This document shows, in pieces, positions 1-64,000 of a DNA stretch of 64,000 nucleotides; position 1 is the stretch's first letter; each line of letters starts with the position of its first letter. Position numbers and translations under genes: made by a program. The DNA is taken from assembly GCF_013184775.1 (NCBI RefSeq), contig NZ_JAATVV010000009.1, positions 62,001 to 126,000 on the forward strand. Reading direction: 5' to 3'. A model generated the notes under the pieces. That model searched no databases and was not told where the DNA came from. It worked only from the letters and a program-made list of their open reading frames with translations. The DNA comes from Martelella sp. HB161492 (GTDB taxonomy: Bacteria; Pseudomonadota; Alphaproteobacteria; Rhizobiales; Rhizobiaceae).

Positions 1-641
1 TCTCCTGCAATGGCGTCCATGATCACGCGCTGATGATCGATTGCCGCTCGCTTGCCACGCGCTCCGTGCCGCTTGATCCGAAGGCGCGTGTCGTTGTCGC
101 CAATTCCATGGTGCACCACGCGCTTGCCGGTGGCGAATATAACAAGCGCCGCGAAAGCTGCGAGGAGGGGGTGCGGCTCTTGCGTCCCGCTCTTGGCGAA
201 ATCGCCGCGCTTCGCGACGTGACGATCGAGGATCTGGAAGAGAACCGCGACTTTCTGCCGGAGGTGACCTATCGCCGCTGCAGGCATATCATCACCGAGA
301 ACGAGCGCGTACTCGATGCCGCTGACGCGCTGGAGAACGGGGACCTGAAGACGTTCGGACGGCTGATGAATGCCTCCCACGCTTCCATGCGCGATGACTA
401 CGAAATCTCCTGCCCGGAGATCGATATTCTGGTCGAGATTGGCCAGCGGCAGACGGGCGTCTACGGCTCGCGCATGACCGGCGGCGGTTTCGGCGGCTGC
501 ACGGTCAGCCTTGTCGAGGCCGAACATGTCGATGCTTTCATCGAAAATGTTGCGGCTGAATATGAAAAGGCGACCGGGCTGAAGTCGCCGATCTTTGCCT
601 GCGCACCGCAGGCCGGTGTCTCTGTGCTGCAACGCGCCTGA
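1..641 (+). CDS. galK: galactokinase, 3' part (5' end outside window)
   Basis: The reading frame is open from base 3 to the TGA at 639-641, so only the C-terminal ~212 residues are present. Galactokinase phosphorylates galactose to galactose-1-phosphate in the cytoplasm, the first committed Leloir step. The visible part carries the GHMP-kinase C-terminal glycine-rich motif ([11 protein letters not shown], around bases 469-500) and a galactokinase-like middle region with [13 protein letters not shown]. The galT ribosome-binding site begins within 30 bases of its stop, so the two are very probably co-transcribed. The gene is cut by the window edge, not degraded. Confidence 0.93.
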
Positions 642-669
642 GACGACACCGGAAAGGAAGGAGCATCCC

Positions 670-1707
670 ATGAATACCTTCGCCGATCATCCGCACCGTC
701 GCTTCAATCCGCTCTCCGGGGAATGGATCCTGGTTTCGCCGCAGCGGGCCAAGCGCCCCTGGCAGGGGCAGGTGGAAGATCCCGTGCGCCCCTCGATGCT
801 GGCGCATGATCCTGATTGTTATCTCTGCGCCCGCAATACCCGCATCAATGGTGAGGTCAATCCGGACTACCAGCACACCTATGTTTTCGACAATGACTTT
901 CCCGCGCTCACCACCGATGCGCCGGACGAGCGTTTCGAGGACGGTCTGCTTCTGGCCGAGGGCGAAAGCGGAATTGGCCGGGTGCTCTGCTTCTCGCCGC
1001 GTCATGACCTGACGCTGGCACGCATGGCCGTTGATGATATCGTCCATGTCGTCAATGAATGGGTGGCGCAATATGAGGAGCTGGGGGCGATGGAAGACAT
1101 CGCCCATGTGCAGATCTTCGAAAACCGCGGTGCCATGATGGGCTGCTCCAACCCGCATCCCCATGGTCAGATCTGGGCGAGCCGCCATGTCCCGAACGAG
1201 CCGGAAAAGGAAGGCCGCAACCAGCTGGCCTATTATGAGAAACACGGCCATCCGCTGCTGCTCGATTATCTCGAACAGGAGCTGAAGCTTGGTGAGCGCA
1301 TCCTGTTCGAAAACGACACCTTTGTCGTGCTGGTGCCCTACTGGGCGATCTGGCCGTTCGAGACCATGGTGCTGCCAAAGCGGCATATCCGTTCGATGGA
1401 CGAGATGGAGCCATCGGAACGCCGGGATCTCGCCGAGGCACTGTCGAGCGTGACGATCCGCTACGACAATCTGTTCAAGACCTCCTTTCCGTATTCGATG
1501 GGCTTTCATCAGCGGCCGACCGATGGCGAGGAACATGACGAATGGATCCTGCACGCCCATTTCTACCCGCCGCTCCTGAGATCGGCGACCGTGAAGAAAT
1601 TCATGGTCGGTTTCGAGATGCTGGGCGGACCGCAGCGCGACATCACCGCCGAACAGGCGGCCGAGCGTCTGCGGGCGCTGCCAGAGATCCATTATCTCGC
1701 TGAGTAA
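670..1707 (+). CDS. galT: galactose-1-phosphate uridylyltransferase
   Basis: 345 residues. The enzyme exchanges UMP between UDP-glucose and galactose-1-phosphate. The active-site motif NPHPHGQIW is at residues 161-169, with the nucleophilic histidine expected at H165, and the zinc-type cysteines C50 and C53 are in place. The ATG at 670 was chosen because a purine-rich AAGGAAGGAG run lies just upstream; an in-frame upstream extension would run back into galK. Length matches the bacterial family. It sits between galK and lacZ in one apparent operon. Confidence 0.96.
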
Positions 1708-1782
1708 GACATAACGGTGCCGGATGAACGGCGCCGATCCCTGATTATCCTTCATGCCGCCCGGCTCCGGGCAAAAGGTAAC

Positions 1783-4700
1783 ATGATGATTGCTGAACCC
1801 GATCTCGGCTGGCTCGCCGATCCGCGCGTCTTCGCCGTCAACCGTCTCGATGCTGTTTCCGATCATATCGCCTATCCTGATGCAAGGGCGGCTGAGAGCG
1901 GGCTTTCGCTTTTCCGCCAGAGCCTTAACGGCGAATGGGCTTTCCGTGCGGATGCGCGCATTGCCGAACGCCCCGCAGGCTTCCATGCGCGCGATTTTGA
2001 TGCGAGCGGCTGGGGGCGGATCGAGGTTCCGGGCTATATCCAGCTGCAGGGCCACGGTCACAATCAGTATGTGAATACCCAATATCCATGGGACGGCGTT
2101 GCCGATATCCGGCCGCCGGCGATCCCGGAGGATAATCTAGTCGGTTCCTATATCCGTGATTTCACCTTTGCCGGCAGAGCCGATGACGGTCGTGTGGTGC
2201 TGACCTTTGATGGTGTCGAGACGGCCTTTTATGTCTGGCTCAATGGCGTCTTTGTCGGCTATGGCGAAGACAGTTTCACGCCGTCGCGGTTTGATATCAC
2301 CGATCTCGTCGAAAAGGGTGAAAACCGGCTTGCCGTGCAGGTGTTCCAGCGCTCCTCCGCCAGCTGGATCGAGGATCAGGATTTCTGGCGTCTGACCGGT
2401 ATTTTCCGCGAGGTCTGGATCGAAAATCAGCCCGCGCTGCATCTCGATGATCTTTTCGTCACCACCGATCTGGCGGATGATTTTTCTGCCGCAACGCTGA
2501 AGCTGCGGCTGAAGCTTGCCGGGACTTCGGGTGTCGTTGCGGTCTCGCTTGCCGATGCGACCGGCAAAGCGGTGGTTGCGCTTCAGGATTTTGAAGCTGC
2601 ATCCGAAATGGATCTTGCCTTTGCCATCGACCAGCCGGCCCTTTGGAGCGCCGAAGTGCCGAACCTCTACCGGCTGGTGATCACGCTGAAGGACAAGGCG
2701 GGTCGTGTCAGCGAAGTCGTGCCGCAGGCCGTCGGCTTCCGCCGTTTCGAGATGATCGACAAGATCATGCATCTGAACGGCAAGCGCATCATCTTCAACG
2801 GCATCAACCGCCATGATTTTGACGCCTATCGCGGCCGTGCCGTGACCTATGAGCAGATGCTGTGGGACGTGAAGTTCTTCAAGGCGCACAACATCAATGC
2901 GGTGCGCACCTGCCACTATCCCAATCAGTCGGTCTTCTACCGGCTTTGCGATGAATATGGGCTCTATCTGATCGACGAGACCAATCTGGAAAGCCACGGC
3001 TCCTGGCAGAAGGATGGCAAGGTGCTGCCGGACTGGGTGGTGCCGGATGGGCTGCCGGAATGGCGCGACTGCGTGCTCGACCGGGCGAAATCCATGCTCG
3101 AGCGTGACAAGAACCACGCCTCGATCCTGATCTGGTCCTGCGGCAATGAAAGCTTCGGCGGCAAGACGCTCTACGAGATGTCGGAATTCTTCCGCTCGCG
3201 CGATCCTTCCCGCCTCGTTCATTACGAGGGCGTGTTCCAGGATCGTCGCTACAACGATACTTCTGACATGGAAAGCCGGATGTATGCCAAGCCCCAGGAG
3301 GTTGAGGCCTTTTTGCAGGATGATCCGCAAAAGCCCTATATCCTCTGCGAATATATGCATGCCATGGGCAATTCCTGCGGCGGGATGCATCTCTACACCG
3401 ATCTCGTCGACAAGTATCCGATGTATCAGGGTGGCTTCATCTGGGATTATATCGACCAGGCGATCGCGGTTACCGGTGAGGATGGCAAGCCGCTGCTCGC
3501 CTATGGCGGCGATTTCGGCGACCGGCCGTCGGATTACGAATTCTGCGCTGACGGCATCGTCACCGCCTTCCGCGCGCTGACGCCGAAGGTTCAGGAGGTG
3601 AAATACCTCTACCAGAATGCCGATCTGACGCCGGAGGCCGGCGGCGTGACGATCCGCAACAAGAACCTGTTTGTCTCGACGGCAGATTTTGCGCTGTGCT
3701 ACACCTTGATGCGCGATGGCGTGGTGGTCTTCACGGGGGCGACGGTTGTCGATATTGCGCCCGGTGAGACGGCTTTCGTGCCGCTGTCGCTTCCCGACAG
3801 GACGCAGCCCGGCGAATATGTGCTGCAGACCGCGCTCTGCCTGAAACAGGATACACTCTGGGCCGGTGCCGGCCATGAGGTTGCCTTTGGCGAAGCGGTT
3901 CTGTCCGGTGCGCTGGCGGTGAAGGCGGGCAGCAGGGCGGGTGCCAATCTGCGCGTCATTCGCGGCGATCTCAATCTCGGCGTTCAGGCGCCGGGCTTCA
4001 CCGCGATGTTTGCCCAGGTCTATGGCGGGCTTTCCTCGCTGACGGTCGGAACGCTGGAATTCATCCGCCGGCCGCCGCGCCTGACCTTCTGGCGCGCCAT
4101 GACGGATAATGACCGTGGCCGCAAACATGGTTTCGAGCTTGGTGCATGGCAGACGGCAACGCTGTATCAGAAGATTGCCGCTGTCGAGATCGATGCCGAG
4201 GCCAATGAGCCGACAGTGACCTACCGTTTCACACTGCCTGGCCTTCCTGTCGAACCGAGCGTGATATATCGTGTCGGCCGCGACGGGCTGGTCCATGTTG
4301 AGGCGCATTATCCGGGCGCTGAAGGTCTGCCGGAATTGCCGATCTTCGGCCTGCAGTTCACCATGGACAAAAGCTTCGACCGGTTCCGCTATTATGGTCT
4401 GGGACCGGAGGAAAATTATGCCGACCGGGCCAAGGGCGCACGACTCGGGATTTTCGAAAAGCGCGTTGCCGACAATCTTCCAGCCTATCTCGTGCCGCAG
4501 GAAGCGGGCAACCGCATGGGCGTTCGCTTTGCCGAAGTCACCGATGCAAAGGGCAGGGGGCTGCGATTTGCAACAGAGGCCGCGCCATTCGAGTTCAATG
4601 CCCTGCATTATGCGCCGATGGAGCTGGAAAATGCTTTGCGCGTCGAGGAACTTCCGCCAGTCTATCGCACGGTTGTGACGGTTGCGGCAAAACAGATGGG

Positions 4701-4815
4701 CGTCGGTGGCGATGACAGCTGGGGCGCGCCGGTGCATCCGCCCTATCGTCTGTCTTCGCAGGCGCCTCTGTCGATCGCTTTCGCGCTCTCGCCCATCGGG
4801 GTTTCGGCAGTTTGA
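1783..4815 (+). CDS. lacZ: beta-galactosidase, glycoside hydrolase family 2
   Basis: 1010 residues, the usual size for a long LacZ. It hydrolyses lactose and other beta-galactosides, releasing galactose for the flanking galK-galT-galE pathway. The order is an N-terminal sugar-binding jelly roll, an immunoglobulin-like domain, a TIM barrel beginning near the GINRHDF motif, and a C-terminal beta-galactosidase small-chain domain. The acid/base glutamate is in WSCGNES (E456) and the nucleophile in LCEYMHAMGNS (E523). There is no signal peptide, so it is cytoplasmic and lactose must be imported. Two adjacent ATGs (1783 and 1786) follow AAAAGG at 1772-1777; 1786 has slightly better spacing. The 75-base gap after galT has no clear terminator, so it is probably in the same operon. 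Confidence 0.94.
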   Translation: MMIAEPDLGWLADPRVFAVNRLDAVSDHIAYPDARAAESGLSLFRQSLNGEWAFRADARIAERPAGFHARDFDASGWGRIEVPGYIQLQGHGHNQYVNTQYPWDGVADIRPPAIPEDNLVGSYIRDFTFAGRADDGRVVLTFDGVETAFYVWLNGVFVGYGEDSFTPSRFDITDLVEKGENRLAVQVFQRSSASWIEDQDFWRLTGIFREVWIENQPALHLDDLFVTTDLADDFSAATLKLRLKLAGTSGVVAVSLADATGKAVVALQDFEAASEMDLAFAIDQPALWSAEVPNLYRLVITLKDKAGRVSEVVPQAVGFRRFEMIDKIMHLNGKRIIFNGINRHDFDAYRGRAVTYEQMLWDVKFFKAHNINAVRTCHYPNQSVFYRLCDEYGLYLIDETNLESHGSWQKDGKVLPDWVVPDGLPEWRDCVLDRAKSMLERDKNHASILIWSCGNESFGGKTLYEMSEFFRSRDPSRLVHYEGVFQDRRYNDTSDMESRMYAKPQEVEAFLQDDPQKPYILCEYMHAMGNSCGGMHLYTDLVDKYPMYQGGFIWDYIDQAIAVTGEDGKPLLAYGGDFGDRPSDYEFCADGIVTAFRALTPKVQEVKYLYQNADLTPEAGGVTIRNKNLFVSTADFALCYTLMRDGVVVFTGATVVDIAPGETAFVPLSLPDRTQPGEYVLQTALCLKQDTLWAGAGHEVAFGEAVLSGALAVKAGSRAGANLRVIRGDLNLGVQAPGFTAMFAQVYGGLSSLTVGTLEFIRRPPRLTFWRAMTDNDRGRKHGFELGAWQTATLYQKIAAVEIDAEANEPTVTYRFTLPGLPVEPSVIYRVGRDGLVHVEAHYPGAEGLPELPIFGLQFTMDKSFDRFRYYGLGPEENYADRAKGARLGIFEKRVADNLPAYLVPQEAGNRMGVRFAEVTDAKGRGLRFATEAAPFEFNALHYAPMELENALRVEELPPVYRTVVTVAAKQMGVGGDDSWGAPVHPPYRLSSQAPLSIAFALSPIGVSAV

Positions 4816-4884
4816 GAATGCTGTAACGAGTTTTTATCATCGGCGCCCGGCGGAACGCAGGAGATGCCGGAAAGGAGAAAAGAA

Positions 4885-5877
4885 ATGGCCATTCTGGTAA
4901 CAGGCGGCGCCGGCTATGTCGGTTCGCACATGTCACATGCGCTGGTGGATCGCGGCGAAAAGGTTGTGGTGATCGACGATCTTTCGACTGGTCACAAGGA
5001 GCTTGTTCCCGAAGCAGCCAAGCTGGTTCAGGGTGATATCGCCGACAAAAAGCTGATTGCGAAGCTGATCGCCGATGAGGGCATTGTTGCAATCGCCCAT
5101 TTTGCCGGATCCATCGTCGTGTCGGATTCCGTTTCCGATCCGCTGACCTATTACGAGAACAACACGGTCCGATCGCGGGCGCTGATCGAGGCGGCCGTCG
5201 AAGCCAAGATCCAGGCTTTCCTGTTTTCCTCCACGGCAGCTGTCTACGGCGAGCCGGGGGCGGATATCCTTGATGAGGGGCAGAACCTGCAGCCGGTCTC
5301 ACCCTATGGCTGGTCGAAACTGATGACCGAAGTCATGCTGCGCGACAGTGCAACGGCCTATGGGCTGAAATATGCGGCACTCCGCTATTTCAACGTCGCT
5401 GGTGCAGACCCGAAAGGCCGCACCGGTGAAACCCGCGAACATGCAACCCATCTGATCGAGATCGCCGCGCAGGCGGCGACCGGTCGGCGCAACCGCATGC
5501 AGATCTTCGGAACCGACTATCCGACCCCGGACGGCACCTGCCTGCGTGACTATATCCACGTCACCGACCTGATTGATGCGCATGTGAAAGCGCTGATGCA
5601 TCTGCTGAATGGTGGCGAGAACTTCGTGGCCAATTGCGGCTATGGTCACGGTTTCTCCGTGCTGGAAGTGGTCAATGCGATCAAGCGCGTTTCCGGCGTT
5701 GATTTCCGCGTCGATCTCGCCGAGCGCCGTCCCGGTGACCCGCCCTCACTGGTGGCTGACAGTTCGCGGGTGCGGGCTCTGCTTGGCTGGGAGCCGCAAT
5801 ATGACGATCTCGACACCATCGTCAAACATGCACTTGCCTGGGAGGACCAGCTGGTCAAGGGACGCGTCAAACTCTGA
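4885..5877 (+). CDS. galE: UDP-glucose 4-epimerase
   Basis: 330 residues. It interconverts UDP-galactose and UDP-glucose, completing the Leloir pathway and also supplying UDP-galactose for surface polysaccharides (rhizobial homologues are also called exoB). It is a short-chain dehydrogenase-type Rossmann protein: GGAGYVGSH at residues 7-15 binds NAD, and the catalytic pair is Y141-x-x-x-K145 in YGWSK with an SST stretch near residue 116. The ATG at 4885 follows AAAGGAG at 4871-4877. It closes the galK-galT-lacZ-galE run. Confidence 0.95.
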   Translation: MAILVTGGAGYVGSHMSHALVDRGEKVVVIDDLSTGHKELVPEAAKLVQGDIADKKLIAKLIADEGIVAIAHFAGSIVVSDSVSDPLTYYENNTVRSRALIEAAVEAKIQAFLFSSTAAVYGEPGADILDEGQNLQPVSPYGWSKLMTEVMLRDSATAYGLKYAALRYFNVAGADPKGRTGETREHATHLIEIAAQAATGRRNRMQIFGTDYPTPDGTCLRDYIHVTDLIDAHVKALMHLLNGGENFVANCGYGHGFSVLEVVNAIKRVSGVDFRVDLAERRPGDPPSLVADSSRVRALLGWEPQYDDLDTIVKHALAWEDQLVKGRVKL

Positions 5878-5895
5878 GCAGCATTATCTGATGAC

Positions 5896-5917
5896 GGGCC
5901 CGGCAGATGTCGGGCCC
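5896..5917 (+). terminator. hairpin after galE
   Basis: GGGCCCG (5896-5902) and CGGGCCC (5911-5917) form a perfect 7-bp stem with an 8-base loop, 18 bases after the galE stop. The downstream T content is poor (ATTCTGTT), so it may be a weak terminator or an RNA-stabilising hairpin ahead of the next gene. Confidence 0.5.
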
Positions 5918-5943
5918 ATTCTGTTGGTGGGTGGAGGCTTGTA

Positions 5944-6864
5944 ATGGACGATCAAACGACAATGGCAGACGGTCTTGCCGACGGCATGGTGATCAAGCTG
6001 TGGCCCGACGGGGCGCCGGGCACGCCGGCCGATTTTCCGCCGCAACGTATTGTTGATCTTTCGCCCATCCTGTTTCGGGCCGAGCGCGAGCTGAGCTCCA
6101 TTTCCGCCCCTGCCATGACGGTTTTCCGGCCGGAGAATCCCAATGGCATGGCGGTGATCGTGGCGCCGGGCGGCGGCTATTCGCGCATTACGCTTGCGAA
6201 AGAGGGGCGAGAATGCGCCGAGTGGCTGGCCCGCTTCGGCATCACCACATTTGTGACGACCTATCGTCTTCCCGCAGAGGGACACGAAAACGGGGCCGAT
6301 GCGCCACTTGCTGATGCAAAGCGCGCCATCCGTCTGGTGCGGCACAATGCGGCAGCCTTCGGGATTGATCCCGGCCGGATCGGCGTTCTCGGCGCTTCGG
6401 CGGGCGGCCATGTCATGGCATCGCTGCTGACCGGTTTTGGGCGCGACGTCTATCAGCCCGTCGATGCGGCCGATGCGGTTTCGGCACGGCCGGATTTCGG
6501 CATTCTGCTCTATCCGGTCATCACCATGGATGTTGCATTTGCCCATGCCGGCTCGCGGCTCAGGATGATTGGCGAGACGCCGGATGCTGCAGCGATTGCG
6601 CATTACTCACCCGACCGCAATGTGCCGGATGATTGCCCGGAAGTGTTCATGATGCTTGCCGATGACGACCGGGCGGTGCCCGCCGACAATGCGGTGCTGT
6701 TCTATGCCGGGCTTCGGCGGGCCGGTGTGAAAGCCGAGCTGCATGTCTTTCGCGATGGCGGGCACGGTTTCGGCGTTGAGCGCATCACCCATCTGCCCGG
6801 CGGCGTCTGGCCTGATCTTGCCGAGGCGTGGATGCGGCGTATTGGCATGTTGCCGCAAGAATGA
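5944..6864 (+). CDS. alpha/beta hydrolase, acetyl-esterase/BD-FAE type
   Basis: 306 residues. The oxyanion-hole loop APGGGY is at about residues 74-79. The nucleophile elbow GASAGG puts the serine at S152. LADDDRAVP and GGHGFG near the C-terminus supply the likely Asp and His of the triad. This layout is typical of small esterases that deacetylate or deacylate sugars (the BD-FAE or xylan acetyl-esterase branch). No signal peptide is visible. It follows galE by 66 bases, so removal of acyl groups from sugars for the galactoside pathway is a reasonable inference. The actual substrate cannot be read from sequence. Confidence 0.8.
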   Translation: MDDQTTMADGLADGMVIKLWPDGAPGTPADFPPQRIVDLSPILFRAERELSSISAPAMTVFRPENPNGMAVIVAPGGGYSRITLAKEGRECAEWLARFGITTFVTTYRLPAEGHENGADAPLADAKRAIRLVRHNAAAFGIDPGRIGVLGASAGGHVMASLLTGFGRDVYQPVDAADAVSARPDFGILLYPVITMDVAFAHAGSRLRMIGETPDAAAIAHYSPDRNVPDDCPEVFMMLADDDRAVPADNAVLFYAGLRRAGVKAELHVFRDGGHGFGVERITHLPGGVWPDLAEAWMRRIGMLPQE

Positions 6865-6978
6865 TGGCGGCGGAGCGATGAAGAATTGAACCCGGCGGGT
6901 GATGACCCTATCTGAAAAGCGGGCATGATGCGGCATTTACCGGTCCATGCCTGAAGGGGACAGATCAAGGAGTGGGCC

Positions 6979-8100
6979 ATGCCGGAATTTCTCAAGAACA
7001 CGATGAGACGGATCGGTGCTTTCTTCCGGCGGATCGGTGCGCTTCTTGTTGCAGCGGTGGTGTGGCCGTTCAGGGCGGCAGGTGGCGCTTCCGGGCGTCG
7101 CGGCCTGATCATCAAGTCCGGGCTCGGTGTTTTCGTTCTGGCGCTGGTGCTGTTTTACGCAACCTTCTTCTGGCGCACCGAAATCTGGCACGGTTTCAAT
7201 CCTGATTATGTCGACAGCTATCAGCTCAGCGAGCGCTCGCTGCCGGCCGGTTCGAAGCTTCCTGCCGCGGGTGATGGCAGCAGTGCCGCCTGCCAGTCCT
7301 CCGCGCTCGTCACTGTGTTGGCCGATCTGGTGGACATGAATGTCAATCAGAATAGCTGGATTTCGTCGACGCTCGCCTATCGGCTGGGCTTTTTCGGACT
7401 GGATTGGGACAAGACGCCGTTTTTCGACAACAAGGCTGCCTTCCAGCGCGGTGTCAATCAGGCGGTCAGGCGCTCCACGGTGGAGCTGGTTGACACGCTC
7501 GGGCGCGTGCGCGGGACGTCCGGTGTTGACAACAATCTCCAGGATGCGCGCGGCAATCTGCAATATGACGAATATTCCTGGTATTTCGGGCTGCAGCCCT
7601 TCGGCTTCAAGACGCCGACACCGAGCTTCTATCGTTCTGCCGTGAAAAGCCTCAAGCGCTTCAATGCCGAACTTTCCGGCTGCAACACGGTGTTTGACGC
7701 CCGCGCTGACAATCTGAGCCAGTTTGTTGACCGCATTGCCAATGATCTCGGTGCCACGTCGGCAATCCTGCGGGAGCGCTCGGAAAATCACAATGGCGGC
7801 TGGTTCGATACCAGGGCCGATGACCGGTTCTGGTTCGCCTATGGCCAGCTCTACGGCTATTACGGCATTCTGGCGGCGACGGGCGCTGATTTCTCGCAGG
7901 TCATTGCGCAGCGCGATCTGACGGCGCTTTGGGATGAAACAGAGGATCAGTTCCGTGCGGCGCTTGCCATTCAGCCGGCGATCATATCCAACGGTCGCGA
8001 GGATGGCTGGATCATGCCAACGCATCTTGCGACCATGGGCTTTTATATTCTGAGAGTGCGCTCGAACCTCGTCGAGATCCGATCGGTACTGGATCGGTAA
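6979..8100 (+). CDS. DUF2333 family membrane-anchored protein
   Basis: 373 residues. A basic N-terminus is followed by one hydrophobic segment (about residues 43-60) and a long soluble domain expected in the periplasm. The conserved-looking blocks NQNSWISSTLAYRLGFF and NHNGGWFDTRADDRFWFAYG match my recollection of DUF2333, a family of unknown function common in rhizobia. The start at 6979 follows AAGGAG at 6968-6973. It ends 7 bases from the convergent luxR-type gene with no obvious terminator between. I assign no function. Confidence 0.7.
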   Translation: MPEFLKNTMRRIGAFFRRIGALLVAAVVWPFRAAGGASGRRGLIIKSGLGVFVLALVLFYATFFWRTEIWHGFNPDYVDSYQLSERSLPAGSKLPAAGDGSSAACQSSALVTVLADLVDMNVNQNSWISSTLAYRLGFFGLDWDKTPFFDNKAAFQRGVNQAVRRSTVELVDTLGRVRGTSGVDNNLQDARGNLQYDEYSWYFGLQPFGFKTPTPSFYRSAVKSLKRFNAELSGCNTVFDARADNLSQFVDRIANDLGATSAILRERSENHNGGWFDTRADDRFWFAYGQLYGYYGILAATGADFSQVIAQRDLTALWDETEDQFRAALAIQPAIISNGREDGWIMPTHLATMGFYILRVRSNLVEIRSVLDR

Positions 8101-8107
8101 GAATGCC

Positions 8108-8860
8108 TTAGCGGATCAGTCCGCAGCGGATCGCTTTCGCCACCATCTGCGCGCGGTTGACGCAGTCCAGCTTGCGGATCGCATTGCCGAGATAGGCATT
8201 GACCGTATGCTCGGACAGACCGAGGATCTTCCCGATTTCGGCAGACGTCTTGCCCTCGGCCGTCCAGCTGGCAACCTCCGTCTCGCGGGCGGAGAGCGGC
8301 TGGGAGCAATCGAAGCTCTGCTGGCGCAGCCGCTCGAAGGAGGAGAAGATCTTCAGTGCGACCATGCCGAGCTCATTGAGCTCGGATTGAGCCAGCTCCA
8401 TGCGGTCACCGATGAAATAGAGCCCCAGCCGCCAGTGATCGAGCGTGGTGAAGGTGAAGCCCATGCCCATGGAAATACCAAATGCCGCAAGCAGCCGCGC
8501 GTAATAGCCCGATGTCGGCTCGAGATGGTTGCTGCTGGACGACAGGCGCCACTGCACCGGCATGAATGAACGTGTTGAGGTCCGGGCAACAGCCGAATGG
8601 GCAAGCAGGTTGCGGCGGTCATAGGCAGCGAGAAAGCTATCCGGAATTGACGTAAGGTGGATAAAGGGTGCCAGCCTGTTCGCATTGGGTGTCGGCAGGT
8701 CGATCAGGCAGTACTGGCTGAAGCCGAAAGCCGTCTTGACCTCGGCGACGATATCGGCGAGTTCGTCCATATTCTGGCTTGCACGAAGCCTGGCCTGCAG
8801 CCGCGGCTGGCGCTCTGTCTCGGGGATGATCATGTCAGAACTGGGACGCTTTCCTGCCAT
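8108..8860 (-). CDS. LuxR-family transcriptional regulator (LuxR solo)
   Basis: 250 residues. The N-terminal part resembles the autoinducer-binding domain and the C-terminal part (about residues 187-242, from LSARETEV through SEHTVNAYLGNAIRKL) is a clear LuxR helix-turn-helix. At the site where AHL-binding members carry an Asp-Pro pair, this protein reads LLAHSAV (H88, S89), and the aromatic residue in the preceding helix is F instead of W. No luxI-type synthase is nearby. It may therefore respond to another ligand, or to none. The ATG at 8860 is the longest form; an internal ATG ten codons in (MIIPETER) is possible. The divergent neighbour is the TonB receptor. Confidence 0.85.
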   Translation of the reverse strand: MAGKRPSSDMIIPETERQPRLQARLRASQNMDELADIVAEVKTAFGFSQYCLIDLPTPNANRLAPFIHLTSIPDSFLAAYDRRNLLAHSAVARTSTRSFMPVQWRLSSSSNHLEPTSGYYARLLAAFGISMGMGFTFTTLDHWRLGLYFIGDRMELAQSELNELGMVALKIFSSFERLRQQSFDCSQPLSARETEVASWTAEGKTSAEIGKILGLSEHTVNAYLGNAIRKLDCVNRAQMVAKAIRCGLIR

Positions 8861-9389
8861 CGGGCAGACTCAAGTGATAAGATAGTCATGCTATAAATTC
8901 CAAAAATATGAATCCGTCGTTTCCAATTCAGCATTCGTGAAAATATTTCATCAGTGTTTCGATCTGCGTACCGGCCTCTGCAGGAAGCGCTGATCTCTCC
9001 CCAGACAGGCAATGGCGCCGGTTCTTTTGTGGTTCAGCTACGCGTTCTGATTTCAAATCATCATGAATCATTCGAATTTGACGATTGACGAACGTGAAAA
9101 TCAAGCGCGAACGTCCCGAATTCCGTGTTTTCGCGCAAAGCCCTTTCCACAGAGCGAAATCATGGGCCGACTGTTGCAGCCTTGCCAGAATCGCATTCTG
9201 ACGAAAACTTGACAAAAAGATGGTAGAAATAATCCGGATATATATTGACAAAAATACTCATGTTTTTTAACGCCATCCTTACAGAGATTGTTCCGGCCGC
9301 CTGAGAGGCACCGGAGTTCAGCCAAGCCAGCCAGAAACGGATCATCCGCTCCAGCCAGCCAGGCGCTTTTCAAAGCGAAGGATTTGGTA
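8861..9389. other. divergent intergenic region luxR / TonB receptor
   Basis: This is 529 bases of unusually AT-rich sequence without a credible gene. It contains a perfect 13-base palindrome TGATTTCAAATCA at 9048-9060, a TTGACA at 9209-9214, and the promoter/operator described separately at 9245-9260. An open frame on the minus strand starting with TTG at 9251 has no ribosome-binding site and overlaps the promoter, so I do not call it. Confidence 0.6.
9245..9260 (+). promoter_or_regulatory. candidate RirA iron-responsive operator overlapping a -35 box
   Basis: TTGACA at 9245-9250 looks like a -35 element. TGACAAAAATACTCA at 9246-9260 fits the rhizobial iron-responsive operator pattern TGA-N9-TCA and overlaps it, so a bound repressor would block RNA polymerase. 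It lies 129 bases upstream of the receptor start. A match to TGA-N9-TCA alone is expected by chance about once per 4 kb on one strand; the support comes from its position. Confidence 0.55.
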
Positions 9390-11618
9390 ATGCGAATGGG
9401 GACATTCCGTAAGGCCTTTTGGGGTGCTACGGCACTTGCAACACTGGCGATGCCGGCCTGGGCCGAAGATGGCGCGACCGCGGCAGCCGATAGCGACACG
9501 ACCGTGCTGGCGCCCGTCACGGTGAAGACAGCAGCCAATGGTGATGCCAGCGGCGTTGCCGATACGCCCCTGGCCGTTGATGTCACGGCAGCAGAGCTTG
9601 ACCGTTACGAGATCCAGTCGGTCGATGATCTCGGAAATATGCTGATTCCCGGTGTCGCCTTTGCCGGTGACGAGGGCGGCTCGATCAATATTCGCGGCCT
9701 TCAGGGACCGCGTGTGCTGACGACGATTGATGGTATTCCGATCCCCTATCTTGATCCGGGCGCGCGTTCCGGTTCCGGCGGCGGTGTCGACAGTTTCGAT
9801 TTCAATGCGGTCGCCAATGTCGATATCGTGCGCGGCTCCGACTCCAGCCGCGCTGGCAGCGGCGCCATGGGCGGTGCCATGGTGCTCTCCACGCTGCAGC
9901 CGGAAGATCTGCTGGAACCCGGCGAGAGCTGGGGCGGACGGTTGAAGATGACCTATGACAGCGCCGATCGTTCGCTGAAGACCGACGCCGCCGTTGCCGC
10001 CCAGGGCAAGCAGGGCACTTCGATCCTGTTCCAGGGCATCTACACCACCGGTCATGAGACCGAAAATCAGGGCACCGTCGGCGGGACAGGCGCGACGCGC
10101 TCCGAGGCCAATCCGGCCAATTACGATGAGGACAACTTCCTCTTCAAGCTGAAGCAGCAGATTGACGACGCCACGACCATCGGTCTGACCTTTGAGCGTT
10201 ATGACTACGACAATGACATCGATCTGATGACTGCGCAGGGTTCGACCTACAAGCCCGGCGACTGGAACGGATCGGAAGACAGCCATCGTGACCGCGTCTC
10301 GCTCGACTATTCCTATGATGCCTTCTCCACCGACGGCTGGATCGATGCGGCCTGGGCCACGCTTTACTGGCAGCGTAACCAGCGCATCAGTGGCACGGGC
10401 GGCACCCGTCTGACATCGCCGGCCGGTGCCTATGGCCGCCAGTCGAAGATCACGGAAAATGATTTCGGCTTCAATGGCTGGGCGGAAAACACCATTGATG
10501 CCGGCAATCTCCAGCATAACATCACGGTTGGCGGTTCCTTCAATTACGCCAACACCCAGCAATATTCATCCGGCTATGATAGCTGCGATGTCACCTTTGC
10601 CTATGCCTGCAACTACTACCACAACAATCAGGCGGATACGCCGGAGGTGGATTCCTACGACCTCGGCCTTTATGCGCAGGATGAGATCGTCTTCGGTGAC
10701 AGCGGCTTCGCACTGACGCCTGGCGTCCGCTTCGATGCCTACTGGCGTGAACCGCAGGATACCGCAGCCTACGAAAACAACCCGATGTATGAGACCTATG
10801 GCATGCCCAGCGCCCAGAACGGCGTTCATGTCTCCCCGAAGCTTCTGGCCACCTATGATCTGACGCCGGACGTTCAGCTCTACGGCCAGTTCTCCACCGC
10901 CTTCCGCGCGCCGACCACGCCGGAACTCTATATGGCCTATGGTTCGCCGGGCAGCTATCTGTCGATCGGCAATCCGGACCTGAAACCGGAAACCAGCTGG
11001 GGCTTCGAACTGGGATCGAATTTCGGCGACGATATGTTCGGTGGCCGGGTCTCGGCCTTCTACAACCGCTACCACAATTTCATCGATACCGAGACGCTCT
11101 CTGACAGCGAGATCTCCGCGCTCGGCCTGGACCCCTCGGATTACATGTTCGTCTATCAGAATGTGAATATCGAGAACGTCCAGATTGCCGGTCTTGAGCT
11201 CTCGGCGCAGAAGCAGTTCGAAAATGATTTCAGTGTCCGCTCGTCGCTGGCCTTTGCGCGTGGCTGGAACATGGAAACCAATGAGTTCCTGGCTTCGGTC
11301 GCACCGCTGAAGGCCATTCTCGGTGGTGGCTACAACAACGAGACCTGGGGCGCCAATGCCAATTGGGTGCTGCAGGCTGCGGTTTCCGAGCATTCCGATG
11401 CCAGCTATGCCTGGCCGGGTTATGGCGTTGTTGATCTGACCGCCTGGTGGGCACCTGAACAGCTCAACGGCTTCAAGATCCAAGCCGGCGTCTTCAACGT
11501 CTTCGACCAGACCTATTACGACTCCCTCGACTGGCAGGAGACCACACTGACCCAACCCAAGACCTATTATTCGGAGACGGGCCGCTCCTTCCGGGTCACG
11601 CTGACGCAGACCTTCTGA
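9390..11618 (+). CDS. TonB-dependent outer-membrane receptor, hemin/hemoglobin-receptor-like
   Basis: 742 residues. A signal peptide ends at AMPAWA (about residue 23). A TonB-box-like stretch TTVLAPVTV follows, then a plug domain (INIRGLQGPRVLTTIDG) and a 22-strand-type barrel ending in the typical terminal aromatic (LTQTF). FRAP at 505-508 and NPDL at 528-531 are the signature boxes of the heme-receptor branch, yet the segment between them has no histidine, which heme receptors usually use as ligand. The substrate may be another iron complex. The start at 9390 follows GAAGGA at 9377-9382. No TonB, ExbB/D or ABC import genes are adjacent, so it depends on distant partners. Regulation by iron is likely from the upstream box. 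Confidence 0.88.
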   Translation: MRMGTFRKAFWGATALATLAMPAWAEDGATAAADSDTTVLAPVTVKTAANGDASGVADTPLAVDVTAAELDRYEIQSVDDLGNMLIPGVAFAGDEGGSINIRGLQGPRVLTTIDGIPIPYLDPGARSGSGGGVDSFDFNAVANVDIVRGSDSSRAGSGAMGGAMVLSTLQPEDLLEPGESWGGRLKMTYDSADRSLKTDAAVAAQGKQGTSILFQGIYTTGHETENQGTVGGTGATRSEANPANYDEDNFLFKLKQQIDDATTIGLTFERYDYDNDIDLMTAQGSTYKPGDWNGSEDSHRDRVSLDYSYDAFSTDGWIDAAWATLYWQRNQRISGTGGTRLTSPAGAYGRQSKITENDFGFNGWAENTIDAGNLQHNITVGGSFNYANTQQYSSGYDSCDVTFAYACNYYHNNQADTPEVDSYDLGLYAQDEIVFGDSGFALTPGVRFDAYWREPQDTAAYENNPMYETYGMPSAQNGVHVSPKLLATYDLTPDVQLYGQFSTAFRAPTTPELYMAYGSPGSYLSIGNPDLKPETSWGFELGSNFGDDMFGGRVSAFYNRYHNFIDTETLSDSEISALGLDPSDYMFVYQNVNIENVQIAGLELSAQKQFENDFSVRSSLAFARGWNMETNEFLASVAPLKAILGGGYNNETWGANANWVLQAAVSEHSDASYAWPGYGVVDLTAWWAPEQLNGFKIQAGVFNVFDQTYYDSLDWQETTLTQPKTYYSETGRSFRVTLTQTF

Positions 11619-11644
11619 GGACGCACGCAATGGGATTGAACGAA

Positions 11645-11663
11645 GGGCGGCTCCGGCCGCCCT
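11645..11663. repeat. left hairpin duplicate flanking repeat element copy 1
   Basis: A 7-bp stem (GGGCGGC / GCCGCCC) with loop TCCG, extended by AA...TT to about 9-10 bp, lies 26 bases after the TonB-receptor stop. The same 19 bases occur again at 11873-11891 on the other side of the 209-bp element, making an exact direct repeat. This copy is followed immediately by the element end and so lacks a T-run. Confidence 0.9.
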
Positions 11664-11872
11664 TCAGATTGCTGGCAAAGTCGTTCAGATCGCCTGCTCG
11701 GGGTGGAATGGCCGCCCCCTCCGTCGTCATCCCCGTGCTCGTCACGGGGATCCATACTCTTAAGGATTTGAATAAGGAGAACCTTTCGCCGCGCGGACGC
11801 GCGTCGGCTGGATGCCTGTGACAAGCACAGGCATGACGTTAGAGAAGGGGCTAGGCTTTGCCAGCAGCCTGA
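11664..11872. repeat. 209-bp inverted-repeat element, copy 1
   Basis: The ends form a 17-bp inverted repeat: TCAGATTGCTGGCAAAG at 11664-11680 against 11856-11872. Inside are two 29-base palindromic units, at 11726-11754 and 11809-11837, which are inverted relative to each other with 24 of 29 bases matching. Copy 2 at 61067-61275 has exactly the same length and aligns without gaps at about 83% by hand, with 50 consecutive identical bases at 11701-11750. It has no coding capacity that I believe. The form suggests a non-autonomous miniature element or a REP-like/BIME unit. No transposase gene is in the window. Confidence 0.88.
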
Positions 11873-11895
11873 GGGCGGCTCCGGCCGCCCTTTTT
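11873..11895 (+). terminator. rho-independent terminator of the TonB-receptor gene (right hairpin duplicate)
   Basis: The same 7-bp hairpin as at 11645-11662, here followed by five Ts (11891-11895), which makes a proper intrinsic terminator. It abuts the right end of the 209-bp element. If the element were removed together with one hairpin copy, this terminator would lie directly behind the receptor gene. Confidence 0.8.
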
Positions 11896-11922
11896 CATGC
11901 ACCAAAGCCATTCTGTTTGGTC

Positions 11923-11951
11923 TTGCCACGCTTTGCGGGCTGAGGTACAAA
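11923..11951 (+). promoter_or_regulatory. trp promoter
   Basis: TTGCCA (11923-11928), a 17-base spacer and TACAAA (11946-11951) make a good sigma-70 promoter. Initiation 6-7 bases downstream would fall at or next to the A of the trpL ATG (11958). The leader mRNA would then be leaderless, as described for Sinorhizobium meliloti trpL. Confidence 0.75.
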
Positions 11952-11957
11952 ACGCCC

Positions 11958-12002
11958 ATGATGACAAACGCGAACATTGCAAATTGGTGGTGGGCACGCT
12001 AA
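11958..12002 (+). CDS. trpL: trp leader peptide
   Basis: A 14-residue ORF, MMTNANIANWWWAR, with three consecutive UGG codons. It closely resembles the S. meliloti trp leader peptide, which also ends in WWWAR. Ribosome stalling at the Trp codons when charged tRNA-Trp is scarce would prevent the downstream terminator at 12039-12068 and allow trpE(G) transcription. In S. meliloti both the attenuated leader RNA and the peptide are reported to act in trans, so a second regulatory role is possible here by homology only. Confidence 0.92.
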   Translation: MMTNANIANWWWAR

Positions 12003-12038
12003 AGCGGCCACGATCACGCATGTCGATTTGATCAGGAT

Positions 12039-12068
12039 AAGCCGCCCAAGAACTGAGGCGGCTTTTTT
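12039..12068 (+). terminator. trp attenuator terminator
   Basis: AAGCCGCC (12039-12046) pairs with GGCGGCTT (12057-12064), followed by a T-run to 12068. GCGGC just after the trpL stop (12004-12008) can pair with GCCGC in the terminator's 5' arm and so act as antiterminator. This is the classical arrangement for tryptophan-dependent attenuation. When termination occurs, a small RNA of about 110 nt would be released. Confidence 0.9.
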
Positions 12069-12151
12069 GTATTTCGGGCTGTCTCATTGCGGGGCAGGGA
12101 GCAATCGGCGGGAACCGGCACAGGGCTGGCCCGAAAGACGAGGTGGAACAC

Positions 12152-14362
12152 ATGAGCCTTCACGAGTCCGAGACCGGGGAAAGCTATCTGACCAGGGGTG
12201 GCGTGAACATCACCCGTACACGGCGTTACGTGCCCTATGGCAGCGCGGTTTCCAACTATATCGAGCGGCTGGATGAGCGGCGCGGCGTGGTTCTGTCATC
12301 CAATTATGAATATCCCGGTCGCTATACCCGCTGGGACACGGCGGTGATTGATCCGCCGGTCGCCATCTCCTGTCTTGGCCGCACCATGTGGCTCGAGGCC
12401 TTCAATGGCCGCGGCGAAGCCTTGCTTGGCATGATTGCTCCGGTCGTGGAGGCGCTGGATGCGGTGACGATCACCGGCACGAGCGCGCGCCGCATTGATC
12501 TCAAGGTTGCTGATCCTGACCGTCAGTTCACCGAGGAGGAACGCTCCAAGGCGCCCACCGTCTTCACCGTCCTGCGGGCGATCGTCGATCTTTTCTATTC
12601 GGAAGAGGATGCAAGCCTCGGACTTTATGGGGCGTTCGGCTATGATCTGGCCTTCCAGTTCGATGCGATCACGCTCAAGCTCGAACGCCCGTCGGATCAG
12701 CGCGATATGGTGCTCTATCTGCCCGATGAGGTGATGATGGTTGATAACCACGCGGCCAAGGCGTGGATCGACCGCTATGAATTCAAGAAGGACGGGCTGG
12801 CAACGGCCGGCAGGGATGGCGAGATCGCCGCCGATCCGTTCCGCTCTTCGGACAGCGTTCCGCCGCGCGGCGATCACCGCCCCGGCGAATATGCCGAGCT
12901 GGTGGTCAAGGCCAAGGAGAGTTTCGTGCGCGGCGATCTCTTCGAGGTCGTGCCCGGCCAGCAGTTCATGGAGCGCTGCACCTCCAGGCCGTCGGCGATT
13001 TCCAAGCGGCTGAAGTCCACCAATCCCTCGCCCTATTCCTTCTTCATCAATCTGGGCAATCAGGAATATCTGATCGGCGCGTCGCCGGAGATGTTTGTCC
13101 GCGTCACCGGGCGGCGGGTCGAGACCTGCCCGATCTCCGGCACCATCAAGCGCGGCGAAGACCCGATTGCCGATAGCCAGCAGATCCTGAAGCTTCTGAA
13201 CTCGGTCAAGGACGAGTCCGAGCTGACCATGTGTTCGGATGTGGATCGCAACGACAAGAGCCGCGTCTGCGAGCCAGGATCGGTCAAGGTTATCGGCCGC
13301 CGGCAGATCGAGATGTATTCACGGCTGATCCACACCGTCGATCATATCGAAGGGCGCCTGCGGCCCGACATGGACGCGTTTGACGCCTTTTTGAGCCATG
13401 CCTGGGCGGTGACTGTCACGGGGGCGCCGAAACTCTGGGCGATGCGCTTCATCGAGAACCATGAGAAGAGCCCGCGCGCCTGGTATGGCGGGGCGATCGG
13501 CATGGTCGGCTTCAATGGCGACATGAACACCGGGCTGACGCTCAGAACCATTCGGGTGAAGGATGGCATTGCCTCTGTCCGTGCCGGTGCGACGCTGCTT
13601 TACGATTCAAATCCGAAGGAAGAAGAAGCGGAAACGGAGCTGAAAGCCTCAGCGATGCTCGCTGCCATCCGCGAGGCGGAAACGGTGAGCGAGGCGCCGG
13701 CCGTGCGCAGCGTTGCGCGCGTTGGCGAGGGTGTGAAGATCCTGCTGGTCGATCACGAGGACTCCTTCGTTCATACCCTGGCCAACTATCTGCGCCAGAC
13801 AGGCGCCACGGTTTCCACCGTGCGCTCTCCCGTGGCTGAAGAAACGCTCGACCGGATCAATCCGGATCTCGTTGTGCTTTCGCCCGGACCGGGTTCGCCG
13901 AAGGATTTCGACTGCGCTGCCACGATCAGAAAGGCGCGCGCACGCGGCCTTCCGCTCTTTGGTGTCTGCCTTGGTCTGCAGGCGCTGGCCGAGGCCTATG
14001 GCGGCTCGCTGCGCCAGCTCGCCGTTCCCATGCATGGCAAGCCGTCCCGCATCCGGGTGCTGGAGCAGGGACGGCTGTTTGCCGGCCTGCCAAAGGAAAT
14101 CACGGTCGGCCGTTATCACTCGATCTTTGCCGATGCCGTGGCTCTGCCGAAGGCCTTCATGATTTCGGCGGAAACCGATGACGGCATTGTCATGGGTATC
14201 GAGCATGAAAGCGAACCGGTGGCCGCCGTTCAGTTCCACCCGGAATCGATCATGACCCTTGGCGGTGATGCCGGCATGCGCATTATCGAAAACGCGGTGA
14301 TGCGGCTAGCGCGGCCTGCGGACGAAACGGCAAATGCCGGTCGCAAGGCCGTCGGCCTCTAG
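12152..14362 (+). CDS. trpE(G): anthranilate synthase, fused TrpE-TrpG
   Basis: 736 residues. It converts chorismate and glutamine to anthranilate, the first step of tryptophan synthesis. Residues 1 to about 520 are the chorismate-binding synthase component, with [12 protein letters not shown] and [12 protein letters not shown] blocks. From about residue 528 ([12 protein letters not shown]) a class-I glutamine amidotransferase follows, with C606 in GVCLGLQ and H696/E698 in FHPES. The fusion is typical of rhizobia. The ATG at 12152 was chosen because GAGG lies at 12140-12143; a GTG at 12143 is a weaker alternative. It is regulated by the trpL attenuator upstream. Confidence 0.96.
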
Positions 14363-14490
14363 TCCCGGTTAGTGGTATAACTTGTGATATCAGGGGCGGC
14401 GGAAATTGCATCTTCGCCGCCTTTATGTCTATAAGCGGGCGCGCCGGGCAGGGACCGGCAAGACGATCGAAACCATTCAGGCAGACAGAG

Positions 14491-15393
14491 ATGACAGAGA
14501 CTGGCAGGAGCACAATCAGCCGGCTGGCGCTGGCCAGTATTCCGATTTCCGTGGCCGTCTTTGCGATCAAGTTCCTGGCCTACTGGCTCACCGGTTCGGT
14601 CGCACTTCTGTCAGATGCGCTGGAATCGATCGTCAATGTCGTCGCTTCGATTGCCGCCTATATCGCCATCGTCTACGCCGCCAAGCCCGCCGACCACGAT
14701 CATCAGTTCGGCCATTACAAGGCTGAATATGTCTCGGCGGTTCTTGAAGGCGTCTTCATTATCGTTGCGGCGCTGCTGATCGTGCGTGAAGCGGTCGGAG
14801 AGCTGGCCAACCCGACCATGCCGACATCAGTCACGCTCGGTCTTGGCGTCAATGTCATCGCCAGTGTCATCAATGGTGTCTGGGCCTATCTTCTGATCAC
14901 CGAGGGGCGCAAGCGTCGCTCTCCGGCGCTGGTGGCAGACGGGCAGCATATCCGCACCGATGTGGTCACCTCTGTCGGTGTGGTCATCGGCCTCGCTCTG
15001 GCACTGGCGACCGGCTATCCGATCTTCGATCCGCTGCTGGCGCTTCTGGTTGCTGCCAACATCCTGTTCGAAGGCTGGAGGGTGATCTCCTCGTCAATGA
15101 GCGGGTTGATGGATTCCGCGCTGACGGGGGACGAGGAAGACGGCATCCGCGCCGCCATTGCCGCCAATGCGGAGGGGTCGATCGGGGTTCATGATCTGAG
15201 GACCCGGCGTGCCGGTCCGGCTGCCTTTATTGATTTCCACCTCGTCGTGCCGGTTGATATGAGTGTTGGCAAGGCACATGAAATCTGCGACCGGCTTGAG
15301 GCAGCCATCAAGACGGCCATTCCCGGCGCCAGTCTGGCCATTCATGTGGAGCCGGAAGGGGTGAAACCCCATGGCGTGCGGGTGCGGATTTAG
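14491..15393 (+). CDS. cation diffusion facilitator family transporter
   Basis: 300 residues. It is an inner-membrane proton-coupled exporter of divalent metal ions, with about six membrane segments and a cytoplasmic C-terminal ferredoxin-like domain. The metal-site motifs of the family are visible: LLSDALESIVN in helix 2 and DGQHIRTDV (HxxxD) in helix 5. A DHDHQFGHYKAEY loop follows helix 2. The ATG at 14491 follows AGACAGAG. It comes 128 bases after trpE(G) without a clear terminator. The metal (Zn, Mn, Fe or Co) cannot be decided. Confidence 0.88.
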   Translation: MTETGRSTISRLALASIPISVAVFAIKFLAYWLTGSVALLSDALESIVNVVASIAAYIAIVYAAKPADHDHQFGHYKAEYVSAVLEGVFIIVAALLIVREAVGELANPTMPTSVTLGLGVNVIASVINGVWAYLLITEGRKRRSPALVADGQHIRTDVVTSVGVVIGLALALATGYPIFDPLLALLVAANILFEGWRVISSSMSGLMDSALTGDEEDGIRAAIAANAEGSIGVHDLRTRRAGPAAFIDFHLVVPVDMSVGKAHEICDRLEAAIKTAIPGASLAIHVEPEGVKPHGVRVRI

Positions 15394-15455
15394 CCCGGGT
15401 CGTTCCAGAATAAACGGCCGCTGCTGCTACAATTGAAACTTGAGAGGATAGGCTC

Positions 15456-15920
15456 ATGGTCAAGACAGATGTTTCCGGGCTTTCCCAGCTCGGCCATGCC
15501 GTAGAGGCACCTTCAAATCCCGAAGATGCGGTGATGGAAAAGGTGCCGTTCAGCCAGGCTGGTACGGATTTCGTTGTCCGTTTCACCGCACCGGAATTCA
15601 CCTCGCTCTGCCCGATGACGGGGCAGCCGGATTTCGCCCATATCGTTATTGATTACATTCCCGGCGAATGGCTGGTGGAATCGAAGTCGCTGAAGCTGTT
15701 TCTCGCCTCGTTCCGCAATCACGGTGCCTTCCACGAGGATTGCTCGATCTATATCGCCAAGCGGATCGTTGAACTGCTCGATCCGAAATGGCTGAGAATT
15801 GGCGCCTACTGGTATCCGCGAGGTGGCATACCGATCGATGTCTTCTGGCAGACGGGGACACCGCCGGACGGTGTGTGGCTTCCGGATCAGGGCGTCAAGC
15901 CCTATCGCGGGCGCGGCTGA
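15456..15920 (+). CDS. queF: NADPH-dependent 7-cyano-7-deazaguanine reductase
   Basis: 154 residues, the short QueF form. It reduces preQ0 to preQ1 in queuosine biosynthesis. The catalytic Cys C52 and the following Asp D59 lie in [11 protein letters not shown]. The substrate/NADPH motif ESKSLKLF and the RNHGAFHED block follow. AGAGGATAG upstream serves as ribosome-binding site. I looked for a preQ1 riboswitch in the 62 bases upstream and saw none. No other que gene is in the window. Confidence 0.95.
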
Positions 15921-15944
15921 GACGAGAGCACTGGTGGCGAAACA

Positions 15945-15977
15945 GAAACGCCGCGCGGTTTTGCCGCGCGGCGTTTC
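15945..15977. terminator. bidirectional terminator between queF and hupE
   Basis: A 14-bp perfect stem, 15945-15958 (GAAACGCCGCGCGG) against 15964-15977, with loop TTTTG. It lies between two convergent genes and can serve both. Confidence 0.8.
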
Positions 15978-15998
15978 TCGTTGGCTTGGCCGTAGGGC

Positions 15999-16574
15999 TC
16001 AGGCGGCCATCATGGCGATGCCGGCAAGCGCCGTTGCACCGCCGAGAATGCGCGAAAGCGTGGTGCCGCCAAAACGGTTGAGGCCCATGCCGATGCCAAG
16101 ACCGGCAGCGTGCAGCAGGGCTGTGCCGACCATGAAGCCAAGGCCGAAGCGGATGGCGCCGGCGCCACCAAGCTCGGTGCCATGGGCATAGCCGTGGAAC
16201 AGCGCAAAGACGGCGACCACGGCTGCTGAAACCGGCGTTGGCAGCTTGACAGCGAGGGCAACCAGCAGGCCAAGGCCGACGACGGAAGCGAGGATTGCCG
16301 GTTCGACAAAGGGCAGGTAGACGCCTGAAAGTGCCAGCGCAAAGCCGAACCCCATGGTGGCGACGAATGCTGCCGGAACCGCCAGCATGGCCCGTCCGCC
16401 GATCATCGAGGCCCAGATGCCGACAGCGACCATGGCCAGGATATGGTCGGCGCCGAACAGCGGATGCGAAACGCCGGCCATGAACGAGCCGTGTTCTGCG
16501 GGGTTGAGATGGGCAAAGGCCGGTGCGGTTGCGGCGGCAAGGATCAGTGCGGACAAGGCGATGCGCTTGAACAT
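15999..16574 (-). CDS. hupE: HupE/UreJ family protein
   Basis: 191 residues, mostly hydrophobic, with a signal peptide ending near APAFA (residue 21) and about six membrane segments. The family motif HPLFGADHILAMVAVG is at residues 37-53, and HGYAHGTEL follows in the second half. HupE/UreJ proteins are proposed nickel or cobalt permeases associated with urease or hydrogenase. Neither enzyme is encoded nearby, so this copy is an orphan whose metal role is inferred from family only. Confidence 0.88.
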   Translation of the reverse strand: MFKRIALSALILAAATAPAFAHLNPAEHGSFMAGVSHPLFGADHILAMVAVGIWASMIGGRAMLAVPAAFVATMGFGFALALSGVYLPFVEPAILASVVGLGLLVALAVKLPTPVSAAVVAVFALFHGYAHGTELGGAGAIRFGLGFMVGTALLHAAGLGIGMGLNRFGGTTLSRILGGATALAGIAMMAA

Positions 16575-16803
16575 GGTTCCCTCATTTTGTTGTCAGGGCA
16601 GATCTGGCCCGTAGGGGCAGGCTGAAGTTGAGTGCGTCAAGATTAGCGATCCGGCGGCAACCATGTCCATACGTAAATTGGCGCAGGTGTCATTTTGCCC
16701 CCCCTCAGGCACTTCGGTGTGAATTTCCTTTGTCATCGGCAATTGTTTTGTCGCGCCGGAGGCATTAAGTCGGGAGGTGCAACATTCAGTTTCGGAGATG
16801 CGC

Positions 16804-17388
16804 ATGAACGACGAAGACGAAGACGACAAGAAGACTGAACTGCCCCTGGGCAAGGAAGCGGAAGCCAACCTGTTCAAGTCGCGGTCCATCTTCATCTATG
16901 GGCCGATCACGCAGGAGCTGGCGCAGCGGGTCTGCTCGCAGCTCGTTGCCATGGCAGCCGTCAGCGACGACGATATTCGCGTTTTCGTCAATTCGCCGGG
17001 CGGTCATGTGGAATCGGGTGACTCGATCCATGACATGATCAAGTTCATCAAGCCGAAGGTCACCATCATCGGTTCGGGCTGGGTCGCTTCGGCCGGCGCG
17101 CTGATCTATGTCAGCGTTCCGAAGGAGCGCCGCATCTGCCTGCCGAACACGCGGTTTCTGCTGCATCAACCCTCCGGCGGCACACGCGGCATGGCTTCCG
17201 ATATCGAGATCCAGGCCCGCGAGATCATTCGCATGAATGAGCGGCTGAACAAGATTTTCGCCGAGGCAACCGGTCAGTCGGTCGAAAAGATCGCCCATGA
17301 TACGGATCGCGATTACTGGCTCTCCGCCGATGAAGCCATCGGTTACGGTCTGGTGTCGCGAATCGTTTCCAGCCAGGCCGACCTCTGA
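16804..17388 (+). CDS. clpP: ATP-dependent Clp protease proteolytic subunit (ClpP paralogue)
   Basis: 194 residues from the ATG at 16804. The ClpP catalytic triad is present: S96 in [10 protein letters not shown]121 in LLHQP and D170 in [14 protein letters not shown] in the substrate groove is also present. It differs from the classical ClpP nucleophile motif (QAASMGA), which marks a second paralogue, common in rhizobia. GGAG at 16794-16797 supports the start at 16804; ATG 16798 and GTG 16777 are in frame upstream. No clpX or lon is adjacent. Confidence 0.88.
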
Positions 17389-17417
17389 GGCAAAGGCCAT
17401 AGACGTCAGTGATTTCA

Positions 17418-17451
17418 ATCCCCCGTCCTGTCAGGGACGGGGGATTTTTTT
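17418..17451 (+). terminator. rho-independent terminator of the clpP paralogue
   Basis: An 11-bp perfect stem, ATCCCCCGTCC (17418-17428) with 17435-17445, followed by a seven-T run. It is a strong intrinsic terminator 30 bases after the stop. Confidence 0.93.
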
Positions 17452-17591
17452 AAGGCGTTGGGTGACGCCCGGCCTGGTCCTTGGGCCTAAAACTGCGCCC
17501 GGCCGCTCGCTTCTGCCCTGTCCGGCCTTGCAATGCCTGCGCGCATTTGATCTTTGTTGAACCTTCCTGTCGCTCGCTGCCCGGTACGCCT

Positions 17592-18785
17592 ATGCTGAAA
17601 GACTTCTCCCTTCAGGGCCTGTTCATGGGCCTGCTGGTCGCCTTTGTCGGTTTTGCCAGCTCCTTTTCCGTTGTTCTGCAGGGGCTCGCCGGTGTCGGTG
17701 CATCGCCGGCGGAAGCCGCATCGGGCCTGATGGCGCTGTCGATCGCCATGGGGCTGAGCGGCATTCTGATTTCCGCCGTCACACGCATGCCGGTCAGCAT
17801 CGCCTGGTCGACGCCGGGAGCGGCATTGCTGGCAACGGCGGGCATGCAGCAGGGAGGCTTTGCCGATGCGGTTGGTGCCTTCATCATTGCCAATGTGCTG
17901 ATCATCATTGCCGGGCTGGTGCGCCCCGTTGGCCGCGCCATTTCCGCCATTCCCGCCCCGATTGCCAATGCCATGCTGGCCGGCGTTCTGTTAAGCCTCT
18001 GCCTGGCGCCGGTTCAGGCTGTGTCCTTCAGTCCGATCCTCGGTCTGCCGATCATCCTTGCCTGGGCCGTGGCCGGCGCCTTCAATCGGCTGCTGGCGGT
18101 TCCGGCAGCACTTCTGGCCTTTGCGCTGGTGGTTGTTTTCGGGGTCGACATTCCCGACGGCGCCTGGGCTGGCGTTGCCGAACAGATGCTGCCGCGCTTT
18201 GTCTGGGTGACGCCGCATTTCTCGCTGCAGGCGACGATCGCCGTGGCGCTGCCGCTCTTCATCGTCACCATGGCGTCGCAGAATATTCCCGGTATCGCGA
18301 TCCTGAACATCAATGGCTACCGGCCGGAAGCGGGCCGGCTGTTCTCGCTGACAGGCCTGTTCTCCGTCATCGCGGCGCCCTTTGGCGGCCATGGCATCAA
18401 TCTTGCGGCCATCACCGCTGCCATGTGTGCGGGGCCGGATGCCAATGCCGATCCGGCCAAACGCTACTGGTCCGCCATCATCGGCGGGGTCGGCTATGTC
18501 CTGCTGGGGCTGTTGAGCGGGCTGGTCGTCGCCCTTGTCAGTCTTGCGCCGACGATCCTGATCGAAGCCGTGGCAGGCCTTGCCCTGATCGGCGCATTGG
18601 GGGCATCGGCCATGGGGGCCTTCAAGGAGCCCGATGCGCGAGAGGCCGCTGCCGCGACCTTTCTGGCCGCTGCTTCTGGCGCCAGCTTCTTTGGCATTTC
18701 CGGTGCCTTCTGGGGGCTGGTTGCCGGACTTGCCGTGATGGGAATGAAACGTGGCGTTGAAAAGATGAGGGGCGGCAACAAATAG
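17592..18785 (+). CDS. BenE family (benzoate/H+ symporter-like) transporter
   Basis: 397 residues, about 11-12 hydrophobic segments. It has the BenE/YdcO character: SIAWSTPGAALL in the first half, and FIVTMASQNIPGIAILNINGYRP followed by APFGGHGINLAAITAA in the second. The family imports benzoate or related aromatic acids with protons. No aromatic catabolic genes are adjacent, so the substrate is uncertain. An upstream in-frame extension exists, but the ATG at 17592 matches the family N-terminus (LKDFSLQGLFMG). Confidence 0.85.
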   Translation: MLKDFSLQGLFMGLLVAFVGFASSFSVVLQGLAGVGASPAEAASGLMALSIAMGLSGILISAVTRMPVSIAWSTPGAALLATAGMQQGGFADAVGAFIIANVLIIIAGLVRPVGRAISAIPAPIANAMLAGVLLSLCLAPVQAVSFSPILGLPIILAWAVAGAFNRLLAVPAALLAFALVVVFGVDIPDGAWAGVAEQMLPRFVWVTPHFSLQATIAVALPLFIVTMASQNIPGIAILNINGYRPEAGRLFSLTGLFSVIAAPFGGHGINLAAITAAMCAGPDANADPAKRYWSAIIGGVGYVLLGLLSGLVVALVSLAPTILIEAVAGLALIGALGASAMGAFKEPDAREAAAATFLAAASGASFFGISGAFWGLVAGLAVMGMKRGVEKMRGGNK

Positions 18786-18890
18786 GGATTGCGAACTGCC
18801 GCCGTTCATGGCCAATTCATAGTAAACAAACTATGACTGTCAGATATCTTCAGGATTAAACGGTTCCAAACGGTCACATGGGGGTGAAGA

Positions 18891-19295
18891 TTGGTTTCGA
18901 AACTGCTGAAAATTCTCGGTGGTTGCGCTGTCACGGCAATGCTGTCGGGTTGTGTCGTCGAATCGGGTGTCGGCGTGGGCTATGGCTGGGGCTATACGCC
19001 CTATGATGACTATCCGCCCTTCGTCGCCGGTAACCCCTATCCCTGGCTGGTGCCACCGGGCCAGCCCTGGCAGGGGCCTGGACCGGATCCGAGGCCTGGC
19101 CATCATCCGCCGGGGCCAAATGGCGGACGGCCGCCTGGTGGCGGACCGAGGCCGCCTGGTGGCGGTCCGCGGCCGCATGTGCCGATGGGGCCGGGACCGG
19201 AAATACCGCATGGCGCGGGCGGTTTTCACGGCGGCAATTTCGGTGGCGGGAACTTTGGTGGCGGCCACTTTGGCGGCGGCGGTTTCCGCCGGTAA
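18891..19295 (+). CDS. small Gly/Pro-rich lipoprotein
   Basis: 134 residues. The N-terminus is a lipoprotein signal with lipobox LSGC (cleavage before C21). The mature protein is a low-complexity stretch: a GPGPDPRPGHHPPGP segment, two GGGPRPP repeats, and a C-terminal run of FGGG/HFGGG repeats ending in Arg. The start must be the TTG at 18891, because a TGA lies in frame 6 bases upstream and no ATG precedes the signal peptide; GGGGGTGA provides the ribosome-binding site. Its function is unknown, and a surface or envelope role is only a guess. Confidence 0.65.
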   Translation: MVSKLLKILGGCAVTAMLSGCVVESGVGVGYGWGYTPYDDYPPFVAGNPYPWLVPPGQPWQGPGPDPRPGHHPPGPNGGRPPGGGPRPPGGGPRPHVPMGPGPEIPHGAGGFHGGNFGGGNFGGGHFGGGGFRR

Positions 19296-19442
19296 TCGGG
19301 CAGGCGCGCGGGGCGATGCTCGCATCGCTCCGCCTATGCCCGTGGGCTTCTGCCTGTTTTCTGGCGCTGATGCCGCATGGTTGTGCAGTCAGGTCCAAAA
19401 TTCGGATTGCAATGCAGGCCGCTTGCCGCTATGAAGCCTGTC

Positions 19443-19568
19443 ATGAACACGATGACGAACCAGTCCCCGGCCTTTATGCCGTCTGCGGTCCAGACCGCCG
19501 GCGCCGGTTCTGCCGTTCCTCAGACGCTCCTTCTTCTCGGCCTTACGCGCGGTTGCCGGGTCCGTTGA
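19443..19568 (+). CDS. candidate leucine leader peptide for leuA
   Basis: An ORF of 41 residues (from ATG 19443; 38 from ATG 19452; another in-frame ATG at 19431). Its end reads TLLLLGLTRGCRVR. The four consecutive Leu codons (19527-19538) plus one at 19542-19544 lie 22-42 bases before its stop and 161 bases before leuA. Leu-rich leaders are the usual sensor for leucine attenuation. None of the possible starts has a strong ribosome-binding site, so the exact N-terminus is open. Confidence 0.7.
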   Translation: MNTMTNQSPAFMPSAVQTAGAGSAVPQTLLLLGLTRGCRVR

Positions 19569-19613
19569 GGAGCGCCCGGCGGCCGAAACCGCCTGGGTCT
19601 AAAAGCGCTCCTC
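19549..19613 (+). promoter_or_regulatory. candidate leu attenuator RNA structure
   Basis: Two competing folds are visible. In one, GCGGTT (19549-19554) pairs with AACCGC (19587-19592) and GCCGGG (19555-19560) with CCCGGC (19575-19580). In the other, GAGGAGCGC (19567-19575) pairs with GCGCTCCTC (19605-19613), enclosing a GGCGG/CCGCC inner stem. A ribosome stalled at the Leu codons would cover the first 5' arm and favour the second. No good T-run follows, so the switch may not be a simple intrinsic terminator. Confidence 0.55.
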
Positions 19614-19704
19614 GCTGAAATCTCCTGAAACTGAATTTTACGAGACTGATCCGGTCCGGCACGACGATGTGCATGAGACACCGGGCGCATCGAAGGACGA
19701 GACA

Positions 19705-21417
19705 ATGAACGAGAGCGTCAATATCATTCGCAAGGGCATGCCGTCGGCATCCAGCAAGTACCAGCCTTACGGCCAGATCAACCTCACGGACCGAAGCTGG
19801 CCGTCGAAACGCATCGACAAGGCGCCGATCTGGTGTTCGGTCGATCTGCGCGACGGCAATCAGGCGCTGGTTGATCCCATGGGCCATGATCGCAAGGCCC
19901 GCATGTTCCAGATGCTGCTGGATATGGGCTTCAAGGAAATCGAGATCGGCTTTCCCTCTGCCTCGCAGACGGATTTCGATTTTGCCCGCTGGTGCGTGGA
20001 GGACAGCGGTGTTGGCGAGGATGTGTCGCTGCAGGTTCTGGTGCAGTGCCGGCCGGAGCTGATCACCCGCACCTTCGAAGCGCTGGAAGGCGCCAACCGG
20101 CCGATCGTGCATTTCTACAATTCCACCAGTGAGTTGCAGCGCCGCGTGGTGTTTGGCAAGGATGTTGCCGGCATTCGTCAGATTGCCGTCGATGCCGCCA
20201 AGATGATCACCGATATGGCGGAAAAGGCCGGCGGTGGCTATCGCTTTGAATATTCGCCGGAAAGCTTTACCGGCACGGAGCTCGATGTGGCGCTGGAGGT
20301 CTGCAATGCGGTGATCGCCGAGGTGAAGCCGACACCCGACAACAAGCTGATCATCAATCTGCCCTCGACGGTCGAAATGTCGACGCCGAACATCTATGCC
20401 GATCAGATCGAATGGATGTGCCGCAACCTGGACAATCGCGAAAACCTGATCATCTCCGTTCATCCGCATAATGACCGTGGAACGGGCATTGCTGCGGCGG
20501 AGCTGGGGCTGATGGCAGGCGCCGACCGTGTCGAAGGCACGCTGTTCGGCAATGGCGAGCGCACCGGCAATGTCGATATCGTTACCCTGGCGCTGAACAT
20601 GTTCACGCAAGGGGTCGATCCGGAACTGGATTGCTCCGATATCGAGCGGATGAAGGCCGTCTACGAATATTCCAACCAGATGGTGATTCCCGAGCGCCAT
20701 CCCTATGTCGGCGAGCTGGTCTACACCGCCTTTTCCGGATCGCATCAGGATGCCATCAACAAGGGCATGAAGGCGATCCGCGTCGCCAACAAGCCGCAAT
20801 GGGAAGTTCCCTATCTGCCGATCGATCCGCAGGATGTCGGGCGCACCTATGAGGCGATCATCCGCATCAACTCCCAGTCCGGCAAGGGGGGGATCGCCTA
20901 TATCCTGCAGCAGGACTACGGCATTCACATGCCGCGCGGCCTGCAGGTGGAGTTCCGCGAGCATATTCAGAAGATCACGGATGAAGAGGGGCGGGAGCTG
21001 CCCTCGAAGCGGATCTATGAGGAGTTTGTCAAATATTACGTCGACCAGCCGGAGGCCCGGATCAAATTTGTCGATCATCACACCTATCCGCAGGGCGATG
21101 CCAAGGGGGTGCGCATGGTGACGGCAGAAATTACCGATGGCGGAGTGACAAAGCGCATTGATGCGCAGGGCAATGGTCCGGTCGACGGCTTTATCAATGC
21201 GCTCTCGGCCTATCTCGGCGTGAAGCTGACCGTTGCCGATTATTCGGAGCACTCCATGCATGAAGGTTCGGATGCCCGGGCGATATCCTATGTCGATGTC
21301 GCCTATCCGGGCGGCCATCTCTATGGCGTCGGCGTCAACACCAATATCGTTGCCGCTTCGCTGGAGGCGATCGTTTCTGCGGCCAATCATATTCTGGCGA
21401 CACGCGCCGAAGGCTGA
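19705..21417 (+). CDS. leuA: 2-isopropylmalate synthase
   Basis: 570 residues, the long (type 2) LeuA. It condenses acetyl-CoA and 2-oxoisovalerate, the committed step of leucine synthesis. The metal/substrate motif DLRDGNQALVDP and the HPHNDRGTG motif are intact. The C-terminal LeuA dimer/leucine-feedback domain covers about residues 440-560. The ATG at 19705 follows GAAGGA at 19692-19697; an in-frame ATG at 19669 lacks such a site. Regulation probably combines allosteric leucine feedback with the leader upstream. Confidence 0.96.
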   Translation: MNESVNIIRKGMPSASSKYQPYGQINLTDRSWPSKRIDKAPIWCSVDLRDGNQALVDPMGHDRKARMFQMLLDMGFKEIEIGFPSASQTDFDFARWCVEDSGVGEDVSLQVLVQCRPELITRTFEALEGANRPIVHFYNSTSELQRRVVFGKDVAGIRQIAVDAAKMITDMAEKAGGGYRFEYSPESFTGTELDVALEVCNAVIAEVKPTPDNKLIINLPSTVEMSTPNIYADQIEWMCRNLDNRENLIISVHPHNDRGTGIAAAELGLMAGADRVEGTLFGNGERTGNVDIVTLALNMFTQGVDPELDCSDIERMKAVYEYSNQMVIPERHPYVGELVYTAFSGSHQDAINKGMKAIRVANKPQWEVPYLPIDPQDVGRTYEAIIRINSQSGKGGIAYILQQDYGIHMPRGLQVEFREHIQKITDEEGRELPSKRIYEEFVKYYVDQPEARIKFVDHHTYPQGDAKGVRMVTAEITDGGVTKRIDAQGNGPVDGFINALSAYLGVKLTVADYSEHSMHEGSDARAISYVDVAYPGGHLYGVGVNTNIVAASLEAIVSAANHILATRAEG

Positions 21418-21442
21418 GATCGCGAAAGCGGCAGATATCCAG

Positions 21443-21472
21443 AAAACCCCGGCTGAAAAGTCGGGGTTTTTT
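21443..21472 (+). terminator. rho-independent terminator of leuA
   Basis: AAAACCCCG (21443-21451) pairs with CGGGGTTTT (21462-21470), and the T-run continues to 21472. The stem is symmetrical enough to help the convergent minus-strand gene at 21506 as well. Confidence 0.9.
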
Positions 21473-21505
21473 ATGTCGGCGGTGACAGAAAGAGAGCCAG
21501 ACGGC

Positions 21506-22114
21506 TCAGAAGGACAGATAGGCCGATTTGGCGATGTCGGAAATTTCGGCGTCCGAAGACGGGGCGACCACTGCGTAAAGCGCGGCATTGCCCTGCCACC
21601 AGGCAATGCCGATATCGTCGCGAATCGTCTCGTTGACCTCGGTGATCTGGTTATCCTTGGAGGCAGACTGGGCAATGGCGAATACCGAGAAGGGTTCGCC
21701 GGTTGGCTTGCGGTAGAAGAGCTCGGCACCGGGCAACCGGTTGATCGAGACGATCCGCACGCCTTCGAAGATCATGTTCTTGTCGGCAAAAGCGGGTATC
21801 CGGATATCCAGTCCGGTGGCGCGGCTCATGAGGTCGCGAACTGCAGCCGGGTCATCCGGTCCGACATCCAGCATCGGCTTGTAGCCGCGGCCAAACAGGC
21901 GGAAGGAGACGCAGATCTCGTCAAGCCAGTCGATGCCAGCGTCAACCGGCAGACTGAGATTGGGAGTGGATGGCACGGCTTCACGTGATACGCCAAGGCC
22001 AATAGCGGCCCCCATGCCAAGACACATGAAGCCAACCAGCCCGGTGGCCAAGAGGCCACGGCCAGAACGACGTTTCTTATTCTTGATCTTGCGCTCAGAT
22101 AGGGCGACGTCCAT
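21506..22114 (-). CDS. hypothetical membrane-anchored protein, weak anti-sigma-factor-like C-terminus
   Basis: 202 residues: a basic cytoplasmic N-terminus (ERKIKNKKRRSGRG), one membrane segment (about 21-43) and an exported domain. The C-terminal half reads like the periplasmic part of some transmembrane anti-sigma factors (GAELFYRKPTGEPFSVFAIA, then GIAWWQGNAALYAVVA). There is no zinc-binding HxxxCxxC motif, and no sigma-factor gene lies next to it, so I leave it unnamed. It is divergent from the TetR gene across a 350-base gap that contains two palindromes. Confidence 0.7.
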   Translation of the reverse strand: MDVALSERKIKNKKRRSGRGLLATGLVGFMCLGMGAAIGLGVSREAVPSTPNLSLPVDAGIDWLDEICVSFRLFGRGYKPMLDVGPDDPAAVRDLMSRATGLDIRIPAFADKNMIFEGVRIVSINRLPGAELFYRKPTGEPFSVFAIAQSASKDNQITEVNETIRDDIGIAWWQGNAALYAVVAPSSDAEISDIAKSAYLSF

Positions 22115-22464
22115 AACTCAAAGCTCTATGTCCGGAAGCGGTTCTTGTTGATTGGCTTCCAGGTTATTTTGTTCACGTGTCACACGTTGCGCTGATATTG
22201 GCCTCGCTCTTGGATTTGGGCAAGACCATTTCCATATCATTTTTTATGATATCTTTCAGCACATGGAAACATGGCAAATTCCGGTCGGGTCGTTAAAAAA
22301 ACTTGCATCGATACCGGAATTTTCCCCATATTTCTTGCTGCCTAGGCTGTCACACGGAACAGAACACTACATGATATCCAACGATGGGAATCGGAGCGCC
22401 CGTTGTTTTTCGTATCCCGCTCCGCGGAGGCCGCCACCTGGTGGCCTAAACGATTTGGTTGGTT
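22115..22464. other. divergent intergenic region with two palindromes
   Basis: 350 bases, AT-rich, no gene seen. ACGTGT-C-ACACGT at 22175-22187 is a perfect 6+6 palindrome about 60 bases upstream of the minus-strand gene. ATATCAT-N5-ATGATAT at 22234-22252 is a perfect 7+7 inverted repeat in the middle of the gap. Either could be an operator, including one for the TetR-type regulator encoded at 22465. Confidence 0.5.
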
Positions 22465-23118
22465 ATGACTGAAGTTTTGCAGGGAGCTGCTGCCACTCGC
22501 CAGGCACTGATCTCCACAGCGCTCAAATTATTTGGCGAGTTCGGCTATAATGCGGTATCCACGCGGCAGATCGCGGACATGGCCAATGCCAATATCGGCA
22601 GCATTGCCTATCACTTCGGTGGTAAGCCGGGCCTGATGCGGGCATGCGCCAAGTATGTCATTGCGGCAATGGAACAGCAGTTCGGTCACTCCGCTCTCGA
22701 TCCGATCCCTGAAGACATAACGCGGGCGGAAGCGCGCAAGGAACTGCTCGACAGTCTGCCGATCCTGATCACCAAGATCTCCGATCGTCAGGATGCCGAG
22801 CAGATTTCATCCTTCATGATGCGGCATATCTCGCAGCCAGGCGAGGCCTATGACATCCTTTATGAGGAGTTCCTGCAGCCGCTGCAGACGCGGCTTTCGA
22901 CGCTGATTGGCCGGGCGACGGGTCGCGATCCGGCCAGTGAGGAAGTGCGGGTTCTCACCTTCACGATGATGGGACAATCGACCTATCTGCGTCAGTGCAA
23001 GCACACGGTCAAGCGAAGCCTCGGCTGGGAAAAGCTCGGTCCCGATGAAGGCAAGCTGCTGCTCAAGGTGCTGGAGACGAATTTCAATGCGCTGATCGAC
23101 GCCTATAGCGTCGAGTGA
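22465..23118 (+). CDS. TetR family regulator, CerR/DUF1956-type C-terminus
   Basis: 217 residues. The N-terminal TetR helix-turn-helix runs from about residue 12 to 58 (TRQALISTALKLFGEFGYNAVSTRQIADMANANIGSIAYHFGGKPGL). The remaining all-helical domain resembles the CerR-type ligand domain. The ATG at 22465 was preferred over the in-frame TTG at 22459. It converges with the phosphoesterase gene 13 bases away. A target gene cannot be named, although autoregulation through the upstream palindromes is plausible. Confidence 0.85.
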   Translation: MTEVLQGAAATRQALISTALKLFGEFGYNAVSTRQIADMANANIGSIAYHFGGKPGLMRACAKYVIAAMEQQFGHSALDPIPEDITRAEARKELLDSLPILITKISDRQDAEQISSFMMRHISQPGEAYDILYEEFLQPLQTRLSTLIGRATGRDPASEEVRVLTFTMMGQSTYLRQCKHTVKRSLGWEKLGPDEGKLLLKVLETNFNALIDAYSVE

Positions 23119-23131
23119 GCCGTGCCCCAGT

Positions 23132-24064
23132 TCAGCGCGTCTGCCAGGAATAGCTGAATTCATTTTCCGCTTCGAAGACGCCGTTTTGACCTGATAGCCC
23201 GTGGCGGGTGCAGGTGAAACTGTAGTCACCGTCGGTTCCTGCAATCCTGATCAGATTGAAGGCGGCGGGCGGCTTCCTGCCCAAGGGGCCCTGACCTGCA
23301 GCGGCGATTCCGATCACAGGCACCCGGCCTCTGGCCGTCGCGATGAAGTTGATCGTGTTCAGATGCGTATGGCCATGCAGCACGAGCTCGCAGCCGCCCG
23401 TGGAGACGGCAGCGGCAAAGCGCCTGATGCCGATGAGGCGCTTGTGGCGGCTGGCTGCCCCGGTGATTGGCGGATGATGGATCATCACCACTCTGAACAG
23501 TCCTTCTTCGCCGGCTCTCTGCAGAAGCTCTGCCGTGGCGCGCGCCTGTTTCTTGCCGAAGCTGCCGATGGCGAGGAAGGGCGGTGAGGCGATGGCGCTG
23601 GAACAGCCGATCAGCGCCACGGGGCCGCGCCGTCTGATATAGGGGAAAAACTGCTGCTCGTCACGCAGGCTGAGCGGCTGGGCGGCGTCACCCGCCATGA
23701 ACGGACGCCAGGCCTCGTTCACGCGTGCATAGGCGCCCGCGACATAGGCGTCGTGATTGCCGGGGATGAGTGAGACATTGTGCGGCTCGCCGACGCTTTC
23801 CAGCCAGCGGGCGGCATTGTCGATTTCCGTACGGGTCGCAAGGTTAACCAGATCACCGGTGATGGCGAGGTGGTCCGGATGCTGATCGGCAATGGCCAGC
23901 AGCAATTGCTCCACCGTATCACCCTTGTGATGGCGGGCCCGGTTCCGGTGCCAGTTGATATAGCCCGTGATTCGCTTGGAGAAGAGCTCGCGCGGCGACA
24001 CCCGCGGCAGCGGGCCAAGATGGACATCGGAAATATGGGCGAGGGTGTACATGGTCTCTGTCAT
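23132..24064 (-). CDS. metallophosphoesterase
   Basis: 310 residues. All calcineurin-like phosphoesterase motifs are present in order: DVHLG (near residue 12), GDLVN, GNHD, HHPP and HGHTH. These bind two metal ions. No signal peptide or membrane segment is visible, so it is cytoplasmic. The substrate is unknown; cyclic-nucleotide or Ser/Thr-type phosphoesters are both known in this family. The ATG at 24064 lacks a strong ribosome-binding site, and an ATG four codons later is possible. Confidence 0.87.
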   Translation of the reverse strand: MTETMYTLAHISDVHLGPLPRVSPRELFSKRITGYINWHRNRARHHKGDTVEQLLLAIADQHPDHLAITGDLVNLATRTEIDNAARWLESVGEPHNVSLIPGNHDAYVAGAYARVNEAWRPFMAGDAAQPLSLRDEQQFFPYIRRRGPVALIGCSSAIASPPFLAIGSFGKKQARATAELLQRAGEEGLFRVVMIHHPPITGAASRHKRLIGIRRFAAAVSTGGCELVLHGHTHLNTINFIATARGRVPVIGIAAAGQGPLGRKPPAAFNLIRIAGTDGDYSFTCTRHGLSGQNGVFEAENEFSYSWQTR

Positions 24065-24123
24065 AGCGATGCGATTGCGCCGCCGCAAGATTGCTTTGCC
24101 ATGTCGCAGGCGTCATGCCGGAC

Positions 24124-24180
24124 TTGACGGATCTTGAAATAAGGATATTAAATGTCCTTAAGGATGTTCTATATCCTTAA
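24124..24180 (+). promoter_or_regulatory. promoter and tandem operator of the ahpD-rrf2 pair
   Basis: TTGACG (24124-24129), a 16-base spacer and TATTAA (24146-24151) form a good promoter. Over and after the -10 lie four alternating half-sites: AAGGA (24141), TCCTT (24155-24159), TTAAGGAT (24158-24165) and ATCCTTAA (24173-24180). The last two make an 8+8 perfect inverted repeat with a 7-base spacer. The position suits repression by the Rrf2 protein encoded downstream. Confidence 0.65.
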
Positions 24181-24199
24181 ATAATTTCAGGAGATGACG

Positions 24200-24688
24200 A
24201 TGACACGCCCGGATTATCAGAAACTCGCGCCGGATCTGGTCAAAGCCTATTACGGCTTCAGCGCCAGACTGACGGGTACGTCCGTTGAAGCCACGATCAG
24301 GCATCTGATCGATCTCAGGATTTCGCAGATGAACGGCTGCGCCTTCTGTGTCGATATGCACAGCAAGGAGGCGAAGATTGACGGGGAGGGGGAGCTGCGG
24401 CTCTATCACCTGCCTGTCTGGCGGGAGTCTCCGCTGTTTTCAGCGCGTGAGCGGGCCGCCCTGGCCTTTGCCGAGGTGCTGACTGAGATTACTGACCATG
24501 ATGAGATCAATGCAGCCTATCAGGCGCTGCGGGCGGAATTCTGCGATGCAGAGATCGCCGAATTGACCTTCATGGTGGTATCGATTAACGGGTGGAACCG
24601 TATTGGAATCGCCTATCAGAGTGTTCCGGGATCGCTTGACGCACTTTACGGTCTCGACAAGGCCGGACTGGAGTTGGATGCAGCTTAG
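24200..24688 (+). CDS. AhpD-like carboxymuconolactone decarboxylase family protein
   Basis: 162 residues. It has the AhpD-type redox motif C47-x-x-C50-x-x-x-H54 in NGCAFCVDMH, as in alkylhydroperoxidases that reduce peroxides with thiols. AGGAG at 24189-24193 touches the ATG at 24194, so the ATG at 24200 is the better start. Its last 11 bases overlap the rrf2 gene, so the two are translationally coupled. An oxidative or nitrosative stress role is inferred from the pairing. Confidence 0.87.
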   Translation: MTRPDYQKLAPDLVKAYYGFSARLTGTSVEATIRHLIDLRISQMNGCAFCVDMHSKEAKIDGEGELRLYHLPVWRESPLFSARERAALAFAEVLTEITDHDEINAAYQALRAEFCDAEIAELTFMVVSINGWNRIGIAYQSVPGSLDALYGLDKAGLELDAA

Positions 24689-25163
24689 AAATCAGGTCGA
24701 ATGGGTCTTGCATTGTGCGGCGGTTCTGGCCGGCGCACCGCCGCATGTCTATCTGCCGACCAAAACCCTTGCCGCGTTTCACGGCATTCCAAAGGAATAT
24801 CTGTCCAAGGCCTTGCAGGCCCTGTCGCAGGCGGGACTGGTGGAAAGCACGTTGGGCCCGTCCGGTGGCTATCGCCTGGCAAAGCCGGCGGACGATATCT
24901 CATTTCTGGATGTTGTCGAAGCCGTCGAAGGCAAGGCGCCGCTGTTTGCCTGTCGCAATATTCGCGACAATAATCCCTGCCTGCCCGAGGGCCATTGTTC
25001 GACCGGGATCTGTCCGGTTGCCCGTGTGATGCTTGCCGCCGACCGCGCCTGGCGCGACAGCCTGGCCGCCGTCAGCCTGGCGACACTGAGACGCGACGTC
25101 GAGGCCGACGTCGCGCCCGATATTTTGAAGTGCAGCGCCGATTGGCTGGAGCAAAACCGCTAG
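24678..25163 (+). CDS. Rrf2 family transcriptional regulator, probable Fe-S sensor
   Basis: 161 residues. An N-terminal winged helix (LPTKTLAAFHGIPKEYLSKAL, wing GPSGGYRLAKP) is followed by a cysteine cluster C92, C101, C107, C112, the usual Rrf2 place for an iron-sulfur cluster. It resembles IscR/NsrR/RirA in layout but has four cysteines in this region, and I do not assign it to one of them. The ATG at 24678 lies inside the end of the ahpD-like gene. Its TAG stop is the first three bases of the palindromic repeat at 25161. Confidence 0.87.
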   Translation: MQLRNQVEWVLHCAAVLAGAPPHVYLPTKTLAAFHGIPKEYLSKALQALSQAGLVESTLGPSGGYRLAKPADDISFLDVVEAVEGKAPLFACRNIRDNNPCLPEGHCSTGICPVARVMLAADRAWRDSLAAVSLATLRRDVEADVAPDILKCSADWLEQNR

Positions 25164-25261
25164 AGCACCATGCGCCATTTTGGACGCATGGTGCTCTAGC
25201 TTATTGAATCTACAAATCGTTCTTTTCGAAAATCGATTCCGATTTTCGAGCCGATTTGCTA
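25161..25261. repeat. composite palindromic intergenic repeat
   Basis: First unit: TAGAGCACCATGCG (25161-25174) pairs perfectly with 25185-25198, loop of 10. Second unit: CGAAAATCG (25227-25235) pairs with CGATTTTCG (25240-25248), enclosed by CAAATCG (25213-25219) and CGATTTG (25252-25258). It ends in GCTAGAGC. It fills nearly the whole gap between two convergent genes and supplies both TAG stops. Similar hairpins are common between rhizobial genes. Confidence 0.8.
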
Positions 25262-26236
25262 GAGCGCATCACGCCCGTGCGGCGCATCCAGATTCTGCAA
25301 CGGCCCCATCGGCACGACGCCGGTCGGGTTGATGGTTTTGTGGGAGCCGTAATAGTGGCGCTTGATGTGGTCGAAATTCACCGTCTCGGCAACGCCTGGC
25401 ACCTGATAGAGCTCACGCAGATAACCGTAAAGCGCGGGATAGTCGGCAATCCGCCTCAGATTGCACTTGAAATGACCGACATAGACCGGATCGAAGCGCA
25501 CCAGCGTCGTGAACAGGCGCCAGTCGGCTTCGGTGATCTGGTCGCCGACGAGATAACGCTGTTTCGACAGGCGGTCTTCCAGTGCGTCAAGCGCCGCAAA
25601 CAGCCTGGTCACATGCTCCTCATAGGCGGCCTGGGTGGTGGCGAAGCCTGACTTGTAAACACCGTTATTGACCGTGTCATAGACCTGCGCATTGATCGCA
25701 TCGATCTCGCTGCTGAGCGCTTCCGGGTAGAAGTCCAGCGTGTTGCCGGTGATGCCGTTGAAGGCGGAATTGAACATGCGGATGATTTCCGCCGACTCGT
25801 TGGAGACGATGGTTCTGGTCTTCTTGTCCCACAATACCGGCACTGTGACGCGGCCGGTATAGTCATCTGCCGCTGCCTTGTAGACCTGCCAGAGGAAATC
25901 GGCGCCATTGACCGGATCGTCGGTGCCGCCGTCGCGGTTCTTGAATTCCCAGCCGTTCTCGAGCATCAGCGGGTCGACGATCGACAGGCTGATCAGGTTT
26001 TCGAGGCCTTTCAGCTTGCGGAAAATCAGCGTGCGATGCGCCCAGGGGCAGGCCAGGGACACATAGAGGTGATAGCGTCCGGCCTCTGCGGCAAAGCCCG
26101 GTTTTCCGGTCGCTCCGGGGGCGCCATCGGCCGTCAGCCAGTTACGGAACTGGGCGTTCTCACGCTTGAAATGTCCGTTCGTCTTCTTCGTTTCGTACCA
26201 GACATCTTTCCAGACGCCGTCAACCAGCATGCCCAT
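25259..26236 (-). CDS. yqjG: glutathionyl-hydroquinone reductase (YqjG/ECM4 type)
   Basis: 325 residues. An omega/xi-class glutathione transferase that reduces glutathionyl-hydroquinones. The catalytic cysteine is C63 in LACPWAHRTL, and an all-alpha C-terminal domain follows (YLVGDQITEADWRLFTTLVRFD). AAAGGAG lies upstream of the ATG at 26236; a second ATG two codons on is possible. Its TAG stop comes from the end of the intergenic repeat. Confidence 0.9.
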   Translation of the reverse strand: MGMLVDGVWKDVWYETKKTNGHFKRENAQFRNWLTADGAPGATGKPGFAAEAGRYHLYVSLACPWAHRTLIFRKLKGLENLISLSIVDPLMLENGWEFKNRDGGTDDPVNGADFLWQVYKAAADDYTGRVTVPVLWDKKTRTIVSNESAEIIRMFNSAFNGITGNTLDFYPEALSSEIDAINAQVYDTVNNGVYKSGFATTQAAYEEHVTRLFAALDALEDRLSKQRYLVGDQITEADWRLFTTLVRFDPVYVGHFKCNLRRIADYPALYGYLRELYQVPGVAETVNFDHIKRHYYGSHKTINPTGVVPMGPLQNLDAPHGRDAL

Positions 26237-26513
26237 GGCGCTCTCCTTTCTTTTCGTTTCTGAGGGAGAGATACGGTCTTTGCGCCAAATTGCCAGTCCT
26301 CAATCTCTTGACAGTGTGTTGCGCCCTGTCCCGGACGGTTGCGATTTGCTGCGAAAAAGTCTGGACCCTTGGCTGCATTCCTGCTAGAGGCAACAGACTT
26401 TATGACAAAGGCCAATTGATGCTGCTGAACCTGCGACGACGCTGAACCGGATGAGACGGGGCTTTCCAGACCCCGAATGAGTTTTTGCGCGCCGAGAACA
26501 GGTTTTTTCCGAC

Positions 26514-27011
26514 ATGACAGCCGATTTGCATTATTGCGCCGAACTGGTTTCCCACGACATCGAAATCGAAGAGATCAACGACGAGGCCTTTGGCCCCGGG
26601 CGGTTTACCCGTACAGCTAGCCGGATTCGCGAGCAGGGTCCCCATGACATGGAGCTTTCCTTTGTCTGCCTCTGTCAGGACAAGGTGATTGCGTCGGTGC
26701 GCATGACGCCGGTCTGGGCTGGCAAGGTTGCCGGACATATGCTCGGGCCACTCGCGGTCCGGCCGTCTTTCAAGAATCAGGGCATTGGCCGGCGTCTGGT
26801 GGCGATTGCCACCGAAGCGGCAGCCAAGGCTGGTTCCGAAGCCGTGATCCTGATCGGTGATGCGCCCTATTATGGACCGCTTGGCTTCAAGCCGATCATC
26901 CCGCCGACATTGCTTCTGCCCGGTCCTGTCGATCCGCGCCGGATTCTGGCTTACCCGATTGCCGCCGATGTCGGCAGCCGGATGGTCGGAATGATGCGCT
27001 GGCGCGGCTGA
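26514..27011 (+). CDS. GNAT family N-acetyltransferase
   Basis: 165 residues. The acetyl-CoA-binding motif is LGPLAVRPSFKNQGIGRRLV (about residues 77-96), followed by AILIGDAPYYGPLGFKP-type sequence at the end of the fold. The branch (YhbS-like) acts on small molecules or proteins of unknown identity. The 277 bases upstream hold no gene; a short GC hairpin (CGGGG / CCCCG, 26457-26475) is the only structure I see there. Confidence 0.83.
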   Translation: MTADLHYCAELVSHDIEIEEINDEAFGPGRFTRTASRIREQGPHDMELSFVCLCQDKVIASVRMTPVWAGKVAGHMLGPLAVRPSFKNQGIGRRLVAIATEAAAKAGSEAVILIGDAPYYGPLGFKPIIPPTLLLPGPVDPRRILAYPIAADVGSRMVGMMRWRG

Positions 27012-27041
27012 GCCGCTCCAGCGTCAGGAAACGCCGCAGGC

Positions 27042-29123
27042 TCAGGAGCGTCCTTCGCGCCACCATGTCGCCGAAAGCGCCAGCAGCAGAAGCGCAATGC
27101 CAAGGAACCCGGCAAACAGCGGCAGGGTGCGGATGCTTTTAAGCACGGTATCGCTGGTCATGTGGATCGGGATGGCGTTGCCATCAGCGGCACGCATCGC
27201 GCCTGATACCAGCCGCAGCGGCGGCACGGAGGTTGCAGCGCCATTGCTGGCGACAAGCCGCCTGGTGAGGCCATTGCTTGCTGCACTTAACGGTTCAAGC
27301 GTCTCCGTGGTCGAAATCATCGCCCTGAATTCCGGTGCATTCGGATCACCGATATTGATCAGGCGTTCCAGATCGCCGTTATCAATGGTGAACAGGCCGG
27401 TTTCATCCAGATCCGTTTCACCGCGATAAAGCCCGGGCTCGGTTTCATCGAGCGGCAGCTGGATCGTCTCGCCGGACGGTGTGTGGATCGTGGCCGGGCC
27501 GGGGGCGTCGCCCATGGTCTGACGGGTGACCGTCAAATGCCGGCCATCGGCCTTTGCCGTCAGCGCCTCGTCTTCGAGCGCCGGTTCCTTCATCAGCCAG
27601 TGGGCGATGCGACGATAGAGCTGCGCATAAGGACCGCCGCCTTCGAAGCCGCGTGCCCAGAGCCAGCCCTGATCGGACAAGAGCTCCGCCACGCGTCCGT
27701 CGCCCACCTTGTCGAGCACCAGAAGCGGCTTGCCGTCGGCCGTCATCACGGTCTCGCCTTCCGCCCCGCTGACATCGATGGCGCGGAACCAGCGGCCCCA
27801 GTCCGGCGGCTCCGATGCGGAGCCCGGCAGGTCGCGGGTTACGGGATGTTTGCGTCCGAGATCGGAAAGCTCAGGATAGTAGCCGCCCGTGGTAACATTT
27901 CCGCTCGGGATTGCCGGCAGGACGCTTGAAAGCGGTGTTGCGGCAATCGATTCCGGCCCGGCGATTTCCGGTCCCGCGGCAACCAGAAGTGCGCCGCCCT
28001 TACGCACATATTGGGCGATATTATCGTAATAGAGCAGCGGCAGCACACCGCGGTTCTGGTAGCGGTCAAGAATGATCAGATCGAAATCGTCGATCTTGTC
28101 GTTGAACAGTTCGCGGGTCGGAAAGGCGATCAGCGACAATTCGTTGATCGGCGTTCCATCCTGCTTTTCCGGCGGGCGCAAAATCGTGAAGTGGACGAGA
28201 TCGACCGAGCCATCGGACTTCAGAAGGTTGCGCCAGGTTCGCTCGCCGGCATGGGGAGAACCAGACACCAGCAGCACGCGCAGGTTCTCACGGATCCCCT
28301 CAACCTCCTTGACGGCACGATTGTTGACGTCGCTGAGCTCCCCGGCAATCTTGTCCACGGAGAGTTCGACAATATTGCTGCCGCCATTTGGCACGTTGAA
28401 GCGCAGCGTGGTCGGCTCGCCCGGCTGAACCCTCATCGTTGCGATGATGTCGCCATTGACCCGTGCTGTCACCGTTGCCGCTGACGCATCTGCCGGCGGA
28501 ATCGCACCATCATCGATCACCCGGAAGGTGACGGACTGATCCTCGCCGACAAGACCGAAACGCGGTGCTTCATCAATGGCGATCCGCCGGTCAAACTCTT
28601 CAGGCCTGCCGGTAATCAGGGCGCTGAGCGGCGCCTGACCGCCGAGAAGGGCGGTATTGTCCGGGATGTCGTGGATCTCGCCGTCAGTAATGAAAATGGC
28701 GCCGCCAAGCCGGCTTTGCGGAACATCGCGAATGGCATCGGCAAGGGCGCCGAAGGCGCGCGTCGAGGCGGAACCATTTTCCTCGGAGGTCGCAACATCG
28801 ATGATGCGCGGTTCAATCAGCGGCTTTGCCTCAAGCTCCTTTTGCAGGGCAGCAAGGGCATCGTCGCTCTGCTCTTGCCGTTCTCCGAGCTTCTGGCTCT
28901 GGCTGCGGTCAACAACGATCGGAACAATGGTCGGCAGCGGCGAACGTTCCTCACGCGACAATGTCGGGTTGGCAAGTGCGGCTATGATCAGCAATCCGGA
29001 AAGCGCGCGCAGCGTCGTGCCCTTGAGGCGGGCAAAATAGCCGATGCCTGCGAGAAGCGCGACCATCACGACAGCGGCGAGCAGGACCGGCAGCGGCAGG
29101 AAGGGTGAAAAGGCAAGCTGCAT
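27042..29123 (-). CDS. membrane protein with glutamine-amidotransferase-like domain (moxR cluster)
   Basis: 693 residues. Two membrane segments at the N-terminus (about 8-28 and 36-52), a large exported middle, and one membrane segment near residue 670. The middle first resembles a von Willebrand-type region (PIVVDRSQSQ, then GAIFITDGEIHDIPDN). A class-I glutamine-amidotransferase-like fold follows (LRVLLVSGSPH, FDLIILDRYQNRG, VRKGGALLVAAGPE), with no catalytic Cys visible. Its ATG overlaps the stop of the upstream gene by one base (TAATG). It is the last gene of the moxR cluster. Its role in envelope stress or complex assembly is inferred from context. Confidence 0.78.
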   Translation of the reverse strand: MQLAFSPFLPLPVLLAAVVMVALLAGIGYFARLKGTTLRALSGLLIIAALANPTLSREERSPLPTIVPIVVDRSQSQKLGERQEQSDDALAALQKELEAKPLIEPRIIDVATSEENGSASTRAFGALADAIRDVPQSRLGGAIFITDGEIHDIPDNTALLGGQAPLSALITGRPEEFDRRIAIDEAPRFGLVGEDQSVTFRVIDDGAIPPADASAATVTARVNGDIIATMRVQPGEPTTLRFNVPNGGSNIVELSVDKIAGELSDVNNRAVKEVEGIRENLRVLLVSGSPHAGERTWRNLLKSDGSVDLVHFTILRPPEKQDGTPINELSLIAFPTRELFNDKIDDFDLIILDRYQNRGVLPLLYYDNIAQYVRKGGALLVAAGPEIAGPESIAATPLSSVLPAIPSGNVTTGGYYPELSDLGRKHPVTRDLPGSASEPPDWGRWFRAIDVSGAEGETVMTADGKPLLVLDKVGDGRVAELLSDQGWLWARGFEGGGPYAQLYRRIAHWLMKEPALEDEALTAKADGRHLTVTRQTMGDAPGPATIHTPSGETIQLPLDETEPGLYRGETDLDETGLFTIDNGDLERLINIGDPNAPEFRAMISTTETLEPLSAASNGLTRRLVASNGAATSVPPLRLVSGAMRAADGNAIPIHMTSDTVLKSIRTLPLFAGFLGIALLLLALSATWWREGRS

Positions 29124-31927
29124 TACTGGCCGAGCCTTTCAAGAAGAGCCGGGACATGAACCTGGTCGGCCTTGTAGTTTCCGGTCAGCATATACATGAC
29201 GATATTGACACCGGCACGATAGGCGAGAACACGCTGGCGCGGATCGGGTGGAATGGTTGGCAGCATCGGCGTGCTGTCATCATTGATGGCCCAGGCGCCG
29301 GCGAAATCATTGCCGGTGATAATGATCGGGGACACGCCGTCACCGCCCATGGAACCGGAACCCGGTTCGGCAAGGGCCGGATTGCTGCCGCCTTCCGCCT
29401 CCACCCAGAGCGGCGAGCCGTCATAGCGTCCGGGAAAATCATCCAGAAGATAGAAGGCGCGCGTCAGCACATGGCCATCCGGCACCGGCTCCAGCGGCGG
29501 CACATCGATGGAGCTGAGGATCTGGCGCAGTCGCTGGGTATTGGCGCTGGCGACATTGCTGCCGAGCGGCGAATACTGGTCGCGCGTGTCAAACAGGACC
29601 GTGCCGCCATTGCGCATATAGGCGTCAATCCGGGCAATGGCTTCAGGGCTCGGCATGGGGGCGGTGGCAGAGATCGGCCAGTAGATCAGCGGATAGAAGG
29701 CCAGTTCGTCCTTCGCCGGGTCCACACCAACGGGATCGCCCGGCTCGAGCGCGGTGCGGTAGGAGATAAACTCCGACAGACCTTCCAGCCCGCGTTTGGC
29801 GATATTGTCGACATCGTCTTCGCCGGTGATCACATAGGCGAGGTGAGTCTCGTCAAGCTGAGCCATGATGACGGCATCATCCTCGCTGGACTTTTCATTC
29901 GCATGGGCGGTCTGTGGCTGGATGAGACCGGCAAGCGGCACCAGAGCGATCACCAGTGCCATGGCCGCCGTCTTGCCGTTGCGGCGCGAAAAGGCACCAT
30001 TCATGAGCAGCATGATCACTCCGTCAGCCAGAAGCAGGAGAAAGGCGATCCCCAGCAGCCATGGCCTCAGCGACACGGTCTGCGGACCGTCGATGAAGCC
30101 GGTGCTGGCGCTGGGCGACAGGGCGCCCGCTTCAAAGGGAGAAAGCGCGTCGCCGGCATTGAAGAGATTGAGCGCGACAAAACCGTCGGCACTGCCATAA
30201 AGGCCGGGCGGATTGTCCTGGCTGGCAACAGGGCTGGTATCAGCCCGGATGGCGAGCGGCTTGGCATTGGCCGTGTCGGTTGACAGCGCGCCATCGGCTG
30301 AGAGCAGACGGTAGGGCGGCAATGTTCCGGCGTCACCGGCTGCAACGGCGCTTCCCTGCGACAGGCGGATCACCCGGCGCAGCATTTCAACGAAAAAGCC
30401 CGAGATCGGCAGGTCGGACCAGGTCGCATCGGCAGCGGTGTGAAACAGCACCAGCCGGCCGGCACCGTCATCGGCGGCTGTTACCAGAGGCGTGCCGTCG
30501 GTCAGGCTCGCCCATGTATGTTCCGGCAGTGTGGCGGTGGGTTCGGCCAGAACCTGCCGCTTGACCGTGATATCGGCAGGGACCGGCAGCCCGGCAAAGG
30601 GGCTGTCCGGAGAAAACGGCGCCAGATGCTGCGGCTCGCTCCATGACATGGCGCCTCCGAAAGCGCGGGCGCCTTGGCGCAGCTGCACCGGCAGCAGCGA
30701 ATCGTCGCCATCGCTGGCTGCAAGGCGCGGTCCGGCGAAGCGGATCAGCGTGCCGCCAGCCTTGGTCCAGTCCTCGAGCTTCGCATGGACATCGTCAGGC
30801 ATGGTGCCGATATCGGCCAGTATGATCACCGATGGCTTGTCGGCCAGCAATTCATCAACCTGTTCGCCCAGTGTCTGCTTGTGGCTCTGCACGAGGTCCG
30901 CATAGGGCTGCAGCGCCTGACGTATATAGTATACCGGTGTCAGAAGCGGCTGGAAATCATTGGCTTCATCGCCGGTAATCAGGGCAACGCGGCGGCGCCT
31001 GAAACCGTCATCGACCAGATGAACGCCACCGGCATCGGCTGAACCATCGAGCCTGAGTGCCGCGAAATCATTGCGCAGCTCAAAAGGCGCCGACAGCGTT
31101 GCGACAGCGCTGGTGGCATCAGCATCGAAACCGGCATCGGCGCTGGCAATCAGCCGGCCCTCCTTGTCATAGGCGTTGACCGTCCGGGTCTCGGTCGTTC
31201 CGGCATCGGCGCGGATCACGCTCACGCGGGTCGCATCGGCATCATTATGCGCCAGACTGATTGCATCAGGGGCGGGGCCGCGCCGTCCAAGCACCAGCAT
31301 GGCCGCAGGCTTCAGCGCGTTGAGTGTGGCAATGGCCGCAGCATCACCGCTTGCCGAGAGATCGTCCGAGATCAGCGCCAGCGTGCCCGGCCTGGTTCCG
31401 TTCAGTCCGCTTGTGAGGTTTTCCGCAGCCTTTTCGCGATCGGGACGAAGCGGGGCCGGGCGGGCGGCGGCCAGCCTTTCGCGCGCGGCCGTGGCCGAAA
31501 CCGGGCTGGCGTCGCCGGCCGGACCGGCGGTAAAGGCCAGCGCAACGGCCAGATCCTGTTTTTCCGCCTCGTCGATCAGGCGCGAGGCGGCGTCAACGCG
31601 GTCCTGCCAGTCTTCGGCGGTTGCCCAGTCATTATCGACGACGAGTGCCAGCGGCCCGCCCGGGGCAAGCTCGGTGTTCTGCGGGTTCAGCAGCGGATCC
31701 GCCAGCGCCAGAATCACCAGCGTCACAAGCAGCATGCGCAACAGCGTCAGCCACCACGGACTTCTGGCCGGCGTTTCCTCCCGTCTGGCCAGCCGGGCGA
31801 GGATGGCAAAGGGTGGAAAACTTTCCTGTGTCGGGCGCGGCGGCGTCAGCTTGAGAAGCCACCAGATCGCCGGCAGCAGCACCAGCGACAACAGCACGAA
31901 AGGGCTGGCAAAGGCGAGAAGGCCCAT
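29123..31927 (-). CDS. DUF4159 / BatA-like membrane protein
   Basis: 934 residues. The N-terminus is the BatA-type double membrane hairpin (FASPFVLLSLVLLPAIWWLLKL, then WWLTLLRMLLVTLVILALADP). A degenerate von Willebrand A-like domain follows (LALVVDNDWATAEDW). A central membrane segment occurs around residues 625-645, and the last 220 residues are DUF4159 (HLAYVITGEDDVDNIAKRGL, GGTVLFDTRDQY). Both ends overlap neighbours: the start with the DUF58 gene (TGATG), the end with the next gene (TAATG). Tight coupling suggests a multi-subunit membrane complex. Confidence 0.83.
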   Translation of the reverse strand: MGLLAFASPFVLLSLVLLPAIWWLLKLTPPRPTQESFPPFAILARLARREETPARSPWWLTLLRMLLVTLVILALADPLLNPQNTELAPGGPLALVVDNDWATAEDWQDRVDAASRLIDEAEKQDLAVALAFTAGPAGDASPVSATAARERLAAARPAPLRPDREKAAENLTSGLNGTRPGTLALISDDLSASGDAAAIATLNALKPAAMLVLGRRGPAPDAISLAHNDADATRVSVIRADAGTTETRTVNAYDKEGRLIASADAGFDADATSAVATLSAPFELRNDFAALRLDGSADAGGVHLVDDGFRRRRVALITGDEANDFQPLLTPVYYIRQALQPYADLVQSHKQTLGEQVDELLADKPSVIILADIGTMPDDVHAKLEDWTKAGGTLIRFAGPRLAASDGDDSLLPVQLRQGARAFGGAMSWSEPQHLAPFSPDSPFAGLPVPADITVKRQVLAEPTATLPEHTWASLTDGTPLVTAADDGAGRLVLFHTAADATWSDLPISGFFVEMLRRVIRLSQGSAVAAGDAGTLPPYRLLSADGALSTDTANAKPLAIRADTSPVASQDNPPGLYGSADGFVALNLFNAGDALSPFEAGALSPSASTGFIDGPQTVSLRPWLLGIAFLLLLADGVIMLLMNGAFSRRNGKTAAMALVIALVPLAGLIQPQTAHANEKSSEDDAVIMAQLDETHLAYVITGEDDVDNIAKRGLEGLSEFISYRTALEPGDPVGVDPAKDELAFYPLIYWPISATAPMPSPEAIARIDAYMRNGGTVLFDTRDQYSPLGSNVASANTQRLRQILSSIDVPPLEPVPDGHVLTRAFYLLDDFPGRYDGSPLWVEAEGGSNPALAEPGSGSMGGDGVSPIIITGNDFAGAWAINDDSTPMLPTIPPDPRQRVLAYRAGVNIVMYMLTGNYKADQVHVPALLERLGQ

Positions 31928-32841
31928 CAGTTGCGCCCTCCAGCCATGGTTTCCCCGGAAAGGCGCACATGAAGCGTGCTGAGCGCTTCGGAAGCAGGGT
32001 GGTCGGTATGGTGGGTGGCAAAGCTCCAGCCCAGACGGCGGGCCTCGGCGGCAAGGAACTGGCGCCGTTGCTGATAGAACTGCAGATACTCATCGCGCAG
32101 GCTTTCCGCGCGCCCAAGTGTCAGCCGCCTGCCGGTCTCGGGATCGCGGAATTCCGTGCGGCCACGATAGGGAAAGCTTTCTTCTGCCGGATCGGCAATT
32201 TCCATCAGATGACCGCGGATGCCGCGTTCGGCCAGCGGTGCGATCCGGGCGATCAGCGCGTCCGGCTGATCGAGAAAATCGCCGAAAATCACCATGTCGG
32301 CATGATCGCGGATCAGGGTGGTGTCGGGCAGGCTTGGCGGCCGGTCGGGCTGAAGCGAAAGCGCATGGGCCAGCCGTTCGGCACCATTGCGATGTGCAAC
32401 TGGTGCCATGATTCCGGGCACGCCGATCCGTTCGCCGGAGCGCAGCAGAAGCTCTGCCAGTGCCAGCATCAGCACAAGCGCACGTTTTTCCTTGGAGACC
32501 GGGGCGAGCGTCGAGCGGAACAGCATGGACGGCGACAGATCGACATGAAGCCAGATCGTGTGGGCAGCCTCCCACTCCATGTCGCGGACATAGGCATGGT
32601 CGTCGCGGGCGGAGCGGCGCCAGTCAATCCGGGTATAGCTCTCGCCCGGCGCATAGGGGCGGAACTGCCAGAACTGTTCGCCGGTGCCGCGGCGTTTGCG
32701 GCCATGCCATCCGGCGATCACCGTATTGGCGATCCGCCGCGCTTCGGTCAGGCAGTCGGGCATCAGAGCCGCACGCCGGGCGGCCTCGCTCAGGGCGCTG
32801 CCGGCGGCGCTTGGCGTGACGCTGTGTCCAATGGGTGCCAC
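31927..32841 (-). CDS. DUF58 domain-containing protein
   Basis: 304 residues. The DUF58 signature is present: GTGEQFWQFRPYAPGESYTRIDWRRSARDD (about residues 52-80) and then a vWA-like HVDLSPSMLF, which keeps the metal-site DxSxS partly (D-L-S-P-S). It is cytoplasmic, without membrane segments. DUF58 proteins accompany MoxR ATPases and are thought to be their targets or adaptors. It begins 14 bases after moxR and overlaps the DUF4159 gene. Confidence 0.9.
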   Translation of the reverse strand: MAPIGHSVTPSAAGSALSEAARRAALMPDCLTEARRIANTVIAGWHGRKRRGTGEQFWQFRPYAPGESYTRIDWRRSARDDHAYVRDMEWEAAHTIWLHVDLSPSMLFRSTLAPVSKEKRALVLMLALAELLLRSGERIGVPGIMAPVAHRNGAERLAHALSLQPDRPPSLPDTTLIRDHADMVIFGDFLDQPDALIARIAPLAERGIRGHLMEIADPAEESFPYRGRTEFRDPETGRRLTLGRAESLRDEYLQFYQQRRQFLAAEARRLGWSFATHHTDHPASEALSTLHVRLSGETMAGGRN

Positions 32842-32855
32842 GTGATGACCTGCTT

Positions 32856-33863
<1,008 letters not shown>

Positions 33864-34037
33864 GCTGTTTTCTCCGCGATAGTGATACGCCAGGGCGGGC
33901 GAACCCGAAAATCGAAATAATACCGCCACATGATCGCAATCAGGATAAACACCTCTTGGCGGCTGACAAGACGGATCGAAATGACTATTCCGAGAGCGAG
34001 CTCTTTCGAGACCGTAGGTTTAAACCGGGACCGAAAC

Positions 34038-34655
34038 ATGACAATACGAAAAAGCAGCGATGTAAGTGGCCTTGCCGGCGAAATAGCACGGCTGTTTACC
34101 GAAGAAGACATGAAGGCGGCCGGTGCTTTGCCTGTCGAACGCTGGAATCCGCCCGATTGTGGCGCCATCGATATGGAGATTCGGCGCGACGGCAGCTGGC
34201 ACTACATGAAGACGCCGATCGCCCGGGAAGCGCTCTTGCGGCTGTTTGCCTCGGTGCTTCGCAAGGACGAGGATGGCGAAACCTATCTCGTCACGCCTGT
34301 GGAAAAGGTGAGGATCCGCGTCGAGGACGCCGCTTTCCTGGCTGTCGAACTGAAGATTGCCGAGCAGGGCGGAGAGCCGCTTCTGGCGATTCGCACGAAT
34401 ACCGGCAATATCATCGCGATTGATGCCGACCATCCGCTGCGATTTGTGCATGAGGGTGAAGATGGCGCCCTCAAACCCTATGTAAGGGTGCGCGGAAGGC
34501 TGGAAGCACTGTTTTCGCGCGCATTGGTGCATGATCTCGTGGCGCTGGGCGAAGAGGCCGAGATCGACGGAGAGGCAATGTTCGTCATCCGCTCGGCTGG
34601 TGCCGTTTTCCCGGTGATGCGGATGAAGGATATCGGAGATGAAGCATATGAGTGA
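34038..34655 (+). CDS. DUF1285 family protein
   Basis: 205 residues, no signal or membrane segment. The stretch IDMEIRRDGSWHYMKTPIAREALLRLFASVLRKD and the later EDGETYLVTPVEKVRIRVEDAAF fit DUF1285, a family of unknown function with a paired beta fold. The ATG at 34038 follows GGGA. Its end overlaps the nudix gene by 8 bases, and that gene overlaps cca, so the three are probably one operon. Confidence 0.82.
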   Translation: MTIRKSSDVSGLAGEIARLFTEEDMKAAGALPVERWNPPDCGAIDMEIRRDGSWHYMKTPIAREALLRLFASVLRKDEDGETYLVTPVEKVRIRVEDAAFLAVELKIAEQGGEPLLAIRTNTGNIIAIDADHPLRFVHEGEDGALKPYVRVRGRLEALFSRALVHDLVALGEEAEIDGEAMFVIRSAGAVFPVMRMKDIGDEAYE

Positions 34656-35283
34656 GGCCGGGGCTTTCAGCGCTTCCGAATTTCGCCGGCGGGCGCTTGA
34701 CCAGAGCGGGCGGCCGCTTGCGGAGGCCTGGCGCGACCATGGTGACCATCGGCTGAACCCGGATCTTCTGGACGGACTTGAGAGCATCGCGCTGCGTGAT
34801 GCCGCGGTTCTGGTGCCGGTGATCGATGACGGCGCGGAAGCGCGGGTGATCTTCACCCGACGCACGACCAAGCTGCGCAAGCATTCCGGCCAGATCTCCT
34901 TTCCCGGCGGTTCCATCGATCCGGAGGATGCAAGTCCTGAAGCCGCTGCGCTTCGCGAAAGCGAGGAGGAGATCGGCCTGTTGCGAAATTTCGTCGAGCC
35001 GCTGGCGCGCATGCCCAATTACTTCGCCGGGACAGGGTTCAAGATCACACCGGTGCTGTCGCTGGTGCGTCCCGGCTTTTCACTGACGCCCAATCCCGAT
35101 GAGGTGGCCGAGGTTTTCGAGGTGCCGCTCTCCTTCATCATGAACCCGGCCAACCATCAGATGGGCCACGCCGTGCTTGCCGGTCATGACCGGCAATTCT
35201 ACGAGATGACCTTTGGTGAATATCGGATCTGGGGCATCACTGCCGGTATCATCCGGACAATCTATGAAAGGCTTTATGCGTGA
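34648..35283 (+). CDS. NUDIX hydrolase, CoA pyrophosphatase type
   Basis: 211 residues. It has the CoA-specific nudix block LRKHSGQISFPGGSID, then the nudix box ending REXXEEXG (LRESEEEIGL). Such enzymes cleave CoA or its derivatives to phosphopantetheine and 3',5'-ADP. GGAG at 34635-34638 fits an ATG at 34648 (spacing 9); the ATG at 34639 touches it. It lies between DUF1285 and cca with overlapping ends. Confidence 0.9.
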   Translation: MSEAGAFSASEFRRRALDQSGRPLAEAWRDHGDHRLNPDLLDGLESIALRDAAVLVPVIDDGAEARVIFTRRTTKLRKHSGQISFPGGSIDPEDASPEAAALRESEEEIGLLRNFVEPLARMPNYFAGTGFKITPVLSLVRPGFSLTPNPDEVAEVFEVPLSFIMNPANHQMGHAVLAGHDRQFYEMTFGEYRIWGITAGIIRTIYERLYA

Positions 35284-36548
35284 CAAGCGTCAAGGATCAG
35301 CCCTGGTTTATGGCTGAAAATGTTCAGCGCGTTCTCGACGTCATGAATGGCGACGGCGCGGAGACGCGTGTTGTCGGCGGCGCGGTGCGCAATGCGCTGA
35401 TGGGGCTTTCCGTCAACGATATCGACATGGCAACCACGCTGGAACCTGACGCCGTCATCGCCCGGGCGAAGGCCCATGGCATGAAGCCGGTGCCGACGGG
35501 TATCGACCATGGCACGGTGACGGTGATCTGCAATCACCAGCCCTTCGAGCTGACGACATTGCGCACCGATGTCGAAACCTTTGGCCGCCACGCTCAGGTC
35601 CGTTTCGGAACGGACTGGGCCGAGGATGCGGCCCGGCGCGACCTGACCATCAATGCGCTTTATGCCGGGATGGATGGCGAGGTTATCGACCTTGTCGATG
35701 GTCTGGCCGATATCGAGACGAAAACGGTGCGCTTTATCGGAGATGCCGAGCTCAGGATCCGTGAGGACTATCTGCGGATCCTGCGTTTCTTTCGCTTCTT
35801 CGCCTGGTACGGTGCCGGCCGGCCTGATGCTAAGGGTCTCAAGGCTGCCGCCAAGGCACGCGACGGGATCGCCACGCTGTCGGCCGAGCGGATCTGGAGC
35901 GAGCTGAAAAAGCTTCTTTCGGCTGAAGATCCGTCGCGGGCGCTGCTGTGGATGCGACAGACCGGGGTTTTGACGCTTGTTCTGCCGGAAAGTGAGAAAT
36001 GGGGGATCGACGCCATCGGACCGCTGATCGCGACGGAAGCGCAGCTTGGCTGGACACCGGACCCTTATCTCCGTCTCGCCGCGATCATTCCGCCGGACGA
36101 GGGGCGCGTCAGCGCCATGGCGCGCCGTCTGCGCCTGTCCAATGCCGAGGGGGCGCGGCTGAAGGCCTTCGCCCGGGCGCCGCAGATGGGTGACGGCATG
36201 AGCCAGGCCGCGCTGAAGCGTCTGCTTTATCGCCATGGCAGGGATGGGATCGAAATCCGTCTGCGGCATCTGCTCGCATCGGCCAGGGGAAAAGCGGCCG
36301 CTGGCGATCTGGAGCAGGCGGCGGCATCGGCGCGGCTCCTGGTACTCCTCGAAATGGTCACCTCGTGGGAGAAGCCGCTCATGCCGATCACGGGCGCGGA
36401 TGTGATCGCGGCCGGAGCCAAACCTGGACCACAGGTCGGCGAAATTCTCAAGCTGCTGGAGAATGAATGGGTCGAGGGGGGATTTGCATATGACCGGGCG
36501 ACACTCGCCGCCCGGATGGAAGCGCTGGTTGCGACGTTGAAGCCCTAA
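35280..36548 (+). CDS. cca: CCA tRNA nucleotidyltransferase / poly(A)-polymerase family
   Basis: 422 residues. The nucleotidyltransferase head has GGAVRNALMG (33-42) and NDIDMAT with the two catalytic Asp residues, then RRDLTINALY. The helical neck, body and tail follow. It adds or repairs the 3' CCA of tRNAs. The start is GTG at 35280, sharing GTGA with the nudix stop. Its stop overlaps by four bases the stop of the convergent DUF1059 gene. Confidence 0.92.
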   Translation: MTSVKDQPWFMAENVQRVLDVMNGDGAETRVVGGAVRNALMGLSVNDIDMATTLEPDAVIARAKAHGMKPVPTGIDHGTVTVICNHQPFELTTLRTDVETFGRHAQVRFGTDWAEDAARRDLTINALYAGMDGEVIDLVDGLADIETKTVRFIGDAELRIREDYLRILRFFRFFAWYGAGRPDAKGLKAAAKARDGIATLSAERIWSELKKLLSAEDPSRALLWMRQTGVLTLVLPESEKWGIDAIGPLIATEAQLGWTPDPYLRLAAIIPPDEGRVSAMARRLRLSNAEGARLKAFARAPQMGDGMSQAALKRLLYRHGRDGIEIRLRHLLASARGKAAAGDLEQAAASARLLVLLEMVTSWEKPLMPITGADVIAAGAKPGPQVGEILKLLENEWVEGGFAYDRATLAARMEALVATLKP

Positions 36549-36730
36549 CCGGCTTCCGTCGTGTCGCGGATCCGTTCCTTGATGTTTTCGACCATGTTTT
36601 CACGGATGATCGTTTCACCGTGAGCGGATCTGAGATGCTCGACTGCACGAAGCACCACTTCCGCCTCATCATTCGAGGCCGTGTGCCACTTGCAGCCGGG
36701 TACGAGTGTTCCGCAAGAAAATTCCTTCAT
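36545..36730 (-). CDS. DUF1059 domain small protein
   Basis: 61 residues, beginning MKEFSCGTLVPGCKWH and containing a HLRSAHG segment, which matches the small DUF1059 family; the two cysteines (C6, C13) and the histidines could bind metal. GGGAG at 36737-36741 touches an ATG at 36736, so the ATG at 36730 is the better start. An upstream in-frame extension to 36919 has no family character. Function unknown. Confidence 0.82.
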   Translation of the reverse strand: MKEFSCGTLVPGCKWHTASNDEAEVVLRAVEHLRSAHGETIIRENMVENIKERIRDTTEAG

Positions 36731-36772
36731 GTTCATCTCCCTTTCGCTGTTATGGCTGGTTTTGAGGCGCCG

Positions 36773-36791
36773 GAATGTCATCATGACATTC
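36773..36791. promoter_or_regulatory. palindrome upstream of the DUF1059 gene
   Basis: GAATGTCA-TCA-TGACATTC, a perfect 8+8 inverted repeat with a 3-base spacer, lies 43 bases upstream of the DUF1059 start. Its size suits a dimeric repressor site. The rest of the gap (36731-36962) shows nothing else. Confidence 0.45.
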
Positions 36792-36962
36792 AAAAAGCCG
36801 CATGCCAGCTTCTCGCTTCGCGGAGACGCATTCGCCGGAGGAATTATAGACCCGGCCAATGCGCCGGCGATCCAGAGCTCCATCGGATCGAGCCGAACGC
36901 TGAAATCAACGTCCGGCAAGCCGATGCCTAGAGTCAGTACGTCCTGATGAACGCACTAATCT

Positions 36963-37142
36963 CTAATGGTGCTGAGCCCAAGTTTCAAAAACCGCCGAAC
37001 TTTCGCATGGTCTTCCATGTCTGGCGGCCATTTCGTCAGCGTGCTGCTTGCTCTTATGGTCCTCGGGCTGGAACACAACCGGAGGACGGTCCTTTGCAGG
37101 AGCCTGCTGCTTTTCGTGGGCATGGGTGTGATCTGTCATCAT
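36963..37142 (-). CDS. small His-rich hypothetical protein
   Basis: 59 residues, starting MMTDHTHAHEKQQ and ending FETWAQHH. It has nine histidines, a KSKQHADEMAARHG middle and a single Cys. GGGAGGAG at 37147-37154 is a near-perfect ribosome-binding site for the ATG pair at 37142/37139. It has no signal peptide or membrane segment. It lies between hemF and the DUF1059 gene, all on the minus strand. I do not recognise the family. Confidence 0.65.
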   Translation of the reverse strand: MMTDHTHAHEKQQAPAKDRPPVVFQPEDHKSKQHADEMAARHGRPCESSAVFETWAQHH

Positions 37143-37260
37143 ACTGCTCCTCCCAAAGCAAGTTTGCAGCTTCAGTCTATCAAAAAGGTGGGCATAGGAA
37201 AGGCCGATTGCAACGCCTTGTAAGGAAATATTAGTAAAATGCTAAAATGTCGCAGGTCAA

Positions 37261-38172
37261 TTATGGCCATCTGACGACAGGCGGCATGGACGAGAGAATT
37301 GTATCTACATTTCCGCCCGTTTTTAGCCCGAAAATCGTGCCCCGATCGTAAAGCAGATTGAACTCGACATAACGGCCGCGCCGGATCAACTGCTCGTCGC
37401 GATCCTCAGATGACCAGTCGTGGTTGAAATTGCTGCGCACGATCCGCGGATAGACGAGATTGAAAGCCCGTCCGACATCCTGGACAAAGGTGAAATCGGC
37501 ATCCATGCCACCTTTTTCCGGGGCGGAATGCTGCCAGTCGAAGAAGATGCCGCCAATGCCGCGCGGTTCCTTCCGATGCGGCAGGTAGAAATAGTCATCG
37601 CACCAGTTTTTCAGCCGGGCGTAATCGACAATGGACGAATGCCGGTTGCAGGCCACTTCCATGGCGCGATGGAACAGCATGGTGTCCGGGTCGGTCTGGG
37701 TCCGCCGCCTTCCCAGTACCGGGGTGAGATCGGCGCCGCCGCCATACCACCAGCTCGAGGTGACGATCATGCGCGTGTTCATGTGCACGGCGGGAACATT
37801 GGGGTTCACCGGGTGAGCGATCAGCGAAATGCCGGAGGCCCAGAAACTGCGGTCCTCACCCGTGCCGGGGATCTGGCTGCCGAAATCCTCGGAGAATTCA
37901 CCAGAGACCGTCGAGGTGTGGACGCCGACCTTCTCGAAAACGCGCCCCTGCATCACCGATTTGCGGCCACCGCCTTTGCCGCCTTCACGGGTCCAGTCCT
38001 CGGCCGCAAAGCGGCCCGGTTCCATATCGGACAGCGGCCCGGTCAACTCGTTTTCAAGCTGTTCGAAGCTCAAGCAAATCGTGTCGCGCAGGCTTTCGAA
38101 CCAGCGACGGGCTGCTTCCTTCCGGTCCTCGATATCATCAGGCAATCCAGAGGGAAGTTGCGGTCTTTCCAT
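37261..38172 (-). CDS. hemF: oxygen-dependent coproporphyrinogen III oxidase
   Basis: 303 residues from ATG 38172 ([11 protein letters not shown]), the usual rhizobial length. It decarboxylates coproporphyrinogen III to protoporphyrinogen IX using oxygen. Conserved blocks: [43 protein letters not shown] and the C-terminal [20 protein letters not shown]. In-frame ATGs at 38205 and 38220 are possible. The latter region contains a GCCGGGG/CCCCGGC hairpin (38211-38229), which argues for the shorter form with that hairpin in the 5' leader. Confidence 0.95.
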
Positions 38173-38300
38173 GTAAAGAGGCTCCAGAGCTCGTTCGTCT
38201 GACATGTGTTGCCGGGGCATTTCCCCGGCGGCTATGCGTGAAATGACTCGCAAAGCAGTTCGCCGAATCCTATCTTGTTTGTCACCAGAGGGATAGCGTC

Positions 38301-38549
38301 ATGGCAAAACTTCCAAAGTCGCCATCCATGGATGGCCTGAAGAAACGGATCAGAGATCACCGGCAGGCAGAGAGCGACGGTTTCGTGCGCTCGCGCTATG
38401 TTTTGAGCCGCGAAGAGGCCCGGGCCAAGGCGCGTGAATGGTTCGATGCCTGGCCAAAAGCGGCCTACTGGACCGAAGTGGAAAGCTGGCGCCTTGACGA
38501 GGATGGCCGGATCGAATTCACCATGCGGCGGCTGTCATCAGCCGACTGA
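38301..38549 (+). CDS. conserved hypothetical protein, 82 residues
   Basis: A small charged soluble protein (KKRIRDHRQAESDGF, then REEARAKAREWFDAWPKAAYW). The ATG at 38301 follows AGAGGGATAG. Its codon use looks like the neighbours', and it overlaps the end of the convergent trmL gene by 12 bases. It looks like a rhizobial conserved hypothetical. No motif gives a function. Confidence 0.7.
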   Translation: MAKLPKSPSMDGLKKRIRDHRQAESDGFVRSRYVLSREEARAKAREWFDAWPKAAYWTEVESWRLDEDGRIEFTMRRLSSAD

Positions 38550-39014
38550 CGCGAAACCATCCGTCTGTCGCAGTGCCTCGCCGGCAATCATGGCGACGGA
38601 CATTGCGAGGTTGATTGAGCGCTGGCCCTCGGTCATGGGAATGGTGATGCGATGGTCTGCGATCGCGTGGACATGCTCTGGCACACCGGCACTTTCTCGC
38701 CCGAACAGCAGGATGTCGCCATCGCTGAAGGCAAAATCCGGATAAGGCCGGCTTGCCTTGGTCGAGGCGAGCACCAGCCGGCGACCCTCCTCACCGCGCC
38801 AGGTTTCAAAGGCCTCCCAGTCGACATGACGGGTGAGGGTGACACTGGCGATATAGTCAAGACCCGCGCGCTTCAGATTGCGGTCGGAAAGGGCAAAGCC
38901 TGCCGGCTCGATGATATCGACGGCAAGGCCGAGACAGGCCGCGAGCCTGAGAATAGTGCCGGTGTTGCCGGCAATATCGGGCTGGTAAAGGGCGATACGC
39001 AGATTTGTTGTCAT
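38538..39014 (-). CDS. trmL: tRNA (cytidine(34)-2'-O)-methyltransferase
   Basis: 158 residues, a minimal SPOUT methyltransferase. The three family motifs are present: GNTGTILRLAACLGL (motif 1), LLFGRESAGVPE (motif 2) and IPMTEGQRSINLAMSVAMIAGE (motif 3, the SAM-binding knot). It methylates the wobble base of tRNA-Leu isoacceptors. It is followed on the other strand by the 82-residue hypothetical. Confidence 0.92.
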   Translation of the reverse strand: MTTNLRIALYQPDIAGNTGTILRLAACLGLAVDIIEPAGFALSDRNLKRAGLDYIASVTLTRHVDWEAFETWRGEEGRRLVLASTKASRPYPDFAFSDGDILLFGRESAGVPEHVHAIADHRITIPMTEGQRSINLAMSVAMIAGEALRQTDGFASVG

Positions 39015-39068
39015 GGCGCTTTCCTAGCGGCCCGCTTGTTCTGCCGCAAGTGCAGTCATTGCCGCCCT

Positions 39069-40466
39069 TCAGATCAGACCGATCAGCTTCCACCACAGGA
39101 AATCCAGCGGCAGCAGCACGGCGATGGTGATGAGGGACAGTGGCAGGGTGATCCTGATCATCCGTGAGACCGGCTGGCCGGTCACCTGCAACCCGACCAT
39201 CAGCGGGGCTGCCTGATAGGGCAGCATGACGGTGGAAAAGCCAACGACCTGGGTCATCAGCACGGCCGTGACGCTGAAGCCCGTCAGGTGGGACAGTTCC
39301 GCAGCCAGCGGCGCCAGCACGGCGGGGACGCCCGGAAGCGTGGTGACCATGCCGGTGAGAAAAGCCATCAGCGCCAGCGACATGAAGTTGAGGAAATCGC
39401 GGCCCGGTGTCAGCGGCAGCGCATTTTCGAGCCCGTGAGCGATGGCCGTGCCGAGCCCGGTGGCGTTGATGACGGCGCCGAGCGAGAGAATGCCGGCGGT
39501 GAAGATCAGCACGCTGAGACTGACGGTCTTGTCGAAATTCTCCGGCCTGATTGCGCCAATTCCCGGCACCATCAGAAGCAGCGAGGCGGAAAGGCCGACC
39601 CAGGCAGCATTGATCCCATGCATGCTGTCGGTCATCCACAGCAGCAGCGTCGCGAGCAGGATGGCGATCGCATACCACTGCCGGGCGGAAAGCGGCCCGG
39701 ATGCCGGCACATCCTGATTTTCTTCCGGCAAGGGCGCGCCGACGCGATCGGGGAAGAAATGCAGCACCAGAAACACGGTGATCACCCCCTTCAGCAGTCC
39801 CAGCACGGGGAAATGTAGCGCCAGATAGCTGGCATAGGTCAGTGTGATGCCGTGGATCGTTTCACTGGCGCCGGCCAGCACCAGATTGGGCACATTCGAG
39901 GGCAGGATGGTGAAGCCTGTCATATTGGCCGAAAGGATGAGTGTGAGGGCAATCGCCGTGTGGCCATTCGATCCCTTGGCAAAGCCGGCGCGGCTGGCGA
40001 GCGCCATGGCAATCGGCAGCATGACGAAGAAGCGCCCGAGCGAGGAGGGAATGATGAAGGAAAGCGCTGCCGTTGCGATGAACAGGCCGCTGACCAATAC
40101 CGCATAATGACCGGTCAGATGGCGCCCGAGGATGGCGCCAAGCCGCTCACCAAGGCCGGAGCCGCGCACGGTGGCGGCAATGATGGAGCCGGAGAAAACC
40201 AGCCAGATCGCCGTTGATGTGAAACCGGACAACACCACGTTCGGCGGCGAAAGTTTCAGGATCAGGGTCACGGCAAAGAAAAGCAGGCTGGCCATGAAGC
40301 CGGGCACGATGCCTGTCGCCCAAAGGCTGAGCGTCACCAGCACAATGCCGAGCGTCAGCGTCTGGTCTTTCGTCAGCATATCCGGCGGACTGACGACCAG
40401 ATAAAGCGCGATCAGAAAGAGCGCGAGGACAACAAGATGTTTGATCGTGAGATATTTGCGCAGCAT
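39069..40466 (-). CDS. DASS/SLC13 family anion transporter
   Basis: 465 residues, about 12 membrane segments in two inverted halves. SLC13-type motifs: FIIPSSLGRFFVMLPIAMAL and ILPSNVPNLVLAG in the first half, and TGMVTTLPGVPAVLAPLAAELS with MLPYQAAPLMVG in the second. The family moves dicarboxylates, sulfate or related anions with sodium. The divergent AraC regulator begins 72 bases away and may control it. Confidence 0.85.
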   Translation of the reverse strand: MLRKYLTIKHLVVLALFLIALYLVVSPPDMLTKDQTLTLGIVLVTLSLWATGIVPGFMASLLFFAVTLILKLSPPNVVLSGFTSTAIWLVFSGSIIAATVRGSGLGERLGAILGRHLTGHYAVLVSGLFIATAALSFIIPSSLGRFFVMLPIAMALASRAGFAKGSNGHTAIALTLILSANMTGFTILPSNVPNLVLAGASETIHGITLTYASYLALHFPVLGLLKGVITVFLVLHFFPDRVGAPLPEENQDVPASGPLSARQWYAIAILLATLLLWMTDSMHGINAAWVGLSASLLLMVPGIGAIRPENFDKTVSLSVLIFTAGILSLGAVINATGLGTAIAHGLENALPLTPGRDFLNFMSLALMAFLTGMVTTLPGVPAVLAPLAAELSHLTGFSVTAVLMTQVVGFSTVMLPYQAAPLMVGLQVTGQPVSRMIRITLPLSLITIAVLLPLDFLWWKLIGLI

Positions 40467-40538
40467 TTGACTTCGTCTGTTTGAAACCTGATGACGGCAA
40501 TCCTATTTCATGCGCAGGCATTGCGGAATAGAGACATC

Positions 40539-41381
40539 ATGACAACTGATATCGCCAATCCGTCAGATTTAAGCCCGGAGGCGCCGGGCTGGCTTGTCGA
40601 TCCTGCCCGGCCGCTGCTGTTTCGCGCGGGGCGGTGGAATGCGGGCGATATCGGACGCGCACCGCATTCGCATCCGCGCGGACAATTGCTGTGGGCGCAG
40701 GAGGGCGTGCTGACCGTGCGTTCCTGCGGAGCGCAATGGCTGGTGCCGCCAAGCCATGCAGTGTGGATTGATGGCGATGTCCGCCACTCCGTGGCGATGC
40801 AGACCAGCGCGACGACCTGTTTCATCTATGTCGATCCATCGGTTGAAATTTCCGGGCGCGGCCGTTGTGAGGTGCTGCATATGAGTGCGCTGATGAAAGC
40901 GCTGATCCTGAGATTTCGTGCATTGAGCGATGCGTCCGGTGAGGCTGCAAGGCTTACGCATCTTTCCGCCGTTATCCTTGATGAACTGGCGGCACTGGAG
41001 GCAGCACCGCTCAGCCTGCCTGCCGGCAGTGATCCGCGGCTCAGGCGGGTAACGGCGCGCCTGCTGGAAAATCCCGAGGACAATACGCCGCTTGCCGCGC
41101 TTGCGCCTTTTGCCGGCGCTTCCACCCGCACGCTGGAGCGGCTCTTCGTGGCCGAGACGGGCTTACGCTTTTGCGAATGGCGAACGCGGCTGAAGCTGAT
41201 GGAGGCCGTCAACGATCTCGGTCAGGGCAAGAGCAGCGCCGCGATTGCCGCGCGGCTCGGCTATCGGAGCGCCAGTGCCTTCTCGGCCGCCTTCAGGCGT
41301 CAGTTCGGTCGGCCACCGCAGTCTTTTCTGGAACGCGTTGACGATAACCGAACCACCGGCGCCCTGCGCGCTGAGGCCTGA
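40539..41381 (+). CDS. AraC family transcriptional regulator with cupin sensor
   Basis: 280 residues. The N-terminal cupin (HSHPRGQLLWAQEGVLTV, PPSHAVWIDGDVRH) would sense a ligand. The C-terminal AraC double helix-turn-helix covers about residues 180-270, ending in AARLGYRSASAFSAAFRRQFG. The ATG at 40539 is preferred; an in-frame ATG at 40491 has no better site. Its last 89 bases overlap the end of the convergent FUSC gene. The likely target is the divergent DASS transporter. Confidence 0.87.
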   Translation: MTTDIANPSDLSPEAPGWLVDPARPLLFRAGRWNAGDIGRAPHSHPRGQLLWAQEGVLTVRSCGAQWLVPPSHAVWIDGDVRHSVAMQTSATTCFIYVDPSVEISGRGRCEVLHMSALMKALILRFRALSDASGEAARLTHLSAVILDELAALEAAPLSLPAGSDPRLRRVTARLLENPEDNTPLAALAPFAGASTRTLERLFVAETGLRFCEWRTRLKLMEAVNDLGQGKSSAAIAARLGYRSASAFSAAFRRQFGRPPQSFLERVDDNRTTGALRAEA

Positions 41382-43407
41382 TTGGCCGGTCCTTGCGCGC
41401 GGCGCGATTGGCTTCTGCCAGTTCGCAGAGCCGGGCGATTTCCGATTCCACCTCGGCGAAGCTGTCCTGACGGCGATTGGCCCGTGTTGCCGTGACCAGC
41501 GCGCGCGGATGGCCTTCGGGATCGGCAAGCGCCAGAAGTGCGGCCCGCGCATCCTCAAGGCGGACCTCTTCGGGGGGCGGATCGTCAAGCGTGCGGTCTT
41601 CGGCATAGGCGGTGATCCGGTCACACAGGCGCTCGGCGCCGGCAACGGCGGGAAACCACGCCGCCGCCTCGCGGCCTGCGGGAGGCGGTTCGGCAATGAA
41701 GCGCTGCAACTGGGTGCGAAGGTCGGAGAGCCTGCGCAGCGCCAGCCATTCGGCATCGGAAAGGGCCCGGTGAAATGCCGGCAGCCCGTCTCGGCTCGGC
41801 ACGGGAGCGGTTGCTGCATCCAGATAGGCGCCGACGCTGGTCAGGGCGGTGGCAAAGATTTCATTGAGCTTTCGTCCCTGCGAGCGCGGCCAGATCATGT
41901 AGCCGAAGATCAGTGCGATGGCCGAGCCGAGCACGGTGTCGACGAGGCGCTGCAATCCGTAACTGGCCGAATGGCCTGGCACGACCACATCAATCATCAA
42001 GAGAATGATCGGGGTGATGAAGGTGACCATGAGCGCATAGGATCTGAGACCTGCAAAAGGCAGGATGGCGCAGAGCGCGGCAATGCAGATGATCTGCGGA
42101 TAGCCTGCTGGCACGAAGAAGGCGATCGTCGTTCCGAGCAGGACGCCGAGCACGGTGCCGATCGAGCGATGGATGGCGCGAACGAAGACCGAGCCGAAGT
42201 CCGGTTTCAGCACGATGGCGACCGTCATCGGCAGCCAGTAGGAATGATCGCCGCTTTTGAAATGACCGGCGATCACGGCAATGCCGATGCAAAGGGCCAG
42301 CTTGGCGGCGGAGATGACGACTTCGCGGCCAAGGATGAGCCGGCGGGCAAATCTTGCGGCAATGCGGGTGGAAATCAGTGGTGTGCGGATTTCTTGCCGT
42401 GGCTCTGCGGCGACCGGCTCCGCGCGGGAAGACCAGATGGCCTCGACAAGCCGCTCCGTCGCGCGCATCAGCTCTCCGATTTCGCGTGGCGCTGGACCGG
42501 GATGGCGCACCGGCGTCACCGGCGGTGGTGGCGGTTCGCGCTGATCTTTCTCGACCGCATCGGCGATCAGCTGCAGCCAGCTGGCAACCCGGCGAAGTTC
42601 GGGAACTGTCGCCCGTCCTGCAATGATGACCATGTTCAGATGGTTGGCAAGGCTGACCATTTCGGCGGCATGCAGCACATAACGGGTGCGCGCGCGGCTG
42701 TGGCTGCGCTTCTCGATCAGCGAGGAATAGGCAGTCTTGGTGATGTCGGTCACACCGCGGCGCGCCGCCACCAGTTCCCGCCTTGCGCGGTAGGAGGACT
42801 GTGTCTCCATCACCCGCGCAACCGCGAGCGCATGCTCTGCAATATGGTCGAAGATGCGGGCAAGCGTCCTGCGCTCGGGCCGGTCGCGGTCCATCAGCGC
42901 ACCGATCCCCAAAAGCAGGCAGACAAAGCCGGCCCCGCTCAGAAATTCCAGGAAGGTCCGGTAAATCGAACCCTCTGCCGGCACGGCCGTGACGACGACC
43001 GCCAGCACCAGCATGTTCATGGCGCCGGTTGAAAAGGCGGCTCCGTAGCCGCTGATCAGGCCGGAAAGGAAAGCGATCAGAACCAGAAGGGCGAGGGTGA
43101 GATAGCCGTGACCGGCAATCTGCGGTCCGATCAGGCAGCCGGAAAGGCCGACAAGTGTTGAGATTGCGATCTGGCGGAAGCGTTCTCGATACGGATCGAG
43201 CCGGACGGCAACCGCGGTCAGAAAGCCGCCAAGCGCGACATAAAGGGCGCCTTCTGTCTGCCCGGCCATCAGACCGAGGAAAAGCGGCATGCTTGTCGCG
43301 ATGGCAAGGCGGAGTGCATGGCGCCAGGGCCGGTAAGCGGCGGGCGCGACCAGTGCCAGACTGCGAACCCAGGCAGCGGGGCGGAGCGTGAGATTGCGAA
43401 GCGGCAT
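41293..43407 (-). CDS. FUSC family membrane protein
   Basis: 704 residues from ATG 43407 (a GTG at 43443 is in frame). It has two blocks of about six membrane segments (about residues 25-180 and 360-510), each followed by a soluble domain, the YccS/AaeB-like layout. FUSC proteins are putative aromatic-acid or fusaric-acid exporters. The sequence RSYALMVTFITPIILLMIDV in the second block is typical. It runs into the end of the AraC gene on the other strand. Confidence 0.84.
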   Translation of the reverse strand: MPLRNLTLRPAAWVRSLALVAPAAYRPWRHALRLAIATSMPLFLGLMAGQTEGALYVALGGFLTAVAVRLDPYRERFRQIAISTLVGLSGCLIGPQIAGHGYLTLALLVLIAFLSGLISGYGAAFSTGAMNMLVLAVVVTAVPAEGSIYRTFLEFLSGAGFVCLLLGIGALMDRDRPERRTLARIFDHIAEHALAVARVMETQSSYRARRELVAARRGVTDITKTAYSSLIEKRSHSRARTRYVLHAAEMVSLANHLNMVIIAGRATVPELRRVASWLQLIADAVEKDQREPPPPPVTPVRHPGPAPREIGELMRATERLVEAIWSSRAEPVAAEPRQEIRTPLISTRIAARFARRLILGREVVISAAKLALCIGIAVIAGHFKSGDHSYWLPMTVAIVLKPDFGSVFVRAIHRSIGTVLGVLLGTTIAFFVPAGYPQIICIAALCAILPFAGLRSYALMVTFITPIILLMIDVVVPGHSASYGLQRLVDTVLGSAIALIFGYMIWPRSQGRKLNEIFATALTSVGAYLDAATAPVPSRDGLPAFHRALSDAEWLALRRLSDLRTQLQRFIAEPPPAGREAAAWFPAVAGAERLCDRITAYAEDRTLDDPPPEEVRLEDARAALLALADPEGHPRALVTATRANRRQDSFAEVESEIARLCELAEANRAARKDRPIRPQRAGRRWFGYRQRVPEKTAVADRTDA

Positions 43408-43681
43408 CAAGGTCTCGTTACGGTTTTTGAGCGCAGGGCTCACGCATGGTTCCCGACATATTCTAGCGGCGATTGGATCGATGCGACAGGGTGCATTTCA
43501 TCAGCATTCATCGCTTTCACAGTTTAAATACCTGAAAATGAAGCATTTTTATGCCATTAGTTGCGAAATTGGCACAGCGGTTGTAAATGACGGCTTTGCT
43601 TTGCCCCGTTGCTATGCAAATCGATCTGAATCGGTTATGAACACAATCGTCTTTTCTCTAACGAACGCAGGAGGCATCGGA
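43408..43681 (+). other. promoter/leader region of the ABC exporter pair
   Basis: 274 bases, AT-rich compared with the neighbours, between the divergent FUSC gene and the leader ORF. TTGCGA (43561-43566) with a 17-base spacer to TAAATG is a possible promoter but not a convincing one. No gene seen. Confidence 0.4.
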
Positions 43682-43738
43682 ATGAGTAATATCTACCCAG
43701 CTGTGATGCTCGGCGTTCTGCCCGTACGGGCCGCCTGA
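43682..43738 (+). CDS. leader peptide upstream of ABC exporter genes
   Basis: An 18-residue ORF, MSNIYPAVMLGVLPVRAA. It has a perfect AGGAGG (43669-43674) seven bases before its ATG, the best ribosome-binding site in this region, so it is very probably translated. Its last codons (L13-P14-V15) form the 5' arm of the terminator at 43720-43754. It lies 156 bases before the first ABC gene. It has no run of one amino acid, so it is not a classical amino-acid leader; a drug- or stall-sensing leader is more likely. Confidence 0.78.
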   Translation: MSNIYPAVMLGVLPVRAA

Positions 43739-43754
43739 TCTACCGGGCTTTTTT
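43720..43754 (+). terminator. attenuator-type terminator overlapping the leader ORF
   Basis: GCCCGTA (43720-43726) pairs with TACCGGGC (43741-43748) with one bulged C, followed by six Ts (43749-43754). The 5' arm is inside the leader ORF and can instead fold on itself (GCCC-GTAC-GGGC, 43720-43731). Ribosome position therefore decides which structure forms and whether transcription reaches the ABC genes. Confidence 0.75.
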
Positions 43755-43894
43755 CATTTCACTTCCCGAAATTTTTCTTTTGTCCTGACGCGGGATCGAC
43801 ATGCCCGTGTCTCTGCTTTCCGGGTCGGCTGGCGCCTTTCTGTGCCTTTTGCGTCCGCGATTTTTGCCGAAAGCAGGTCGAACGGAGTTTTGTC

Positions 43895-45751
43895 ATGTTT
43901 GGCTGGTTTGAACAGCGCTTGAATGCTTATCCTCAAGAGGAGCCGGACACGCCGCCCAACGGCCTGTTCAAGTTCCTGTGGCATTATTCGAAGCCGGCAA
44001 TGCCGTGGCTGATTGCCATGTCGATCAGTTCGGCGATCATTGCCGTCGGCGAAGTTATCCTGTTCCAGTTTCTGGGCGATATCGTCAACTGGCTGTCGAC
44101 GGCAGACCGGGCAACCTTCCTGCAATCGGAGTGGCCGCGTCTTGCCGGCATGGCGGCGCTGGTGCTGTTGATCCTGCCGGCGGTCGTCATCTTCGATTCG
44201 CTGGTCATGCATCAGACCCTGCTCGGAAACTTTCCGATGATCGCACGCTGGCAGATGCACCGCTATCTGCTGCGGCACGGCATGAACTTCTTCGCCAACG
44301 AGTTTGCTGGCCGGGTTTCGACCAAGGTCATGCAAACCTCGCTGGCGGTGCGCGAAACGGTGATGAAGGCGCTGGACGTGTTCGTCTATGTCTTCACCTT
44401 CTTCGTCACCATGCTGGTGGTCGTCGGATCTGCGGACTGGCGCATGCTGCTGCCGCTGATGCTGTGGATTTCGGTCTATATCGGGCTGATTGCCTTCTTC
44501 GTGCCGCGTCTGAAAAAGATCTCGGCCGATCAGGCGGATGCGCGCTCGATGATGACGGGCCGGATCGTCGACAGCTACACCAATATCGCCACGGTGAAGC
44601 TGTTCTCGCATGCCGGCCGCGAGGCGGTCTATGCCAAGGAAAGCATGGATGGCTTTCTCGATACGGTCTATCGGCAGATGCGGCGGATCACCCAGTTCCA
44701 GGCGCTGGTTTATATGAACAACGCCATGGCCCTGTTTCTGATTGCCGGGCTTGGCATAGGCCTGTGGATCGGCGGTCATATCGCGGTCGGCGCGATCGCG
44801 GTAGCCATCGGCCTTGCCATGCGCATCAACGGCATGTCGCAGTGGATCATGTGGGAAGTCTCGGCCCTGTTCGAGAATATCGGCACGGTCTATGACGGCA
44901 TGGGGATGATGACCAAGACGCACGAAGTCGTCGACGCTGACGATGCAAAGGCGCTGACGGTCGAAAAGGGCGGGATCGTCTATGACGATGTCACCTTCAA
45001 CTACGGGCGGAAGAAGGGCGTGGTCGAAAACCTCACCCTGCAAATCCGTTCCGGCGAGAAGGTTGGTCTGGTCGGCCGTTCCGGTGCGGGCAAGACCACG
45101 TTGATGAACATGCTACTGCGCTTTTATGATCTGGAGGGCGGCCGCATTCTCATCGATGGTCAGAATGTCGCGACGGTAACGCAGGAAAGCCTCAGGGCCA
45201 ATATCGGTGTGGTGACGCAGGATACCTCGCTGCTGCATCGCTCGATCCGTGACAACATCGCCTATTCGCATCCCGAAGCCAGCGATGAGGCGGTGATTGC
45301 GGCAGCCAAGCGCGCCAATGCATGGGACTTCATTCAGGGGCTCTCCGACATGAGAGGGCGCACCGGTCTTGATGCCCATGTCGGTGAGCGTGGCGTGAAA
45401 CTGTCGGGCGGCCAGCGCCAGCGCATTGCGATTGCAAGGGTGTTCCTCAAGGATGCGCCGATCCTGATCCTGGACGAGGCGACTTCGGCGCTTGATTCCG
45501 AGGTCGAGGCCGCAATTCAGGAAAGCCTGTTCGGGCTGATGGAGGGAAAGACGGTGATTGCGATTGCGCATCGGCTTTCGACCCTGACCGAGATGGACCG
45601 GCTGATCGTGCTCGACAAGGGAAAGATCGTCGAGACCGGCACGCATCAGGTCCTGTCGCATGGCAGCGGCATCTATGCCGATCTGTGGCGGCGCCAGTCG
45701 GGCGGGTTCCTGGCCGATGAGCCTGCAGCAGCAGAGACTGCCGCCGAATAA
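43895..45751 (+). CDS. ABC transporter, fused membrane and ATPase domains (half-exporter A)
   Basis: 618 residues. Six membrane segments (about residues 35-330) precede an ATPase domain with Walker A GLVGRSGAGKTT (391-402), signature LSGGQRQRIAIAR (from 503) and Walker B LILDEATSALD (D527, E528). All are intact, so ATP hydrolysis is expected. It is a type-IV exporter half. The next gene is clearly homologous, with near-identical stretches around the ATPase motifs, so a heterodimer is likely. Expression is probably controlled by the leader peptide and terminator upstream. The substrate is unknown. Confidence 0.93.
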   Translation: MFGWFEQRLNAYPQEEPDTPPNGLFKFLWHYSKPAMPWLIAMSISSAIIAVGEVILFQFLGDIVNWLSTADRATFLQSEWPRLAGMAALVLLILPAVVIFDSLVMHQTLLGNFPMIARWQMHRYLLRHGMNFFANEFAGRVSTKVMQTSLAVRETVMKALDVFVYVFTFFVTMLVVVGSADWRMLLPLMLWISVYIGLIAFFVPRLKKISADQADARSMMTGRIVDSYTNIATVKLFSHAGREAVYAKESMDGFLDTVYRQMRRITQFQALVYMNNAMALFLIAGLGIGLWIGGHIAVGAIAVAIGLAMRINGMSQWIMWEVSALFENIGTVYDGMGMMTKTHEVVDADDAKALTVEKGGIVYDDVTFNYGRKKGVVENLTLQIRSGEKVGLVGRSGAGKTTLMNMLLRFYDLEGGRILIDGQNVATVTQESLRANIGVVTQDTSLLHRSIRDNIAYSHPEASDEAVIAAAKRANAWDFIQGLSDMRGRTGLDAHVGERGVKLSGGQRQRIAIARVFLKDAPILILDEATSALDSEVEAAIQESLFGLMEGKTVIAIAHRLSTLTEMDRLIVLDKGKIVETGTHQVLSHGSGIYADLWRRQSGGFLADEPAAAETAAE

Positions 45752-45756
45752 AAACG

Positions 45757-45797
45757 TGAAAGCCGGGTTCCCGAGGGGGCCCGGCTTTCATTCTTTT
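45757..45797 (+). terminator. hairpin/terminator between the two ABC genes
   Basis: TGAAAGCCGGG (45757-45767) pairs perfectly with CCCGGCTTTCA (45780-45790), loop of 12, followed by TTCTTTT. It is an 11-bp intrinsic terminator between half-exporters A and B. The second gene then needs read-through, or its own promoter in the short AT-rich stretch 45791-45835. Confidence 0.85.
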
Positions 45798-45835
45798 CAT
45801 TTTACCTCATTTGCATTTTGATATATGCGGTTGTC

Positions 45836-47704
45836 ATGTTTTTTCGCGCCATTTCACGTATTTTCGAAAACTGGATCGATCCCTTTGCGGAGCGGCCCGC
45901 TGCCATGCCGCCAATGGGGCTGAGGGCCTTCATTCTTTATCACGTGCGTCAGGGCAAATGGCCCTTTATCGCCATGCTGGTCATCGGTGGCGGTGTTGCG
46001 CTGATGGAGACGGCATCCTTCTGGTTCATGGGCGTGCTGATCGATTTCCTCGGCGATACGCCGCGTGAATCTGGCTGGAGCGGGCTGATTGCCGATCATG
46101 GCTGGGCGCTCTTCGGCATGGCCTTTGCCATGGTGGTGCTGCGCTTCCTCTTCACATCGCTGCAGACGCTTCTGGAAGAGCAGACACTGGTCTGTGGCTT
46201 CGTCAATCTGGTGCGCTGGCAGAATTATCGCTATGTGGCGCGCCAGTCGCTGGATTTCTTCCAGAATGATTTTGCCGGACGCATCGTCACCAAGGTGACG
46301 CAGGCTGGCCAGGCGATCGGCGACCTGATGTCGGCGCTGCTGCAGGTCGTGTGGTTCATGGTCATCTACACGGTTTCGACCCTCATTCTGATGGCCGGGC
46401 TGAACTGGCGCTTTGCCGCGCTGATTGTCGTGTGGATCGGGGTCTTTGCGCTGCTGGCCTGGTATTTCATTCCGAAGATCCGCGAGAATGCCAAAGAGCT
46501 GGCCGAGGCCAATTCGGTGATGACGGGGCGGATGGTCGATTCCTATTCGAACATTCTGACGCTGAAGCTGTTCGGTCGCGACAGCATGAATGATGATTAC
46601 ATGCGCGGCGGTTTCGAGCGGCTCCTGGATCGCGCCCGCCGCTTCACCCGGCTGATCACGGGCGTTCGCTCATCGCTCTCGCTGCTTTCCGGTATCATGA
46701 TCACCCTGATTGCAGGGCTCTCCGTTCAATACTGGTTCGCCGGCACGCTGACGTCCGGCGAGGTCGCCTTCACCATCGGTCTGGCATTGCGTCTCAGCAT
46801 GCTGCTCGGGCGGATGATGATGCAGATGAACGGCATCATGCGCTCGCTCGGCACCGTGCAGAATTCCGCCGAGCTGATTGCCCAGCCGATCCGCCTGGTC
46901 GATCAGCCTGCTGCGGCAACGCTTGAGGTGAAAAGCCCGGCTGTCTCCTTCGAAAATGTCAGCTTTTCCTATGGCGCCGCCAAAGGCCGGCCTGTCATCC
47001 GCAATCTCTCGCTTGATATCGCGCCGGGGGAAAAGGTGGGCATTGTCGGGCGTTCGGGGGCCGGAAAGTCGACGCTCGTCAATCTGCTTCTGCGTTTCTA
47101 CGACCTTGAGTCCGGCCGGATCCTGATCGACGGTCAGGACATTGCCGCCGTGACGCAGGAAAGCCTGCGCGCGCGGATCGGCATGGTGACACAGGATACC
47201 GCCCTTCTGCACCGGGCGATCCGCGACAATATCAGCTTTGGCCAGGGCGATGCCGAAGAGGATGATCTCTGGCAGGCCGCAGCGCGTGCGGAGGCCGACG
47301 ACTTCATCGCCACGCTGGAGGATCAGCGCGGCCGCAAGGGCTTTGATGCCTTTGTCGGCGAGCGCGGTGTCAAGCTTTCCGGCGGCCAGCGCCAGCGCAT
47401 CGCCATTGCCCGTGTGATGCTGAAGGATGCGCCGATCCTGGTGCTGGATGAGGCGACATCGGCGCTCGATTCCGAGGTCGAGGCTGCGATTCAGTCCAAT
47501 CTTCTGCGCCTGATGGAAGGCAAGACCGTGCTCGCCATCGCTCACCGGCTATCGACCATTGCCGCCCTCGACCGTCTTGTGGTCATGGACAGGGGCGAGA
47601 TCGTCGAAATGGGAAGCCACGAGGAACTGCTGCGGGCTGGCGGCATTTATGCCGGGCTCTGGGCGCGTCAGTCCGGCGGCTTCCTGCCGGAAGCCGCTGA
47701 ATAG
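45836..47704 (+). CDS. ABC transporter, fused membrane and ATPase domains (half-exporter B)
   Basis: 622 residues. Same architecture as half-exporter A: six membrane segments, then Walker A GIVGRSGAGKST (402-413), signature LSGGQRQRIAIAR (from 514) and Walker B LVLDEATSALD, all canonical. The ATG at 45836 has a poor ribosome-binding site; a TTG at 45818 is in frame. It follows A after a strong hairpin. Since both members have complete ATPase sites, each might also work as a homodimer. Confidence 0.92.
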   Translation: MFFRAISRIFENWIDPFAERPAAMPPMGLRAFILYHVRQGKWPFIAMLVIGGGVALMETASFWFMGVLIDFLGDTPRESGWSGLIADHGWALFGMAFAMVVLRFLFTSLQTLLEEQTLVCGFVNLVRWQNYRYVARQSLDFFQNDFAGRIVTKVTQAGQAIGDLMSALLQVVWFMVIYTVSTLILMAGLNWRFAALIVVWIGVFALLAWYFIPKIRENAKELAEANSVMTGRMVDSYSNILTLKLFGRDSMNDDYMRGGFERLLDRARRFTRLITGVRSSLSLLSGIMITLIAGLSVQYWFAGTLTSGEVAFTIGLALRLSMLLGRMMMQMNGIMRSLGTVQNSAELIAQPIRLVDQPAAATLEVKSPAVSFENVSFSYGAAKGRPVIRNLSLDIAPGEKVGIVGRSGAGKSTLVNLLLRFYDLESGRILIDGQDIAAVTQESLRARIGMVTQDTALLHRAIRDNISFGQGDAEEDDLWQAAARAEADDFIATLEDQRGRKGFDAFVGERGVKLSGGQRQRIAIARVMLKDAPILVLDEATSALDSEVEAAIQSNLLRLMEGKTVLAIAHRLSTIAALDRLVVMDRGEIVEMGSHEELLRAGGIYAGLWARQSGGFLPEAAE

Positions 47705-47709
47705 AGACG

Positions 47710-48657
47710 TCAGTTCCCGCCGGGCTTTTGGCTCTCAACGGAGATGTCGGCCATCAGGCCGTAATGATTTGATCCGAAATTGTCTTCGATCCGGTGAATG
47801 CTGTCGATATGGGCAGGCGGGCGCACCAGAATATGATCGATGGCGAGGCCAAGGGACGGCGCCGAGATGGGCCATGTCCGGGGTTCATGCGCTGCTGTAT
47901 GCAGGCCCAGTTGCTTGAGGAATGTCTGGACATCGCCTGCGAGGATGGACGAGTTGAAATCGCCGGCAAGAATGAGCGGGCCTTCAATCGTGCTGACGAG
48001 CTGTGCGGCGTCACGCAGTTCCTCCGCGTGGGCGTCGTCATAATAGGGCTTCGTCAGATGCAGGGCGACCACGCTCACCGAGCTGCCACCACCAAGGTCG
48101 ATTTTTGCCTGCATATAGCGATGGTCCCTGATGCCGCCAACCGACCTTACCTTGCCCTCCAGTAACGGGTGACGGGAGAGGATCATCAGATCGCAGGTCT
48201 TCGTTTTTTCGCCGCAGCCGAGCCTGTAGGGATAGGTCTCGGCAAGCTCCGGTATGCGCGCGGCAACGGCATCCGATTCCAGAATGAAGGCGACATCGGC
48301 CTGCGCTGAGCGCAGAAAGGCGGAGATTTCTGCGCCATTGGTGTTCGCATTGAAAATGTTGAACTCGATGACCTTGAGCTTGTGTGGCGCGGCGGCAATG
48401 GTTGCCGGCTGTTCGACGCGTGCGCTGATGAGGTTCAGATAGATCAGCATCGCAAGCGAAGCGACGAGCGGCAGCAGCGAATAGGGCCACTGGCCGGTGA
48501 GCACAAGCAAAAGCGACACGAGGATGGCGAAGACCGCCAGATGAAGCCGCATGCCGCCAATGAAGGAAAAGAACCAGGAACTCGAAAAAATCGGGATGAT
48601 GCAAAGAACGATGGCAGACAGCGCCGCGGCGCTGAGAAGTGTCGAGATTGCTTTCAA
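47710..48657 (-). CDS. endonuclease/exonuclease/phosphatase family membrane protein
   Basis: 315 residues. Three N-terminal membrane segments (about 7-27, 37-55, 60-78) anchor an EEP-fold domain (about 92-310). Catalytic motifs: EFNIFNANTN, LILAGDFNSS, IDHILV and the final SNHYGLMADI with the general-base histidine. The catalytic domain would lie in the periplasm if the N-terminus is cytoplasmic and all three helices span. The substrate may be DNA, RNA or a phospholipid. It converges with half-exporter B, 5 bases apart. Confidence 0.86.
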   Translation of the reverse strand: MKAISTLLSAAALSAIVLCIIPIFSSSWFFSFIGGMRLHLAVFAILVSLLLVLTGQWPYSLLPLVASLAMLIYLNLISARVEQPATIAAAPHKLKVIEFNIFNANTNGAEISAFLRSAQADVAFILESDAVAARIPELAETYPYRLGCGEKTKTCDLMILSRHPLLEGKVRSVGGIRDHRYMQAKIDLGGGSSVSVVALHLTKPYYDDAHAEELRDAAQLVSTIEGPLILAGDFNSSILAGDVQTFLKQLGLHTAAHEPRTWPISAPSLGLAIDHILVRPPAHIDSIHRIEDNFGSNHYGLMADISVESQKPGGN

Positions 48658-48916
48658 ATCAATGTTCCGCAGAAGGTGAACGGGGAAGCTTTATCAAAAA
48701 AGAGGCAAAGTCAGCCGGGCAAAATGAACGGCCTGCAATTTGGTGACAATAACTGCTTCTTCCTGGAGGCGCAAATACGACCAAGGCTGGACATCAAACA
48801 GTATCGCGCTTAAAACTTTAGGATCATAACAGAAGCCGGTCGCGCTTCCGTCGGGGGACCGACCTGGGAGAGGGGGCGCCAAACGGTGTCAGGCACTGGC
48901 GGATGGAGGGTTTGCT

Positions 48917-49495
48917 GTGCAGGAAGAACAAGTGCCGTCGGATGCCTCCGGCGAGCCTACCCGGCGTGATTTCCTTTTTTTGACGACAGGCGTTGCTGCC
49001 GCCGTTGGCGGCGTTGCTGCGGCCTGGCCTTTCATTGACCAGATGCGTCCGGATGCCTCGACACTGGCGCTCTCTGTGGTCGAGGTCGATGTGTCCAGCC
49101 TCGAGCCCGGCATGTCGCTAACCGTGAAGTGGCGCGGCAAACCCGTCTTTGTCCGCAACCGCACGGAAAAGGAGATTGACGAGGCCAAGGCCGTGTCGCT
49201 TGCCGATCTCAAGGACCCGGTGGCGCGCAATGCCAATCTGGCCGCTGACGCCACGGCCACCGATATTGATCGCTCGGCGGGCGACGGCAAGGAAAACTGG
49301 ATCGTCATGATCGGCTCCTGCACCCATCTTGGCTGTATCCCGATCGGCCAGTCCGGTGATTTCGGCGGCTGGTTCTGTCCCTGCCATGGTTCGCATTACG
49401 ATACGGCCGGGCGAATCCGCAAGGGACCCGCACCGCAGAACCTGGCGGTGCCGGTCTTCACGTTTTCATCCGACACAGTGATCCGGATTGGCTGA
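48917..49495 (+). CDS. petA: ubiquinol-cytochrome c reductase, Rieske iron-sulfur subunit
   Basis: 192 residues. The twin-arginine signal TRRDFLF (15-21) and a membrane anchor are followed by the Rieske domain. The 2Fe-2S ligands are C135 and H137 in CTHLGC, and C154 and H157 in [10 protein letters not shown]140 and C156 form the stabilising disulfide. It accepts electrons from quinol in complex bc1. The start is GTG at 48917 after GGAGGG. The 259-base upstream gap holds a small GTCGG/CCGAC hairpin (48850-48863) and no gene. It is the first gene of petABC. Confidence 0.97.
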
Positions 49496-49506
49496 GGGGA
49501 CAACCG

Positions 49507-50787
49507 ATGAGTGATCATTCGACCTATGTGCCGAAAAGCGGTATCTCCCGATGGATTGACAGCCGCCTGCCGCTGCCACGCCTCGTGCATGACAGTTTCG
49601 TTTCCTATCCGGTGCCGCGCAATCTCAACTATGCCTACACCTTCGGCGCCATGCTATCGGTCATGCTGGTGGTGCAGATCGCCACGGGCGTGGTGCTGGC
49701 AATGCATTACACCGCCTCGACCGACGGCGCTTTTCTCTCGGTCGAGAAGATGATGCGCGATGTGAATTATGGTTGGCTGCTGCGCTATATGCATTCCAAC
49801 GGCGCCTCCTTCTTCTTCGTCGCCGTCTACCTGCATATTGCGCGCGGGCTCTATTACGGTTCCTACAAGGCCCCGCGTGAGATCCTGTGGATCCTTGGCG
49901 TGGTCATCTACCTGCTGATGATGGCCACCGGTTTCATGGGCTATGTGCTGCCCTGGGGGCAGATGTCGTTCTGGGGCGCAACCGTGATCACCGGCTTTTT
50001 CACCGCCTTTCCGCTGGTTGGCGACTGGATCCAGCAATTGTTGCTCGGCGGTTTCGCCGTCGGCCAGCCGACGCTGTCGCGCTTCTTCGCGCTTCACTAT
50101 CTGCTGCCCTTCATGATTGCCGGCGTGGTGATCCTGCATATCTGGGCGCTGCATGTGACCGGGCAGACCAATCCGACCGGTGTCGAGGTCAAGTCGAAGA
50201 GCGATACGGTGCCCTTCACCCCTTATGCCACGCTGAAGGATGCGCTTGGCGTGACGGTTTTCCTGATCGTCTATGCCTGGTTCGTCTTCTACCTGCCGAA
50301 TTTCCTTGGCCATCCCGACAACTATATCCCCGCCGATGCGATGAAGACGCCGTCGCATATCGTTCCGGAATGGTACTATCTGCCCTTCTACGCGATGCTG
50401 CGGGCCATCACCTTCAATATCGGGCCGATCGATTCCAAGCTTGGCGGCGTGCTGGTGATGTTCGGGTCGATCCTGATCCTGTTCTTCCTGCCCTGGCTGG
50501 ATACGTCAAAGGTGCGCTCGGCCGCCTACCGGCCGTGGTTCAAGCTGTTTTTCTGGCTGTTCGTTGCCAATGCGCTGATGCTTGGCTGGCTTGGCTCACA
50601 GACCGCTGAAGGCATTTATGTGACCATGTCGCAGTTCGGAACGCTCTATTATTTCGGCTTTTTCCTGGTGATCATGCCGGTTCTGGGGATCGTGGAAAAG
50701 CCGACGCGCATACCCAATTCGATCACCGAATCGGTGCTGGAAGACGCTGAACGGCGCGCAGCCCGAACCAAGACAACTGGGGCCTGA
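49507..50787 (+). CDS. petB: ubiquinol-cytochrome c reductase, cytochrome b
   Basis: 426 residues, eight membrane helices. Heme-ligand histidines are in [19 protein letters not shown] and [20 protein letters not shown]. The quinol-site PEWY motif is in [16 protein letters not shown]. It carries both b hemes and the two quinone sites of complex bc1. It follows petA by 11 bases and precedes petC by 9 bases. Confidence 0.97.
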
Positions 50788-50796
50788 AGGGAGCGG

Positions 50797-51654
50797 ATGA
50801 TGAAAAAGCTTGTCGCACGTCTGCTTCTTGCCGGTCTTCTGGTTCCCGTCTGTCTCGGCACCGCCTTTGGCGCCGAAGAGGGGGAGGGCGGTACGCCGCA
50901 TTTCCCGCTCAAGCATCCGCCGTCGCAGAACTGGAGTTTTTCCGGTCCTCTCGGTACCTATGATCGCGGACAGCTGCAACGCGGCCTGAAGGTCTACAAG
51001 GATGTCTGCTCTGCCTGCCATTCGCTCAATCTGGTTGCCTTCCGCAATCTGACCGATCTCGGCTATTCCGAAGAGCAGGTGAAGGCGCTTGCTGCCGAAT
51101 ACGAAGTGCAGGATGGGCCGGACAATGACGGCAACATGTATATGCGCCCGGCCGTGCCATCCGATTATTTTCCCGCACCCTTTGCCAATACCGAGCAGGC
51201 GGCCGCCTCCAACGGTGGTGCGGCCCCGCCGGATCTTTCGCTGATGGCGAAGGCGCGCGGGATCAATCGTGGTTTTCCGACCTTCATCTTCGACATGTTC
51301 ACCCAATATCAGGAAGGCGGGCCGGATTATATTCATGCGCTGCTGACCGGCTTCCAGGATCCTCCGGCAGGGGTGGAGGTGCCGTCCGGTTCCTATTACA
51401 ACCCCTATTTCGCCAATGCCGCCACCCTTGCCATGGCGCCGCCGCTTTCCGACGGGATCGTTACCTATGATGACGGAACGCCGGAAACAGTGGATCAATA
51501 TGCCAAGGACGTATCGGCCTTTCTGATGTGGACGGCGGAGCCCAAGCTGGAGGCCCGCAAGCAGACGGGGCTTGTGGTGATGGTGTTCCTGGTCATCCTC
51601 ACGCTACTGGTCTACCTCACCAAAAAAGCGGTCTATGCCGGCAAGGATCATTGA
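50797..51654 (+). CDS. petC: ubiquinol-cytochrome c reductase, cytochrome c1
   Basis: 285 residues. A cleavable signal peptide (LLLAGLLVPVCLGTAFGA) leads to the periplasmic heme domain with C71-x-x-C74-H75 in VCSACHSLN. A methionine ligand candidate is in ATLAMAPPLSDG, and a C-terminal membrane anchor runs from about residue 252. It passes electrons from the Rieske protein to soluble cytochrome c. Two adjacent ATGs (50797, 50800) follow AAGGGAG. Confidence 0.96.
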   Translation: MMKKLVARLLLAGLLVPVCLGTAFGAEEGEGGTPHFPLKHPPSQNWSFSGPLGTYDRGQLQRGLKVYKDVCSACHSLNLVAFRNLTDLGYSEEQVKALAAEYEVQDGPDNDGNMYMRPAVPSDYFPAPFANTEQAAASNGGAAPPDLSLMAKARGINRGFPTFIFDMFTQYQEGGPDYIHALLTGFQDPPAGVEVPSGSYYNPYFANAATLAMAPPLSDGIVTYDDGTPETVDQYAKDVSAFLMWTAEPKLEARKQTGLVVMVFLVILTLLVYLTKKAVYAGKDH

Positions 51655-51793
51655 TTTTTACGTCGCAAACGTGAACAAAAGAAGCGTTTGCCGCCGTCGT
51701 CGTCGCGGCATGCGACCTGCCGCGACACCGGTGCTGCCGGTTGCCCCGCGAACGGGTCGGCAGAATAGTGGATACTGAAAGGAATTCTGGCAT

Positions 51794-52333
51794 ATGAGCG
51801 CCAAATATGAGCTGGCTGATTCAATTCGGTCGATCCCCGACTACCCCAAGCCCGGCATTATCTTCCGTGACATAACCACGCTTCTGGGTGATGCCCGCGC
51901 GTTCCGCCGGGCGGTCGACGAACTTGTTCAGCCCTATGTCGGCATGAAGATCGACAAGGTCGCCGGTATTGAGGCCCGCGGTTTCATTCTCGGTGGCGCA
52001 CTGGCCCATCAGCTCTCAGCTGGCTTCATTCCGATCCGCAAGAAGGGCAAGCTTCCCGACAAGACGGTGAGCATGACCTACAGCCTGGAATATGGCGAAG
52101 ACGAAATGGAAATGCATGTCGACGCGATCAAGCCGGGCGAGAAGGTCATTCTCGTCGACGATCTGATCGCCACCGGCGGCACTGCCGAGGGTGCGGTGAA
52201 GCTGTTGCGCCAGATCGGCGCCGAGATCGTCTCGGCCTGCTTCATCATCGATCTCGTCGATCTTCCCGGCCGCAAGAAGCTTGAAGCCATGGATGTCGAA
52301 GTGCGTTCGCTGGTGCAGTTCGAAGGCCACTGA
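51794..52333 (+). CDS. apt: adenine phosphoribosyltransferase
   Basis: 179 residues. It salvages adenine to AMP with PRPP. The PRPP-binding loop is [18 protein letters not shown] (about 115-132). The N-terminal [10 protein letters not shown] and the [14 protein letters not shown] block are typical of Apt. AAAGGA lies 10 bases before the ATG. The 139 bases between petC and apt hold no gene. Confidence 0.95.
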
Positions 52334-52339
52334 ATGAAA

Positions 52340-52360
52340 CGGGCGGCGCCAGGCCGCCCG
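52340..52360. terminator. hairpin between apt and gpx
   Basis: CGGGCGGC (52340-52347) pairs with GCCGCCCG (52353-52360), loop GCCAG, between two convergent genes. The T-tract is weak on both sides. Confidence 0.65.
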
Positions 52361-52376
52361 GATATTGTCTGGCGGT

Positions 52377-52859
52377 TCAGGCGGCAAGAGCCGCCTTTAT
52401 ATCGTCTTCAATCTCTTCCGGCTTGACGGTCGGGGCGTAACGTTTCACCGGTTCGCCATCCCTGCCCACCAGGAACTTGGTAAAGTTCCACTTGATCATA
52501 CCCGATCCCAGAAAGCCGGGCTTGTCCTTCTTCAGATAGGCGTAGAGCGGGTGGGCTTTGTCGCCATTGACATCGATCTTGGAAAACATCGGGAAATCGA
52601 CGTCGAAGCTGGTCTTGCAGAAGTCAGCGATCTCTTTGTCGCTGCCCGGCTCCTGGCCGCCAAACTGGTTGCAGGGAAATCCGAGAACGACAAGACCCTG
52701 ATCGTTATATTGGCGATAGAGTGCTTCCAGACCCTCATATTGCGGGGTGAAGCCGCAGCCGCTGGCCGTGTTGACGATCAGGAGGACCTTGCCCTCATAG
52801 GCGCTGAGGCTGATCGTCTCGCCGGTGATGCCCACTGCCTCGAAATCATAGACGCTCAT
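52377..52859 (-). CDS. glutathione peroxidase family protein
   Basis: 160 residues, the bacterial size. The peroxidatic residue is a cysteine (C35 in TASGCGFTPQY) in place of selenocysteine. The partner residues are in FPCNQFGGQEPG (Gln) and KWNFTKFLV (Trp/Asn). It reduces hydroperoxides, in bacteria often with thioredoxin. It is cytoplasmic. It begins 79 bases after the ychF stop on the same strand, with a terminator between. Confidence 0.93.
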   Translation of the reverse strand: MSVYDFEAVGITGETISLSAYEGKVLLIVNTASGCGFTPQYEGLEALYRQYNDQGLVVLGFPCNQFGGQEPGSDKEIADFCKTSFDVDFPMFSKIDVNGDKAHPLYAYLKKDKPGFLGSGMIKWNFTKFLVGRDGEPVKRYAPTVKPEEIEDDIKAALAA

Positions 52860-52905
52860 ATCTGCCTCGCATGTGTTATTGCTGTGAGGCTCAATGTGCG
52901 TCGGA

Positions 52906-52930
52906 TGCCGCCCCCGTTCAAGGGGCGGCA
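52906..52930 (-). terminator. terminator hairpin of ychF
   Basis: TGCCGCCCC (52906-52914) pairs with GGGGCGGCA (52922-52930), loop CGTTCAA, just after the minus-strand ychF stop. No long T-run follows on the minus strand. Confidence 0.6.
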
Positions 52931-52938
52931 GGCCTCGT

Positions 52939-54042
52939 TCACGTGTTGAAGCGGAAATGGATCACGTCGCCGTCATGGACGACATATTCCTTGCCTTCGT
53001 CGCGTGCCTTGCCCGCTTCCTTGGCGCCGGTTTCGCCCTTGCAGGCGACATAGTCGTCATAGGCGATGGTGAAGGCGCGGATGAAGCCGCGTTCAAAATC
53101 GGTGTGGATGACGCCTGCGGCCTGCGGAGCCTTGGTTCCGCGACGGATCGTCCAGGCACGGGTTTCCTTCGGGCCGACGGTGAAATAGGTGATCAGATCG
53201 AGAAGCTTGTAGCCTGCGCGTATCAGGCGGTCGAGACCGGCCTCTTCCAGGCCGAGCTCGGAGAGGAACATCTCGGCTTCTTCGGCATCGAGCTGGGCCA
53301 CTTCGGCTTCGATGGCGGCGGAGATGATGACCGTCTCGGCAGACTGCTTGTCCGCCATTTCGGCAACCGCTCTGGTGTGTTCATTGCCCGTGGTGGCGTC
53401 AGCTTCGGCGACATTCAGGACATAAAGCACCGGCTTGGATGTCAGCAGGTTGAGCCCCTTGAGAATCTTGATGTCTTCCGGATCAAGCGTGGCATTGAGG
53501 CTGCGGACCGGCTTGCCGTCCTGGAGAAGTGCAAGCGAGGCTTCCATGACCGGCAGATTGGCCAGCGCTTCCTTGTCCTTGCCGGTGGCGCGTTTGCGGG
53601 TCTGGTCGACACGGCGCTCCAGGCTTTCGAGATCGGCCAGCATCAGTTCGGTCTCGATCGTGTCGGCATCGGCGACTGGATCGATCCGGCCCTCGACATG
53701 GGTGATGTCATCGTCCTCGAAACAGCGCAGCACATGAACGACAGCGTCGACTTCGCGGATATTGGCCAGGAACTGGTTTCCGAGCCCTTCGCCCTTGGAA
53801 GCACCACGCACCAGGCCGGCGATGTCGACAAAGGAGATGCGGGTCGGAATGATTTCCTTCGAACCGGCAATTCTCGCCAATTCGGTCATGCGTGCGTCAG
53901 GAACCGCAACTTCACCGGTATTGGGCTCGATGGTACAGAAAGGGTAATTGGCAGCCTGCGCCGCAGCTGTTTTTGTCAGCGCATTGAAGAGGGTCGACTT
54001 GCCGACATTGGGAAGGCCGACGATACCGCATTTGAAGCCCAT
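52939..54042 (-). CDS. ychF: redox-regulated ATPase, Obg-like GTPase family
   Basis: 367 residues. The G1 motif GLPNVGKST is at 8-16, switch II is DIAGLVRGASKGEGLGNQFL, and the coiled-coil and TGS domains follow (LITYFTVGPKETRAWTI, then GVIHTDFERGFIRAFTI). YchF prefers ATP and binds ribosomes. It is universal housekeeping and divergent from clpS, with pth beyond it. Confidence 0.96.
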   Translation of the reverse strand: MGFKCGIVGLPNVGKSTLFNALTKTAAAQAANYPFCTIEPNTGEVAVPDARMTELARIAGSKEIIPTRISFVDIAGLVRGASKGEGLGNQFLANIREVDAVVHVLRCFEDDDITHVEGRIDPVADADTIETELMLADLESLERRVDQTRKRATGKDKEALANLPVMEASLALLQDGKPVRSLNATLDPEDIKILKGLNLLTSKPVLYVLNVAEADATTGNEHTRAVAEMADKQSAETVIISAAIEAEVAQLDAEEAEMFLSELGLEEAGLDRLIRAGYKLLDLITYFTVGPKETRAWTIRRGTKAPQAAGVIHTDFERGFIRAFTIAYDDYVACKGETGAKEAGKARDEGKEYVVHDGDVIHFRFNT

Positions 54043-54258
54043 GGGAATGTCTCGCAGTTAATTCAAAAGGTCTGGTTGGTGGCTATGGGCGATGTTGACG
54101 GTCAAGGTCAAGGCTTGATCGCCTTTCGCTGGCTTTTCCGGGCCGCATCTTGCAAGAATGATGGCAAAAGCGCACAATGCAGCCGTTGCCTTTTGTCAAT
54201 TTGCCGTGCAAAGACGGGGCGCTTTCAGTTCTTCAATTTCATCGAGCAGGCACCGGTC

Positions 54259-54570
54259 ATGAGCAATCAGGGTACCGATCTCAAGAGCGCGACCAAGACC
54301 GCGCCGAAGATTCAGCGTCCGCGATTATACAAGGTCATTCTCGTCAACGACGATTATACGCCGCGCGAGTTTGTCATCGTCGTGTTGAAATCCGTGTTCC
54401 GCACGAGTGAGGATCAGGGTTATCGTATCATGATGACCGCGCATCAGAAGGGAAGCTGCGTTGTTGCGGTCTATGCGCGCGATATTGCCGAGACCAAGGC
54501 AAAGGAAGCCGTGGACCTTGCCAGGGAACTGGGCTTTCCGTTGATGTTCACCACGGAACCGGAAGAGTGA
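54259..54570 (+). CDS. clpS: ATP-dependent Clp protease adaptor ClpS (ClpS2-like)
   Basis: 103 residues. It delivers N-degron substrates to ClpA. The binding-pocket residues N30-D31 in LVNDDYTP and H62 in MMTAHQKG are present. The sequence after the pocket (REFVIVVLKSVFRTSEDQGYRIMM) differs from the usual ClpS1 (MEFVVHVLERFF), suggesting the second rhizobial paralogue ClpS2. The frame is open far upstream, but that stretch is antisense to ychF and not real. The ATG at 54259 has a weak ribosome-binding site. Confidence 0.93.
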   Translation: MSNQGTDLKSATKTAPKIQRPRLYKVILVNDDYTPREFVIVVLKSVFRTSEDQGYRIMMTAHQKGSCVVAVYARDIAETKAKEAVDLARELGFPLMFTTEPEE

Positions 54571-54576
54571 TCGGGT

Positions 54577-55299
54577 TCAGTCTTCCTTCTTTTCGCCCAG
54601 CAGCTTTTTCAGCATGTCGGCCATCGGCCCCGATACCGGCGCCTTCTTTTGCCGGTGGTCGCGCGCCTTGTGGATATGCGACTGGGCCTTTTTCGCGACA
54701 GGCTGCGGTGCGGGTGCTGCCGGTCGTGATGGCGCACTGCCAGATAGCGCCAGCTTGTTCATGAATTGTGACTCTTCGCCGCGCACCAGCATGGCGGCAT
54801 TGGCGGCAAGCGCGTCCAACAGCGCCTCAAGCCATTCGCGGTCGGCCTTGGCGAAATCACCGAGGACATGGCCATGCACGCGTTCCTTGGAACCCGGATG
54901 GCCAATGCCGAGACGCAGACGCCGGTAATCCGCGCCGCAATGTGCGTCGATTGAACGGATGCCGTTATGGCCACCGGAGCCGCCGCCGGTCTTGATCCGC
55001 GCCTTTCCGGGAATGAGATCGAGCTCATCATAGATCACGATCAGATCGGCGGTGGTGAGCTTGTAGAAGCGCAATGCCTCGCCGACCGCTTCACCTGAAG
55101 CATTCATATAGGTCTGCGGCTTGATCAGCAGCACTTTCTCGCCGGCCAATGTGCCTTCGCTGATCAGTCCCTTGAATTTCTTCGACCAGGGGGAGAAACC
55201 GTTTTTGTCGGCGATCGCATCAACGGCCATGAAGCCGATATTGTGGCGGTTGCCTGCATATTGCCCACCGGGATTGCCGAGACCTGCAATGATGATCAT
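54577..55299 (-). CDS. pth: peptidyl-tRNA hydrolase
   Basis: 240 residues: a Pth core of about 190 residues, plus a basic Pro/Ala/Lys-rich C-terminal tail (about 195-240), common in alphaproteobacteria. Active-site N9 and H19 are in [18 protein letters not shown], and the HNGIRSI block follows. It recycles peptidyl-tRNA that drops off ribosomes. Its stop faces the clpS stop 6 bases away. Confidence 0.95.
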
Positions 55300-55367
55300 G
55301 TGATGATATCCTTTCGCAACTGGCCTCTTGGCGCCTAATGCGGGCAGCTGTCAAGCGCAAGCGGTGA

Positions 55368-57743
55368 TCAGTCGCGCCGGACAATGCCGTCTGGCGCCTC
55401 GCGCTCAAGGAAGAGCAGCGTATCGGCCAGTGACATGGGGCGGGCATAGAGGAAGCCCTGCGCATATTGGATGCCGATGCGGCGGGCGAGGGCGGCCTGT
55501 TCCGCGGTTTCCACCCCCTCGGCAATCATATGACATTCCATTTTCTGCGAGATTGCCGCAATGCCTTCAATCAGCCGTTGGCTCCGCGCCCCGATCTGAG
55601 GGTCGGGATCGGTGCTGGCAGAGGTGAAGGACTTGTCGATCTTGATGACGTCGACGTGAAAGCGGTTGAGATAGGAGAGCGACGAAAAGCCGGTGCCGAA
55701 ATCGTCAAGTGCGATGATGCAGCCTTCGGTGCGAAGCTGTTCCAGCGCAGACCTGACGGAGGGGCGGTCTTCCAGAAAGACGGCTTCGGTGATTTCAATT
55801 GTCAGCGTTTCGGGCGCGACGCCGCTTTCCCTGAGCTTTTCGCTGACAAATTCCGCAGTTTCCGCCGTCAATTGCAGGGGGGAGAAATTGACGGCGATCC
55901 GACACTGTCCCGGGTGCAGTTTTGCCGCGATCATCGGAAAGCGGGCCAGCGCCTTTTCAAGGATCTGGCGGCCGATGTCATCGATCAGCAACGTTTCTTC
56001 CGCCACTTCGACGAAACTTGCCGGTGAGAGAACACCCTTCTGTGGATGACGCAGCCGCATCAATGCTTCAAAGCCGATGATCCTGCCGCTATCGAGGGCA
56101 ACGATCGGCTGGAAAAAGGGCTCGAACCAGCTATTGGCGAGGCCGTCGGCGATATCGATTTCGATCATCGCCCGTTCACGCGCCCGTTGCAGCATGTTGG
56201 GGTGGAAGAAGCTCAGCCCGTCGCGGCCAAGCCGTTTCTGCTGATACATGGCCAGATCTGCCCGGCGCAGGAGCTCGCGCCGCGTCAGCGCGTCGTTCGG
56301 ATAAAGTGCAATGCCGATGCTGACGGAGGTGGAGACCATGATGTCACCGGCGGCAAAGTCTTCGTCACAGGCGCTGAGGATCTGCATCGCCGTCCGCCGG
56401 GCATCGTCAATTGCGTCCTTGCCGGCGATGACGATGGCGAATTCGTCGCCGCCAAGGCGCGCCGCCAGTCGGGCCCGCGCAAAAATCGGCTCCATGCGGG
56501 CACAAAAGGCGCGCAGAAGTTCGTCCCCGGTGGAGTGGCCGTAGCTGTCATTGACGCTCTTGAAGCGATCGAGATCGATATAGAGGCACGCCAGCCGCGT
56601 CGTATGGTCGGCATTGGTGATGGCATGGTCCAGCCCTTCTTCGAAGCCGACGCGATTGAGAAGTCCCGTCAGATAATCGGTCACGGCCTGATGTTCTATC
56701 CGTGCCTCGGAGCGGCGCAGCTCGGTGATGTCGGTCATGACACTGAGCATTTCGACGCCGCCATTGATGGTCGAGACGGCGGTTTCGACGATGAGAACAT
56801 CCAGAATATCGCCATTCGCCTTGATCAGTCGCAGCGTCGTATTCTGTGCCGGTTCACCGATCCTGTAGTCCGTCAGGCGCTGGCTGCAGATATCGCGATC
56901 TGCCTCGACCACGAATTCGCTAAAGGCGCGTCCGATCACGGTATTTCGGCGGTAGCCGGTGACAAGCAGCCAGTAATCGCTCACCGCACTGATGGCGCCG
57001 CTCATCGTCGAGGAAAACAGCATGGCCGGTGTGAGATTGTAGAGATCGGATGCGCGCCGATGCGCCTGCTGCAGAGCCTGTTCTTCCTGTTCCAGCTTGT
57101 CCAGCATGTCATTGAAGCTCTGAGCCAGCATGGCGAATTCGTCGTTGGAGCGCGGCGTCACGCGCTGGCGGTAACCAAGCCGCTGCGTCGCTTCCATGGC
57201 CTCGGTCAGCGCCCGCAGGGGACGGATGATCAGACGGCGGTGAACGGCGATCGACGCGGCAAACAGCATCAATATGCCGATCACGAAGCTCAGGAGTGTC
57301 AGCAATTCGGTATGGGAGAAGCCGGACAGCAGTCCGGGGCGGTGAAAATACAGTCGGAGGACCCCGATCTCCTCATAGGCCGACAGCGTCTTGTAGACGA
57401 TCGGACGGGTCACCGACGGCAGATGAAGAACATCCTCTCCCGCTCCCGGTGCTGACAGCCTGACGGCCACCGAGCCGACCTTGCCGGAGATTTCCACCCG
57501 GGCGATATCTGGCTCGGAAAGAATGCGCTGTGCGATGGCTTCAACACTTGGACGGTCAAAATCCCAGACGGGCTTTGCCAGAGCAAGAACGTTCATTTCA
57601 GCCAGGCTGGCCAGCCGGTTGGCGCTCTGTTCACGCGCGCGCTGCATGGAAATGATGGTCAGGCCGCCGAGCAGCAGCAGCAAAACAACAGCGAGCACGA
57701 TGCTCACGACGTTTCTGAAGCGGTTTTCGATCGAACGGATCAT
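55368..57743 (-). CDS. membrane c-di-GMP protein: sensor-HAMP-PAS-GGDEF-EAL
   Basis: 791 residues. Membrane segment about 11-33, periplasmic sensor to about 150, second membrane segment about 151-172, HAMP to about 225, PAS about 228-345, GGDEF domain with intact GGDEF at 431-435, and EAL domain with intact EAL at 559-561. The EAL catalytic stretch DDFGTGFSSL and the later KIDKSF are intact, so phosphodiesterase activity is likely. No RxxD inhibitory site precedes GGDEF (residues read ARARLAARL). It can in principle both make and degrade c-di-GMP. Confidence 0.93.
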   Translation of the reverse strand: MIRSIENRFRNVVSIVLAVVLLLLLGGLTIISMQRAREQSANRLASLAEMNVLALAKPVWDFDRPSVEAIAQRILSEPDIARVEISGKVGSVAVRLSAPGAGEDVLHLPSVTRPIVYKTLSAYEEIGVLRLYFHRPGLLSGFSHTELLTLLSFVIGILMLFAASIAVHRRLIIRPLRALTEAMEATQRLGYRQRVTPRSNDEFAMLAQSFNDMLDKLEQEEQALQQAHRRASDLYNLTPAMLFSSTMSGAISAVSDYWLLVTGYRRNTVIGRAFSEFVVEADRDICSQRLTDYRIGEPAQNTTLRLIKANGDILDVLIVETAVSTINGGVEMLSVMTDITELRRSEARIEHQAVTDYLTGLLNRVGFEEGLDHAITNADHTTRLACLYIDLDRFKSVNDSYGHSTGDELLRAFCARMEPIFARARLAARLGGDEFAIVIAGKDAIDDARRTAMQILSACDEDFAAGDIMVSTSVSIGIALYPNDALTRRELLRRADLAMYQQKRLGRDGLSFFHPNMLQRARERAMIEIDIADGLANSWFEPFFQPIVALDSGRIIGFEALMRLRHPQKGVLSPASFVEVAEETLLIDDIGRQILEKALARFPMIAAKLHPGQCRIAVNFSPLQLTAETAEFVSEKLRESGVAPETLTIEITEAVFLEDRPSVRSALEQLRTEGCIIALDDFGTGFSSLSYLNRFHVDVIKIDKSFTSASTDPDPQIGARSQRLIEGIAAISQKMECHMIAEGVETAEQAALARRIGIQYAQGFLYARPMSLADTLLFLEREAPDGIVRRD

Positions 57744-58035
57744 CTATCACCGGCTGACATGCGACCAGACCAGGAGCATCATGCCGCAGTGCACCCAAGT
57801 CATTACAAAGCAATCATGGTAGTGTTTGCCGGTAAAAGGCAAGCGAAGCACCACAATATTTTTGCCTGTAAGTTTATTTTAGGAAATACCGAAAATTTGA
57901 GCGCGCATCCGGAGCACAAGGTGTGTATTCACGGTTGCATATTCTGGAGCGTAAACATCAGGATACGCGGCCAAAACAAAAAGCCGCATGCCCTTGAGCA
58001 TGCGGCTTCGTCGAAAAGAACAGGCTCTAGAGCAC
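57744..58035. other. intergenic region between GGDEF/EAL gene and rplY
   Basis: 292 bases, AT-rich near 57840-57900. It holds the rplY terminator (57981-58008, listed separately) and a short GCTCTAGAGC palindrome at 58024-58033. No gene seen. Confidence 0.5.
57981..58008 (-). terminator. rho-independent terminator of rplY
   Basis: AAGCCGCATGC (57981-57991) pairs perfectly with 57998-58008, loop CCTTGA. On the minus strand the second arm is followed by TTTGTTTT, which suits termination of rplY. Confidence 0.9.
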
Positions 58036-58653
58036 TTATTCTTCAGTTTCACCTTCAGCGTCGTCGGCTTCAGCGGCAACACCGCCGGCCGGAGCTGCGA
58101 TGGTGGCGATGGTGAAATCGCGATCGGTGATGACCGGGGTCACATTGGCCGGCAGGGTGACGGCAGAAATGTGAACCGATTCGCCGGCCTTGACCTTGGC
58201 GAGGTCAACGGTGATCGAATCCGGGATCGCGGTGGCCGGGCAGTGCAGCTCGACTTCGTGACGAACGACGTTCAGAACGCCGCCGACCTTGATGCCGGGG
58301 CAGATTTCTTCGTTGATGAAGTGAACCGGAACAGCAACGGTGACCAGGCTCTTTTCAGAGACGCGCAGGAAATCGACGTGAACGACGAAATCGCGGACCG
58401 GGTCAAGCTGGTAGTCCTTCGGCAGAACCTGATAGGTTTCCTTGCCGACTTCAACCGACATCATCGAGGTCATGAAGCCGCCGCCGAAGATGCGCTTGGT
58501 GATCTCGTTGGTGGAGATGGCGATCGAGACAGGGGCCTGCTTGTCGCCGTAGATTACTGCAGGTGTAAGGCCATTGCGGCGCAGTTCGCGGGAGGACCCC
58601 TTACCAACCCGATCGCGCGCTTCGGCCTTGAGCACGTAGATTTCCTTGCTCAT
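58036..58653 (-). CDS. rplY: 50S ribosomal protein L25 (CTC-type, long form)
   Basis: 205 residues: an N-terminal L25 domain binding 5S rRNA ([19 protein letters not shown]) and a C-terminal TL5/CTC beta domain, ending in an acidic tail ([11 protein letters not shown]). AAGGA precedes the ATG at 58653. The frame stays open to 59907 upstream, but this is antisense to the MHYT gene and not coding. Confidence 0.95.
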
Positions 58654-58774
58654 GGCAATTCCTTTCAGAGTGTATAGCGGAGTGTTTTGCGACCTTGTCG
58701 AAGACGGAGCCTCAAAACGGAAGTACAAGACTCCCATCCGCGCTGCCTCCAAGGGTGTCTGCACGGACGCTGCT

Positions 58775-58802
58775 GCTATAATCCAGAAGGGGGAAATGTC
58801 AA
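58775..58802 (-). promoter_or_regulatory. rplY promoter
   Basis: Read on the minus strand: TTGACA (58802-58797), 16-base spacer, TATAGC (58780-58775). A consensus -35 with a fair -10 lies about 120 bases before the rplY ATG. The rest of the 342-base gap (58654-58995) shows no gene. Confidence 0.7.
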
Positions 58803-58995
58803 GCTCGGACGAAGAAACGTCTGGAATCGGACTGTCATTTATGCGATTTTTTACAGTGCAGATGAACAAAACAGTGAAAAAAACAATGAATGCTCTGCCG
58901 AAACTGCCTGAACAGGGCTGTGAGCGAGGCATGGATCCAGCTTCAGGATGCGTCGCGGTGCCCATTTTATCCATTATTCTGTATCGAGGTGCTGA

Positions 58996-61023
58996 ATGAC
59001 GGCCCTTGTGACCAGTCTTGTGGTACAGCATTCTCATGTCACTATTCTGATCGCGCTCGCGGTTGTTCTCACGGGCGGGTTTCTGACCATGTGCCTGATG
59101 GGACGCCTGCGCGGTTCGAGCGGAAGCCAGTTTGCCATCTGGCTCTTCCTTGCCGGCTTTGTCGGCGGCATGACCGCCTGGTCCACCCATTTCATCGCTA
59201 TGCTCGGCTATATCGTCGACGTGCATCATGCCTATGATCGGGTGCTGACATTTCTGTCGCTGGCGATTGCGATCTGCACGACAGTCCTGGCGATATCGAT
59301 CGCATTTGCAGCCCGCGGCAGCGCACTTGTCGAAGCGGCGGGCATTATATTCGGCTTTGGCGTCGCGCTGATGCATTTTGTCGGAATGCGCGGCTTTAAG
59401 GTGGCTGGCTATCTGGAATGGTCCGTGTCCAGCATCGTCTGGGCTCTGATCATGGGAAGCCTGTTTGGCGCTCTTTGCTTCTCGGTCTGCATGCGCGCCA
59501 AGATGAGGCGTCCGGAATGGCTCGCAGCGGTTCTTTTCGGCCTGTCGATTTTCTGCGTCCATTTTATCAGCATGGCTGGCCTCAAGATTATTCCGGCAGA
59601 GGGGATCGTGCTGTCGGGGGCAGATCTGCCGGCCAGGACCATGGTTTTCGTCACGCTGCAGGTGACATCGATTGTCCTTGTTCTGGGCGTCTCCATTCTG
59701 ATTCTCGACAGCAAGACCCGGGAAGGGTTCGATGAACGGGTTCTTCAGGCAGGAGCGCGCGATGTCCTGACCGGTCTTTCCAACCGCGTCGGCTTCAATG
59801 AACATTTCTCGGAGTTGTTTGAACGCGCGCGGACGCGGCATCGGCAACTGGCGGTGATCCATCTTGATATCTCCCGCTTCAAGCAGATCAATGATGTCCA
59901 CGGTCATCTTGCCGGTGACTATGTGCTGCGCGTGATAACGTCACGGCTGCTATCCTGTCTCGGCAATTCCGATTTTCTCGCCCGTGTCGGCAGTGATGAA
60001 TTCGCGATTGTGATCGAGGCCTATAATTACCGCAGCGATGCCTTGCGGCTGATGCGGCGTGTGGGGACCGAGATTGACAAGCCGATCGAGTGGAGCGGCA
60101 CTCAGATCCGTGTCGACTTCCGGGCCGGGATTGCCGTCTTCCCTTCCGATGGCATCGAGCCGGATGAACTGATTGCCCGCGCGGACGCTGCCCTTCTTCG
60201 GGCAAAGCGTTCGACCAGTGAGCGCAGTATGTTTTACGATGCACGGCAGGACCACCATGAGCGCCGCCGCAATGCACTTGCCTTTGACATGCGCCGGTCG
60301 CTGCAGGAGGGGGAGTTTGAGCTTTTCTATCAGCAGCAACACCTGACCAGCGACCGGTCCATTTTCGGTTTTGAGGTCCTGCTGCGCTGGTTCCACAAGG
60401 AACTCGGTTTCGTGCCGCCGGATGAGTTCATTCCGATTGCCGAACAGACCGGCTTTATCCTGGAGCTCGGCGAATGGGTGTTGCGCGAGGCCTGCCTGAA
60501 CGCGGTCAGCTGGAAGAAACCCTATCAGATCGGGGTGAATGTCGCGCCGCTGCAGCTTGCCGATGACCGGTTGCCTGCCAAGGTGAAGGCCATCCTGGAG
60601 GAAAGCGGCCTGCCGCCGCGGCGTCTGGAACTGGAAATCACCGAGACCGGCATTATCGCCGACTATAACCGCGCCTTGGCGGTGATCACGCAGCTCAAGC
60701 AGCTTGGGGTCAAGGTGGCGATGGATGATTTCGGCACCGGCAACTCGTCGCTCCGAACCCTGCAGCAATTCCCCTTCGACAAGATCAAGGTGGATCGTTC
60801 CTTCGTCTCCGGCCTGCCCGATGATCAGCTGTCAGCGGCAATCGTGCGTTCGACTGTCATCATCGGCGCCAGCCTTGGCATTCGTGTGCTGGCTGAGGGG
60901 GTGGAGACCGAGGAGCAGCTGGCCTTTCTGCTTCAGGAGAACTGCATGCGCGCACAGGGCTATCTGTTCGGCAGGCCCAAGCCATTCGACGAAATCAGGT
61001 CGCTGGTGATGACCGAAAGCTGA
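58996..61023 (+). CDS. membrane c-di-GMP protein: MHYT-GGDEF-EAL
   Basis: 675 residues. Seven or so membrane helices carry the MHYT-type sensor motifs [18 protein letters not shown] and CVHFISMAG, thought to bind copper and sense a gas or redox state. The GGDEF domain has GSDEF (332-336), so synthase activity is doubtful, though GTP binding may remain. The EAL domain reads EVL (460-462), a variant seen in active phosphodiesterases, and [10 protein letters not shown] and KVDRSF are intact. It is probably a phosphodiesterase. The 209-bp repeat follows its stop. Confidence 0.93.
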
Positions 61024-61043
61024 CAGCAGGCTGACAGCAACAA

Positions 61044-61066
61044 GGGCGACGCCTGAAGCGCCGCCC
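61044..61066. repeat. left hairpin duplicate flanking repeat element copy 2
   Basis: A 23-base hairpin: GGGCG pairs with CGCCC and CGC with GCG around one A/C mismatch, loop CTGAA. It lies 20 bases after the MHYT gene stop. The identical 23 bases recur at 61276-61298, on the other side of the element. Its sequence differs from the hairpin that flanks copy 1. Confidence 0.9.
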
Positions 61067-61275
61067 TCAGACTGCTGACAAAGTCGTTCCGATTGCCTGT
61101 TCGGGGTGGAATGGCCGCCCCCTCCGTCGTCATCCCCGTGCTCGTCACGGGGATCCGGATTCATAAGACATTGAATAGAAAAGTTCTTTCGCCGCGTGGA
61201 CGCGCGACGGCTGGATGCCTGTGACCAGCACAGGCATGACGTCGGAAAAGATGGAGAGGGTTGTCAGCAATCTGA
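61067..61275. repeat. 209-bp inverted-repeat element, copy 2
   Basis: Same length as copy 1 (11664-11872) and aligned without gaps, 36 differences by hand count. Terminal inverted repeat 61067-61083 against 61259-61275 (14 of 17). The two internal palindromic units are at 61129-61157 and 61212-61240. The middle stretch and the inner right flank differ most; the palindromic units are nearly unchanged. It fills the gap between the convergent MHYT gene and prs. Confidence 0.88.
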
Positions 61276-61298
61276 GGGCGACGCCTGAAGCGCCGCCC
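61276..61298 (-). terminator. right hairpin duplicate, likely terminator region of prs
   Basis: An exact copy of the 61044-61066 hairpin, 30 bases after the prs stop on the minus strand. It abuts the right end of the element. There is no T-run on the minus strand, because the element begins there. Confidence 0.7.
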
Positions 61299-61328
61299 TT
61301 GTTGCGAAAAAGACCTCAATGCCTGGCT

Positions 61329-62261
61329 TCAGTCGAACAGGCTCGATACGGAGCTTTCGTGACTGGTGCGGTTGATCGCTTCGCCGATCAGCGACGCCGT
61401 GGTGACGACGCGAATATTCGGCGACGAGATCACATCACCGCGCGGCTGGATCGAATCGGTGATAACCAGTTCCTTGAGGGCGGAATTGGCAATGCGCTGC
61501 ACCGCGGTTCCGGAGAGAACACCGTGGGTGATATAGGCGGCCACGCTCAGCGCGCCGTTCTTCAGAAGCGCTTCTGCGGCATTGCACAGCGTGCCGCCGG
61601 AATCGATGATGTCGTCTATCAGGATGCATTCCTTGCCGGCGACATCGCCGATGATGTTCATGACTTCCGACTCGCCGGGGCGCTCGCGGCGCTTGTCGAC
61701 GATCGCCAGAAGACAGTCGAGTCGCTTGGCGAGCGCACGGGCGCGGACCACGCCGCCGACATCGGGAGATACGACCATGACATTCTCAAGATTGCGCCGC
61801 GCCTTGATATCCCGTGTCAGGATCGGCAGCGCGTAGAGATTGTCGGTCGGAATATCGAAGAAACCCTGGATCTGACCGGCGTGAAGATCGAGCGTCATGA
61901 CGCGGTTGGCGCCGGCCTGCGTGATCAGATTTGCCACCAGCTTGGCCGAGATCGGCGTGCGGGGACCAGGTTTGCGGTCCTGTCGTGCATAGCCGAAATA
62001 GGGAAGGACTGCGGTAATCCTTCGCGCCGAAGACCGACGGAACGCATCAATCATGATGAGCAGTTCCATCAGGTGGTCATTGGTGGGGAATGACGTCGAC
62101 TGGACAACGAAAACGTCCTCGCCGCGTACATTTTCCTGGATCTCAACGAAAATTTCCTGGTCAGCAAATCGTCTGACGCTGGCCTTCCCCATGGGGACGT
62201 TGAGATAGTTGCAGATCGCATCGGCGAGTTGCCGATTCGAATTGCCTGCGAAAACTTTCAT
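61329..62261 (-). CDS. prs: ribose-phosphate pyrophosphokinase
   Basis: 310 residues from ATG 62261 (MKVFAGNSN). It makes PRPP from ribose-5-phosphate and ATP for purine, pyrimidine, His and Trp synthesis. The PRPP loop is [13 protein letters not shown], and ATP/ribose-phosphate contacts lie in [12 protein letters not shown] and [19 protein letters not shown]. The frame is open 20 codons upstream, but that part lacks family character. Confidence 0.96.
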
Positions 62262-62407
62262 TTCAGCTCGCCCATTGCCGTCGTTATGGTCGCCTTTTAC
62301 CGCTCCCAGATGCGAATGCAAGTCGCTTGAGCGGTACAGTGGTGTTTTTCCGTCGATTTATGACGGAAGGGTGTCATTTCGGTGTCGCGCTTGGGTCTCG
62401 CGGAGCA

Positions 62408-63322
62408 TCACCCCTGCGAATCCAGCCAGACCATCAGATCGGCGACGCTCTTCTGACCGATGGTCTCCATGGTCTGGTTCGGAACGGCGCTCCAGGGGTC
62501 GCTCGACGTTGTCGGCGGTACCTCCTGCTGGCCCTGAATGCGATGAACGCGCTGGCCCTTGGCATCCATGACATCCCAGACATAGATCACCGCGACGCTG
62601 TCATCCTTTTTCACCGCCGAGAAATAGCCCTTGAGGCTGAGATCTGCATTGTCATCGCTCATCGGCTCAATGGTGAGCCCGGCAGCACGTGCCCCTTCAC
62701 CGAGACGCGAGGAGAGCGGCTGCAGCTTGTCATCCGGCGCTCCGACAATCGGCAGGAATCGGATCGAACTGGCATTGGCAAGCGACGTTGTCTGAGATGC
62801 ACCGGCTGTGCTGGGGGCCACTGTCTGTGGTGCAGGGGCCGCCGTTGCGACGGGTTGCGGGCTAGACGCCTGGACCTGTTGCGGGGCTTGCGCGGGCTGC
62901 TGAACGGATGCGGTCAAGGCCGGCGCCGTTGCCTGGCCGGCCGGCAGGGCCGGCGTGTCGTTTGAAAGACTGGCGGCCTGCGCACCAAATGTGCTTGGCG
63001 CCCGGCCAATGCCGGGTGTGTCGTTCAGCGTCGTCGCCGAGGCCGTCGCAGCTGCAGTGACCCCCGCATAGGTCGTTGGCGGGCTTGCCTGCTGATAGGT
63101 TTGTTGCTGTGATCCGGTCGATGGTGGCGGCAGGCTCTGGCTGGTGACGCTGTCGTCGGGAACCGTTGCCGCAAGCGGGCTTGTCTGCATCAGTGTCGGC
63201 TGACCATTGCCGCCAATAGCCTGCGGCGGGGACTGGCTTACATTCAGTGCATCACTCGTCGTGCATGCCGTGAGTGTCATGGCCAACAATGCAAGGCCCG
63301 CAAATTTGCCCGCCACGTTCAA
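62408..63322 (-). CDS. lipoprotein with Pro/Gln/Ala-rich linker and C-terminal globular domain
   Basis: 304 residues. Lipobox LTAC gives cleavage before C20. Residues about 30-180 are low complexity, rich in Ala, Pro, Gln, Ser and Thr, probably a flexible tether. The last 120 residues (from SIRFLPIVGAPDDKLQPLSSRL) form a folded domain with LSLKGYFSAVKKDDSVAVIYVWDVMD. It looks like a rhizobial envelope lipoprotein of unknown function. It lies 146 bases upstream of prs on the same strand. Confidence 0.8.
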   Translation of the reverse strand: MNVAGKFAGLALLAMTLTACTTSDALNVSQSPPQAIGGNGQPTLMQTSPLAATVPDDSVTSQSLPPPSTGSQQQTYQQASPPTTYAGVTAAATASATTLNDTPGIGRAPSTFGAQAASLSNDTPALPAGQATAPALTASVQQPAQAPQQVQASSPQPVATAAPAPQTVAPSTAGASQTTSLANASSIRFLPIVGAPDDKLQPLSSRLGEGARAAGLTIEPMSDDNADLSLKGYFSAVKKDDSVAVIYVWDVMDAKGQRVHRIQGQQEVPPTTSSDPWSAVPNQTMETIGQKSVADLMVWLDSQG

Positions 63323-63498
63323 TCCCTTGCTTCGTTTCCGCGCGCAGCAGCCGATCGACCGCTGTCGTCTGTCACGCGTATCTGTTTCTTCGATATGTCA
63401 GCGATGTGAGAGGCCGACGTCCAAGTCCTTAAACCACTTGTCTTAAAGCTTCCTGATGCAGCCGTGTGATATTGTCAATTCTGCGGCGAAGGGACCGA

Positions 63499-64000
63499 TC
63501 AACGGTGGATCATGCTCAGCGGATGGCGTGACAGCGGCCGTGGTGCATTTTCTGTGGTCAGATAGGTTCGACCGAGCGTCATGGCGGTACCGGTATCGGA
63601 ATCCATGATGATCATATGGACGAAGAGCGACATGCCCGGCGCGATGGCCTGCATATTGCCGGTATGAAACATCTGGTGCTCCATCCATGAGGGGGCAAAG
63701 CGGGCGCCCAGCGAATAGCCGCAGGCATTCAGCCGGTGGCGGGAGAGGCTGAAGGCGTCCATGACCTCGGCGTGGCGGTCAAAGACGCTGCCGAAATTAT
63801 TGCCGGGGCGAAGAATTTCCTCGATCGCCTCGATACACTCATGGCAGGCCCGATAGAGTTCATTGTGCCTGTCGGAAGGCTTGCCGGTCAGAAGGGTCCG
63901 CATCGCGGCAACGTGATAGTGGCGGTAGACGCCCGCCCATTCGAGGGTCAGCTGATCATCCTGATCGAGACGGCGGCGGCCGGTTTTGGAGCGGCACAGA
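63499..64000 (-). CDS. M24 family metallopeptidase, C-terminal part (ectoine hydrolase/Xaa-Pro type)
   Basis: The frame is open to the window edge at 63999, so only about 166 C-terminal residues are present. DQDDQLTLEWAGVYRHYHVAAMRT, GYSLGARFAPSWMEH and PGMSLFVHMIIMD are in the order expected for the creatinase/Xaa-Pro-peptidase fold. They look closest to ectoine-hydrolase-type (DoeA) sequences. That assignment is tentative without the N-terminal half. The 176-base gap before the lipoprotein gene holds nothing recognisable. Confidence 0.75.
   Translation of the reverse strand, partial: LCRSKTGRRRLDQDDQLTLEWAGVYRHYHVAAMRTLLTGKPSDRHNELYRACHECIEAIEEILRPGNNFGSVFDRHAEVMDAFSLSRHRLNACGYSLGARFAPSWMEHQMFHTGNMQAIAPGMSLFVHMIIMDSDTGTAMTLGRTYLTTENAPRPLSRHPLSMIHR

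Follow-up and report, generated by a model that had tools for sequence, protein, structure and literature searches.

Described systems

The length of a target duplication is usually fixed for a given transposase. IS1272 and TnSha1 of Staphylococcus, which belong to the IS1182 family, insert at stem-loops, several of them terminators, with no primary sequence specificity in the sections of the two reports used here (PMC4923244, PMC5678879). The elements described below share this choice of target but not its outcome: according to the same sections, IS1272 itself removes the stem-loop and makes no target duplication (Wan et al. 2017, PMC5678879; Furi et al. 2016, PMC4923244), whereas the element in our window duplicates the hairpin whole. 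Wan et al. drew three possible pathways, and one of these, pathway b, in which attack at the 5′ foot leads to duplication of the whole stem-loop, predicts the exact product found here. In the consulted part of that paper, however, pathway b is hypothetical, is placed beside the pathway proposed for IS1272 and comes with no natural case (PMC5678879).

Other relatives are more distant in their products or their enzymes. ISPse1 of Paracoccus is of the same family and comes from the same bacterial class, but the available text gives it 4-bp duplications (PMC3281130). IS1634 and IS1549 have long direct repeats of variable length, but their transposases belong to another family (IS1634), and the portion of PMC2266710 used says nothing of hairpin targets. 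In the part consulted of a 2025 study (PMC12056078), insertion by IS1182 relatives may or may not involve a target duplication or deletion and goes by sequence or by structure; palindrome targeting by some members is credited to Siguier et al., as cited in the consulted parts of PMC5678879 and PMC4923244. Whole-hairpin duplication was met in the open-access literature, so far as its text was available, as a drawn model only; the main IS reviews and ISfinder lie outside that scope, and curators may have noted such repeats.

Two elements in the window

The window is a 64,000-nt stretch of Martelella sp. HB161492 (contig NZ_JAATVV010000009.1, positions 62,001 to 126,000), and all coordinates are window positions. 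It contains two copies of a miniature element (MITE), each flanked by two copies of a hairpin. The features below were defined from the sequence, the elements themselves also by flank parsing and the palindromes of element 1 also by the description in the consulted text of PMC3733652.

11644..11664, no strand: left hairpin copy of element 1, 21-bp target duplication, with no + strand T-run (the element comes next)
11665..11871, + strand: element 1, MITE of 207 bp, ends CAG...CTG
11665..11680, + strand: left terminal inverted repeat of element 1, CAGATTGCTGGCAAAG
11725..11754, + strand: first CGTC-type palindrome (CGTC...CCA) of element 1
11809..11838, - strand: second CGTC-type palindrome of element 1, inverted
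11856..11871, - strand: right terminal inverted repeat of element 1
11872..11892, no strand: right hairpin copy of element 1, 21-bp target duplication, followed by a T-run
61043..61067, no strand: left hairpin copy at the second locus, 25-bp target duplication
61068..61274, + strand: element 2, MITE of 207 bp, ends CAG...CTG
61128..61157, + strand: first CGTC-type palindrome of element 2
61212..61241, - strand: second CGTC-type palindrome of element 2
61275..61299, no strand: right hairpin copy at the second locus, 25-bp target duplication

Read directly, element 1 has AGGGCGGCTCCGGCCGCCCTT on either side and element 2 has AGGGCGACGCCTGAAGCGCCGCCCT, the two copies being identical at each locus and the two hairpins differing from each other. 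The first-pass annotation had likewise seen exact hairpin copies on both sides of each element, a hairpin of its own at the second one and a T-run on the distal copy only. The T-run is present in that position at element 1 (5 T) and is weak after the distal copy of element 2 (TTGTTG). The sizes in that annotation needed small corrections: both elements are real, but the ends proposed for them were one base out, giving 209 instead of 207 bp, and the hairpin copies, called as 19 and 23 bases, were each two bases short. The first hairpin of element 1 begins 25 nt past the stop of a 776-aa ORF (9288-11618; the receptor gene of that annotation), and element 2 is enclosed by convergent ORFs (58996-61023, + strand; 61329-62321, - strand).

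The sole match in an Rfam scan of the window is the RcsR1 sRNA (RF02552) at 11974-12068 on the + strand, with 61.7 bits against a gathering threshold of 60. Its start lies 82 nt beyond the right-hand hairpin copy at element 1, and 74 nt separate its end from a 739-aa ORF at 12143, which we take to resemble anthranilate synthase. This stretch is probably a trp leader or attenuator.

Copies of the element

In this genome the 251-bp region has 51 matches, of which 40 are at least 156 bp long (40 of 89 first-look candidates were scored); congener G007 has a similar number, 47 (40 of 129 first-look candidates scored). Searches of 11 other congeners with the element returned zero, one or two weak matches. 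The terminal-repeat pattern, with at most two mismatches, occurs 62 + 59 times in this genome, compared with 2 + 3 for the reversed control. One congener, G008, has 19 + 13 terminal-repeat hits despite a poor match to the whole element, and thus seems to carry a related element.

A total of 88 copies from 84 loci were parsed, 45 in this genome and 43 in G007. Hits shorter than 120 bp, two loci at contig ends (L039 and L041) and a repeat of L080 (L097) were left out; nine further places in this genome were added from the terminal-repeat pattern list, some of which yielded no parsed copy. With a length of 207 bp, no transposase, terminal inverted repeats, a target duplication and many copies, the element has all the features of a MITE. 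None of 70 plasmid records matching the MITE covers 80% of the whole element. A 52-bp interior piece occurs on plasmids of Rhizobium, where it is frequent, and of Agrobacterium, with 92-94% among the matches listed.

Flanking hairpin duplications

By a strict rule, one hairpin is directly repeated at both ends of 71 of the 88 copies (34 of 45 in this genome and 37 of 43 in G007). The median left/right repeat score is 36 in true pairs and 12 in all 88×87 mispaired flanks, with 69 of 88 copies above the 99th percentile of the mispaired flanks. The right copies of the 54 cleanest duplications all differ from each other in sequence. The hairpins are therefore not fixed parts of the element, as the first-pass annotation had argued, and the alternative of a single hairpin sequence shared by all copies does not hold. 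Left and right copies agree letter for letter in 19 of these 54 pairs. The duplication is 18-30 bp long in 81 of 82 clean cases and 15 bp in the remaining one, and its outermost three positions are complementary in 59, 68 and 68 of the 82. The full hairpin span is only weakly correlated with duplication length (r = 0.33), because the stems continue into A/T tracts.

Matching hairpins at every copy, as implied by the first-pass reading, are found at most copies but not at a minority of 17, in which the strict rule fails (four with an inverted loop, two with two different hairpins, eight with a hairpin at just one end, and three with none). At L024/L262, L104, L112, L023, L021, L107 and L083, the loops of the two hairpin copies lie in opposite orientations; at L024/L262 the entire element seems to be inverted between two species. 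Since the hairpin copies form both direct and inverted repeats, our guess is that arm-to-arm recombination lies behind the inverted loops. At L080 in G007 the order is hairpin-element-hairpin-element-hairpin, suggesting that an already duplicated hairpin can serve as a target once more.

Orthologous empty sites

G007, G001 and G010 were searched with the right flanks of 27 loci. G007 yielded places for 26 of them, while those in G001 and G010 were mostly too diverged for two-sided alignment. By reading, the 26 G007 places comprise 11 empty sites, nine with the element, two with a part-deleted element and four that are ambiguous. Empty sites already holding two copies of a hairpin would speak against duplication upon insertion; none of the 11 does. 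A hairpin scan of the empty-site regions gave exactly one hairpin in nine of 11, and L249 and L259 each have an unrelated hairpin close by in addition to the one at the site. Agreement between the empty hairpin and the duplication reaches 17 of 19 letters (89%) or better at nine of the 11 sites, with weaker matches at L259 (16/22) and at L249, the partner of window element 2 (18/25).

The empty sites thus show that insertion brought in the second hairpin. The same may be said, less firmly, of window element 2, whose empty partner L249 is diverged. Both genomes carry window element 1 (L001 and L043), which therefore has no empty partner in G007. The locus-specific direct copies, together with the empty sites holding a single copy, thus identify the flanks as target-site duplications equal to a whole stem-loop. 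The first-pass annotation had proposed both unusually long target duplications spanning a whole terminator and an element that homes to terminator hairpins; the directly repeated hairpins in 71 of 88 copies, the 11 empty sites and the like behavior of autonomous relatives (see below) bear out both proposals.

The G010 terminators orthologous to L029 and L021 (L226 and L244) contain other sequences that have similar ends and lie between similar hairpins. These are either hot spots or old insertions.

Insertion sites

The MITE sits at terminator-like stem-loops at gene 3′ ends, without a fixed target sequence. The sequence is A-rich before the left hairpin or T-rich after the right one in 53 of 54 clean copies, and both in 34, compared with 6.7% of background 8-mers that are T-rich by the same cut. 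Relative to the G-C stem, the duplication starts one A/T position outside in 34 of the 54 and two positions outside in 11. With ORFs picked by length rather than annotation, 47 of the 88 sites are flanked by convergent ORFs, 36 by co-directional and two by divergent ones, three being incomplete, and the median distance from stop codon to element is 48 nt.

Relatives in the IS1182 family

The terminal repeats of the MITE, CAGAYTGCTGACAAA, are of the type of one branch of the IS1182 family. The shared terminal inverted repeats read TCAGACTGCTGACAAAC in the IS and TCAGAYTGCTGACAAAG in the MITE, and beyond them no similarity between MITE and IS was seen by reading. With one mismatch allowed, TCAGAYTGCTGACAAAG has matches in 78 of 394 genomes of the bacterial family, including two pairs about 1.5 kb apart. 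The IS at L122, from Sinorhizobium sp. A49, is 1519 bp long with an intact 461-aa frame, and that at L123 is 1475 bp with a split frame. The L122 protein belongs to the IS1182-family transposases, scoring 483.5 bits against NF033551 (cut-off 270), and has the Pfam domains DDE_Tnp_1_6 and DUF772. L122 lies between identical hairpins, and L123 between hairpins one base apart. The first-pass comparison with a MITE of an unknown family fits, and the family can now be named as this IS1182 branch by ends and target choice.

For a flank test, 44 IS loci were taken from the best 80 of 225 and 43 were scored (L210 was skipped). Contig-end or partial loci, a masked locus (L202), one with the same flanks (L212) and two with diverged ends (L207 and L208, read by eye) were left out. 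The 43 copies, which partly come from one genome (e.g. several Brucella oryzae copies), comprise 32 direct whole-hairpin duplications, six with two different hairpins, three with one, one with none and one inverted. Direct cases range from Rhizobium to Serratia and, beyond Alphaproteobacteria, include Burkholderia, Serratia, Izhakiella and a Clostridia bin; a Bacillus IS copy was read by eye. A different hairpin is present at each end of the IS at L144, L159, L190, L201, L209, L214 and L276, which could trace rearrangements. IS copies of this kind look like recombinants between IS copies.

A tree was built from 48 transposases, 37 of them labelled as hairpin-end members, and these 37 group in one clade with a support of 0.94. 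Their identity to the L122 protein is 50-100%, and that of the 11 others 25-33%. The labels (DUP, HPENDS and other) were set by hand, and HPENDS also covers copies that have a hairpin at just one end; five proteins that were short or split, as well as L293, were excluded, L302 was placed under other by the terminal-repeat scan alone, the loci labelled other were examined less deeply, and the tree does not include the IS1272 transposase.

Hairpin duplication is not a rule for all of IS1182. By direct-repeat scan, only three of 23 loci in a phylum sample (L272, L273 and L275) have a duplicated hairpin, several of the other 20 being partial profile matches whose ends may lie outside the scanned stretch. 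Among nine phylum-sample loci with ends read, L276 alone has a hairpin at each end, the two being different. Another IS1182 subgroup (L274, L277, L278 and L282) has ends like GGCCCAGAGTGTGTGAAAACG, with no hairpin duplication seen.

No IS1182 transposase scoring over the cut-off is present in this genome or in G007. G008 is the sole congener with one, and the MITE terminal repeat is absent from the two stretches of G008 examined. The shared ends suggest that the MITE would be mobilized in trans by a transposase of the branch. Further short elements of about 60 to 600 bp, with similar ends and similar hairpin flanks, were seen in other genomes at L125, L126, L131, L133, L137, L140 and L141; judging by these, the branch has several kinds of MITE.

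Interior of the element

The interior consists of two palindromes with a CGTC tag and a CCA-like tail, arranged head to head, which fits the description of CGTC REP dimers in the consulted text of PMC3733652. In other genomes, CGTC dimers also occur without the terminal repeats, so the element can be described as IS1182 ends around a REP dimer. These free dimers, unlike the element, have neither the IS1182 ends nor, at the 16 loci examined, hairpin duplications, and they rule out the dimer as obligate cargo. The REP part is real and looks like cargo.

Insertion mechanism

A DDE transposase with a fixed strand-transfer geometry produces a duplication of fixed length. We consider it likely that the element is a MITE of a hairpin-duplicating IS1182 branch, which joins at the two 5′ feet of a cruciform and whose gap repair duplicates the hairpin. 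The terminator stem-loop would be extruded as a cruciform, and the transposase would carry out strand transfer to its two 5′ feet, which would be near each other in the junction and yet about 18-30 bp apart in linear DNA. Fill-in or gap repair would then copy the entire hairpin, and for this reason the duplication would be as long as the hairpin. Insertion as in IS1272, with the hairpin deleted or replaced, was rejected in view of the direct duplications in 71 of 88 MITE and 32 of 43 IS copies.

An ordinary though very long stagger between the cuts at a double-stranded inverted repeat, with no extruded structure, is an unlikely alternative. The weak length correlation (r = 0.33) is compatible with it, and in the consulted text the duplications of IS1549 and IS1634 are long and variable (8 to 514 bp) and are given without a model (PMC2266710); however, both cuts would have to fall at the feet of stems that vary in length and sequence, and the two ends of the duplication are mutually complementary in most clean cases. 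A hairpin read in single-stranded DNA, as on the lagging strand or in an R-loop, with the duplication arising from second-strand synthesis, would likewise present a hairpin-shaped target and would agree with sites at the ends of transcribed genes. We rate it slightly lower still, since the terminal inverted repeats, the DDE-type transposase of the relatives and the two-ended direct duplications favor double-strand transfer. To our knowledge, no target duplication is expected from single-strand HUH elements, and IS200/IS605-like (HUH) elements are defined, as far as we know, by having neither terminal inverted repeats nor a target duplication. The element has both, and this identity was rejected.

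That the element merely came to lie between old tandem terminators, or between hairpins produced by later recombination or gene conversion, is very improbable. Rearrangement does happen, as the 17 of 88 copies with unequal, inverted or missing hairpins indicate, but a second copy is missing from all 11 empty orthologous sites, left and right agree letter for letter in 19 of 54 clean pairs, and the IS copies show the same duplication pattern. Least probable of all, to the point of being nearly negligible, is a REP-like element moved by a RAYT transposase, which the first-pass annotation had offered for comparison. The head-to-head CGTC-type palindrome pair is in keeping with it. The tag is CGTC rather than GTAG, though, and in the consulted text of Di Nocera et al. 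(2013, PMC3733652) RAYTs are tied to GTAG repeats while CGTC REPs have no dedicated transposase; in addition, the element ends match the IS1182 branch, and the CGTC dimers outside this shell, at 16 loci, lack such duplication. The case against RAYT mobilization is made by tag, ends and dimers together.

Implications

The T-run stays with the right hairpin copy and the A-run (the T-run of the other strand) with the left one, and one complete terminator per direction is therefore expected, whichever side transcription comes from. With the hairpin duplicated and not destroyed, a landing would leave these stop signals in place, and terminators would be havens where mobile DNA can land without removing them.

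A duplication length that follows the target stem-loop points to recognition of DNA structure, and the cruciform model is directly testable. The copies provide many natural cases for a pathway that, in the consulted text of Wan et al. (2017), had previously only been drawn. They also point to a candidate mobilizer of one group of CGTC-type REP dimers; according to the part of PMC3733652 used, no dedicated transposase was known for such dimers in 2013. On balance, and with confidence only a little better than even, we favor the view that an IS1182 clade reaching from Alphaproteobacteria to Clostridia selects its targets by DNA shape, at the feet of a four-way junction, that the host hairpin sets the duplication length, and that this 'do no harm' choice spreads passengers. 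If this is true, passengers such as REP dimers would spread through gene 3′ ends via 'do no harm' targeting.
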